NCBI GenBank assembly: GCA_021647835.1 | Contig: JAKITY010000005.1 | Location: 1-40,148 of the forward strand | DNA length: 40,148 nucleotides | Source of the DNA: Flavobacteriaceae bacterium | GTDB taxonomy: Bacteria; Bacteroidota; Bacteroidia; Flavobacteriales; Flavobacteriaceae | Direction of reading: 5' to 3' | Shown: positions 1 through 40,148 of the stretch, one piece after another | Numbering within the stretch: position 1 is the stretch's first letter | Layout: each line of letters starts with the position of its first letter | The notes under the pieces: generated by a model | Told to the model about the DNA's origin: nothing | Database searches by the model: none | What the model saw: only the letters and a program-made list of their open reading frames with translations | Made by a program: the position numbers and the translations under genes

Positions 1-124
1 GACCACATTTCATACAGGTAAACCCATCTTGCCACTTTATTTTGGCTAAATATGCTTTACAAGCAGTATCATTTGGTAATTCTTTTATAAAGTTTAGTAT
101 ATCTTGACCTTCAAACTGTTCCAT
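1..124 (-). CDS. IS1595-family transposase, N-terminal part (cut by window edge)
   Basis: The first 41 codons of a gene that continues beyond base 1; its ATG is at 124-122 on the minus strand. The visible protein reads MEQFEGQDILNFIKELPNDT and then, after a short helix, KWQDGFTCMKCG. That layout (a short helical start, then W-x-D/G-F-x-C-x-x-C) is the zinc-ribbon that opens IS1595/ISXO2-type transposases, where it helps recognise the element's ends. The catalytic DDE-type domain lies outside the window, so I cannot say whether the element is intact. I found no convincing terminal inverted repeat to the right of the start. A general transposase zinc-ribbon protein is the only alternative I consider. 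Confidence 0.75.
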   Translation of the reverse strand, partial: MEQFEGQDILNFIKELPNDTACKAYLAKIKWQDGFTCMKCG

Positions 125-157
125 ATCCTAGTGTTTTAAGGATTAAATATACGGAAA

Positions 158-290
158 TTAAATGACTAACTCAATAAAATTATATGAACCTTCTTTTAGA
201 GTTCCAAACAATAGCATTTGTTGTGCTAAATGTTTTTGTTTTAACGCCTGTTTTGCTTTCTTCTTTATTATTTATAAGAATTGTTTTCAT
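158..290 (-). pseudogene. Frameshifted small ORF next to the transposase
   Basis: An ATG at 290-288 (minus) opens MKTILINNKEE. The reading then shifts by one base within an A/G-rich run and continues as KQALKQKHLAQQMLLFGTLK and on to a stop at 160-158. The second part looks protein-like but has no start of its own, while the first frame soon reaches a stop. The total of 133 bases is one more than a multiple of three, which fits a single-base indel. I do not recognise the family. It may be a small gene broken near the insertion element, or chance. The rest of the 125-413 stretch is AT-rich and shows only an 18-bp perfect palindrome (AAAAATAGTACTATTTTT, 316-333). Confidence 0.3.
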
Positions 291-413
291 AATTTATTTA
301 TTTAAATAAGTCGGCAAAAATAGTACTATTTTTTACTTTACAGTAAGTTTTTTGTAAAAAAAAATGTTAATATTTTAAATTTAATTTTTTAGACTAAATC
401 CATATAAATAATG

Positions 414-1064
414 TTATTCCTCAGGCATCTCAAAACCTTCAAACAAAGCGTCTGGAGTGATGCTAAAATGTTCTTTCGCTAAAACGTTAAGTAGCACTAT
501 AAAAGCAATTAATCCTAAGATCATAAAAACTTGAGTTTTTGAAATTCTTTGTATCTCCTGTCTGTCTTTAAGTTCACATATTTCTCCAGGACAATACTGT
601 GCTTTCTCTTTATAAAATAAGCCGTAGAGTTTACATCCAATACAAATATTAAAAGCAACTTCAAAAAACAAGAAAAATAAACAAACTATACAAATAACCC
701 CAACAATTGGACTGTAGGTATTCATAATTGATAATAAGACAAACATACTTGCAGAAAGTACCAAACCGATAATCCATGCAAACTTTTTTTGTGGTGCACC
801 AACATACAATGGTGTTTGTTTGCGCACCATAAAGCGTCCAATAATTAAAAAAGGCGCATATTTTGGATTTATAAACACACGAATTGCCATTTCTACCATA
901 AATATGGTTACCATATATTTAAGCATCGTAAAATCCCTGGTAAACATCACAGTAACAATTGCAATAAACATAAATAAGAATAACAAACCTGCTGATGCAC
1001 GTATTTCACGTTCGTTTAAAACATTGATAGTATAGCCTTCTACAGTTTCTCCAAATGTACTCAT
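414..1064 (-). CDS. DUF4395 family integral membrane protein
   Basis: A 216-residue protein with about four hydrophobic segments (roughly residues 24-42, 45-62, 95-115 and 118-142, plus one near 178-195). The central block RVFINPKYAPF...IGRFMVRKQTPLYVGAPQKKFAW matches the signature of DUF4395, a membrane family of unknown function, often near thiosulfate sulfurtransferase or thioredoxin-like genes in other bacteria. A cysteine group follows the last core helix: CIGC near residue 141 and CPGEIC near residue 157. It could hold a metal or a disulfide; this is inference. The gene is last in the minus-strand run, 137 bases after the helicase stop, so it may have its own promoter. The family is clear; the function is not. 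Confidence 0.85.
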   Translation of the reverse strand: MSTFGETVEGYTINVLNEREIRASAGLLFLFMFIAIVTVMFTRDFTMLKYMVTIFMVEMAIRVFINPKYAPFLIIGRFMVRKQTPLYVGAPQKKFAWIIGLVLSASMFVLLSIMNTYSPIVGVICIVCLFFLFFEVAFNICIGCKLYGLFYKEKAQYCPGEICELKDRQEIQRISKTQVFMILGLIAFIVLLNVLAKEHFSITPDALFEGFEMPEE

Positions 1065-1201
1065 GTCAGTTAGTTTTTAAGTTATTTTATTTGACGAGTT
1101 AAACACGTTTTTGTTACAATGCTTATAATATTATTCTCAATACAATTTTCATCTAATAGTGAAGCGATTTTTCACCTTTCACCTAACATCTTTCACCTCT
1201 T

Positions 1202-2440
1202 TTAATACCAGCGTTTTTTATTCTTTTTTGAAGCAACCGATTTTCGCCCTTTTTTGTATCTGCTTCCTTGTTTTTTATGTACTTGTGGTTTCGCCTTTGG
1301 ATCTAAAGGATATGGATGATTCTCTTCAATAGTAATTTGCGTATTTATTAATTTTTGAATGTTTGCAACATATAATTTTTCGTCCGCAGAGCAAAAAGAA
1401 TAAGCAGTCCCTATTTTTCCTGCACGTCCAGTTCTACCAATTCTGTGAATGTATGTTTCAGGTATATTTGGCAAATCAAAATTAATAACAGCATCCAACT
1501 CATTGATGTCAATTCCACGTGCCGCAACATCAGTCGCAATAAGAATGTTTACCTCATTGTTTTTAAATTGCTTTAAAGCTTCTTGACGTAAATTTTGCGA
1601 CTTATCACCATGAAGGCTTGTAACTTTATAGTTGTTGCGTAGCAATGTTTTTTCGAGTTTATCTACACCATATTTTGTTCTTCTAAAGATTAGAATACTA
1701 CCTTTTATGGTATTCCGCAATAAATGCAAACACAATTCAATTTTCTTAGGTTTTGGCACATAATACAGTACTTGACTTACATCTTTTGCAACAGATGATG
1801 TTGGCGAAATTTCTATTCGCTCAGGATTACTTAGCATTATTTTTGCTAATTCAACAACCTTAAAGGGTATTGTTGCAGAGAACAATAAAATTTGTTTTTG
1901 CTCGGGACATAAACGCTCAATTTTATTTACATCATCAATAAAACCCATATCGAGCATTAAATCTGCTTCATCGAGTACAAAAGTTTCTATATAATCAAGG
2001 TTTATTTCGTCTTGCTTGTGAAGGTCAAGTAATCTTCCAGGAGTTGCAATCAGAATATCAACACCTTTTCTTAAAACATCTTTTTGAGGTTCTATAGATG
2101 CGCCTCCATAGACAACAGTTGTTCGTAAATTAGTGTATTTGCCATAAGTTTTAAAATTTTCTTCAATTTGGATTGCCAATTCTCTTGTAGGACTTATAAT
2201 TACTGCTCTAATTTTCTTTCCTTTTTTTACGGATGCATCTTGTCTGTCAAACAACATTTGAAGTATAGGCAAGGCGAAAGCAGCCGTTTTTCCTGTTCCT
2301 GTTTGTGCAGAAACTATCACATCTCTTTTTGCTAGTATTGCAGGAATACTGCACTCTTGAACAAGTGTTGGTGTATCATAATTGGTTTCTGATACTGCTT
2401 TTAGAATTGGTTTGTTAAGTTTTAATTCTTTGAATTGCAT
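1202..2440 (-). CDS. DEAD-box ATP-dependent RNA helicase, RhlE-like
   Basis: A 412-residue superfamily 2 RNA helicase. Visible motifs in order are the Q motif around TPTLVQECSIPAIL, Walker A AQTGTGKT, PTRELAIQ, TPGRLLDL, the DEAD box in VLDEADLML, SAT, then the second domain with ATDVAARGID and HRIGRTGRAG. The tail after about residue 380 is basic (RYKKGRKSVASKKNKKRW) and probably binds RNA. Known relatives remodel structured RNA during ribosome assembly and mRNA decay in the cytoplasm. The gene follows miaA on the same strand after 142 bases that hold a long palindromic repeat, so it is probably transcribed at least partly on its own. The exact subfamily (RhlE, DeaD or DbpA) is less certain than the helicase call. 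Confidence 0.93.
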   Translation of the reverse strand: MQFKELKLNKPILKAVSETNYDTPTLVQECSIPAILAKRDVIVSAQTGTGKTAAFALPILQMLFDRQDASVKKGKKIRAVIISPTRELAIQIEENFKTYGKYTNLRTTVVYGGASIEPQKDVLRKGVDILIATPGRLLDLHKQDEINLDYIETFVLDEADLMLDMGFIDDVNKIERLCPEQKQILLFSATIPFKVVELAKIMLSNPERIEISPTSSVAKDVSQVLYYVPKPKKIELCLHLLRNTIKGSILIFRRTKYGVDKLEKTLLRNNYKVTSLHGDKSQNLRQEALKQFKNNEVNILIATDVAARGIDINELDAVINFDLPNIPETYIHRIGRTGRAGKIGTAYSFCSADEKLYVANIQKLINTQITIEENHPYPLDPKAKPQVHKKQGSRYKKGRKSVASKKNKKRWY

Positions 2441-2492
2441 ATTTATATTTTAAATTCTTTATTATTTTTTTGTCATTAATTCCGTTGCATCT

Positions 2493-2558
2493 GTCATTCC
2501 TACGAAGGCAGGAATCCATACAAAGTTAAGTTTAGATTCCTGCCTTCGTAGGAATGAC
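2493..2558. repeat. 66-bp palindromic repeat, full copy 1
   Basis: Perfect 24-bp inverted arms (2493-2516 and 2535-2558; left arm GTCATTCCTACGAAGGCAGG followed by AATC) around an 18-base spacer. Each arm also holds a smaller hairpin of the form ATTCCT-N8-AGGAAT. The same architecture and spacer length recur at 23733-23798, and a single arm is at 20726-20749. It lies between miaA and the helicase and could act as a transcription terminator or processing signal there. The ATTCC-N-GGAAT core resembles widespread REP-like or dRS3-like repeats. Confidence 0.9.
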
Positions 2559-2582
2559 ATCAATTATAAATTTAGTGCAAAA

Positions 2583-3494
2583 TTATTGAATTGAATCAAT
2601 ATAATTAATTATTTTCCCTGAATCTTCTTCAAAATCAAACCATTTGAGAGTCTTATCTTTTTTAAACCAAGTATTTTGCCGTTTTGCAAAACGGCGCGTA
2701 TTCTTTTTAATTTCTGATATTGCAAAATCTAATGTGATTTCGTCATCCAAAAACTGAAATAGTTCTCGATAACCAACTGTTTGCAAAGCATTTAATTTCT
2801 TATGTTGATGTAGTTTTTTTGCCTCTTCAAGTAAACCTTTGTTCATCATACTATCAACACGTTGGTTGATGCGATTGTAAATGATTTCTCTTTCAGCATC
2901 AATTCCAATAAGAATAGGAGTGAAGTTACGTTCTCTCTTCGGTTTATTTTTATAATACGAATATGGTTTTTCTGTTCCAATACATATTTCTAATGCTCTA
3001 ATAATGCGATGTGGATTTTCTAATTCAATAGAATTATAACTTTCAATATCTAATTCTTTGAGTTGCTCTTGCAAGGGTTCTAAGCCATTTTTTTTTAATT
3101 CTTGATTTAATTTCTCTCTAATTTCAGGGGAAACAGTAGGGAAATAATCCAATCCTTTGGTAACAGCATTTACGTACAAACCACTTCCTCCAACCATAAT
3201 GGCAATATTATTTTTCTGAAAGAGTTCATCTAATTTTTCTATAGCATCTCGTTCAAACTGACCAACATTATAATCATCAAAAATAGAACGATTTTGTATA
3301 AAATGATGTGTTACATTTATAAGTTCATCCGAAGAAGGAACAGCGGTTCCAATAGCCATTTCTTTATAAAACTGCCGTGAATCACAAGAAAGAATATCAG
3401 TATTAAAATGCTTTGAAAGTTTGATGCTCAACGCAGTTTTTCCAATTGCGGTTGCACCAACAATAACAATTAAATAATTTTTATTTTGGTGCAT
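2583..3494 (-). CDS. miaA: tRNA dimethylallyltransferase MiaA
   Basis: A 303-residue enzyme that transfers a dimethylallyl group to N6 of adenosine 37 in tRNAs reading codons that start with U. This is the first step toward ms2i6A and supports reading fidelity. The P-loop GATAIGKT is at residues 13-20, followed by the family motif SCDSRQFYKEMAIGTA with the catalytic Asp. The block GGSGLYVNA and the C-terminal TRRFAKRQNTWF are also characteristic. The length is normal. The start is secure: the ATG directly abuts the stop codon of the upstream ion-channel gene (no bases between), so the two are probably translationally coupled. Confidence 0.97.
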   Translation of the reverse strand: MHQNKNYLIVIVGATAIGKTALSIKLSKHFNTDILSCDSRQFYKEMAIGTAVPSSDELINVTHHFIQNRSIFDDYNVGQFERDAIEKLDELFQKNNIAIMVGGSGLYVNAVTKGLDYFPTVSPEIREKLNQELKKNGLEPLQEQLKELDIESYNSIELENPHRIIRALEICIGTEKPYSYYKNKPKRERNFTPILIGIDAEREIIYNRINQRVDSMMNKGLLEEAKKLHQHKKLNALQTVGYRELFQFLDDEITLDFAISEIKKNTRRFAKRQNTWFKKDKTLKWFDFEEDSGKIINYIDSIQ

Positions 3495-4331
3495 TTATGG
3501 ATTTAATAAAGTTGCACATTTGTAACAGTATTCGGCGTTATCAGTATGATTTTCAACAGCACAACTCGGACAAGATTGCGTGTTGGTATTGATTCCTTTT
3601 TTGCCTTGACTCATATATTCTGCACTCACAATTCCTGTAGGAATTGCAATAATTCCATAACCTAAAATCATAATTAGTGCAGCAATAAATTGCCCTAATC
3701 CTGTAATGGGAGAAATATCTCCATAGCCAACCGTTGTTAAGGTTACAATTGCCCAATATACACTACGAGGAATATTTGAAAAACCACTATTGCTATTGCC
3801 TTCAACTAAGTACATAATAGTACCTAAAATAATGCATAAAATGACGACAACAAACAGAAAGACTAATATTTTGGCTCTACTGGCTTTCAACGCTTTCATT
3901 AAACCGTCTGAGGCTCCTAGAAAAGGTACTAATTTTAATATTCTAAATATTCGCAATAATCGTAAGGCTCGTATAGCAACAAGAACATGTGTTCCTGCAA
4001 AGAAAAAGGCTAAATATTTTGGAATGGTTGAAAGGAAATCAATAATACCATAGAAACTAAAAATATATTTTGAAGGCTTTTTTATACTGATGATTCGAGC
4101 GAAATACTCTAATGTAAAAAGGATTGTAATTACCCATTCTGATATATTTAAGAAATCGTGATATTTAGTATCAATACGTTCAACACTTTCGAGCATTACT
4201 AAAACAATACTTACAATAATTAGAAAGAGTAGGATAATATCAAACAGTTTTCCTGCGTATGTATCTGCTTCATAGATTATTTCATGAAGTCTTGATTTCC
4301 AGTTTTTTTGTGATGCTTCTTTTTGTGACAA
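3495..4331 (-). CDS. Voltage-gated potassium-type ion channel with C-terminal zinc ribbon
   Basis: A 278-residue six-helix cation channel of the Kv type. S1-S4 span about residues 30-135; the S4 segment carries regularly spaced arginines (AIRALRLLRIFRILKLVPF). The selectivity filter TVGYGD is at residues 200-205, between S5 (about 155-175) and S6 (about 213-236), so K+ selectivity is likely. After S6 the cytosolic tail holds two CxxC pairs (C254/C257 and C269/C272), a small zinc ribbon probably acting in assembly or sensing. It sits between the DUF3857 protein (3 bases upstream) and miaA (abutting), so it is part of one operon. The ion-channel call is firm; gating and physiological role are not known. 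Confidence 0.93.
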   Translation of the reverse strand: MSQKEASQKNWKSRLHEIIYEADTYAGKLFDIILLFLIIVSIVLVMLESVERIDTKYHDFLNISEWVITILFTLEYFARIISIKKPSKYIFSFYGIIDFLSTIPKYLAFFFAGTHVLVAIRALRLLRIFRILKLVPFLGASDGLMKALKASRAKILVFLFVVVILCIILGTIMYLVEGNSNSGFSNIPRSVYWAIVTLTTVGYGDISPITGLGQFIAALIMILGYGIIAIPTGIVSAEYMSQGKKGINTNTQSCPSCAVENHTDNAEYCYKCATLLNP

Positions 4332-4334
4332 AAT

Positions 4335-6287
4335 TTAGTTCTTTTTTAATACGATTGGTTCGTTTTGACTGTTTATTATATGTTTAAAAAATGATTTTAA
4401 GATTTTATATTCTGACTTTCCAAAATGAGGGTTACTAAGAGAATAACTAAAATTTAGAGTTACCTTATTGTTTATTTGGTTTATTTTATAATAAAAATGA
4501 CCTTTTGCCTTAGGCAATTTAAGTAATTTATTTTGAGGAATAGATTCGATAGTATAATTTTCAGGAAAACTTATGAAAAGAGTAAAATCAAAACTACGTG
4601 GATACCCAAAATCAACAGGATATTGTCTGTCATCTAATTTAAAAGGATTTTCATTTATTTTATCAATAAAAAATGGATAGAGTAAAATATTATTAGCTGT
4701 TGAAGGCTCATTTTCAATGATTATTTTATATTCTTCAGTAAATTCTTTATCTTTTTTATTAAGATTGAAATTTTTATACTCAACAATTTCTAAAAAATCA
4801 TTTTCACCTTCATAATCATTTAAATATTTTTCCTCTTTAATACCATCAAACTCTTCTCTTTTATCAATTGCATTATACCCTTTATAAGAAATTCTCATAT
4901 TACCAGTAAACTCTTCCCTTTCATTAAGTTTTAAAATCATTTGTATTTTTTTACCACTATTTTTTATAGGAATAATATCCTCCCAATAACTACCGTTTTT
5001 AAAGTCCATAACACGTGCTACCCTATTAAGACATTTATATGGGAGCACTCCAAATGGTAGGTTTTTACCTGTAGCGTCTAAAAAATATGTTTTGTTATCA
5101 ATGACTATCTTGGCAATAACATAATCAAAATCAGTCATTACAGGATGTAATTTTATAGGAAAGCCATTTTCACGAGTTGATAATAAAACAAGTTCTGCAT
5201 GGATGTTACTTGCATTTAATGAATTTATCAAAGATATATTAATTTCACTAATATTTCCAACTTTCGCATTAAAGGCTTTTGTAACGTTGATATCATTGAA
5301 TATTCTATACTTTTTATTCCATGTATAGTGATTTTGAATAAATTGATATACTTTTTTTGCTCTTTTTAATAAATCTGTTTCATTATAGACTTCTTGAGGT
5401 ATCTTTTTACTAAAAAACATTTTTTTTCTAAGTTGCCCGCCAATTTCTTTATCACTCTTAAATTCTTTATCAACAGACTTCCACGTTTTGGTATATTTTT
5501 TTTTTGTTCCATCAAACCAATTAACTTCTGATTGTTCAAAAACAATTCTTGAAATATAATTTTTTTTAGAAGTCATATACTCTTCTTCAATAAACGCAGG
5601 GATATCTTTCATACTATAAACTAAAACTTCGCAATCTGCATATCCATCAATACCATCAACCCTAAAGCATCTTTTTTTAAGAGTAGATTTGTTTCTTACC
5701 AGTTTTTGATAGCCAATTAAAGTACGGTTGTATACGTAGTTTCCAGGAATCTGAGCTTTAAAAACACTTTCTTTGGTTGGAATAGAGGTTTGAAAACTCC
5801 AACCTGTCAAATTAAATGTAAAAGGGGATTCTATAGTATAAGTATATTCGACAATGCTGCCATCTTGGATGTTGGGCAATGTAAAAGTTGTTTTTGAATT
5901 TTTCTCACTTAGCCTCTTTGTATAAATATTGTTTTTGCTTAGTGGCGTGGTCATTCCATTGGTGTGAGTAACACCTCTAATTTTTTTTACAGATTCTCTA
6001 CGATTTTTATTATTATATAAAAAGATATTTACATTGGTATGGTTAGCTGCTTCTTTATTAAAGATTTTTATTTTTTTATAAATTACAGTTCTTATATAGA
6101 TATAACCGTGTTTCTCAAAAAACTCAGTGTTACCTTCCGCATACAACACAACAGCATTGGCAGTTGAATCTTTTTCATAAACAGTCATTTCGCTTTCTTG
6201 TTGAGTGATTTTACCAAAAGTATAGCCTTTTTGACTAAATGTGTGAAAAGAGATAAGAAATAGAAATAAGGTGAAATATTTTTTCAT
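4335..6287 (-). CDS. DUF3857 / transglutaminase-like secreted protein
   Basis: A 650-residue exported protein with a signal peptide (about residues 1-18, ending HTFSQ). The N-terminal half (about 50-250) matches DUF3857, the middle (about 300-410) the transglutaminase-like fold, and the C-terminal third is beta-rich. Known members are periplasmic proteins of unknown substrate in Bacteroidota. In the transglutaminase-like part the position normally held by the catalytic Cys (GNC) reads VGNISEIN, so residue 346 is Ile, and the His position appears as Tyr (FDYV); only the Asp in FLDATGK is kept. It is therefore probably a non-enzymatic fold, perhaps for binding peptide or glycan. It starts 14 bases after the exonuclease gene and ends 3 bases before the ion channel. 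Confidence 0.85.
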   Translation of the reverse strand: MKKYFTLFLFLISFHTFSQKGYTFGKITQQESEMTVYEKDSTANAVVLYAEGNTEFFEKHGYIYIRTVIYKKIKIFNKEAANHTNVNIFLYNNKNRRESVKKIRGVTHTNGMTTPLSKNNIYTKRLSEKNSKTTFTLPNIQDGSIVEYTYTIESPFTFNLTGWSFQTSIPTKESVFKAQIPGNYVYNRTLIGYQKLVRNKSTLKKRCFRVDGIDGYADCEVLVYSMKDIPAFIEEEYMTSKKNYISRIVFEQSEVNWFDGTKKKYTKTWKSVDKEFKSDKEIGGQLRKKMFFSKKIPQEVYNETDLLKRAKKVYQFIQNHYTWNKKYRIFNDINVTKAFNAKVGNISEINISLINSLNASNIHAELVLLSTRENGFPIKLHPVMTDFDYVIAKIVIDNKTYFLDATGKNLPFGVLPYKCLNRVARVMDFKNGSYWEDIIPIKNSGKKIQMILKLNEREEFTGNMRISYKGYNAIDKREEFDGIKEEKYLNDYEGENDFLEIVEYKNFNLNKKDKEFTEEYKIIIENEPSTANNILLYPFFIDKINENPFKLDDRQYPVDFGYPRSFDFTLFISFPENYTIESIPQNKLLKLPKAKGHFYYKINQINNKVTLNFSYSLSNPHFGKSEYKILKSFFKHIINSQNEPIVLKKN

Positions 6288-6301
6288 TGATGTTTTGAAT
6301 T

Positions 6302-7381
6302 TTAAAAGCGAATAATCTTTCCAACTTTATATTTTTCTAAATAATTCTTTATAGAGAATCTATTATACTTACTGTTCTCTAAAGGGGAAATTAACGATTT
6401 CAAAATTTCTAAATTGTTGATTTGATATTCCAAATCTACAAAACAAAAACCTAAAAGCACATCGTTTTCAATCAATATTATTGATTTCTCTCCAATAGTT
6501 CTGCCCTTATCTACAACAATTAGGTTACTATTACTAAAAGTAATTTCATCCACCTTTTTTGGATAATAAAGGTTAAATTTAGGCTTATTCTGAAGGATTT
6601 CTTTATGGAATTTTAACATATTAATTAGTTCATTTCCAGACAGTTCATGAGAAACAGAAGTTAATGATGACTGTAATAATTTTGCTTTTTTTGATGTTTT
6701 TAAGAAAATTTTATTGACACTCTTTTTTATATTTTTTCCTTTACCAATGTATAAGATTTCACCATCGTTTTGATGTGCATAAAAGAGACCTGTATTTGAA
6801 GGTAAATTATCTAATATCTTTTGAAATTTTGAAGGTAATTCTTTTTCGATACCATTTTTTATATGACTTTTGATAATTGTTTTTTCAGAATCCTTATCAA
6901 TCAATAATTTGAATAATTTGACTGTAGCCAAAGCATCTCCTTCAGCACGATGTCTATTTGAAACAGGAATGCAGAGTTTTTTGCAGAGTTTCCCTAAACT
7001 ATAAGAATCTAAATCTGGTATTAATTTTTTAGTCAATGCAACAGTACAAAGTGTTTCTCTTTGGAAATCAAAGCCTAATCTTCTAAACTCAGTTTTTAAA
7101 ATCCGATAATCAAAACTGGAATTGTGAGCAACAACAACACAATCTTGTGTCATTTCTACAATGCGTTTGGCTATTTCATGAAATTTTGGAGCATTGATTA
7201 GCATTCCGCTATTTATCCCTGTTAAATTCACCACAAATGGTTGTATTTCTCGCTCAGGATTTACCAATGTAATTAACTGATCTACAACTTGATGTCCATC
7301 GTATTTATAGATAGCAATTTCAGTAATTCCTTCTTCGTTATACTTTCCTCCAGTCGTTTCTATGTCTAATATTGCGTACAA
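6302..7381 (-). CDS. DnaQ-like 3'-5' exonuclease fused to a degenerate GIY-YIG domain
   Basis: A 359-residue two-domain protein. The N-terminal half is an epsilon/DnaQ-type DEDDh exonuclease with all five acidic/His residues visible: D6 and E8 (LDIETTG), D91 (HNSSFDYRIL), H144 and D149 (HRAEGDA). The second half (about 192-275) is a UvrC/Cho-like GIY-YIG fold: NTGLFYAHQNDGEILYIGKG. Here the catalytic Arg expected after KNIKK is Ser221, and the Glu expected 12 residues before the end of KPKFN is Phe258, so this half is probably not a nuclease. The last 80 residues have no family I recognise. A role in DNA repair or proofreading is inference from the domains. It lies between yggS (66 bases upstream) and the DUF3857 gene. 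Confidence 0.9.
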   Translation of the reverse strand: MYAILDIETTGGKYNEEGITEIAIYKYDGHQVVDQLITLVNPEREIQPFVVNLTGINSGMLINAPKFHEIAKRIVEMTQDCVVVAHNSSFDYRILKTEFRRLGFDFQRETLCTVALTKKLIPDLDSYSLGKLCKKLCIPVSNRHRAEGDALATVKLFKLLIDKDSEKTIIKSHIKNGIEKELPSKFQKILDNLPSNTGLFYAHQNDGEILYIGKGKNIKKSVNKIFLKTSKKAKLLQSSLTSVSHELSGNELINMLKFHKEILQNKPKFNLYYPKKVDEITFSNSNLIVVDKGRTIGEKSIILIENDVLLGFCFVDLEYQINNLEILKSLISPLENSKYNRFSIKNYLEKYKVGKIIRF

Positions 7382-7447
7382 TTTTGTTTATGAGTTTATT
7401 TGATTAAATCGTTTATCTCTCTTTGGACTTTAGACCTTTGCCTCTCA

Positions 7448-8101
7448 TTATTGCCTAACTCCAAAAATAGCACTTCCAACACGTATCATCGTACTACCTT
7501 CTTCAATAGCGATGTTGTAATCTCCACTCATTCCCATAGAAAGAGTTTTGAGTTGTAAGTTTTGAGTTTTGAGTTCTTCAAAAATTGATTTTAATTGCTT
7601 AAATTCTCCTCTTATTTGCACTTTATCAATTGTAAAACTGGCCATTCCCATCAATCCAACAATATTAATGTTTTGTAGTTCTTTAAAATCATCCAAAGAT
7701 AAAATTTCTTTAATTTCTGATGTTTTTAAACCAAACTTAGTGTCTTCTTGTGCTATTTTTATTTGCAATAAACAATTGATAATTCTATTGTGTTTTTTTG
7801 CTTGTTTATTGATCTCTTTCAGCGTTTTAAAACTATCAACCCCATGAATTAACTCCACAAAATGAGCCATATATTTGACTTTATTTCGTTGCAAATGACC
7901 AATCATGTGCCATTGAATGTCTTTTGGTAACGTCTCATACTTCTCAACCATCTCCTTAATTTTATTCTCTCCAAAAACACGTTGTCCTGCATTATAAACC
8001 TCGAAAATCGATGAAATCGGTTTTGTTTTTGAAACTGCTACAAGTGTAACAGAGTTTGAAAGTTGACATGTTATTTTTTGCAGATTATCAGCAATAGACA
8101 T
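7448..8101 (-). CDS. yggS: YggS-family pyridoxal phosphate homeostasis protein
   Basis: A 217-residue single-domain PLP-binding barrel protein (PLPHP). Known members bind PLP without catalysing a standard reaction and buffer vitamin B6 and amino-acid pools. The PLP lysine is K25 in VAVSKTKP; the motifs FGENKIKEM, WHMIGHLQRNKVK, KFGLK and MSMGMSGDYNIAIEEGSTMIR-type C-terminal block are all present, the last binding the phosphate. The length is typical. Codons for the stretch ELKTQNLQLKTL are built on a short tandem repeat (7544-7575). It begins 12 bases after the DUF1015 gene, so it belongs to the serC-serA operon, and a PLP-handling protein beside the PLP enzyme SerC is a sensible partner. 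Confidence 0.95.
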   Translation of the reverse strand: MSIADNLQKITCQLSNSVTLVAVSKTKPISSIFEVYNAGQRVFGENKIKEMVEKYETLPKDIQWHMIGHLQRNKVKYMAHFVELIHGVDSFKTLKEINKQAKKHNRIINCLLQIKIAQEDTKFGLKTSEIKEILSLDDFKELQNINIVGLMGMASFTIDKVQIRGEFKQLKSIFEELKTQNLQLKTLSMGMSGDYNIAIEEGSTMIRVGSAIFGVRQ

Positions 8102-8113
8102 AAAAATGATTGA

Positions 8114-9349
8114 TTAAAATTCATACAAAGTTAAACCACTTCGCAATTTAGGCTCAATATACGTACTTTTTGGTGGCATTTTAAGGTTCGCATCTGCAAT
8201 TGCTTTTAATTGCTCAACCGTTGCCGGAAATAATCCAAAGGAAACTTTAAATTTCCCCGAATCTACTTCAGTTTTTAAATCTATTTCAGCATTTTTTGCT
8301 GGTTTATATTCCAATCTATCGTTATTTCGTAAATCATCAATTCCTAAAATTGGGTGCAACACGGTATCATATAATAATTGTGCATCTAAATCACTTAAAG
8401 GGTTTTCAATTTTATAAACGGTTTTTCGCAAGTATAACGAGTAAAATTCCCCATCTAAATACATTACAAAATGATGTTTTTTTGATGGCTTATATAATTG
8501 TTGCCCAAGATTTGTTATGCGAAACCATTCATCTAGTTTGACTAAAAATTGTTCTTTTGAAAGCTCGTTTAAATCTTTTACAAACCGATTAAAAGAAGAA
8601 ATTCTTAAATTTGATTCAGGAATTAAATAACTCATAAAAAAATTATAATCCTCTGAACCATTGTGATTTGAATCCCCTAATCTTAAGTCTTTACTTAATA
8701 GTGCTGACGAGGCAGAACGATGATGACCATCAGCAATATAGATAGCATTCATCTTTTTAAACTCAGCAGATATAGTTGCAATATCATCAGTATTTGTAAC
8801 TAGCCAAACATAATGAGATTTCATATTACGAGATGTAAATTCATATTCTGCTCGTTGTTCTTGATATTTATTTATGATGTTATTAATAACAGAATTATCA
8901 GGATAGGTAAGTAGAATTGGCTCAGCGTTAAAACCAACAGTTTTTAAGTATTTTTCAAATAAAACTTCTCTACTATGAATGGTTTCTTCATGTTTCTTAA
9001 TAATATTATTTTGATAATCTTCTGATGAAGTTGCAACAATAATTCCTATATAAATAGCCTCTTTCGTAACTTTTTTATAGATATAAAATGAAGGTTTTTC
9101 ATCTTTTGATAAAATTTTACTTTCTTTAAACTCCAAATAACGACTACGAATCATGCGAAAACGCTCATCTGTAGATATTTCGTGCTGAAATTTATAACTT
9201 GGACTTATAATATGTAAAAAAGAAAGAGGATTAAACTCTAACTGTGCGCCTAATTCTGCATCAGTATATGATTCATAAGAGCGAGAAGAGACCAAAGCGA
9301 TTTTGTCTCTTTGGGCTCTTACTGCTCTAAATGGTTTTACGGTAGCCAT
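8114..9349 (-). CDS. DUF1015 family protein
   Basis: A 411-residue protein of the DUF1015 family (SerC-linked conserved protein, sometimes tied to HTH-domain pathways). It opens with VKPFRAVRAQRDKIALVSSRS, carries the conserved YIADGHHRSASS block in the middle (about residues 204-215) and a PPKSTYIEPKLRSGL-type C-terminus, both hallmarks of the family. The biochemical role is not established. In many genomes it follows serA and serC, as here (4 bases after serA). The HHR-rich block suggests a phosphate or nucleotide site, and some members have been linked to serine kinase-like activity; I infer a role in serine metabolism from context only. Confidence 0.9.
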   Translation of the reverse strand: MATVKPFRAVRAQRDKIALVSSRSYESYTDAELGAQLEFNPLSFLHIISPSYKFQHEISTDERFRMIRSRYLEFKESKILSKDEKPSFYIYKKVTKEAIYIGIIVATSSEDYQNNIIKKHEETIHSREVLFEKYLKTVGFNAEPILLTYPDNSVINNIINKYQEQRAEYEFTSRNMKSHYVWLVTNTDDIATISAEFKKMNAIYIADGHHRSASSALLSKDLRLGDSNHNGSEDYNFFMSYLIPESNLRISSFNRFVKDLNELSKEQFLVKLDEWFRITNLGQQLYKPSKKHHFVMYLDGEFYSLYLRKTVYKIENPLSDLDAQLLYDTVLHPILGIDDLRNNDRLEYKPAKNAEIDLKTEVDSGKFKVSFGLFPATVEQLKAIADANLKMPPKSTYIEPKLRSGLTLYEF

Positions 9350-9353
9350 TAAA

Positions 9354-10304
9354 TTACCCTAAGATTGAGATAATTTGCGATGCCAATTCTGTACCAATTC
9401 TATCTTGCGCTTCGCCAGTTGCAGCACCAATATGCGGTGATAATGACAATGAAGGGTTCATTAACAATTGTATTTCTGGGGTTGGTTCGTTTTCAAAAAC
9501 ATCTAATGCAGCTTTTGCAACTTTTCCATTATCAATTGCGTTTACTAAAGCTACTTCATCAACAACACCGCCACGAGCAGAATTTACAAGAATTACACCT
9601 TCTTTCATTAGTTCAAATTCTTCTTTCCCAATCACATATTCTTTTTGTGCAGGAACGTGTAATGTGATAAAATCTGCTTGTTTTAAAACGTCCTCTTTAG
9701 ATATAGTTTTGATGTCAAAGTTTACTGTTTGACCATCAAAAAATTCTAATTCTAAGTTTACATTTTCTATAAAAGGATCATACGCAACGACTTTCATTCC
9801 GTTTCCAAGAGCCACTTTTGCAGTTGCTTGACCAATTCTTCCGATACCAAGTACTCCTAATGTTTTTCCTTTTAATTCGACACCTTTTGCTGCTGCTTTT
9901 TTCAATCCTTTGAAGTTAGAATCTCCTTCTAAAGGCATATCTCTATTGGTATTGTGTAAAAATCTCGCCATTCCAAAAAGATGACCAAAAACTAATTCGG
10001 CAACCGAATGTGACGATGCTGCAGGCGTATTTATTACCTTAATTCCTTTTTCACGAGCATATTCTACATCAATATTGTCCATTCCAACACCTCCACGACC
10101 AATAATTTTTAAAGATTTACAGTTGTCTATAATATCTTTTCTTACTGTAGTTGCACTTCTTACTAAAAGTACATTGATTTCATTTTTATTGATATAATCT
10201 ACCAATTGACTTTGCGCTACGGTTGTTAGAATTACTTCGTAACCTGCATTTTCTAATACTGTAACTCCACTTTGTGCTATTCCGTCGTTTGCTAATACTT
10301 TCAT
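9354..10304 (-). CDS. serA: D-3-phosphoglycerate dehydrogenase (short form)
   Basis: A 316-residue D-2-hydroxyacid dehydrogenase. The NAD-binding motif GIGRIG is at residues 153-158, and the catalytic Arg, Glu and His are R244 (NSARGG), E271 (VFENEP) and H291 (SPHIGAAT). There is no C-terminal ACT domain, so the serine feedback site of long SerA enzymes is absent. It follows serC by 7 bases and precedes the DUF1015 gene by 4 bases. That order supports 3-phosphoglycerate as substrate: SerA makes 3-phosphohydroxypyruvate, which SerC transaminates to phosphoserine. Another 2-hydroxyacid substrate cannot be excluded from sequence alone, but the operon makes serine synthesis the best call. Confidence 0.93.
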   Translation of the reverse strand: MKVLANDGIAQSGVTVLENAGYEVILTTVAQSQLVDYINKNEINVLLVRSATTVRKDIIDNCKSLKIIGRGGVGMDNIDVEYAREKGIKVINTPAASSHSVAELVFGHLFGMARFLHNTNRDMPLEGDSNFKGLKKAAAKGVELKGKTLGVLGIGRIGQATAKVALGNGMKVVAYDPFIENVNLELEFFDGQTVNFDIKTISKEDVLKQADFITLHVPAQKEYVIGKEEFELMKEGVILVNSARGGVVDEVALVNAIDNGKVAKAALDVFENEPTPEIQLLMNPSLSLSPHIGAATGEAQDRIGTELASQIISILG

Positions 10305-10311
10305 AATTTCT

Positions 10312-11370
10312 TTAATTAATTTGTTTCATCACATTTACCAATATTTGCACACTCTCAAGAGGTAATGCATTGTACATACTTGCTCTATATCCTCCAACAG
10401 AACGATGTCCTTTTAATCCGTTTATTCCTGCATCATTCCATAGTTTATCAAATTTTTCTTGATTTTTTTGGTCAGCAAGCGTAAAAGTGATGTTCATTAA
10501 AGATCGATCTTCTTTTGCTGCAAATCCTACAAATGCAGGATTGTTATCAATTTCAGCATATAAAAGTGCTGCTTTTTCTTCATTTCTTTTTTCGATTGCT
10601 GCAATTCCTCCTAAATCTTTTAACCATTGCAATGTCAACATTGATACATATACTGCAAATACTGGAGGCGTATTAAACATACTTTCTTTAGCTATATGTA
10701 TTTGATAATCGAGCATTGAAGGAATTTGACGACCTGTTTTTCCTAAAATTGTATCTTTAACAATTACCAATGTTGCCCCTGCAGGTCCCATATTTTTTTG
10801 CGCTCCTGCATATATCAAATCAAATTTAGCAATATCTACTTGACGCGAAAAAATATCAGAACTCATATCGCAAACTAGCAATCTATCAGTTTTTGGAAAA
10901 CCTTTTAATTGTGTTCCGTAAATAGTGTTATTGCTTGTTATATGTAGATAATCTACGTCCGAAGGAACGGTATATCCTTTAGGAATATAATTGTATCCTT
11001 TCTCTTTTGATGACGCTACAACGTTAACTTCACCAAATAATTTAGCCTCTTTTAATGCTTTTGAACTCCAAGTTCCAGTATCTAAATATGCTGCTTTTCC
11101 ATCAATTTTCATCAAGTTGTACGAAGCCATTAAGAATTGCATACTTGCGCCTCCTTGTAAGAACAAAACGGAATACCCTTTTGGTAAACCTAGTAATTCT
11201 TTGACAAGACTAACCGCTTTGTCCATTACTTCTACAAAAGGTTTGCTTCTGTGCGAAATTTCAATCAACGATAGGGAATCATCATTAAAATTAAGAATGG
11301 CATCTGATGCTTGTTTCAATACTTTTTGTGGTAAAATACACGGACCTGCACTAAAATTATGTTTTTTCAT
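10312..11370 (-). CDS. serC: Phosphoserine aminotransferase SerC
   Basis: A 352-residue class V (fold type I) aminotransferase that converts 3-phosphohydroxypyruvate and glutamate to O-phosphoserine; it can also serve the 4-phosphohydroxythreonine step of vitamin B6 synthesis. The family start (KHNFSAGPCILPQKVL) is intact, the PLP lysine is K192 in AGAQKNMGPAG, and GGASMQFLM holds the phosphate-binding turn. The C-terminus HRSVGGYRASMYNA carries the substrate-binding His and Arg. Length and start are typical. It is the first of the tightly packed serC-serA-DUF1015-yggS group, 93 bases after the acyl-CoA reductase stop, enough room for its own promoter, although no exact TAnnTTTG box stands out. 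Confidence 0.97.
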   Translation of the reverse strand: MKKHNFSAGPCILPQKVLKQASDAILNFNDDSLSLIEISHRSKPFVEVMDKAVSLVKELLGLPKGYSVLFLQGGASMQFLMASYNLMKIDGKAAYLDTGTWSSKALKEAKLFGEVNVVASSKEKGYNYIPKGYTVPSDVDYLHITSNNTIYGTQLKGFPKTDRLLVCDMSSDIFSRQVDIAKFDLIYAGAQKNMGPAGATLVIVKDTILGKTGRQIPSMLDYQIHIAKESMFNTPPVFAVYVSMLTLQWLKDLGGIAAIEKRNEEKAALLYAEIDNNPAFVGFAAKEDRSLMNITFTLADQKNQEKFDKLWNDAGINGLKGHRSVGGYRASMYNALPLESVQILVNVMKQIN

Positions 11371-11463
11371 TTTTTAGAATAAAATTTAAAAGCAAATTTC
11401 ATTAATTAAAAGTAATTAATTACTACAAAATCAATAAATTATTTATGATTTTTCAACACTTTT

Positions 11464-12522
11464 TTAAAGGTTGTTTATAAAGTTGATGGTATCAATTTCA
11501 TCTGCATAATCCCATAGGTTTGGAGTTTGAGTTTTGCCAAATTCTACTATGTTTTTCAGATTGATGTTTCCTACGATACATTGAATTTTATCAGTATCGT
11601 TTTTAAGTTTTTCTGTCAATTTTTTTTCGGATTCATAATACTCATAAAACAACGTAGCAATAGGCGAGGAGTAACTTGAGTCTTCTTTAAGCATCAAGAA
11701 TCCATTTTCTTGAAGTTTGAACAAACTCATTAAATACACAGCCTTATTATAATCATAATTGTTTTGATATTTATTATAGTTGATAATATCACCATATTTA
11801 AAAATGGACTTAAATAATTTGTCAAAATTATAACCTTTTGGGACAAACAGTTTAGAAACACTTCTACATCCTAATCCAAAATATCTAAAAATATCTTCAC
11901 CTAAACCATTTAATTCCTCTTCAGTTTCGTTTCCTGTCAATATTGCTGTAGAATTTCTGTTTTTTCTGATGATACTTGGATATTTTCCAAAGTAATATTC
12001 AAAATAGCGCGCAGTATTGTTACTTCCTGTTGCTATTACTGCATCAAAATTGGATAGTTCTTTATCTGTAAATGATATTTTACCGTTGAAATCAGGTTCA
12101 ACGTGTTCTAAATATTTGGCAATTAGTGGTAAGAAAAACTTGTCATTTGATGATAGTTTCACAAGTACATTATTTCCAGTAATTAAAACCGATAAAAAGT
12201 CGTGAAACCCAACAACCGGAATATTTCCAGCCATAATAATGGCAATTGTTTTAGAAGTGTCATCAGAAAAAGAGTAACTTGAAGTCCATTTTTCAAGGTT
12301 TCTTTTTGAAAGTGATTTTCCCCAATTTTCAAGAGAAAAAAGTACATTTTCATCGGTAAACCAACCGTTGTATTCTTTTGCTCGTTTTATTTGAGTTTTA
12401 AATATATCGAAAAATAAATCATTATGTAAAATATTTTCTTTTTTACTGATGTTATTAATAGAAAATTGACTTAAAAAGTCGCCTAATTTCACAAATGCTG
12501 ATATTCTATTTTCTAATGTCAT
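11464..12522 (-). CDS. Acyl-CoA reductase (LuxC-like)
   Basis: A 352-residue protein related to LuxC-type acyl-CoA reductases within the aldehyde dehydrogenase fold. These enzymes reduce long-chain acyl-CoA or acyl-protein to the aldehyde through an acyl-cysteine. The expected nucleophile region reads FRYFGLGCRSVSKLFVPKGY (Cys near residue 217); the NAD(P)-binding side has IIMAGNIPVVGFHDFLSVL and ATGSNNTARYFEYYF. There is no luciferase gene nearby. The gene is divergent from a two-cluster ferredoxin, with overlapping promoters at 12541-12559, and leads into the serC operon. That neighbourhood is, as far as I know, common in Flavobacteriaceae, but the physiological product of the enzyme there is unclear. 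Confidence 0.88.
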   Translation of the reverse strand: MTLENRISAFVKLGDFLSQFSINNISKKENILHNDLFFDIFKTQIKRAKEYNGWFTDENVLFSLENWGKSLSKRNLEKWTSSYSFSDDTSKTIAIIMAGNIPVVGFHDFLSVLITGNNVLVKLSSNDKFFLPLIAKYLEHVEPDFNGKISFTDKELSNFDAVIATGSNNTARYFEYYFGKYPSIIRKNRNSTAILTGNETEEELNGLGEDIFRYFGLGCRSVSKLFVPKGYNFDKLFKSIFKYGDIINYNKYQNNYDYNKAVYLMSLFKLQENGFLMLKEDSSYSSPIATLFYEYYESEKKLTEKLKNDTDKIQCIVGNINLKNIVEFGKTQTPNLWDYADEIDTINFINNL

Positions 12523-12540
12523 TTTTTAAAACTTTTGCCG

Positions 12541-12559
12541 TATTTTTGCAGCAAATTTA
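12541..12559. promoter_or_regulatory. Overlapping divergent promoters (ferredoxin / acyl-CoA reductase)
   Basis: On the plus strand TATTTTTG at 12541-12548 fits the Bacteroidota -7 box TAnnTTTG and faces the ferredoxin gene (ATG 27 bases downstream). On the minus strand TAAATTTG at 12559-12552 fits the same box and faces the acyl-CoA reductase. The two boxes are only three bases apart, so polymerase probably cannot occupy both at once. Neither has a clear TTG at the -33 position. This is sequence inference without start-site data. Confidence 0.55.
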
Positions 12560-12574
12560 ATGCAATAAAAAACA

Positions 12575-12925
12575 ATGGCAATAATAATAACAGATGAATG
12601 TATAAATTGCGGTGCTTGCGAGCCTGAATGTCCAAACAATGCAATTTATGAAGGTGCTGAAGATTGGAAGTATTCTGAAGGAACATCTTTAAAAGGAAAA
12701 GTTGTGTTGCCAAACGGAAAAACGGTAAATGCAGATGATGCACAAGAACCTGTTGATGATGAAGTGTATTTTATTGTTCCTGATAAGTGTACAGAGTGTA
12801 AAGGTTTTCATGATGAGCCTCAATGTGCTGCTGTATGTCCTGTTGATTGCTGTATTCCTGATGAAGATGTTGTAGAAACGGAAGAGGAATTATTAGGAAA
12901 ACAGGCATTTATGCATAAAGATTAG
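12575..12925 (+). CDS. 4Fe-4S dicluster ferredoxin
   Basis: A 116-residue soluble electron carrier with two [4Fe-4S] binding motifs. The first is C9-x2-C12-x2-C15-x3-C19-P ([12 protein letters not shown]). The second is C72-x2-C75-x8-C84-x3-C88-P ([18 protein letters not shown]), with the longer x8 loop seen in Chromatium-type 2[4Fe-4S] ferredoxins. About 50 residues separate the motifs, more than in the smallest ferredoxins, and an acidic tail follows. It probably supplies low-potential electrons, but the partner is not shown. It is transcribed away from the acyl-CoA reductase from an overlapping promoter, which suggests common regulation. Confidence 0.95.
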
Positions 12926-12999
12926 ATTTTCTTTTAACTTAATTTTAAACCTTTTCTAAATATTTCTGTCATAGTATAAAATCTATAAAGACAGGAATT

Positions 13000-13230
13000 A
13001 TGAAGAAGTCAATTTTACTTTTAATCGTATTTGTATTCGCATTTAGTTTACAGTCTTGTGTAGTTCACACAAAACCAGTACATAACAACTATCAGGTAAC
13101 AAAAGTTGTGTATATAAAACACGCTCCTAAGTATTATAAAATAGTTGCTATAAAAGGTAAGCGTTACTATTTTTGGAATGGAAAGTATCACCGAAAAACG
13201 AGAAATGGATATATAATTGTGAAGGTTTAG
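13000..13230 (+). CDS. Small lipoprotein, 76 residues
   Basis: A short exported protein with a lipoprotein signal peptide: MKKSILLLIVFVFAFSLQSC, with the lipobox LQSC and Cys20 as the likely lipidated residue. The mature part is about 56 residues, rich in Lys and Tyr, with two related stretches ending YYKIVAIKGKRYYFW and RNGYIIVKV that look like a small beta hairpin. I do not recognise a named family; similar tiny YxxV-rich lipoproteins occur in Flavobacteriaceae. It lies 74 bases after the ferredoxin and its last four bases overlap the convergent Sir2 gene. Confidence 0.75.
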   Translation: MKKSILLLIVFVFAFSLQSCVVHTKPVHNNYQVTKVVYIKHAPKYYKIVAIKGKRYYFWNGKYHRKTRNGYIIVKV

Positions 13231-13913
13231 TTTAAGATTTTACATAACTTTTTCATTCCAATTGTTGCTTTTTCTGCAATAATAGTTAGATTTTTAAACT
13301 GGTTTTTAGAAACACTTGGTTTCGGATCAATAAAATAAATTGGAATTCCACTTTTGATAGTATAAATCAAGTTTGCCGCAGGATACACTTGCATAGAAGT
13401 ACCAATAATAATAATTATATCAGCAGTTCGAGTAATTTCTTCGGCAAGAGTTAAATTAGGTACTGCTTCTCCAAACCACACAATATGCGGTCGTAACTGT
13501 GAGTCTTTTTTGCAATTATCATCTAAATTTAAATCTTTATCCCAATTATAAACGAGACTTTCATCAGCTGTACTTCTCACTTTTCGTAATTCACCATGTA
13601 AATGCAGTACATTGTTACTTCCAGCACGTTCATGTAAATCATCAACATTTTGAGTAATAATTTGTACATCATAGTTTTCTTCTAAAGAGCGGAGTAAGTA
13701 ATGTGCTTTATTTGGTTTTACTTCAAATAATTGTTTTCGTCTTTGATTATAAAAATCAAGAACTAATTCAGTGTTTTTATTCCAGCCTTTAGGAGTTGCA
13801 ACTTCCATAACATCATGACCTTCCCACAATCCATCAGCATCTCTAAAAGTTTTAATTCCAGATTCTGCACTTATTCCAGCACCAGTTAGAACAACAATTT
13901 GTTTTTTATTCAT
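13227..13913 (-). CDS. Sir2-family NAD-dependent protein deacylase, zinc-free, class III-like
   Basis: A 228-residue sirtuin. The NAD site GAGISAESGIKTFRDADGLW is at residues 11-30, TQNVDDLHERAG at 87-97, and the catalytic His is H106 in LHLHGELRK. Y55 and R58 (FYNQRR) match the Y-x-x-R pair that in SIRT5 and CobB recognises succinyl- or malonyl-lysine, so desuccinylase activity is likely. The four cysteines of the usual sirtuin zinc site are missing: between the catalytic His and HIVWFGE there is only C134. The fold is probably stabilised without zinc, as in some other bacterial members. It converges on the small lipoprotein gene with a 4-bp overlap. Confidence 0.93.
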   Translation of the reverse strand: MNKKQIVVLTGAGISAESGIKTFRDADGLWEGHDVMEVATPKGWNKNTELVLDFYNQRRKQLFEVKPNKAHYLLRSLEENYDVQIITQNVDDLHERAGSNNVLHLHGELRKVRSTADESLVYNWDKDLNLDDNCKKDSQLRPHIVWFGEAVPNLTLAEEITRTADIIIIIGTSMQVYPAANLIYTIKSGIPIYFIDPKPSVSKNQFKNLTIIAEKATIGMKKLCKILN

Positions 13914-13963
13914 AAGTAATATATTTCCTCTCTAAATATATAATTAAATTTAAAATGATACAC

Positions 13964-13971
13964 TATATTTG
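13964..13971 (+). promoter_or_regulatory. Putative -7 box of the ychF transcript
   Basis: TATATTTG matches TAnnTTTG and is followed by GCACC, a common sequence around flavobacterial start sites. Transcription from here would give a leader of about 105 bases before ychF that contains several very short ORFs. No TTG is found at the -33 distance. Confidence 0.5.
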
Positions 13972-13991
13972 CACCTCAAAATTTATTAGTA

Positions 13992-14072
13992 ATGAAACGA
14001 GCATGTTAAAAATTTTTATCACACAAGAAAATTATTAATGGCGAACAGCATATGACCGATAAAAAACAGTAA
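13992..14072 (+). other. Leader of ychF with a series of very short ORFs
   Basis: Three tiny reading frames precede ychF: MKRAC (13992-14009), MANSI (14038-14055) and MTDKKQ (14052-14072), the last two overlapping by ATGA. The ychF ATG follows ten bases later. They could be chance in an A-rich leader or could tune translation of ychF. There is no independent evidence that they are translated. Confidence 0.3.
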
Positions 14073-14082
14073 ATATAAACAT

Positions 14083-15174
14083 ATGAAAGCAGGAATTGTA
14101 GGATTACCAAATGTAGGAAAATCAACCTTATTTAATTGTTTATCAAACGCAAAAGCACAAAGTGCAAACTTTCCGTTTTGTACTATCGAACCTAATATTG
14201 GAGTTGTAAATGTTCCAGATTCTCGATTAGGAAAATTAGAAAAACTGGTAAACCCAGAGCGTGTGCTGCCTGCAACTGTTGAGATTGTTGATATTGCTGG
14301 TTTGGTAAAAGGAGCAAGTAAAGGAGAAGGTCTTGGAAATAAGTTTTTAGGAAATATTCGTGAAACAGATGCTATTATTCATGTATTGCGTTGTTTTGAT
14401 AATGATAATATTGTGCATGTTGAAGAAAATATAGATCCTGTAAGAGATAAGGGAATTATTGATGTTGAGTTGCAATTAAAAGATATGGAGGCCATAGAAA
14501 AGCGTCTTGAAAAAACGAAAAAAGCAGCAAGAACCGGAGATAAATCAGCACAAAAAGAATTTGATACTTTAACGAAGGTTGCGCAAGGGTTAGAAGGATT
14601 TAATTCTGTGAGATCAATAGATTTAACAGATGAGGAACGTGAATTGTTAAAACCAATGCAATTATTGACAGATAAACCTATTTTATATGTTTGTAATGTT
14701 GATGATGTAGCAGCAGTTAAAGGAAATGCGTATGTAGATGCTGTAAAAGAAGCAGTAAAAGATGAAGATGCAGAAGTAATTATTTTGGCAGTTGCAACAG
14801 AAGCAGATATTGTTGAATTAGAAGAGTACGAAGAGCGACAAATGTTCTTAGAAGATTTAGGCTTGGAAGAGCCTGGAGCATCAAAGTTAATTCGCGCAGC
14901 ATATAAATTATTAAACTTACAAACATATTTTACAGCAGGAGTTAAAGAAGTTCGTGCTTGGACGATACATGTTGGAGACACTGCGCCACAAGCAGCAGGA
15001 GTTATCCATACCGATTTTGAAAAAGGATTTATCCGTGCAGAAGTTATAAAATACGAAGATTTTGTTAATTACGGAAGTGAGACCAAAGTACGTGAAGCAG
15101 GAAAATTAGGCGTTGAAGGGAAAGAATATATCGTACAAGATGGTGATATGATGAATTTCCGTTTTAATGTGTAA
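14083..15174 (+). CDS. ychF: Ribosome-binding ATPase YchF
   Basis: A 363-residue Obg-related P-loop protein of normal length. It opens with KAGIVGLPNVGKSTLFNCLS (G1), followed by the G3 region VEIVDIAGLVKGASKGEGLG, a coiled-coil section around residues 130-150, and a C-terminal TGS domain with TYFTAGVKEVRAWTIHVGDT and ADF-type DFEKGFIRAEVIKYEDF. Known YchF/OLA1 proteins prefer ATP, associate with the ribosome and affect stress responses and translation of leaderless or weak-start messages. The start matches the family N-terminus. It stands alone between the Sir2 gene (divergent) and parE, with its own promoter box at 13964. Confidence 0.97.
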   Translation: MKAGIVGLPNVGKSTLFNCLSNAKAQSANFPFCTIEPNIGVVNVPDSRLGKLEKLVNPERVLPATVEIVDIAGLVKGASKGEGLGNKFLGNIRETDAIIHVLRCFDNDNIVHVEENIDPVRDKGIIDVELQLKDMEAIEKRLEKTKKAARTGDKSAQKEFDTLTKVAQGLEGFNSVRSIDLTDEERELLKPMQLLTDKPILYVCNVDDVAAVKGNAYVDAVKEAVKDEDAEVIILAVATEADIVELEEYEERQMFLEDLGLEEPGASKLIRAAYKLLNLQTYFTAGVKEVRAWTIHVGDTAPQAAGVIHTDFEKGFIRAEVIKYEDFVNYGSETKVREAGKLGVEGKEYIVQDGDMMNFRFNV

Positions 15175-15280
15175 ACCTAAAAAAAAATCTTTATCTCTTG
15201 TTAATAACTAATTAAAAAGAGTATTTCTTTTTTTCAGTCTAAATAGTATTTTAGCATTCCCACAATACTTATTCAGATAG

Positions 15281-17140
15281 ATGGCTCAAGAAACAAAATA
15301 TACCGAAGATAATATACGTTCATTAGACTGGAAGGAGCATATCCGTATGCGTCCAGGAATGTATATTGGTAAGTTAGGAGACGGCTCTTCTCCTGATGAC
15401 GGGATCTACATTTTAATTAAAGAAGTTCTTGACAACTCTATTGATGAGTATGTAATGGGCGCAGGAAAAACCATTGAAATTTCGGTAAAAGAAACTTCTG
15501 TAACTATTCGTGATTATGGTCGTGGAATTCCACTTGGAAAAGTTGTAGATGTTGTTTCTAAGATGAATACAGGAGGGAAATACGACTCCAAAGCTTTCAA
15601 AAAATCTGTTGGATTAAACGGAGTTGGTACTAAAGCAGTAAACGCACTTTCGTCATTTTTTAAAGTACAATCTGTTCGCGATAACAAAACTACTTTTGCA
15701 GAATTTGAGCGAGGAAACCTTACCAATACTCCTGAAATTGAAGAATCATCACTTAGAAAAGGAACAAAAGTAACTTTTACTCCTGATACAGAAATATTTA
15801 CTAAATATAAATTCAGAAGTGAATATATCATCAAAATGATTAAAAATTATGTGTATCTAAACACAGGATTGACAATTATTTTTAATGGTGAAAAGTATTT
15901 TTCTGAAAACGGATTGAAAGATTTATTAGACGAAAATATTGCTGATGAATCTAAACTTTTTTCAACAATTCATTTGATGGAAGAAGATATTGAACTTGCA
16001 TTAACTTATAGTAAAGCACAGTATAGCGAAGAATACCATTCGTTTGTAAATGGTCAACATACAACACAAGGAGGAACGCATCAAAACGCATATAGAGAAG
16101 CCGTTGTAAAGACAATTCGTGATTTTTTTGGAAAGAATTATGATGCTTCAGATGTGCGGAAATCAATAGTTACAGCAATCAGTATCAAAGTAATGGAACC
16201 TGTTTTTGAAAGCCAGACAAAAACAAAACTAGGTTCAACTGAAATGGGTGGCGGTTTGCCAACAGTTAGAACATTTATCAATGATTTCGTAAAACGAAGA
16301 TTAGATAATTATTTGCATAGAAATCCGCCTGTTGCAGATAAAATTCAGAAAAAAATAATTCAAGCAGAAAAAGAGCGTAAAGAATTATCAGGAATACGTA
16401 AATTGGCTAGAGATAGAGCAAAAAAAGCAAGTCTTCATAATAAAAAACTAAGAGATTGTAGAGTTCACCTTGGCGATATGAAAAAAGACAATCGTTTAGA
16501 TACAACCTTATTTATTACCGAAGGAGATTCGGCAAGTGGTTCTATTACAAAGTCGAGAAATGTAAACACACAAGCTGTTTTTAGTTTGAAAGGGAAACCG
16601 TTGAATTCGTATGGATTAAGTAAGAAAATAGTGTATGAAAATGAAGAATTTAATCTCTTGCAATCTGCATTAAATATTGAAGATGGAATAGAAAACTTAC
16701 GTTACAACAACATTGTAATAGCAACAGATGCCGATGTTGATGGTATGCATATCCGTTTATTATTGATTACTTTCTTCTTACAATTTTTTCCAGAACTAAT
16801 TAAAAATGGACATCTATATATACTTGAAACTCCGCTATTTAGAGTGCGTGATAAAAAAGATACTTTTTATTGTTATTCAGAGCAAGAACGTAGAGATGCA
16901 ATACGAAAATTAAGAGGAAAACCAGAAATAACACGATTTAAAGGATTAGGAGAAATCAGTCCAGATGAATTTGTTCATTTTATAGGAAAAGATATTCGTT
17001 TAGATCCTGTAATGTTAGATAAAGAAACACCTATTTCAGAAATGCTAAGTTTCTATATGGGGAAAAATACGCCTGATAGACAGAAATTTATCATTGAAAA
17101 CCTCAAAGTTGAACAAGATTTAGTTGAAGAAGATATATGA
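15281..17140 (+). CDS. parE: DNA topoisomerase IV subunit B (ParE)
   Basis: The 619-residue ATPase subunit of a type IIA topoisomerase. The GHKL ATPase part has [21 protein letters not shown] and the [11 protein letters not shown] lid near residues 112-123. The Toprim part has TEGDSASGS near residue 412 and the metal-binding [10 protein letters not shown] near residue 484, then the conserved tail RFKGLGEIS. The length and the pairing with parC by a 4-base overlap support topoisomerase IV over gyrase, whose gyrB is normally elsewhere. In the complex it drives ATP-dependent strand passage and unlinks daughter chromosomes. The start ATG is preceded by an AT-rich region with an imperfect promoter match. 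Confidence 0.93.
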
Positions 17141-19857
17141 TAGAAGAAGAAAACGAAGAACTACACAATGAAGAGTTGCATAACAGCGATGATTCATCAA
17201 CAGAAACCATAACGAGAGTTACAGGAATGTACAAAGAGTGGTTTTTAGATTATGCCTCTTATGTAATCTTAGAGCGTGCCGTTCCAGCAATTGACGATGG
17301 TTTTAAGCCAGTGCAACGTAGAATTATGCATTCTATGAAAGACTTAGATGATGGTAGATATAACAAAGTAGCAAATATAGTTGGTCATACAATGCAGTAT
17401 CATCCTCATGGTGATGCGAGTATTGGTGATGCAATGGTGCAAATCGGTCAAAAAGAATTATTGATTGATATGCAAGGGAATTGGGGAAATACACTCACAG
17501 GAGATCGCGCTGCAGCATCAAGATATATTGAGGCACGTTTGTCAAAATTTGCACTCGAAGTTGTTTTTAATCCGAAAACAACAGAATGGAAAATGTCGTA
17601 TGATGGACGCAGAAAAGAACCTATAGATTTACCCGTAAAATTTCCGTTATTATTAACGCAAGGTGCTGAAGGTATTGCTGTTGGACTTTCAACCAAAGTA
17701 TTACCTCACAATTTTAATGAATTGATTGACGCTTCTATAAAAATATTAAAAGGACGTAGCTTTACGATTGTGCCAGATTTTTTAAACGGTGGAATTGCTG
17801 ATGTTTCTAATTATAATGACGGTAAACGAGGAGGAAAAGTTAGAGTAAGAGCAAAAATATCGCAATACGATAAAAAGACCTTAGTTATTACTGAAATCCC
17901 GTTCGGAACAACTACAACTTCATTGATAGATTCTATCCTAAAAGCAAACGACAAAGGGAAAATCAGAATTAAAAAAATTGAAGATAATACCGCCTCAACC
18001 GTAGAAATTTTAGTGCATTTACCAGCAGGAATTTCTCCTGATAAAAGTATTGATGCTTTATATGCGTTTACCAATTGTGAGAGCTCTATTTCTCCTTTAG
18101 GATGTATTATTGAAGATAATAAACCGATTTTTACAGGTGTTTCTGAGATGCTAAAACACTCAACACAGCATACCGTTGATTTATTGAAACAAGAACTAGA
18201 AATTCAATTAGATGAACTTGAGAATCAATGGCATTTTTCTTCGTTAGAGCGTATTTTTATTGAGAATAGAATATATCGTGATATTGAAGAAGTAGAAACT
18301 TGGGAAGGTGTTATAAAAGCAATTGATGAAGGTTTGAAACCACACATTAAGCATTTAAAACGCCCTGTTGTTGAAGAAGATATTGTTCGACTAACAGAAA
18401 TTAGAATAAAGAAAATCTCAAAATTCGATATTGACAAAGCAAAGCAACATATAGAAAGCATTGAAGACAAAATTGAGACTGTAAAAGATAGCCTGAATAA
18501 TTTAGTTGATTTTGCAATTGATTATTTTAAAAACCTAAAAGCAAAATATGGCAAAGGGCGTGAGCGCAAAACTGAATTGAGAATTTTTGATGATATTGTT
18601 GCTTCAAAAGTTGTGATGCGTAACGCTAAACTCTATGTAAATCGTGAAGAAGGATTTATAGGTACATCACTTAGAAAAGATGAATATGTAACCGATTGTG
18701 CCGATATTGATAATGTAATTGTATTTAGAAAAGACGGTAAAATGATGATTACCAAAGTCGATTCAAAAACATTTGTTGGAAAAGATATTATTCACGTAGC
18801 AATCTTTAAAAAAGGTGATAAACGTACTGTTTACAATATGATTTATCGCGATGGGAAAGGTGGAGCATCACTAATGAAGCGCTTTAACGTTACTTCGATT
18901 ACAAGAGATAAAGAGTATGATTTAACTGCAGGTAACAAAGGTTCTGTTGTGCATTACTTTACAGCAAATCCTAACGGCGAAGCAGAAATAGTGACTATTT
19001 ATCTTCGTGCAGTTGGAAGTATTAAAAAATTAAAATGGGATTTAGATTTTTCTGAATTATTGATTAAAGGTCGTGGCTCAAAAGGAAATAGATTGACAAA
19101 ACATGCTGTCAAGAAAATTGAACTAAAAGAGAAAGGAATATCAACCTTAAAACCACGTAAAATTTGGTTTGACGATACTGTACAGCGTCTTAATGTTGAT
19201 AATCGTGGAGAATTGCTTGGAGAATTTACACCTGAAGATAGACTCTTGATTATCAATCAAAAAGGAATGGTGAAAACGATTTCTCCAGAACTGACGACAC
19301 ATTTTGGTGATGATATGATAGTCCTTGAAAAATGGATTCCAAACAAGCCAATTTCAGCAATTTATTTTGATGGGGAAAAAGAGCGTTATTATGTAAAACG
19401 TTTTATGATAGATAATCCTAATAAAGAAGAATACTTTATTTCTGAGCATTCTAAATCGCAATTAGAATTAGTAGCTACTGATTTTAGACCAATGGCTGAA
19501 GTTGTGTTCTCTAAACGAAGTTTAGATAATATAGAGATAAATTTAGAAGAATTTATTGCTATAAAAGGCATCAAATCTCTTGGAAATCAATTGACTATCG
19601 AAAAGATAAAACAAGTTAATTTATTAGAATCATTACCTTATGAAGCGCCTGAAATTGAAGAAGTTGAGGTTGTAGAAGAAGAAGAAATTGTAGAAAATGA
19701 TACAAAAGAATTAGAATTGGAAGTTCCAAAAATTGTAAAGAAAGAAATTCCAGTAGAAAAGATAACCTCAATAATTGATGATAATAAAAAACTGCCAATT
19801 ATTAAGCCAAAAAAGAAGAATGAAGGAGAAGATCCTGATCAAATAACGCTGTTCTAA
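17137..19857 (+). CDS. parC: DNA topoisomerase IV subunit A (ParC), with clamp-like C-terminal peptide
   Basis: The 906-residue breakage-reunion subunit. The catalytic Tyr is Y130 in [15 protein letters not shown]; the N-terminal winged-helix region contains [14 protein letters not shown] and [14 protein letters not shown] coiled-coil gate section (about 360-470) and a beta-pinwheel C-terminal domain (about 520-800) follow. After about residue 825 comes an acidic then lysine-rich disordered tail that ends QITLF. This last pentapeptide fits the QL(S/D)LF consensus for binding the DNA polymerase sliding clamp. The gene overlaps parE by ATGA and is followed after one base by the MscS gene, so all three are probably one transcript. 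Confidence 0.94.
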
Positions 19858-19858
19858 G

Positions 19859-20716
19859 ATGAGTTTTAAATTTCCAACATATAATTTAGATAACTTTTTA
19901 AATATCACACTATTTATTGTTTTTACATTTTTTATTACTTGGATACTTTCAAGAATAGTTAGATTTATTATTCTTAGAATAATAAAAAAGAGAAATTTAA
20001 GTAGAACGAGAGATTATAGTACTACAAGTCTTAAATTTTTGATGAATTCTGTTAAGTTTTTTGCAGGAATTATTGCCCTTTTGGTAATTATTTTCACAAT
20101 ACCAATTCTTAGAGATAAAGCAGGAATTATTTTTTCTGGAGCAGGAATTTTAGCAGCAATCATTGGTTTTGCTGCTCAAGCAGCAATTTCTAATTTAATT
20201 GCAGGTGCATTTATCGTTATCTTCAAACCATTTAGAGTTGGTGATTTTATTCGATTAGATGACTTTAGAGTTGGTATTGTTGAAGACATTACTTTGCGTC
20301 ATACGGTAATTAATAATTTTGAAAACAAACGACTGATTATTCCAAATTCTGTCATCAGTACAGAATCCGTTTTAAACCATACAATTGAAGATTCAAAAGT
20401 GCTGAGTTTTAATAATTTTAATATTGGATTATATGCTGATATAAATTTGGCTCGAAAGATTATTCAAGAAGAAATTAAAAAACTAAATTACACAATCGAT
20501 AATCCTGAAAGTGAAATCTCGAAGGACAAAAACAATGCAGATGTACGATTTATTTCTGCTGATGAAAATAAAATTTTATTGCGTGCTTATGTTTGGATGA
20601 GCGAGCCCTTTGAAGAATATAGAAATAGAGCTATTCTCTTTGAAAATGTACACAAACGCTTTATTACTGAAGGTGTTGAAATGCCAAAATCAATGCACAG
20701 AATTTATAGAAATTAA
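19859..20716 (+). CDS. MscS-family mechanosensitive channel
   Basis: A 285-residue small-conductance mechanosensitive channel. Two N-terminal helices (about 15-38 and 60-85) precede the pore-lining helix 3, visible as the Gly/Ala-rich stretch GAGILAAIIGFAAQAAISNL near 98-117. The beta domain follows, with FKPFRVGDFIRLDD and the TLRHTVINNFENKRLIIPNS segment typical of the family; the alpha-beta domain ends the protein. Such channels open under membrane tension and release solutes after osmotic downshock. It starts one base after the parC stop and is thus translationally coupled to it, an arrangement without an obvious functional reason. A half copy of the palindromic repeat lies just after the gene. 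Confidence 0.94.
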   Translation: MSFKFPTYNLDNFLNITLFIVFTFFITWILSRIVRFIILRIIKKRNLSRTRDYSTTSLKFLMNSVKFFAGIIALLVIIFTIPILRDKAGIIFSGAGILAAIIGFAAQAAISNLIAGAFIVIFKPFRVGDFIRLDDFRVGIVEDITLRHTVINNFENKRLIIPNSVISTESVLNHTIEDSKVLSFNNFNIGLYADINLARKIIQEEIKKLNYTIDNPESEISKDKNNADVRFISADENKILLRAYVWMSEPFEEYRNRAILFENVHKRFITEGVEMPKSMHRIYRN

Positions 20717-20725
20717 TACAATATT

Positions 20726-20749
20726 GTCATTCCTGCGAAGGCAGGAATC
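20726..20749. repeat. Single arm of the 66-bp palindromic repeat
   Basis: One 24-base arm GTCATTCCTGCGAAGGCAGG plus AATC, identical to the left arm at 23733-23756. Within it ATTCCTGC-GAAG-GCAGGAAT forms a perfect 8-bp hairpin. The partner arm is missing: the bases after CATA differ from the spacer of the full copies. It lies between mscS and the S9 peptidase gene. Confidence 0.85.
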
Positions 20750-20785
20750 CATAGTAAGTTATAGTTAAAACCTAATTTTGTTACC

Positions 20786-23161
20786 ATGAAAAAATACATT
20801 TCCATTTTATTGCTGATATTCACAATTTCAGCATTTTCGCAAGTGAATAATAAATCAGATTTGACAATTGATCAAATTATGCAAGCAGAAAAATTTGTTG
20901 GTTATTCTCCAACTAATATTTTCTGGAGCGATGACAGCAAAACCATCTATTTTGATTGGAACCCAGAGTTAAAACCTATTACTTCTTTGTATAAGTATTC
21001 TATTGACACAAAGAAAGTTAGTTCTGTTTCTGTAAATGAAGAAATGAAATTAAATCAAAGTTATGATGAAGATATTTCTAACGATAAATCGAAAAAAGTA
21101 TTCATTAAAAATGGAGATATTTATTTGCACAATTACATCACAAATCAAACAAAAAATTTGATTACAACCTTTAGTGAACGTGAATCAAATGTTTCTTTTT
21201 CTACGGATACTCAAACTATTGTTTTTCAAAAGGATGAGAATTTATTTTCATTTGATTTAAAAAACGGCACAACAAAGCAAATCACAAACATAAAATCAGG
21301 AAGCGATAGTTCTTCTAAAAAGACAGATAATAAACAAGATGCTTGGCTAAGACAGCAGCAATTAGACTTATTTGAAGTTTTGCGTGATAGAAAAGAGCGT
21401 AAAGATTTACAGAAAGAGCATTCAGAAAAACTAAAAGTTGAAAAGCCAAAAACTATTTTCTTAAAAGGAAAATCAATTTCGAATCTTAGATTGAGTAAAA
21501 ACGGTCGATTTGTGAGTTATAAACTATCAGATTATCCAAAAAATAAACGCACAACGATGCCACATTTTGTTACAGAATCTGGTTATGTTGAAGATCAAAA
21601 CACAAGACCTAAAGTAGGAGAGAAGCGCGCAAGTCATGAATTATGGGTATTTGATGTGAAGAGAGATTCTGCATATCAAGTTGATATATCTTCGTTGAGT
21701 GGTATTTATAACAAACCATTTTTTTTAAAGGATTACGATAAAGATTTCACTTTAAAATATGACAAACCAAAAGGCGTAAATTTCTTTGCAGCAAACAATA
21801 ATTTTGATGATACAGACGCTGTTTTAGAAATTCGATCAGATGATAATAAAGACCGTTGGTTTGCAAAAATAGATTTTGAAAACGGAAAATTAATAGAAGT
21901 AAATCATCAACACGATGAAGCGTGGATTGGCGGTCCTGGAATTCCTTGGTGGAACGGCGGAGCAAATTACGGTTGGTTAGACAATGATAACATTTGGTAT
22001 CATTCAGAAAAAACAGGGTTCTCACATATCTATAAAACCAATATTAATTCTAAGAAAGAAAAAGTCTTAACCAAGGGAAATTGGGAAGTACATGATGCAG
22101 TTTTATCAAATGATAAAAAGTCGTTATTCCTTACAACCAATCAAGACAATACAGGAGAACGTCAGTTATATAAACTGAATTTAAAGAGTCGTAAAAGCGT
22201 AAAACTAACGAATCAAATTGGAAATAATGAGGTTACTATTTCGCCTGATGAAAAGCATTTTGCTATTCGTCAATCGTTTAGTAATAAGCCTTGGGAATTG
22301 TATTTATTAGAAAACAAAAACGGAGCAAAAGAAACTCAGTTAACACATTCAACAACATTAGACTTTAAAAAATACGATTGGAGAATTCCGCAGAATATCC
22401 AATTTAAAGCGTCTGATGGAATAGATGTAACGGCTCGTTTATACACGCCAAAAGGAGGCTCGAACGGAAAACCAGCAGTTGTGTTTGTGCATGGTGCAGG
22501 ATATTTACAAAATGCACATAAATGGTGGAGCACTTACTTTAGAGAGTATATGTTTAATAACTTTTTGGTGGATAATGGTTACACTGTTTTAGATATAGAT
22601 TATAGAGCGAGTAAGGGTTATGGACGTGATTACAGAACCGCAATTTATCGACACATGGGCGGAAAAGATTTGTCTGATCATGTAGATGGTGTCAACTATT
22701 TAGTAAAAGAATTAGGTGTTGATAAAAACAATGTTGGAATTTATGGAGGTTCTTATGGTGGATTTATCTCAATAATGGCATTATTTAACGCTCCAGAAAC
22801 CTTTAAGAGTGGAGCAGCAGTTCGTTCTGTAACAGATTGGGCGCATTATAACCATGCTTACACATCTAATATTTTAAATACTCCTGTAACTGATTCTGTT
22901 GCGTTTCAAAAGAGCTCGCCAATAAATTTTGCTGAAGGTTTTGAAGGAAACTTACTAATGCTTCACGGAATGGTTGATGACAATGTGCATTTTCAAGATG
23001 TTGTACGATTAACGCAAAAGTTAATTGAACTAAAGAAAGAAAATTGGGAAATGGCACTATATCCTGTGGAAAGGCACAGTTTTATTGAACCAAGTTCTTG
23101 GGCGGATGAATATAAACGTATTTTTAAATTGTTTGAGAGTACTTTGAAGGAAGGTAATTAA
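20786..23161 (+). CDS. S9-family (prolyl oligopeptidase / DPP IV-like) serine peptidase
   Basis: A 791-residue exported peptidase with a signal peptide (about residues 1-19, ending SAFSQ). The N-terminal two thirds form a beta-propeller-like region with WD40-type repeats (for example SDDSKTIYFDW, SKNGRFVSYKL, SNDKKSLFLTT, SPDEKHFAIRQ). The C-terminal alpha/beta hydrolase domain has the nucleophile S656 in GGSYGG, D731 in GMVDDNVHF and H764 in ERHSF, the DPP IV-type triad. It probably cleaves short peptides in the periplasm for nutrition. It has no clear partner in the neighbourhood; the lipoprotein downstream is 31 bases away. The substrate cannot be told from the sequence. Confidence 0.93.
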   Translation: MKKYISILLLIFTISAFSQVNNKSDLTIDQIMQAEKFVGYSPTNIFWSDDSKTIYFDWNPELKPITSLYKYSIDTKKVSSVSVNEEMKLNQSYDEDISNDKSKKVFIKNGDIYLHNYITNQTKNLITTFSERESNVSFSTDTQTIVFQKDENLFSFDLKNGTTKQITNIKSGSDSSSKKTDNKQDAWLRQQQLDLFEVLRDRKERKDLQKEHSEKLKVEKPKTIFLKGKSISNLRLSKNGRFVSYKLSDYPKNKRTTMPHFVTESGYVEDQNTRPKVGEKRASHELWVFDVKRDSAYQVDISSLSGIYNKPFFLKDYDKDFTLKYDKPKGVNFFAANNNFDDTDAVLEIRSDDNKDRWFAKIDFENGKLIEVNHQHDEAWIGGPGIPWWNGGANYGWLDNDNIWYHSEKTGFSHIYKTNINSKKEKVLTKGNWEVHDAVLSNDKKSLFLTTNQDNTGERQLYKLNLKSRKSVKLTNQIGNNEVTISPDEKHFAIRQSFSNKPWELYLLENKNGAKETQLTHSTTLDFKKYDWRIPQNIQFKASDGIDVTARLYTPKGGSNGKPAVVFVHGAGYLQNAHKWWSTYFREYMFNNFLVDNGYTVLDIDYRASKGYGRDYRTAIYRHMGGKDLSDHVDGVNYLVKELGVDKNNVGIYGGSYGGFISIMALFNAPETFKSGAAVRSVTDWAHYNHAYTSNILNTPVTDSVAFQKSSPINFAEGFEGNLLMLHGMVDDNVHFQDVVRLTQKLIELKKENWEMALYPVERHSFIEPSSWADEYKRIFKLFESTLKEGN

Positions 23162-23192
23162 TAATATAGTATATTTATCAAAAATAAATTTC

Positions 23193-23672
23193 ATGAAAAA
23201 TGTAAAATACTTCTTTCTAATTTTAATTTGTGGACTAACAATAAACTGTACAAATAATAATGATGCAAATGTCGTTTCTGAAAACGATTTTATTGGATAT
23301 TGGCTTCTATCTTCTGCTGAATCAAGTAGATTGATTGATTATAATTATGATGGAGTCAAAAATATGGATATTGTTGATGATTTCGATTGCCTTTTTATTG
23401 AATTAATTTTAAATGAAGACTATTCTTTTTCAAGAGTACAAGATGATAGATTAATTATAAATAGTACTATTATTTGTAATGAAAGCCGTATTGAAGGTGT
23501 TTGGAGTGTTGATTTTCAAACAAATAAAATAATATTTGAATATGGTAATGATATCATATCAAATGATTATTATTTCGCTTTAAATAATACAAAATTAATA
23601 ATAGAAGAAACGTTTGATGATGGTGAAGGAGATTTTATGGCGAAACTAAAATTTACAATGCAAGGTGAATAA
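23193..23672 (+). CDS. Lipocalin-like lipoprotein, unknown function
   Basis: A 159-residue lipoprotein: signal peptide to about residue 18, lipobox LTINC with Cys19 as the lipidated residue. The mature part contains the pattern NDFIGYWLLSSAE, a middle IEGVWSVDFQTNKIIFEY, and a C-terminal NTKLIIEETF. This G-x-W...strand...W-x-x-D layout is seen in lipocalin-like calycin families common in Bacteroidota, which often carry small hydrophobic ligands or only form barrels. I do not assign a specific family. It follows the S9 peptidase by 31 bases and is ended by a full palindromic repeat shared with the convergent BtuF-like gene. Confidence 0.75.
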   Translation: MKNVKYFFLILICGLTINCTNNNDANVVSENDFIGYWLLSSAESSRLIDYNYDGVKNMDIVDDFDCLFIELILNEDYSFSRVQDDRLIINSTIICNESRIEGVWSVDFQTNKIIFEYGNDIISNDYYFALNNTKLIIEETFDDGEGDFMAKLKFTMQGE

Positions 23673-23732
23673 TTTTATTAATTTTTTATCTTCAACACAT
23701 CAACACTATCAACAAAACAATAACACAAACTT

Positions 23733-23798
23733 GTCATTCCTGCGAAGGCAGGAATCCATACAGAATTGAGTCTAGATTCCTGCCTTCGCAGGAATGAC
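23733..23798. repeat. 66-bp palindromic repeat, full copy 2
   Basis: Perfect 24-bp inverted arms at 23733-23756 and 23775-23798 around an 18-base spacer, the same geometry as 2493-2558. Spacers also match at most positions (CATACAAAGTTAAGTTTA against CATACAGAATTGAGTCTA). It lies between two convergent genes (lipoprotein and BtuF-like), where it could end transcription from both sides. Confidence 0.9.
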
Positions 23799-23817
23799 AG
23801 AACCTATATAAATACTC

Positions 23818-24954
23818 TCACTCCATCCTCTCAAAAAACACCAATTCATAATCTTCCATTAATTCTGGATGCGTAATCTTGATAATATCTTTCAACACCA
23901 AATCAGGTCGAGTTGGAGCCAATTCATAGTAAATAACGCCTCCAGTTTCCCCTTTTTTATTAGCAAATGTATAGAGTTCGCCGTTTTCAAAAGCCTTAAA
24001 CTGTTTGTAGTGTTCACTTGCACTGAGCATTTGTTCTTTTGTTGAAAAATATCCTGGAGCAAGCCATAAATCGGCATTCTGTGCTTTGTCGAGTACGTTT
24101 TCAAAATTCAACTGCAAACTTCCTTTTCCTTTCGTGCTTTTCCATAAGTAGTTTGTGTTTGCATCGTTTAAGAATTGCGCAACAAAACTCTCTCCTGCAG
24201 GTAAGTTCCATACATCTTTAAACATCGCTCCAGATAAAATTGTTGGTTTGTTTTTTCCTTCAAATGCTATTTTTTTAGCGATATTATACTGATTCTCTAT
24301 TGACTTAAAAATAGAATCTGCTTTTTGTTCTTTGTCAAATAATACACCAAAGAATTTAATCCATTCTGCTCTTCCTAAAGGAGTTTCTTCGAGCCAATCT
24401 CCATTATAAATTACAGGAATTCCAGCATTTTCAGCAGTTGTAAGTGACTTATTACTACCGTTTACTGAAAAACCGATGACAACATCAGGATTCAAATCAA
24501 TCAAAATTTCGGTATTTAGATTAGCATCCATTCCTAATTCTTTAATATTACCGTTGTCTATTAGTTTTCTTGTCTTTTCAGAGGAAACGTATTTTGTGTT
24601 TGGAAACCCAACTAAAGTATGCTCAACTCCAAGTAATTCGAGCATTGCTATATGTGTTGTGCTTGTAACTACAATATTTTTTATCGGAATTTGAATGGTT
24701 TTATCTGTTTCAGAAAATTGAGAAAGGTCTGTTCCCTTTGTAAGTAAAATATATTCTAAAGGTTGTTTTGAGTCTTTATAAGGTAATTTAATTATTAACT
24801 TTTTATAATCATTAAATAACTGTATTTCAAATTCTTGAGCATGCTTATTTAAAGTATTGTAACCGGTCAATTTTACTTCTTTATTCACTTCACTTTTGCA
24901 AGACATCAGCAATAAAAAAGAAATTAAAAAGAGTATATTTTTTGTTATTTTCAT
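23818..24954 (-). CDS. ABC transporter substrate-binding lipoprotein, BtuF-like
   Basis: A 378-residue helical-backbone metal-receptor protein. The signal peptide ends in the lipobox LLMSC (Cys19), so it is membrane-anchored. The core has the family features TSTTHIAMLELLGVEHTLVGF, LIDLNPDVVIGFS, and PVIYNGDWLEETPLGRAEWIKF. The same fold binds cobalamin (BtuF), haem or ferric siderophores. Its divergent position next to a cobalamin riboswitch and a BtuB-type receptor makes vitamin B12 the best guess. It is not itself downstream of the riboswitch and no BtuC or BtuD gene lies in the window, so the rest of the transporter must be elsewhere. Confidence 0.87.
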   Translation of the reverse strand: MKITKNILFLISFLLLMSCKSEVNKEVKLTGYNTLNKHAQEFEIQLFNDYKKLIIKLPYKDSKQPLEYILLTKGTDLSQFSETDKTIQIPIKNIVVTSTTHIAMLELLGVEHTLVGFPNTKYVSSEKTRKLIDNGNIKELGMDANLNTEILIDLNPDVVIGFSVNGSNKSLTTAENAGIPVIYNGDWLEETPLGRAEWIKFFGVLFDKEQKADSIFKSIENQYNIAKKIAFEGKNKPTILSGAMFKDVWNLPAGESFVAQFLNDANTNYLWKSTKGKGSLQLNFENVLDKAQNADLWLAPGYFSTKEQMLSASEHYKQFKAFENGELYTFANKKGETGGVIYYELAPTRPDLVLKDIIKITHPELMEDYELVFFERME

Positions 24955-25024
24955 ATTGATAAAATAGAAGTTTCGAAGATATAAAATTCTTAATTATTTA
25001 TTATAAATATATCAGAAAGATATA

Positions 25025-25032
25025 TACATTTG
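25025..25032 (+). promoter_or_regulatory. Putative -7 box of the btuB riboswitch transcript
   Basis: TACATTTG fits TAnnTTTG and lies just before the first base of the cobalamin aptamer (about 25037), so the aptamer would form the very start of the message. No TTG is seen at the -33 distance. Confidence 0.55.
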
Positions 25033-25036
25033 CAAC

Positions 25037-25220
25037 GAATTTGGTTTTCAATTCTATAAACATTAGAAATGAAATTAAAAGGGAATTTGGTGTAAATCCA
25101 AAACTGTTCCCGCAACTGTAAGTTCAGTCAGCCGTTGGTTGGCGCTTGCTTCAATCTAAAACCACTGTGCAAACGGGAAGGTAGAAAGCAAGACACGAGT
25201 CAGGAGACCTGCCATAATCA
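25037..25220 (+). promoter_or_regulatory. Cobalamin (vitamin B12) riboswitch
   Basis: This region has the conserved core of the cobalamin aptamer: GGGAATTTGGTGTAAATCC at 25081-25099, then CTGTTCCCGCAACTGTA, and the B12 box ACGAGTCAGGAGACCTGCC at 25195-25213. Between them the peripheral arm carries TTGGTTGGCGC. It is upstream of the TonB receptor, the classic target. After the aptamer a further hairpin (25252-25259 with 25265-25272) and a stretch to the ATG at 25328 probably form the switch that hides or frees the ribosome site; there is no U-run terminator, so control is probably at translation. Adenosylcobalamin as ligand is inferred from the class. Confidence 0.96.
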
Positions 25221-25327
25221 TTGAGTAACAGACTTTCGGGAAGAAAAGTTAGGTTATAGAAATTCTATATCCAAATTTTCCACCTGGTTTTATCAATCAA
25301 AAGGCAAAAGTCTTTAAAATTATTAAA

Positions 25328-27271
25328 ATGAAAAAAATCAGTATTAAACTAAGTATTTTAGCAGTACTATTAACTGCAAATGTTGCTTTTTCACAAGAGC
25401 AAAAAGAAGAGAAAGTAGAACAACTCGATGAAGTTGTGCTTTCTGACACAAAATTTGAATTAAAAAAAGAACATTCAGGTAAAATTATCTACAAAATTAC
25501 TCAAAAAGACATTGAACAAAATGCAGGAAAATCAGTAATTGATTTACTTGATAATATTGCAGGTGTTGAAATTAGTGGAAATAACAATGCAAAAGGAACA
25601 AACCTTGGATTGTACTTTAGAGGCGGACGTTCGCGTCAAGTAGCAGTGTTAATTGACGGAGTTTTGGTGAGTGATCCTACGGGAATTGCATCCGTTTATA
25701 ATCTGAATTTAATTGATATTAACCAAATAGAATCTATTGAAATTTTAAAAGGTTCGTCAAGTACTTTATATGGCTCTGGTGCTGCAACAGGAGTTATTAA
25801 TATTATTCTTAAAAAAGCATCAAAAAAACCTATTTCATTGAATTATTCAGCAAGTATTGGCACAAACGACACGCAGAAAAATAGAAAAGGGAACTTTGAT
25901 GAGATTAACCAAAATGTAGGTCTTAGAGGAACTTTAAACAAATTTAATTATATTGCAACTTACGGTATTTCTACATCAAATGGTATGTCTGCTGCAAGCG
26001 ATGTAAATTCTGCAACATCTTTTGAAAAAGATGATTTTAATAGCAGTAACGGCTTGATAAAATTAGGCTATGCTGTAAATGACAAACTATCGTTTGAGGC
26101 ATTTGGAAACTATAATCGATATGAGTATGATTATGACACAGGAAGTTATGCCGATTCTGACATCAATAATGGATATGAGAAAGAGGTAAAACATGGTTTA
26201 AAAGCGAATTTCTCATACAATAAAGGAGAATTGATCGTTATTGGTTCTGCAAGTAATCTCAAAAGAGGATTTGATAGTTTTAACAGTTTTGGAGGAACTA
26301 CTGATAGTTACTTATATGAAGGAAAAAGTTTGTCTGCTGAAATTGTAAACAAATATACTCTTAATAACGAGTTTCACGTAATTGTAGGACTAAATTACCA
26401 AGATTTTGACAACCAAACCAATACTCCTTTTGGAAATATTGATAGCGATATTGCAAAATACACAACGACTGATTCTTATGTAAGTATTGTTTATACAGGC
26501 AAAAATGGCTTGAACGTAAATGCAGGAGTTCGTTTAAATAACCATTCTGAATACGGAGATCATTTTGTGTATCATGTAAACCCTTCTTACAATATTTTAT
26601 CTTCGGATGATGCCAAAGTAAAGGTTTTAGCATCATATTCTACTGCATTTATTGCGCCAAGTACATACCAATTATTCTCAAGTTTTGGGAATTTAGACTT
26701 GAATCCAGAAGAAAATACAACAATCGAAGCTGGTTTTGACGCATCGTATAAAAAATGGCTAGAAGTGAGTTCAGTATTCTTTTATAGAGATGAAGAAAAT
26801 AAGGTAATCTTTAATTTTGATCCAATTACATTTGTAAGTCAGTATGGAAATGCTGAGGGAAAATCGAACGCAAAAGGAGTAGAAACAGCAGTTCGCATAA
26901 AACCAATAGATAAAGTTACTGTGAATTTATCACATACGTTTACGCATAAAAGTGAAGACTTCAATTACATCCCAAAAAATAAAATTGTTGCAAATATTGT
27001 TGCAACACCTTTTAAAAATTCTACATTTTCTGTGACTTTTAAAAATTTGAGTGATAGAAATGCTTCTTATTATGATGCTACAATATTCTCTGTTATTGAT
27101 ACAACAATGAAATCATATAGTTTGGTAGATTTTTCCGCAAGTTATAAATTGATTAAACATTTGACTGTTTTTGGTTCGTTAGACAATGCTTTTAATGAAA
27201 ATTATGAAGATGTTTACGGGTTTTCAACACGAGGAAGAAATATTAAACTTGGAATCAAGTTAAACTTTTAA
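25328..27271 (+). CDS. btuB: TonB-dependent vitamin B12 receptor, BtuB-like
   Basis: A 647-residue outer-membrane receptor with a signal peptide (about residues 1-22, ending VAFSQ). The TonB box region is near EQLDEVVLSDTKF (about 30-42). The plug domain (about 45-160) has VIDLLDNIAGVEISG and IESIEILKGSSSTLYGSGAATGVINI, and the barrel ends in the typical aromatic-rich strand RGRNIKLGIKLNF with a C-terminal Phe. The riboswitch directly upstream makes cobalamin the likely ligand and predicts repression when B12 is plentiful. The gene is ended by a hairpin at 27299-27335 and is not in an operon. Size is close to E. coli BtuB (about 600 residues). Confidence 0.93.
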   Translation: MKKISIKLSILAVLLTANVAFSQEQKEEKVEQLDEVVLSDTKFELKKEHSGKIIYKITQKDIEQNAGKSVIDLLDNIAGVEISGNNNAKGTNLGLYFRGGRSRQVAVLIDGVLVSDPTGIASVYNLNLIDINQIESIEILKGSSSTLYGSGAATGVINIILKKASKKPISLNYSASIGTNDTQKNRKGNFDEINQNVGLRGTLNKFNYIATYGISTSNGMSAASDVNSATSFEKDDFNSSNGLIKLGYAVNDKLSFEAFGNYNRYEYDYDTGSYADSDINNGYEKEVKHGLKANFSYNKGELIVIGSASNLKRGFDSFNSFGGTTDSYLYEGKSLSAEIVNKYTLNNEFHVIVGLNYQDFDNQTNTPFGNIDSDIAKYTTTDSYVSIVYTGKNGLNVNAGVRLNNHSEYGDHFVYHVNPSYNILSSDDAKVKVLASYSTAFIAPSTYQLFSSFGNLDLNPEENTTIEAGFDASYKKWLEVSSVFFYRDEENKVIFNFDPITFVSQYGNAEGKSNAKGVETAVRIKPIDKVTVNLSHTFTHKSEDFNYIPKNKIVANIVATPFKNSTFSVTFKNLSDRNASYYDATIFSVIDTTMKSYSLVDFSASYKLIKHLTVFGSLDNAFNENYEDVYGFSTRGRNIKLGIKLNF

Positions 27272-27298
27272 TTCTGTTTTTTTATAGTTAGTAACGAA

Positions 27299-27335
27299 AG
27301 TGTCTGATATACTTTATTATTTCAGACGCTTTTTC
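27299..27335 (+). terminator. Rho-independent terminator after btuB
   Basis: A 9-bp stem, AGTGTCTGA with TCAGACGCT (one G-U pair), with a 14-base loop, followed by TTTTC. It ends the plus-strand btuB transcript and lies three bases before the end of the convergent gene. Confidence 0.75.
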
Positions 27336-27337
27336 AT

Positions 27338-27859
27338 TTAAAATAAACTCTTAACTTCTTCCTTAATAAAGGTCAATCCAGTTGTAGAAGGAGGATTTCC
27401 ATCAATCATACGCTGTAAAATGGCCTCTCGTAAGTCTTGTGCAGATTTTATACTTGTATTTTCAGCAGTTTTTTTAATAATATGAGTTGTCGCATTTTTT
27501 GCTGTGATTAATACGCTCCAACATTCTTCAGAAATATAAATTTGTTGTGCTAAATTGTGTTCAAATTCCTGTTCTACACTTTGCACTAATTTATGCATGT
27601 ATAATTCTTTACCATCATCAGTTGGAGTAACTCGAACTAATAATTTTGCAGGATTTATGCGTTCCATAAACAAGGTCATGCGTTCGTATGCCTGTAATCT
27701 AACAGCAAGTAGTTGTTTTTTATCCTCTTTTAATAATTTAAAATTTTTGCGATTCACTTCTTCTTTAAATTGTGATAAAAAAAAATAATAAGCAACTGCT
27801 CCAGTAACTATTGATGGGATTGTATAAGATAGTATTTCTATGATTTTAGTTGTATTCAT
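27338..27859 (-). CDS. Conserved membrane-anchored protein (DUF7935-like)
   Basis: A 173-residue protein with one N-terminal membrane helix (about residues 7-28, LSYTIPSIVTGAVAYYFFLS) and a soluble, mostly helical remainder. Conserved-looking blocks are LRLQAYERMTLFMERINPAKLLVRV-type (from about residue 54) and FEHNLAQQIYISEECWSVLITAKN. I recall this pattern from widely conserved Bacteroidota proteins without known function; the family name is from memory and should be treated as tentative. It converges on btuB and has no operon partner. Its start lies 32 bases before a large palindromic element. Confidence 0.75.
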   Translation of the reverse strand: MNTTKIIEILSYTIPSIVTGAVAYYFFLSQFKEEVNRKNFKLLKEDKKQLLAVRLQAYERMTLFMERINPAKLLVRVTPTDDGKELYMHKLVQSVEQEFEHNLAQQIYISEECWSVLITAKNATTHIIKKTAENTSIKSAQDLREAILQRMIDGNPPSTTGLTFIKEEVKSLF

Positions 27860-27891
27860 TTATAATTTTTATGTTATGATTAATGCGAAAT

Positions 27892-28012
27892 TACGTCAAT
27901 TCGAGTGGTTTTTCGTAAAGAAATGGAGAAAAATTGTGTCGAGAATAGTAATTATAGCTAGAAAATGTTCTCGATACAAAATTTTTATCAAAATTTCACT
28001 CAACCTGACGTA
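27892..28012. repeat. 121-bp imperfect palindromic element
   Basis: Outer arms TACGTCAATTCGAGTG (27892-27907) and CACTCAACCTGACGTA (27997-28012) pair with few mismatches. Inner arms TTGTGTCGAGAA (27934-27945) and TTCTCGATACAA (28068 minus 100, that is 27968-27979) pair with one G-U. The whole unit can fold into one long hairpin with an AT-rich tip. It is intergenic and looks like a non-coding repeat that often recurs in flavobacterial genomes (from memory). The rest of the 27860-28248 gap holds the promoter and operator of the next gene and nothing else I can support. Confidence 0.75.
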
Positions 28013-28167
28013 TGATATTAAGACACAACGAGTATTTAATTAGATACTTCTGTGATTTGTTCCGCAAAATTATATTTACGAGAGATTAATATTTCAACAT
28101 TTCTTTTAAAATGAAAATAATTATTTAGGAGTTAATATTATGAAAATGATTAAATTAACATTAGTCA

Positions 28168-28212
28168 TGTAACATTTGTTACAGAGATATAAGACTATAT
28201 TCTCTATGTTTG
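28168..28212 (+). promoter_or_regulatory. Dyad operator plus promoter of the FadL-type gene
   Basis: TGTAACATTTGTTACA (28168-28183) is a perfect dyad with 7-bp arms and a 2-base centre. It is followed by a -7 box TATGTTTG (28205-28212, TAnnTTTG). Dyad centre to box centre is 33 bases, placing the dyad about 41 bases before the start of transcription, where Crp/Fnr-type activators contact polymerase. No TTG is present at the -33 position, which fits activator dependence. The same arrangement occurs at 35991-36034. Confidence 0.6.
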
Positions 28213-28248
28213 AAGAAATTCACAAAAAACTAACTTAAATTATTTCTT

Positions 28249-29607
28249 ATGAAAAACACTTTTTTAAAGTTATTCACCTTACTATTTTCAACAATATTAT
28301 TTGCACAAGCAGGACATATTATGCAAGGAGTTGGTGCCGTAAACATGTCTATGGGAGGAGCCTCCACAGCGCAACCATTAGATATTTCAGGAGCATTACA
28401 ATGGAATCCTGCGTCAATTTCTACATTTGATAGCAAAATCATGAAATTAGACATTGGTTTATTCTTTTCATCTCCAACTTTATCATCATTCTTACCTGCA
28501 GATATGTTAGGTCCTGGAGCACCTCCAGTTAGTGGAATCACAGAAGACGATAGAGGTGCATCTCCAATGCCAGCATTTGCAATAGTTTGGGGAAAAGAAG
28601 ATAGTAAACACACTTTTGGAGCATCTGCTTTTGGAATTAGTGGTTTTGGAGTTACTTTTCCTGAAGAAGCAAACAATCCATTTAGCGGGACTTTTAACCC
28701 TGCAACAAATTCAAATCCAATAAATTATCCTCAAGCAGCAAATGGTTTTGGTCATATTGAATCTGACTATTTGTTATTGCAAATTGGTTTTACTTGGGCT
28801 TATGAACTTTCAGACAAGTTTTCTGTCGGGATAGAGCCAACATTTAATTATGCAGCGTTAGAATTAGCACCAAACCCAACAGCCAACCCAAATGCTGCGG
28901 GATACCCAAAATCTAATAAAGCAACCGCAACAGGTGTTGGAGCACAAATAGGATTATTCTATGATTCTGGAAATGGTTTTAAAGCAGGAGCATCTTATAA
29001 AACACCACAATCATTTAGTGATTTTGAATTTGAAAACACACATTTAGACGCATCTGAATCTACAAATAATTTTAATATGGATTATCCAGCGATATTATCA
29101 TTTGGTTTAGGATATTCAAAGAAAGATTTTGATTTGGCATTAGATTATAGAATGGTAGATTATGAAAATACAGATGGTTTTGCTGAATCAGGATGGACGC
29201 CAACGGCTTCTGTTGCAGGATTTGGATGGCAAAACATGAACATTCTATCTGCAGGAATTCAATACAAAGGAATTGACAAACTACCTTTGAGAGTTGGATA
29301 CACATATAGCTCAAACCCTATAAAAGATGAATTAGCATTTTTTAGTGTTTCAGCAACTGCTGTAATTGAAAACGCATATCAATTCGGACTTAGTTATGAA
29401 CTTTCTGATAACTTTACTTTAGATGCAGTATATCATCACGGTAGTAGCAATGGAGCGACTTCTGGTCAATTATTAAGTCCTTTAGCAATCACACCAAGCA
29501 ATCCTTTAGGTGCTTTGCCTGGAACTTCTGTTTCTTATGAAATGACTACAGATTTAATAATGTTCGGACTAAGTTATACTTTTAATAAAAAAGAAGCAAA
29601 AGATTAA
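28249..29607 (+). CDS. OmpP1/FadL-family outer-membrane transporter
   Basis: A 452-residue outer-membrane barrel protein. The signal peptide ends near residue 20 (TILFAQA), and the mature N-terminus has the FadL hatch signature GVGAVNMSMGGAS with nearby QWNPASIS. Repeated beta-strand patterns follow and the last strands read DLIMFGLSYTFNKK. Known FadL proteins let long-chain fatty acids or other hydrophobic compounds through the outer membrane. The ligand here is unknown. The gene has its own promoter with a dyad operator about 41 bases before the start, and a strong terminator after it, so it is a single-gene unit under specific control. Confidence 0.93.
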   Translation: MKNTFLKLFTLLFSTILFAQAGHIMQGVGAVNMSMGGASTAQPLDISGALQWNPASISTFDSKIMKLDIGLFFSSPTLSSFLPADMLGPGAPPVSGITEDDRGASPMPAFAIVWGKEDSKHTFGASAFGISGFGVTFPEEANNPFSGTFNPATNSNPINYPQAANGFGHIESDYLLLQIGFTWAYELSDKFSVGIEPTFNYAALELAPNPTANPNAAGYPKSNKATATGVGAQIGLFYDSGNGFKAGASYKTPQSFSDFEFENTHLDASESTNNFNMDYPAILSFGLGYSKKDFDLALDYRMVDYENTDGFAESGWTPTASVAGFGWQNMNILSAGIQYKGIDKLPLRVGYTYSSNPIKDELAFFSVSATAVIENAYQFGLSYELSDNFTLDAVYHHGSSNGATSGQLLSPLAITPSNPLGALPGTSVSYEMTTDLIMFGLSYTFNKKEAKD

Positions 29608-29635
29608 TCAATTCTTTTCTCACTAAAATATGAAG

Positions 29636-29666
29636 GCGATTTCTTTAATTAGAGGTCGCTTTTTTT
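29636..29666 (+). terminator. Rho-independent terminator after the FadL-type gene
   Basis: A 9-bp stem, GCGATTTCT with AGAGGTCGC (two G-U pairs), with loop TTAATT, followed directly by seven T residues (29660-29666). It closes the single-gene unit. Confidence 0.85.
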
Positions 29667-29689
29667 GTGGATAACTAATTCAATTTTTA

Positions 29690-29720
29690 TTGTTTCAATG
29701 TAAATCACATTGTATTTTTG
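29690..29720 (+). promoter_or_regulatory. Promoter of pcrA
   Basis: TTG at 29690-29692, 20 bases, then TATTTTTG at 29713-29720, matching the Bacteroidota TTG-N19-21-TAnnTTTG promoter. The start of transcription would be about 15 bases before the TTG start codon of pcrA. Confidence 0.65.
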
Positions 29721-29740
29721 AAATCTAATTAAATCATAAA

Positions 29741-32080
29741 TTGTCAAATTACCTAAACGAACTTAACGAAGCACAAAAAGCAGCCGTTTTACACAAAGAC
29801 GGTCCAATGATTATCATTGCAGGAGCAGGTTCTGGAAAAACACGTGTGTTGACTTATAGGATTGCACATTTGATGAATCAAGGCGTAGATCCTTTTAATA
29901 TTCTTTCGCTGACGTTTACAAATAAAGCGGCAAGAGAAATGAAAGAGCGTATTGGTAAAGTAGTTGGTCATAGTGAATCAAAAAATTTGTGGATGGGAAC
30001 TTTTCACTCAGTATTTGCAAGAATACTTCGTTCGGAAGGACACCATTTAGGATATCCATCTAACTTTACAATTTATGATACACAAGATTCTGTACGATTG
30101 CTTTCTTCGATTATCAAAGAATTGCAATTGGATAAAGAAAAATACAAACCCAAACGTGTTTTAGGTCGAATTTCTCAGTTTAAAAACAGTCTAATCACTG
30201 TAAAAGCATACTATAATAACGTAGATTTATTAGAAGCCGATAAAATGGCAAGTCGCCCGAAAATGGGAGATATATACCATCAATATGTAGAGCGATGTTT
30301 TAAGTCTGGCGCAATGGATTTTGATGATTTATTACTGAGAACCAATGAATTACTAACTCGTTTCCCAACAGTGTTGGCAAAATATCAAGATAGATTTAGA
30401 TATATTTTGGTTGATGAGTATCAAGATACAAACCATTCACAATACTTGATTGTACGTGCGTTGGCAGATCGTTTTCAAAATATTTGTGTAGTTGGTGATG
30501 ATTCGCAAAGTATTTATTCATTTCGTGGTGCAAACATTCAAAACATCTTAAATTTTCAGAAGGATTATGATGATGTTAAAATATTCAAATTAGAACAGAA
30601 TTACCGATCATCAAGCAATATTGTAAATGCTGCAAATAGTATTATTAAAAAAAACAAAACCAAACTTGATAAAGAAATTTGGACAGAAAATGCCGAAGGA
30701 TCAAAAATAAAAATAATGCGTACTTTTTCTGATGGAGAAGAAGGTCGTTTTGTTGCGGATTCTATTTTTGAAAACAAAATGAACAAGCAATTGACAAGCG
30801 ATAATTTTGCAATTTTATACCGTACAAATGCACAATCTAGGGCTATTGAAGATGCTTTGCGTAAAAAGGATATTCAATATAGAATTTATGGAGGATTATC
30901 GTTTTATCAGCGAAAAGAAATTAAAGATATATTAGGTTATTTACGTTTGTTAATCAATCCAAATGACGAAGAAGCCTTAAAAAGAGTTATCAATTACCCT
31001 GCGCGAGGTATCGGTGCAACAACGATTGATAAATTAGTTGTCGCTGCAAATCATTATGGAAAATCTATTTTTGAGATTGTCCAAAATTTAGATAAAGTTG
31101 ATATTAAAATTAATTCTGGAACAAAATTAAAACTCAATAATTTTGCAACAATGATGCAACGCTTTCAGATTGAAGCACAAAAACAAGACGCTTTTGAAGT
31201 TGCAAACTTGGTAATTAAACAAACAAGAATTATAAAAGATTTAGAAGGCGATGGAACTCCTGAAGCTGTTAGTAGAGTTGAGAATGTTCAAGAATTGATG
31301 AACGGAATCAAAGATTTTATTGACATCCAAAAAGAAAAAGAAGAAGATGCTTCATTGGCATTTTTTTTAGAAGATGTTGCTTTGGCTACAGATTTCGATA
31401 GTGATAAAAAGGATGATAAACCAAGAGTTTCTTTAATGACAATACACCTTTCAAAAGGGCTCGAGTTTCCGTATGTATATGTAGTTGGCTTAGAAGAAAC
31501 CTTATTTCCATCAGCAATGAGTATGAATACACGTAGCGAATTGGAAGAAGAAAGGCGTTTGTTTTACGTTGCCTTAACACGTGCCGAAAAAGAAGCCTAT
31601 TTAAGTTATGCTGAATCGCGCTATCGTTGGGGAAAATTAATAGATTGTGAACCAAGCCGCTTTTTAGAAGAAATTGATGAGAAATATTTAGAATACTTAC
31701 GTAGAAAACCAACAGCACAACAAAATAAATTTATTTCTGATGATATTTTTAGTGATATTCCGCAAAGCACCATTCGATTTAAAAAACCGATTTCGAGAAG
31801 TAATTTTCCGAAACCTAAACAAAGCCCGAAAAAAATCCAATCAAAATTTACTGCTCCAAAGAACTTAAAAAAAGTTTCTAAAGCAACAATTTCAACAACT
31901 ACAAACCTGTTTGATAGTAAGATAACTGTTGGGAATATTGTTGAGCATAATAGGTTTGGAAAAGGAGAAGTTGTGGCTTTAGAAGGAATAGGAGCAAATA
32001 AAAAAGCAGAAATCAGGTTTTTAAAACATGGTAAGAAAAAACTATTACTCCAGTTTGCAAAACTCAAAATTATAGGCTGA
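29741..32080 (+). CDS. pcrA: UvrD/PcrA-type DNA helicase, TTG start
   Basis: A 779-residue superfamily 1 3'-5' helicase. Walker A GAGSGKT is at residues 28-34, with the Q motif NEAQKAAV just before; motif Ia TFTNKAAREMKERI, Walker B ILVDEYQDT, motif III GDDSQSIYSFRGA, motif IV LEQNYRSS, motif V TIHLSKGLEFPYV and motif VI VALTRAEK all appear. The last 50 residues (VGNIVEHNRFGKGEVV...) form the Tudor-like domain that in PcrA/UvrD binds RNA polymerase. It acts in nucleotide-excision repair, removal of stalled polymerase and clearing of recombination intermediates. The start codon is TTG: the family N-terminus begins right there and no in-frame ATG lies upstream. Confidence 0.95.
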   Translation: MSNYLNELNEAQKAAVLHKDGPMIIIAGAGSGKTRVLTYRIAHLMNQGVDPFNILSLTFTNKAAREMKERIGKVVGHSESKNLWMGTFHSVFARILRSEGHHLGYPSNFTIYDTQDSVRLLSSIIKELQLDKEKYKPKRVLGRISQFKNSLITVKAYYNNVDLLEADKMASRPKMGDIYHQYVERCFKSGAMDFDDLLLRTNELLTRFPTVLAKYQDRFRYILVDEYQDTNHSQYLIVRALADRFQNICVVGDDSQSIYSFRGANIQNILNFQKDYDDVKIFKLEQNYRSSSNIVNAANSIIKKNKTKLDKEIWTENAEGSKIKIMRTFSDGEEGRFVADSIFENKMNKQLTSDNFAILYRTNAQSRAIEDALRKKDIQYRIYGGLSFYQRKEIKDILGYLRLLINPNDEEALKRVINYPARGIGATTIDKLVVAANHYGKSIFEIVQNLDKVDIKINSGTKLKLNNFATMMQRFQIEAQKQDAFEVANLVIKQTRIIKDLEGDGTPEAVSRVENVQELMNGIKDFIDIQKEKEEDASLAFFLEDVALATDFDSDKKDDKPRVSLMTIHLSKGLEFPYVYVVGLEETLFPSAMSMNTRSELEEERRLFYVALTRAEKEAYLSYAESRYRWGKLIDCEPSRFLEEIDEKYLEYLRRKPTAQQNKFISDDIFSDIPQSTIRFKKPISRSNFPKPKQSPKKIQSKFTAPKNLKKVSKATISTTTNLFDSKITVGNIVEHNRFGKGEVVALEGIGANKKAEIRFLKHGKKKLLLQFAKLKIIG

Positions 32081-32190
32081 TTTTTAATACTTTTATTTCT
32101 AATAAATTTTTATTGTAATATAAGAGGATTTGACGTAATTTGCACACATAAATACTTCATTTAAAATAAAATAAAATTTCAACAATATAT

Positions 32191-32847
32191 ATGGATTTCG
32201 AATTAGAATATAACTCAGATAGAACCAATTTAATCATTCCAGAATATGGACGTCATCTGCAAAAATTGGTAAATCATTGCGTGAGTCTTGAAGATGCTGA
32301 AGAGCGAAATAAAATGGCAAAAGCCATTGTAAATGTTATGGGAAACCTACAACCACATTTACGTGATGTGCCAGATTTTAAGCATAAACTTTGGGATCAA
32401 CTTTTTATAATGTCTGATTTTAAATTAGAAGCAAAATCTCCATATCCACAGCCTTCAAGAGAAGAATTACAAGCAAAACCTGAACCGCTTCCATATCCAA
32501 AAACGGCTTCAAAATACCGTTTTTATGGTAACAATATTCAAACAATGATTGATGTTGCCAATAGTTGGGAAGATGGAGATGCAAGAGAAGGATTGAAGTT
32601 TGTGATAGCAAATCATATGAAAAAATGCTATTTAAATTGGAATAAAGATACTGTTGATGACGATGTTATTTTCAGCCATTTATTTGATTTGTCTGATGGT
32701 AAAATTGATTTAAGAAACTCAGGAGAAAAACTTGCTGAAAGTCAAAAATTACTTCGTAAAAGATCAAATAGAAATCAAAATCAGCAGAAAAACCATAAAA
32801 ACTACAGAAGTAATAACAATAATAAGAACTACCGTAAAAAGAGATAG
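32191..32847 (+). CDS. DUF4290 family protein
   Basis: A 218-residue protein of the Bacteroidota-specific DUF4290 family. The recognisable N-terminal block contains NLIIPEYGRHLQKLVNHC and ERNKMAKAIVNVMGNLQPHL, then FKHKLWDQLFIMSDF. The protein is probably cytosolic, with no signal peptide or membrane helix. The last 35 residues are low complexity (Asn, Lys, Arg, Gln) and basic, suggesting nucleic-acid contact. It precedes murA by 3 bases, a linkage that I recall as common in this phylum; the function is unknown. A promoter-like TAATTTG with one base fewer than the consensus lies about 50 bases upstream. Confidence 0.92.
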   Translation: MDFELEYNSDRTNLIIPEYGRHLQKLVNHCVSLEDAEERNKMAKAIVNVMGNLQPHLRDVPDFKHKLWDQLFIMSDFKLEAKSPYPQPSREELQAKPEPLPYPKTASKYRFYGNNIQTMIDVANSWEDGDAREGLKFVIANHMKKCYLNWNKDTVDDDVIFSHLFDLSDGKIDLRNSGEKLAESQKLLRKRSNRNQNQQKNHKNYRSNNNNKNYRKKR

Positions 32848-32850
32848 TTT

Positions 32851-34161
32851 ATGGCTACATTTAAAATAGAAGGAGGACACAAATTAAATGGAAGTATTAC
32901 TCCGCAAGGTGCAAAAAATGAAGCTTTGCAAATTATTTGCGCAACCCTTTTAACTCCTGAAAAAGTTACTGTTTCTAATATTCCAGATATTATTGATGTT
33001 AATAAACTTATTTTTATTTTAGGGGAATTAGGCGTTAAAATTGAAAAAACAGCAAGTGACACTTATACATTTCAAGCAGATAACATAAACTTAAAATATC
33101 TTGAATCAACTGAATTTAAAAGAGATGGAAGTTCATTAAGAGGTTCAATTATGATTGTTGGTCCATTGTTAGCAAGGTTTGGAAAAGGATATATTCCACG
33201 TCCTGGAGGAGATAAAATTGGTCGCCGTAGATTAGATACACATTTTGAAGGGTTCATGAGTTTAGGAGCAACATTCCGTTATAAAAAGGAAGAATCTTTT
33301 TATGGAGTAGAAGCACCAAACGGATTAACAGGAACTGATATGCTATTAGATGAAGCATCAGTTACAGGAACTGCAAACATTGTGATGTCGGCAGTTTTAG
33401 CAAAAGGGAAAACCACAATTTACAATGCTGCGTGCGAACCATATTTACAAGAATTATGCAATATGCTAAATTCTATGGGCGCAAAAATTACAGGTATAGG
33501 TTCAAATTTTTTAACAATTGAAGGTGTTACTTCTTTAGGCGGATGCGAATTACGCATCCTTCCAGATATGATTGAAATTGGAAGTTGGATTGGTATGGCA
33601 GCAATGACAAAGTCTGAATTGACAATAAAAGATGTAAGTTGGAAAAACTTAGGTGTGATTCCAAGAGTATTTAGAAAATTAGGAATCAAACTAGAGAAAA
33701 GAGGAGATGATATCTATGTTCCAGCACAAGAATCGTACGAAATACAAAACTATATTGATGGTTCAATTTTAACCATTTCTGATGCTCCTTGGCCTGGATT
33801 TACACCAGACTTATTAAGTATTGTATTGGTTGTAGCAACACAAGCAAAAGGAAGCGTTTTAATACATCAAAAAATGTTTGAGAGCCGTTTGTTTTTTGTT
33901 GATAAACTCATTGATATGGGAGCACAAGTCATTTTATGCGATCCACATAGAGCAACTGTTATAGGGATGAATCATCAATCAAAATTAAAAGCAACCACAA
34001 TGGTTTCACCTGATATTAGAGCAGGTATTTCATTATTAATTGCCGCTTTATCTGCTGATGGAACAAGTACAATCCATAATATTGAACAGATAGATAGAGG
34101 ATATCAAGATATTGATACTCGTTTACGTGCAATTGGCGCGAAAATTGAACGAATAGATTAA
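32851..34161 (+). CDS. murA: UDP-N-acetylglucosamine 1-carboxyvinyltransferase MurA, Asp-type
   Basis: A 436-residue enzyme that adds enolpyruvate from PEP to UDP-GlcNAc, the first committed step of peptidoglycan synthesis, in the cytosol. The substrate-binding start GAKNEALQIICATLL (20-34) and the two-domain inside-out barrel pattern are intact. The catalytic loop reads PRPGGDKIGRRRLDTH: residue 121 is Asp where E. coli MurA has Cys115. Asp variants are active but cannot be alkylated by fosfomycin, so natural resistance is expected. It starts 3 bases after the DUF4290 stop and is followed by a strong terminator, so the two genes form a unit. Confidence 0.96.
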   Translation: MATFKIEGGHKLNGSITPQGAKNEALQIICATLLTPEKVTVSNIPDIIDVNKLIFILGELGVKIEKTASDTYTFQADNINLKYLESTEFKRDGSSLRGSIMIVGPLLARFGKGYIPRPGGDKIGRRRLDTHFEGFMSLGATFRYKKEESFYGVEAPNGLTGTDMLLDEASVTGTANIVMSAVLAKGKTTIYNAACEPYLQELCNMLNSMGAKITGIGSNFLTIEGVTSLGGCELRILPDMIEIGSWIGMAAMTKSELTIKDVSWKNLGVIPRVFRKLGIKLEKRGDDIYVPAQESYEIQNYIDGSILTISDAPWPGFTPDLLSIVLVVATQAKGSVLIHQKMFESRLFFVDKLIDMGAQVILCDPHRATVIGMNHQSKLKATTMVSPDIRAGISLLIAALSADGTSTIHNIEQIDRGYQDIDTRLRAIGAKIERID

Positions 34162-34185
34162 CCTGAAAGAAAATAACATATGAAT

Positions 34186-34220
34186 CTCAAATTGTATTTT
34201 GCAATTTGAGGTTTTTTTTT
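34186..34220 (+). terminator. Rho-independent terminator after murA
   Basis: A perfect 9-bp stem, CTCAAATTG with CAATTTGAG, loop TATTTTG, then G and nine T residues (34212-34220). It separates the DUF4290-murA unit from grpE-dnaJ. Confidence 0.9.
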
Positions 34221-34228
34221 ATGACATA

Positions 34229-34260
34229 TTGACATTTATTAAGAAATGGCAGTACTTTTG
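34229..34260 (+). promoter_or_regulatory. Promoter of grpE-dnaJ
   Basis: TTG at 34229-34231, 21 bases, then TACTTTTG at 34253-34260, a consensus-like Bacteroidota promoter directly after the murA terminator. No CIRCE or other heat-shock operator was seen, so heat control is not evident from the sequence. Confidence 0.65.
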
Positions 34261-34288
34261 CAAACAATATAATTTTAGACGATAAATT

Positions 34289-34819
34289 ATGAGTACAGAA
34301 AATAAAGATAACACAGAAAAAGAAATTCAGGCAGAAGAAAATAGTAACCAACAACAGGAGGAAACACCCCAAGAAGTTACTTCTGAAGAGCAAATAGCAA
34401 AAGAGAAGGATAAATTTTTACGTTTATTTGCCGAGTTTGAAAATTATAAAAGAAGAACATTAAAAGAACGTATTGAATTATTTAAAACTGCCAATCAAGA
34501 ATTAATGACAGTTTTATTGCCAGTTCTTGATGATTTTGAACGTGCACTGACACATATTGAAGATGATAAAGAAGCTGAAGAATTGCGTAAAGGAGTGCTG
34601 TTAATTTATAAAAAATTACAATCAACTCTTGAACAAAAAGGGCTTTCAACAGTAGAAACAAAATCAGGAGATGTTTTTGATGCAGAAATTCATGAAGCAA
34701 TTACACAGATTCCTGCACCTTCAAAAAAGATGAAAGGAAAAATAGTTGATGTCATTGAAAAGGGATACAAACTTGGAGATAGAATTATCCGTTTTCCTAA
34801 AGTTGTTATTGGGCAATAA
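34289..34819 (+). CDS. grpE: Nucleotide exchange factor GrpE
   Basis: A 176-residue co-chaperone that releases ADP from DnaK. The first 40 residues are acidic and Gln-rich (disordered), followed by the long coiled-coil helix with FLRLFAEFENYKRRTLKERI and the four-helix/beta-wing head ending EKGYKLGDRIIRFPKVVIGQ. These are the family hallmarks. It is followed by dnaJ after 27 bases, so both are read from the promoter at 34229. DnaK itself is not in the window. Confidence 0.97.
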   Translation: MSTENKDNTEKEIQAEENSNQQQEETPQEVTSEEQIAKEKDKFLRLFAEFENYKRRTLKERIELFKTANQELMTVLLPVLDDFERALTHIEDDKEAEELRKGVLLIYKKLQSTLEQKGLSTVETKSGDVFDAEIHEAITQIPAPSKKMKGKIVDVIEKGYKLGDRIIRFPKVVIGQ

Positions 34820-34846
34820 TCCTATAATTTTTTCAAGAGAAAATAA

Positions 34847-35974
34847 ATGAAAACAGATTATTACGAAATATTAGGCGTAAACAAAGGAGCAACTGCTGCC
34901 GAAATAAAAAAAGGGTATCGTAAACAAGCCGTAAAACATCATCCTGATAAAAACCCAGGAGACAAGAACGCTGAAGAAAAGTTTAAAAAAGCTGCTGAAG
35001 CTTATGAAGTCTTAAGTGATGAAAATAAGCGTTCTCGTTATGATCAATTTGGTCATGCTGCATTTGAAAATGGTGGTGCTGGAGCAGAAGGCTTTGGTGG
35101 TGGTTTTGGCGGAGGCGGAATGAATATGGAAGATATATTCAGTCAGTTTGGAGATGTTTTTGGTGGCGGATTTGGCGGAAATAGAGGAGGCTCTCGAACT
35201 GCTCGTGTTAAAGGAAGTAATATGCGAATAAGAGTTAAAGTAACTCTCAAAGATATTGCTAATGGAGTAGAAAAGAAAGTAAAAGTCCGTAGAAAAGTAA
35301 AAGCAGATGGTGTGACTTTTAAAACCTGTTCTACATGTAATGGTCAAGGTCAAGTGATGCGTGTTACCAATACTATTTTGGGTAGAATGCAAACTGCTGC
35401 AACATGCCCAACATGTCATGGTGCAGGACAATCGATAGATAATCGCCCAAAAGGATCTGATAGTAATGGAATGATTCAAAAGGAAGAAACGGTTTCTATA
35501 AAAATTCCTGCAGGAGTTACTGATGGAGTTCAATTAAAAGTAACAGGAAAAGGAAATGAAGCTCCTGGAAACAATTCAATTTCAGGAGATTTACTAGTGC
35601 TTATTGAAGAGGTAAGACATGAATCATTGTCAAGAGAAGGAATGAATTTACATTACGATTTGTACGTAAATTTATCTGAAGTGGCACTTGGAGCAAGTAA
35701 AGAAATTGAAACAGTTACTGGAAAAGTAAAAATTAAGATTGATGCAGGAACACAATCTGGAAAAATATTAAGGTTAAGAGGCAAAGGTTTGCCAAGTATA
35801 GAAAGGTATGGGACAGGAGATTTATTAGTGCATATCAATGTTTGGACACCTCAAAATCTTTCAAAAGAGCAAAAACAGTTTTTTAAAGAAAATATTTCGG
35901 ATAATAACTTTACTCCAAACCCTTCAAAATCAGACAAATCATTTTTTGAAAAAGTAAAAGATATGTTTTCTTAA
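34847..35974 (+). CDS. dnaJ: Chaperone protein DnaJ, two-motif zinc domain
   Basis: A 375-residue Hsp40 that delivers substrates to DnaK and stimulates its ATPase. The J domain has the HPD motif in [10 protein letters not shown], then a Gly/Phe-rich linker (about 75-115). The zinc domain has only two CxxCxGxG motifs (CSTCNGQG and CPTCHGAG), where most DnaJ proteins have four, so it can bind one zinc ion instead of two; I know this form from other Flavobacteriaceae. The C-terminal substrate domains include [16 protein letters not shown] and [13 protein letters not shown]. It is co-transcribed with grpE. The stop lies 16 bases before a dyad operator that serves the next transcription unit. Confidence 0.95.
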
Positions 35975-35990
35975 ATAAAGTTTTATTTTA

Positions 35991-36034
35991 GTAACAAATG
36001 TTACCTAATATAACTAAAAAAGCATATATATTTG
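35991..36034 (+). promoter_or_regulatory. Dyad operator plus promoter of a candidate small RNA
   Basis: GTAACAAATGTTAC (35991-36004), a perfect dyad with 6-bp arms and a 2-base centre, is followed by a -7 box TATATTTG at 36027-36034. Centre-to-centre distance is 33 bases, identical to the fadL promoter at 28168-28212, and there is no TTG at the -33 position. The 5-4-5 layout (GTAAC-N4-GTTAC) is that of Fnr-type sites (TTGAT-N4-ATCAA). A Crp/Fnr-family activator is inferred. Confidence 0.6.
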
Positions 36035-36038
36035 CACC

Positions 36039-36111
36039 GTTATTAGTTGTAATGATTAATAACACTTTTTCATAGCAATTTTCCCACTCAAATCTTTGAG
36101 TGGGTTTTTTT
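36039..36111 (+). ncRNA. Candidate regulated small RNA between dnaJ and rnpB
   Basis: From the expected start just after the -7 box to the U-run at 36111 a transcript of about 73 nt is predicted. Its 5' end folds into a hairpin (GTTATTA at 36039-36045 with TAATAAC at 36057-36063), then an unpaired U-rich linker of about 19 nt (ACTTTTTCATAGCAATTTT-like) leads to a strong terminator hairpin. No credible ORF is present. Hairpin, single-stranded linker, terminator is a usual layout of base-pairing sRNAs. I considered the Rfam family Flavo-1 but cannot compare it here. Confidence 0.55.
36083..36111 (+). terminator. Strong rho-independent terminator
   Basis: A perfect 10-bp stem, CCCACTCAAA (36083-36092) with TTTGAGTGGG (36095-36104), followed by seven T residues. 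It ends the candidate small RNA and sits directly before rnpB. Confidence 0.92.
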
Positions 36112-36126
36112 ATTTACATACTTTTG
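36096..36126 (+). promoter_or_regulatory. Promoter of rnpB
   Basis: TTG at 36096-36098, 20 bases, then TACTTTTG at 36119-36126, as in the pcrA promoter. The TTG element is part of the right arm of the preceding terminator stem. Transcription would start near 36131, the first base of the RNase P P1 helix. Confidence 0.65.
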
Positions 36127-36130
36127 CAAA

Positions 36131-36436
36131 AGCAGATCGTCTTATCGTTCCGATTTTAATCGGAAAGGAAAGTCCGGACACCAAAGAGTAGCATAATGGA
36201 TAACATCCATCGTTTCGATTTATCGGAATAGGACAAGTGCAGCAGAAAGAATGTACAGGTAATGCTGTAGTGAAACCAGGTAAACTCTATGCGGTGCAAT
36301 GCCATGTATATTGAAGTTTGAGAGTACTCGCTCGATTTCAAAGGGTAGGCAGTTAGAACTATTGAGTAATTGATAGTCTAGATAAATGATAAGAATCCGT
36401 CTTTAACGGATACAGAATCCGGCTTACAGATCTGCT
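36131..36436 (+). ncRNA. rnpB: RNase P RNA (class A)
   Basis: The catalytic RNA of ribonuclease P, about 306 nt, which removes 5' leaders from pre-tRNAs. Conserved pieces are visible in order: GGAAAGTCCGGACACC (CR-I, 5' half of P4), the GTGCAGCAGAAAG segment, GAAACCAGGTAAACTC, GGTGCAATGCCA, and ACAGAATCCGGCTTACAG (CR-V, 3' half of P4). The ends pair as P1: AGCAGATC (36131-36138) with GATCTGCT (36429-36436), followed by a T-run that serves as terminator. Size and layout fit the bacterial A type. Confidence 0.96.
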
Positions 36437-36445
36437 TTTTTATTG

Positions 36446-36945
36446 AAATGAACTACCCCGAGGCAGAGCCACCGAAGTATCAAAACAAACTCAATTGACT
36501 TGAATGAGTTTTCGTGTAATATACTTTTGCCTATCCTTCAATTTCACAAATATTTTTTTATCTTCCTCATTGGAGTATTGACCAATTGTATTAACACAAT
36601 ACACTTGTCCAAAACTTTTCTCTCCATAACTTACTTTTAACTTCTGGATGCAAACGGAATATCCCTTTTTCCGAATTCATTGGAATGCTCTGAATCAAAA
36701 AATGAGTATAATTCTTATCTAATCTAATCTCCAAAAATATAATTTCATAATGCTCTTCTATTTTCAAGCAAATTTCACGAAAAGTATATGAAACACTTTC
36801 TGTTAAAAACACTTCGTCTATATTTTATTGAACAAACAAAATGATACATCAGTAATTTTTTTATTATGTCTTTTGCAAAATATGCTCGCTTATATCTACA
36901 AAAATATATATCTTTATGCAAACCCTGACGCAGAGCGTCTAGAAA
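36446..36945 (-). mobile_element. Decayed IS200/IS605-type insertion sequence
   Basis: The 525-base gap between rnpB and the amidase gene is filled by a relic. A broken tnpA (36491-36849, minus) is flanked by hairpin-forming ends as in this family, which has no inverted repeats: GACGC-AGA-GCGTC at 36927-36939 on the tnpA-upstream side, and the CCGAGGCAGAGCCACCG region at about 36456-36474 on the downstream side. Exact ends are uncertain. The element landed directly after the rnpB terminator. Confidence 0.7.
36491..36849 (-). pseudogene. IS200/IS605-family TnpA (HUH transposase) relic
   Basis: Read on the minus strand in pieces, the sequence gives MYHFVCSIKYRR, then after a frameshift FLTESVSYTFREICLKIEEH, FLEIRLDKNYTHFLIQSIP, RLHPEVKSKLWREKFWTS, and after a second frameshift VYCVNTIGQYSNEED with an end at 36491. 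These are the ordered blocks of IS200-type Y1 transposases. The HUH motif, normally D-H-V-H-F-L, is degraded to NYTHFL (first His lost), and about 15 residues seem missing between SIPMNSEKGIF and RLHPEVK. The longest open piece (36591-36812) is only 73 codons. The protein cannot be active. Confidence 0.8.
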
Positions 36946-36961
36946 TTCTTTAGATTAAACT

Positions 36962-37585
36962 ATGATAGTACTATTAGATAACGGCCACGGTTCCTTAATA
37001 AAAGGGGTTTACCAAACAGCAGGAAAACGTAAAAACTGGCAAGATAAAGGTATCATTTATGAAGGTGAGTTTAATCGTGCCATAGTAAATGGAATTATTG
37101 AAGAACTTACTGTTCTAAAAATACCGTATGTAAATATTGCGCCAGAATATTGGGACGTTCGTTTAGAAACCCGTGTAAAACGTGCTAATAAATATCCTAC
37201 AAGAAGCACTTTTTATCTAAGTGTGCATAGTAATGCGGGTGGCGGTCATGGAAGTGAAATATACACATCTCCAGGAGAAACAAAGAGTGATAGAATCGCA
37301 ATCCTCTTTGGTGAAGAATTTCAAAAAGAGTTCCCTAACAGAAGGCTTCGTACAGATTTCAGTGATGGAGATTTAGACAAAGAACGTAGATTTTATGTTT
37401 TAACAAGAACTAAAATGCCAGCCGTTTTAACTGAAAACTTCTTTATGGACAATTTTGAAGAATTTCAAGATATTTTGAATACACGTAAAGGAAGGCAAAA
37501 AATAATAGACTTTCATGTGAAAGCAATAGTACGAGTTAAAGTAGAAATCTTTAAAGAAGATTTCCCAATAAATTTTAAATCTTAA
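36962..37585 (+). CDS. N-acetylmuramoyl-L-alanine amidase (Amidase_3), without signal peptide
   Basis: A 207-residue zinc amidase that cuts the bond between MurNAc and the stem peptide. The Amidase_3 pattern is complete: H9 in LLDNGHG, an acidic ligand at E34/E36 (YEGEFN), H89 in LSVHSNAGG, and the catalytic Glu E158 in VLTENFFMDN. Unlike cell-division amidases it has no signal peptide, no regulatory helix and no SPOR or AMIN domain, so it consists of the catalytic domain alone, as in phage endolysins. It begins right after the IS200 relic and is followed after 12 bases by a lipoprotein gene. Release from the cytosol by lysis or a dedicated system is inferred. Confidence 0.92.
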   Translation: MIVLLDNGHGSLIKGVYQTAGKRKNWQDKGIIYEGEFNRAIVNGIIEELTVLKIPYVNIAPEYWDVRLETRVKRANKYPTRSTFYLSVHSNAGGGHGSEIYTSPGETKSDRIAILFGEEFQKEFPNRRLRTDFSDGDLDKERRFYVLTRTKMPAVLTENFFMDNFEEFQDILNTRKGRQKIIDFHVKAIVRVKVEIFKEDFPINFKS

Positions 37586-37597
37586 AAATAAATAATC

Positions 37598-38113
37598 ATG
37601 AAGCAATTTAAATGTTCACGAATACCAAATAAAATAAATATGATGAGTAAAAAAATGAAGTACTTTCAAGTAGTGTTACTAACGGTATTTACTATTATAA
37701 TTATGTCTTGTAATTCTCTAAAGACAGCATCATACGACCAGTATTCGTATCAAAAAACAACAGAAATAAAAGTAGATGCTTCTAATTTAATAGATAAGGC
37801 AACAACCTCTTATGTTGATAATATAGAAGCTATTGAATCCCTTAATTTGGAAATTCAGAAAATAGTAGCTTATGAGAAGAATAAACCAAATAACGAGATT
37901 ACCTACGCAATGTGGAAAATATTGAGTGATTCTGAAAGAAATCTATTAGTTGGGTTTCTAAAATATTGGAAAGAAAATGATACACTATCTCAACTTTTTG
38001 TTACAGAAGCCAAAACTCAAATTATGGAAGCAATGGATTTGTTAATCAAATATGAAGGTAAAAAAGACAAAGTATCAAAAGATAAGTTGATGGGAATTAT
38101 CAACGGAAATTAA
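37598..38113 (+). CDS. Lipoprotein of unknown function, downstream of amidase
   Basis: Up to 171 residues with a lipoprotein signal peptide and lipobox IIMSC (Cys38 counted from the first ATG). The first 14-19 residues are not typical of a signal peptide, so translation probably starts at one of the in-frame ATGs at 37640, 37643 or 37655. The mature part is about 133 residues, predicted mostly helical, with KVDASNLIDKATTSYVDNIE, AMWKILSDSERNLLVGFLKY and EAMDLLIKYEGKKDK. I do not recognise a family. Position right after a leaderless amidase suggests a cell-envelope partner, possibly an immunity protein or an outer-membrane spanin-like lipoprotein; this is a guess. Confidence 0.75.
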   Translation: MKQFKCSRIPNKINMMSKKMKYFQVVLLTVFTIIIMSCNSLKTASYDQYSYQKTTEIKVDASNLIDKATTSYVDNIEAIESLNLEIQKIVAYEKNKPNNEITYAMWKILSDSERNLLVGFLKYWKENDTLSQLFVTEAKTQIMEAMDLLIKYEGKKDKVSKDKLMGIINGN

Positions 38114-38145
38114 AAATTGAATATAAAAAACTAAATACTTCAACT

Positions 38146-38469
38146 ATGGATTTTAAAGAAATTTTAAAAGAATTAAAAGGAGAATTGCTAACCCTTTTTG
38201 AAGAAAAATGGGGTGATTTAAAAGGAGAGTCTAAAAAAGATGTTGAGCAATTTTTAAAAGATAGTAAAGATAAACTTGAACGGTGGACAAAATTACTAAT
38301 TAGTAAAGATATTACACTAGACGATTATAAATGGTTGATAAAAAGTCAAAAAGATTTACTACTTATGAAGGCTTTGCATAAGGCAGGTGTAAGTAAAATA
38401 AGTTTAGGTCATTTTAAAAACAAAGTAGTAAATACCATTTTGAATGTTGTTACTGAATTTATCTTATAA
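38146..38469 (+). CDS. Small helical protein, unknown function
   Basis: A 107-residue, highly charged protein without signal peptide or clear membrane helix. The first 60 residues are amphipathic and lysine/glutamate-rich (MDFKEILKELKGELLTLFEE, then KWGDLKGESKKDVEQFLKDS), the rest more hydrophobic, ending KNKVVNTILNVVTEFIL, which may bury in a partner or membrane surface. The family is not known to me. It lies 32 bases after the lipoprotein gene and 61 bases before the broken amidohydrolase, all on one strand, so a shared transcript is likely. Confidence 0.7.
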   Translation: MDFKEILKELKGELLTLFEEKWGDLKGESKKDVEQFLKDSKDKLERWTKLLISKDITLDDYKWLIKSQKDLLLMKALHKAGVSKISLGHFKNKVVNTILNVVTEFIL

Positions 38470-38530
38470 AGATACCTAGTGTTGGGTGTTTATATATAAT
38501 CATTAAACGTTAACTTGCAAAAAAAAAAAA

Positions 38531-38743
38531 ATGGCTAAGAAAAAAGATACTACTATTTTCAATTGTCACACACATGTTTTTACAATAGATCATGTGCCAA
38601 ATGAATTTGGGCGTACTTTTTTGCCGCGTTTTTTATCTAAGATTTTTACTATAAAATTAGTGAAATGGTATTTCAATAATTTTACAAGTAGAGGAAATTA
38701 TAAGTACAAGAAATTTAGACATATTTTAAAAAAGATAGAATAA
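38531..38743 (+). pseudogene. Amidohydrolase, 5' part before an in-frame stop
   Basis: The first 70 codons of a metal-dependent TIM-barrel hydrolase. The N-terminal metal motif is present: FNCHTHVF with H13 and H15. The frame then meets TAA at 38741-38743 and stays open in the same frame for a further 416 codons (to 39994). A single GAA-to-TAA-like change would explain the break. A run of 13 A residues (38519-38531) ends at the start codon; A-rich sequence before the ATG favours translation in this phylum. Confidence 0.8.
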
Positions 38744-38749
38744 GGATTT

Positions 38750-39994
38750 TTGAAGTTCTGTAAGTGGACATTCATACTTTATTGGGTGTACTTATCAATC
38801 GGTTTTATTTTTAATTGGGCTTTTAAGATTGTTACTTCATTTTTTAGAATTGATTATTTTTTTAGTAAAGAGTTGAAGCAAATTACCAGTCGATTTTTAA
38901 CCTTAGGTCGATATTCCTTAAACTATAAAACACAATCAAAAATATATGACCTTTTAGAAAAAACCTATGCAAAAGGCACTAAGATAGTAGTGCTTTCAAT
39001 GGATATGGATTACATGGAAGCAGGAACGCCACAAATTTCATATTTAAAACAATTAGAAGCTCTTAAAATTGTTAAAAAAACAAATCCTGAAATGTTGCCA
39101 TTTATTTTTTTAGATCCTCGAAGAGTAAATGACACAAAACATTTATCAGGAAAAAAAAATTACACAACATTTCTCAAATCAGAGCTACAAAAAGGGGATT
39201 TTAGTGGAATTAAAATGTATCCGGCACTAGGTTATTATCCATTTGATAAAGACTTGATAGAGAGTTATCTCTTTGCTCAAAAACATCAAATTCCGCTAAT
39301 GACGCATTGCATTGAAGGTACTGTTTTTTATAGAGGAAAAAAGAAACCTGAATGGGATTATCATCCTATATTAACCTACAATAAAAAAGGAACAGAAAAT
39401 CCACAGCCAATTCCATTACCACAAAGTGGAAATTATCAATGGACAACAAATTTTACACATCCAATGAATTATCATTGTTTGCTAGATAAAGAATTGTTAT
39501 CAAACTATTTAGGATATGAATGTGATTTGAGTAAGTTGAAAATATGCTTAGCACATTTTGGAGGTAGTAAAGAATGGAATAAATATGAAGTTGATGGTTG
39601 GAATAATTATAACAAAAACATAAACCATGCTACATTAAATGATTATCTTCAAATTAAAAACACTTTAAATCATAAAAGTAAACGTACTATTTGGTGGAAT
39701 GCAAGTTGGCTTTCAGTAATTTATGACTTAATGGTTAAATATGATAATGTATATACAGATGTTAGTTTTATTCTTTTTAACGAAAATCTATTTCCTATGC
39801 TAAAATACATCTTAAACGACCCTAAAGTTTCAGATAAAATATTGTATGGTACAGATTATTATGTAGTTACTCAAAAAAAATCAGAAAAAGCATTACATCA
39901 AAACTTAAGGTCTTATTTGGGAGAAGATTTATTCTTTAAAATTGCAAATGAAAATCCAAAACGATTTTTGAGTACCAGTTTTAAAACGTATTAA
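38750..39994 (+). pseudogene. Amidohydrolase, 3' part after an in-frame stop
   Basis: This is in the same frame as 38531-38743 and carries the rest of the enzyme. It begins with a hydrophobic segment (FILYWVYLSIGFIFNWAFKI) and continues with the barrel and remaining metal/catalytic residues: K155 in GIKMYPALGYYP, H186 in MTHCIEG, H269 in CLAHFGG and D369 in YGTDYYV (numbered from the TTG at 38750). No residue loss or frameshift is visible, so the gene decayed recently or the two parts are both made. Restart at the TTG six bases after the stop is possible, but this part alone lacks the HxH metal pair. Family: amidohydrolase superfamily, substrate unknown. Confidence 0.8.
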
Positions 39995-40148
39995 AAAAAT
40001 CTTATAATATATTTACTATTCAATTAATTGAGTTATACACTTAGACGACATAATTTATTGTTGATTTTTAGCCAGTTATAAAAAATAAGGAGTAATAGTG
40101 ATATATTCAATCAATATGTTTTCTAATTTTCATAATAAAGGCATTTTT

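Follow-up and report, generated by a model that had tools for sequence, protein, structure and literature searches.

Several near-redundant copies that share a common pairing stretch are a known arrangement of bacterial small RNAs (sRNAs), as in LhrC of Listeria and Qrr of Vibrio. FnrS of Escherichia coli has a Crp/Fnr-type operator before a short, terminator-ended sRNA. In Bacteroides, one report describes the FopS family as sRNAs that act near start codons, have an RRM_1 partner, and block the translation of susC (PMC11697453). According to another report, Flavobacteriaceae make up a major share of the communities of soils, seas, and fresh waters, and in Flavobacterium psychrophilum 4 known and 85 new RNAs have been named Rfp1 to Rfp89 (PMC9723704). 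The literature that we found holds little on post-transcriptional control in this family.

The locus described here lies in a stretch of 40,148 nucleotides of a Flavobacteriaceae genome (the window), in the order dnaJ, a perfect dyad, 22 bases, the box TATATTTG, a hairpin, an unpaired stretch, a terminator, and rnpB. Its features, followed by a second operator and the gene behind it, are as follows.

34847 to 35974, + strand: dnaJ, the upstream neighbor, a 375-aa open reading frame (ORF) kept before most sRNA copies; the name follows the original prediction and our inspection of the sequence rather than a family search
35991 to 36004, no strand assigned: operator dyad GTAACAAATGTTAC of the Crp/Fnr type, perfect, 14 bp; its pattern GTAACANNTGTTAC occurs twice in the window versus 0.01 expected
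36027 to 36034, + strand: −7 promoter box of the TAnnTTTG class, assigned by sequence pattern
36038 to 36111, + strand: sRNA of about 74 nt, its start placed from the −7 box and its end from the terminator, supported by fold and conservation
36039 to 36063, + strand: 5′ hairpin of the predicted fold, the fold being kept while the sequence varies
36065 to 36081, + strand: near-invariant unpaired core CTTTTTCATAGCAATTT, 17 nt, the proposed pairing seed
36083 to 36111, + strand: intrinsic terminator with a T tract (hairpin at 36083 to 36104, 9 pairs, T run)
36129 to 36442, + strand: RNase P RNA (rnpB), the downstream neighbor (Rfam RF00010, 192.6 bits)
28169 to 28182, no strand assigned: second perfect operator, 22 nt before TATGTTTG (28205 to 28212)
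28249 to 29607, + strand: gene for an OmpP1/FadL-type outer membrane protein behind the second operator (ORF; Pfam PF03349, E value of 2.2e-15)

Elsewhere in the window, positions 25025 to 25230 hold a Cobalamin riboswitch (Rfam RF00174, 98.4 bits), and shortly after it a 647-aa ORF at 25328 looks by eye like a TonB-dependent receptor.

Together, the dyad, the TAnnTTTG box, the two hairpins, and the terminator almost certainly define an RNA gene. The region from 36037 to 36112 was predicted to fold into two hairpins at −21.1 kcal/mol, where shuffled sequences averaged −7.92 kcal/mol (z-score of −5.05), and none of 200 shuffles was as stable as the native fold. The original prediction had named a perfect dyad, a two-hairpin body, a strong terminator, RNase P RNA as a neighbor, and an sRNA of about 73 nt, all of which are borne out by the features above, the last of them also by conservation across the family. 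It had also put the −7 box 33 bases beyond the dyad; the box is present, but 33 is the distance from center to center, and the true gap is 22 nt. Its statement that the transcript holds no ORF was right in substance, although an ATG frame does exist, the sole one within the sRNA, with 7 codons at 36052 to 36075; by eye, its ATG is missing in one other copy (L014). A coding role on either strand was rejected, as the mini-frames are not kept (by eye). The comparison with Rfam that the prediction had proposed, Flavo-1 (RF01705) included, gave no family at its gathering threshold over the sRNA in the window, and none at the sRNA in 20 loci of relatives containing 23 copies; the best subthreshold match in the window was Ref84 (29.4 bits versus a threshold of 52). 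Flavo-1 and the other Rfam families were therefore rejected as its identity, with scores below threshold and Flavo-1 absent from the subthreshold window matches listed.

The original prediction had overlooked that this RNA has a conserved core and paralogues and is spread across the family. The RNA's own genome, which is 69% complete, holds three copies, and the two extra ones, on contigs C94 and C6, have differing 5′ hairpins, an identical linker core, and similar terminators. By DNA search, 35 of 119 relatives gave a match, in some cases by chance. A sequence-only profile (R1), built from 44 copies that were largely exact-core ones, matched 272 of 299 Flavobacteriaceae genomes (sampled with a requested completeness of at least 90%) and 188 of 203 genera at an E value of 1e-3, many of the genomes with one match. 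Matches were found in 36 of 246 genomes of an order-wide sample, 29 of the same family and the other 7 at E values of 7e-5 to 8e-4, with up to eight matches at an E value of 1e-3 in a genome (G483), and in 20 of 247 genomes of a phylum-wide sample, of which 6 do not belong to the family and have E values from 3e-4. These 13 outside-family matches, which slightly exceed the E-value expectation under a rough profile calibration, scored 18.6 to 22.2 bits versus 40 to 58 bits for most family members listed; two that were read (L239 and L240) had core-like strings with four changes and one change, respectively, and no terminator hairpin by eye. A scan for the exact core, by its design uninformative on core invariance, returned at least 117 stretches, and the 80 records among the matches listed presumably belong to Flavobacteriaceae genera, Maribacter and Dokdonia among them, or to uncultured Bacteroidota or Flavobacteriia/Flavobacteriales bins. 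Six IMG/VR viral contigs carry the core, and at L175, L176, L178, L179, and L180 the core, hairpins, and terminator lie among ORFs that look phage-like by eye. We consider it reasonably probable that this locus represents a multicopy family of trans-acting sRNAs in Flavobacteriaceae, a judgment that applies to the family, seed pairing, and Crp/Fnr firing jointly.

The 17-nt core CUUUUUCAUAGCAAUUU hardly varies: of 79 copies found by similarity, 77 have it unaltered and the other two have it with one change. It was intact in 24 of 26 BLAST copies (query included) and in 53 of 53 profile copies, the latter partly by construction because R1 came largely from exact-core copies. These counts derive from 88 loci read, of which five were dropped as duplicates and four, which look like chance BLAST hits, lacked the core; the loci from the family- and order-wide searches were the best-scoring ones, so that variants may be underrepresented. 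For 129 of 147 copies, the predicted fold left all 17 core nucleotides unpaired. Among the copies of this earlier set of 147 that have a TAnnTTTG box (129 tested), the 5′ hairpin had at least 5 pairs in 127, with 95 distinct stems, and all 127 z-scores were below −1.64 (median −5.3) relative to shuffles of single bases, a control in which the "own canonical" value of 1.0 holds by construction. Since the fold is retained through 95 distinct stems, the 5′ hairpin is conserved as a fold and not as a sequence. RNAalifold predicted no pairs on the MAFFT alignment (A1) because the linker length differs, and the hairpins were scored per copy instead; a copy set picked for equal hairpin geometry was discarded because that choice itself favors pairing.

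The core is the antisense of AUGAAAAAG, i.e., of a start codon and, in register behind it, two lysine codons (AAA AAG), and 73 of 593 ORFs sampled from one genome (G006) begin with ATGAAAAA. On these 593 ORFs, the native seed formed 20 start-covering duplexes at −10 kcal/mol or below, versus a mean of 7.05 for shuffled seeds, one of 60 of which reached 20; the reversed core gave one and the complement two. With CAU held fixed, the figures were 20 versus 10.5, and 16 of 250 shuffled seeds covered an equal number of starts. Counted over whole start windows, the native seed was unexceptional (28 duplexes versus 19.95, equaled by 7 of 60 shuffles), and GCT before ATG showed no enrichment at starts (4 of 593, close to the base-composition expectation). 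Across 100 genomes, the antisense of a 14-nt core with at most one mismatch occurred 1118 times, a count that still includes the sRNA copies, versus 766 for the reversed control. Many of the top sites are, by eye, starts of secreted proteins or lipoproteins, and one gene of G169 has an 18-nt perfect complement over its start (L388). The strong candidate targets that were read are unrelated genes in different species, and none of six candidate target proteins compared resembles another; one strong candidate lies in a genome without the sRNA in the profile search (G151). The matches listed showed no near-perfect complement in common that would point to one universal RNA partner. On this modeling, pairing of the core with the start regions of mRNAs is the leading mechanism, which we hold with slightly less than even confidence.

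In G169, which has several sRNA copies, exact antisense of most of the core is found at C12:257958, C12:258847, and C30:73883 (L387, L388, and L391), adjoining short or lipoprotein-like frames. These sites may be targets, decoys, or chance.

Alternatively, the core could be a protein-binding site, by which the RNA titrates or guides an RNA-binding protein and pairs with no mRNA. A U-rich stretch between two hairpins suits such a role, and most multitarget seeds need fewer near-invariant unpaired bases than the 17 present here. Against this alternative, the core reads as the antisense of a start codon that has AAA AAG in register, and a survey that covered the RRM_1 class found such proteins in none of 8 sRNA-holding genomes, versus 3 of 11 sRNA-less ones. 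We regard this alternative as rather unlikely and start-region pairing as the preferred reading. Within these 19 genomes, RRM_1 occurred solely in G177, G366, and G413 (L381 to L384), members of a genus (g146) that is mostly without the sRNA (5 genomes matched versus 19 unmatched among those listed). It is possible that RRM_1 and the sRNA are mutually exclusive, the sample being small.

It could also be argued that the sRNA is not an independent gene but the processed 3′ end of a grpE-dnaJ transcript, induced by heat shock. Of 197 distinct copies, 173 lie directly after dnaJ (with a same-strand dnaJ match no more than 400 nt upstream), an RNase P signature coming next after the sRNA in 38 of them. 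A terminator-like hairpin precedes the sRNA promoter in just 14 of the 173, although that scan picks up the terminator of the sRNA itself in 178 of the 197. Against such an origin, TAnnTTTG stands at a narrow distance, 20 to 40 nt upstream of the core, in 176 of the 197 copies (163 of 173 at dnaJ and 13 of 24 elsewhere), and we judge it improbable that processing is the sole source. An own promoter and processing from the dnaJ transcript may nevertheless coexist: the sRNA, with a promoter box of its own, lies after an mRNA, and because an earlier hairpin is so rare its terminator probably ends the dnaJ operon as well, which makes an extra supply from dnaJ transcripts, hence in heat shock, possible. 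That the element is only a terminator and spacer conserved by its neighborhood, with no RNA function, would fit its conserved position and offer an obvious end for dnaJ, but this reading is already disfavored and highly improbable, given the hairpin z-scores and the paralogues and phage copies that retain core, hairpins, and terminator far from dnaJ.

As to how the trans-acting sRNA might be fired, 13 sites in its own genome fit the dyad with at most one mismatch, and at four of them TAnnTTTG follows exactly 22 nt downstream: those of the sRNA, the OmpP1/FadL gene, an MBL-type gene, and one without a called gene. The 26 occurrences of GTAACANNTGTTAC with at most one mismatch in this genome are not clearly above the 20 of the reversed control; what stands out is the perfect dyad with its fixed spacing. 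In 60 relatives, the pattern GTAACN4GTTAC-N(21-23)-TAnnTTTG gave 57 matches in 27 genomes, 50 of them with exactly 22 nt, versus one match for the reversed pattern, and the same dyad and 22-nt spacing occur at L161 and L222. By eye, 15 of 29 operator loci read lead to sulfur-type genes (MBL-rhodanese, rhodanese, TauE, YeeE/YedE, and sulfate permease) and others to TolC-like proteins, thioredoxins, a cytochrome-like protein, and unknown frames, while one leads to an sRNA copy; Pfam searches on four regulon members returned MBL-rhodanese, TauE, Sulf_transp, and sulfate permease. On contig C76, a perfect dyad without the full TAnnTTTG precedes a gene of the 4Fe-4S/NrfD type (polysulphide reductase family). 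In relatives, the loci L344 to L372 suggest a Crp/Fnr sulfur regulon in which the distance from operator to promoter is fixed, and the operators at 28169 to 28212 and before the sRNA place two proposed regulon members in one window.

Three Crp/Fnr proteins of this genome exceeded the cutoff. The C76 gene adjoins its own dyad here, and at 7 of the 29 operator loci from other genomes a gene of this type is no more than about 1.5 kb away. For the other two proteins, no homologue was found beside any of 42 loci searched at an E value of 1e-5; one of these two, C61, has an Fnr-like cysteine-rich start by eye. From this gene context, the C76-type protein is quite probably the user of the operator before the sRNA, and control by it, rather than by an oxygen-sensing FNR, is likely; we infer that the signal it reads is a sulfur species. 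The dyad is centered about 41 bases before the expected start, with the same 22-nt gap as at the regulon genes, and a center near −41 is the class II activator position.

In the sRNA family at large, the operator (TAACN4GTTA 22 to 23 nt before TAnnTT) is present in 7 of 244 distinct copies, two of which (L362 and L378) were retrieved through operator patterns, or in 5 of 242 once the loci obtained through such patterns or afterward are omitted; the combined sRNA and operator pattern occurs in 3 of 397 family genomes. The operator-bearing copies are dnaJ linked in G000, G001, G004, G181, and a Polaribacter bin, and in G008 and G071 they differ from the dnaJ-linked copies of those genomes. Since so few copies have the operator, control by it is lineage specific. 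Thus, of the conservation that the original prediction had proposed to look for in relatives, the hairpins are kept but the dyad is not, and its Crp/Fnr-type operator holds up as a recurring dyad-N22-TAnnTTTG element adjoined by a Crp/Fnr gene, but not as a feature of the sRNA family. Its comparison with FnrS, whose signal is oxygen, is probably wrong about the signal because sulfur metabolism is what the genes downstream of the operator suggest.

We propose that the sRNA would be fired from its TAnnTTTG promoter and that its core, by pairing with AUGAAAAAG and the bases around it where translation starts, would block initiation, often for exported proteins and lipoproteins. With copies behind differing upstream sequences, one seed could serve different signals; in this organism, the C76-type protein would activate the dnaJ-linked copy through the site 22 bp before the −7 box, and the sRNA terminator would probably also end the dnaJ operon. 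In its full form, which we advance as a tentative possibility, a near-universal sRNA family with a fixed 17-nt start antisense (AUGAAAAAG and bases upstream of it) and no RRM-type partner of the kind known in Bacteroides may be a common output that various promoters, phages, and a sulfur-responsive Crp/Fnr protein use to lower export-bound proteins. An RNA whose core hardly changes and that 272 of 299 genomes carry would give a strong handle on post-transcriptional control in Flavobacteriaceae, the dyad-N22-TAnnTTTG rule offers a proposed Crp/Fnr regulon of sulfur metabolism that can be tested directly, and the phage copies suggest an RNA worth carrying or subverting.

The family is apparently undescribed: a literature search found no description of it, although the supplementary list of Rfp1 to Rfp89 lay outside the comparison and a prior listing is possible. 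Among the known systems, Qrr scored 14.8 bits versus a threshold of 50 at the sRNA, and no sequence relation was seen. FnrS differs in that the flavobacterial operator has another sequence, is present at few copies, and belongs to a regulon that looks related to sulfur and not to oxygen. Rfp18 of F. psychrophilum is likewise a conserved flavobacterial sRNA with a proposed base-pairing role, but its pairing region is described as a third stem-loop, whereas the present core is unpaired between two hairpins (PMC9723704). By our analysis, the nearest described family appears to be FopS. No Rfam match to it was seen at the flavobacterial sRNA, the Rfam set used possibly lacking a FopS model. FopS differs in its host family and in the 5′ hairpin that precedes the flavobacterial core, and also in its protein partner, RRM_1 being absent from the 8 sRNA-holding genomes (the own genome being 69% complete); action near start codons was demonstrated for FopS and is a proposal here (PMC11697453). 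Both families are multicopy, have a single-stranded seed before the terminator, are widespread in their host family, and are found on phage (PMC11697453).
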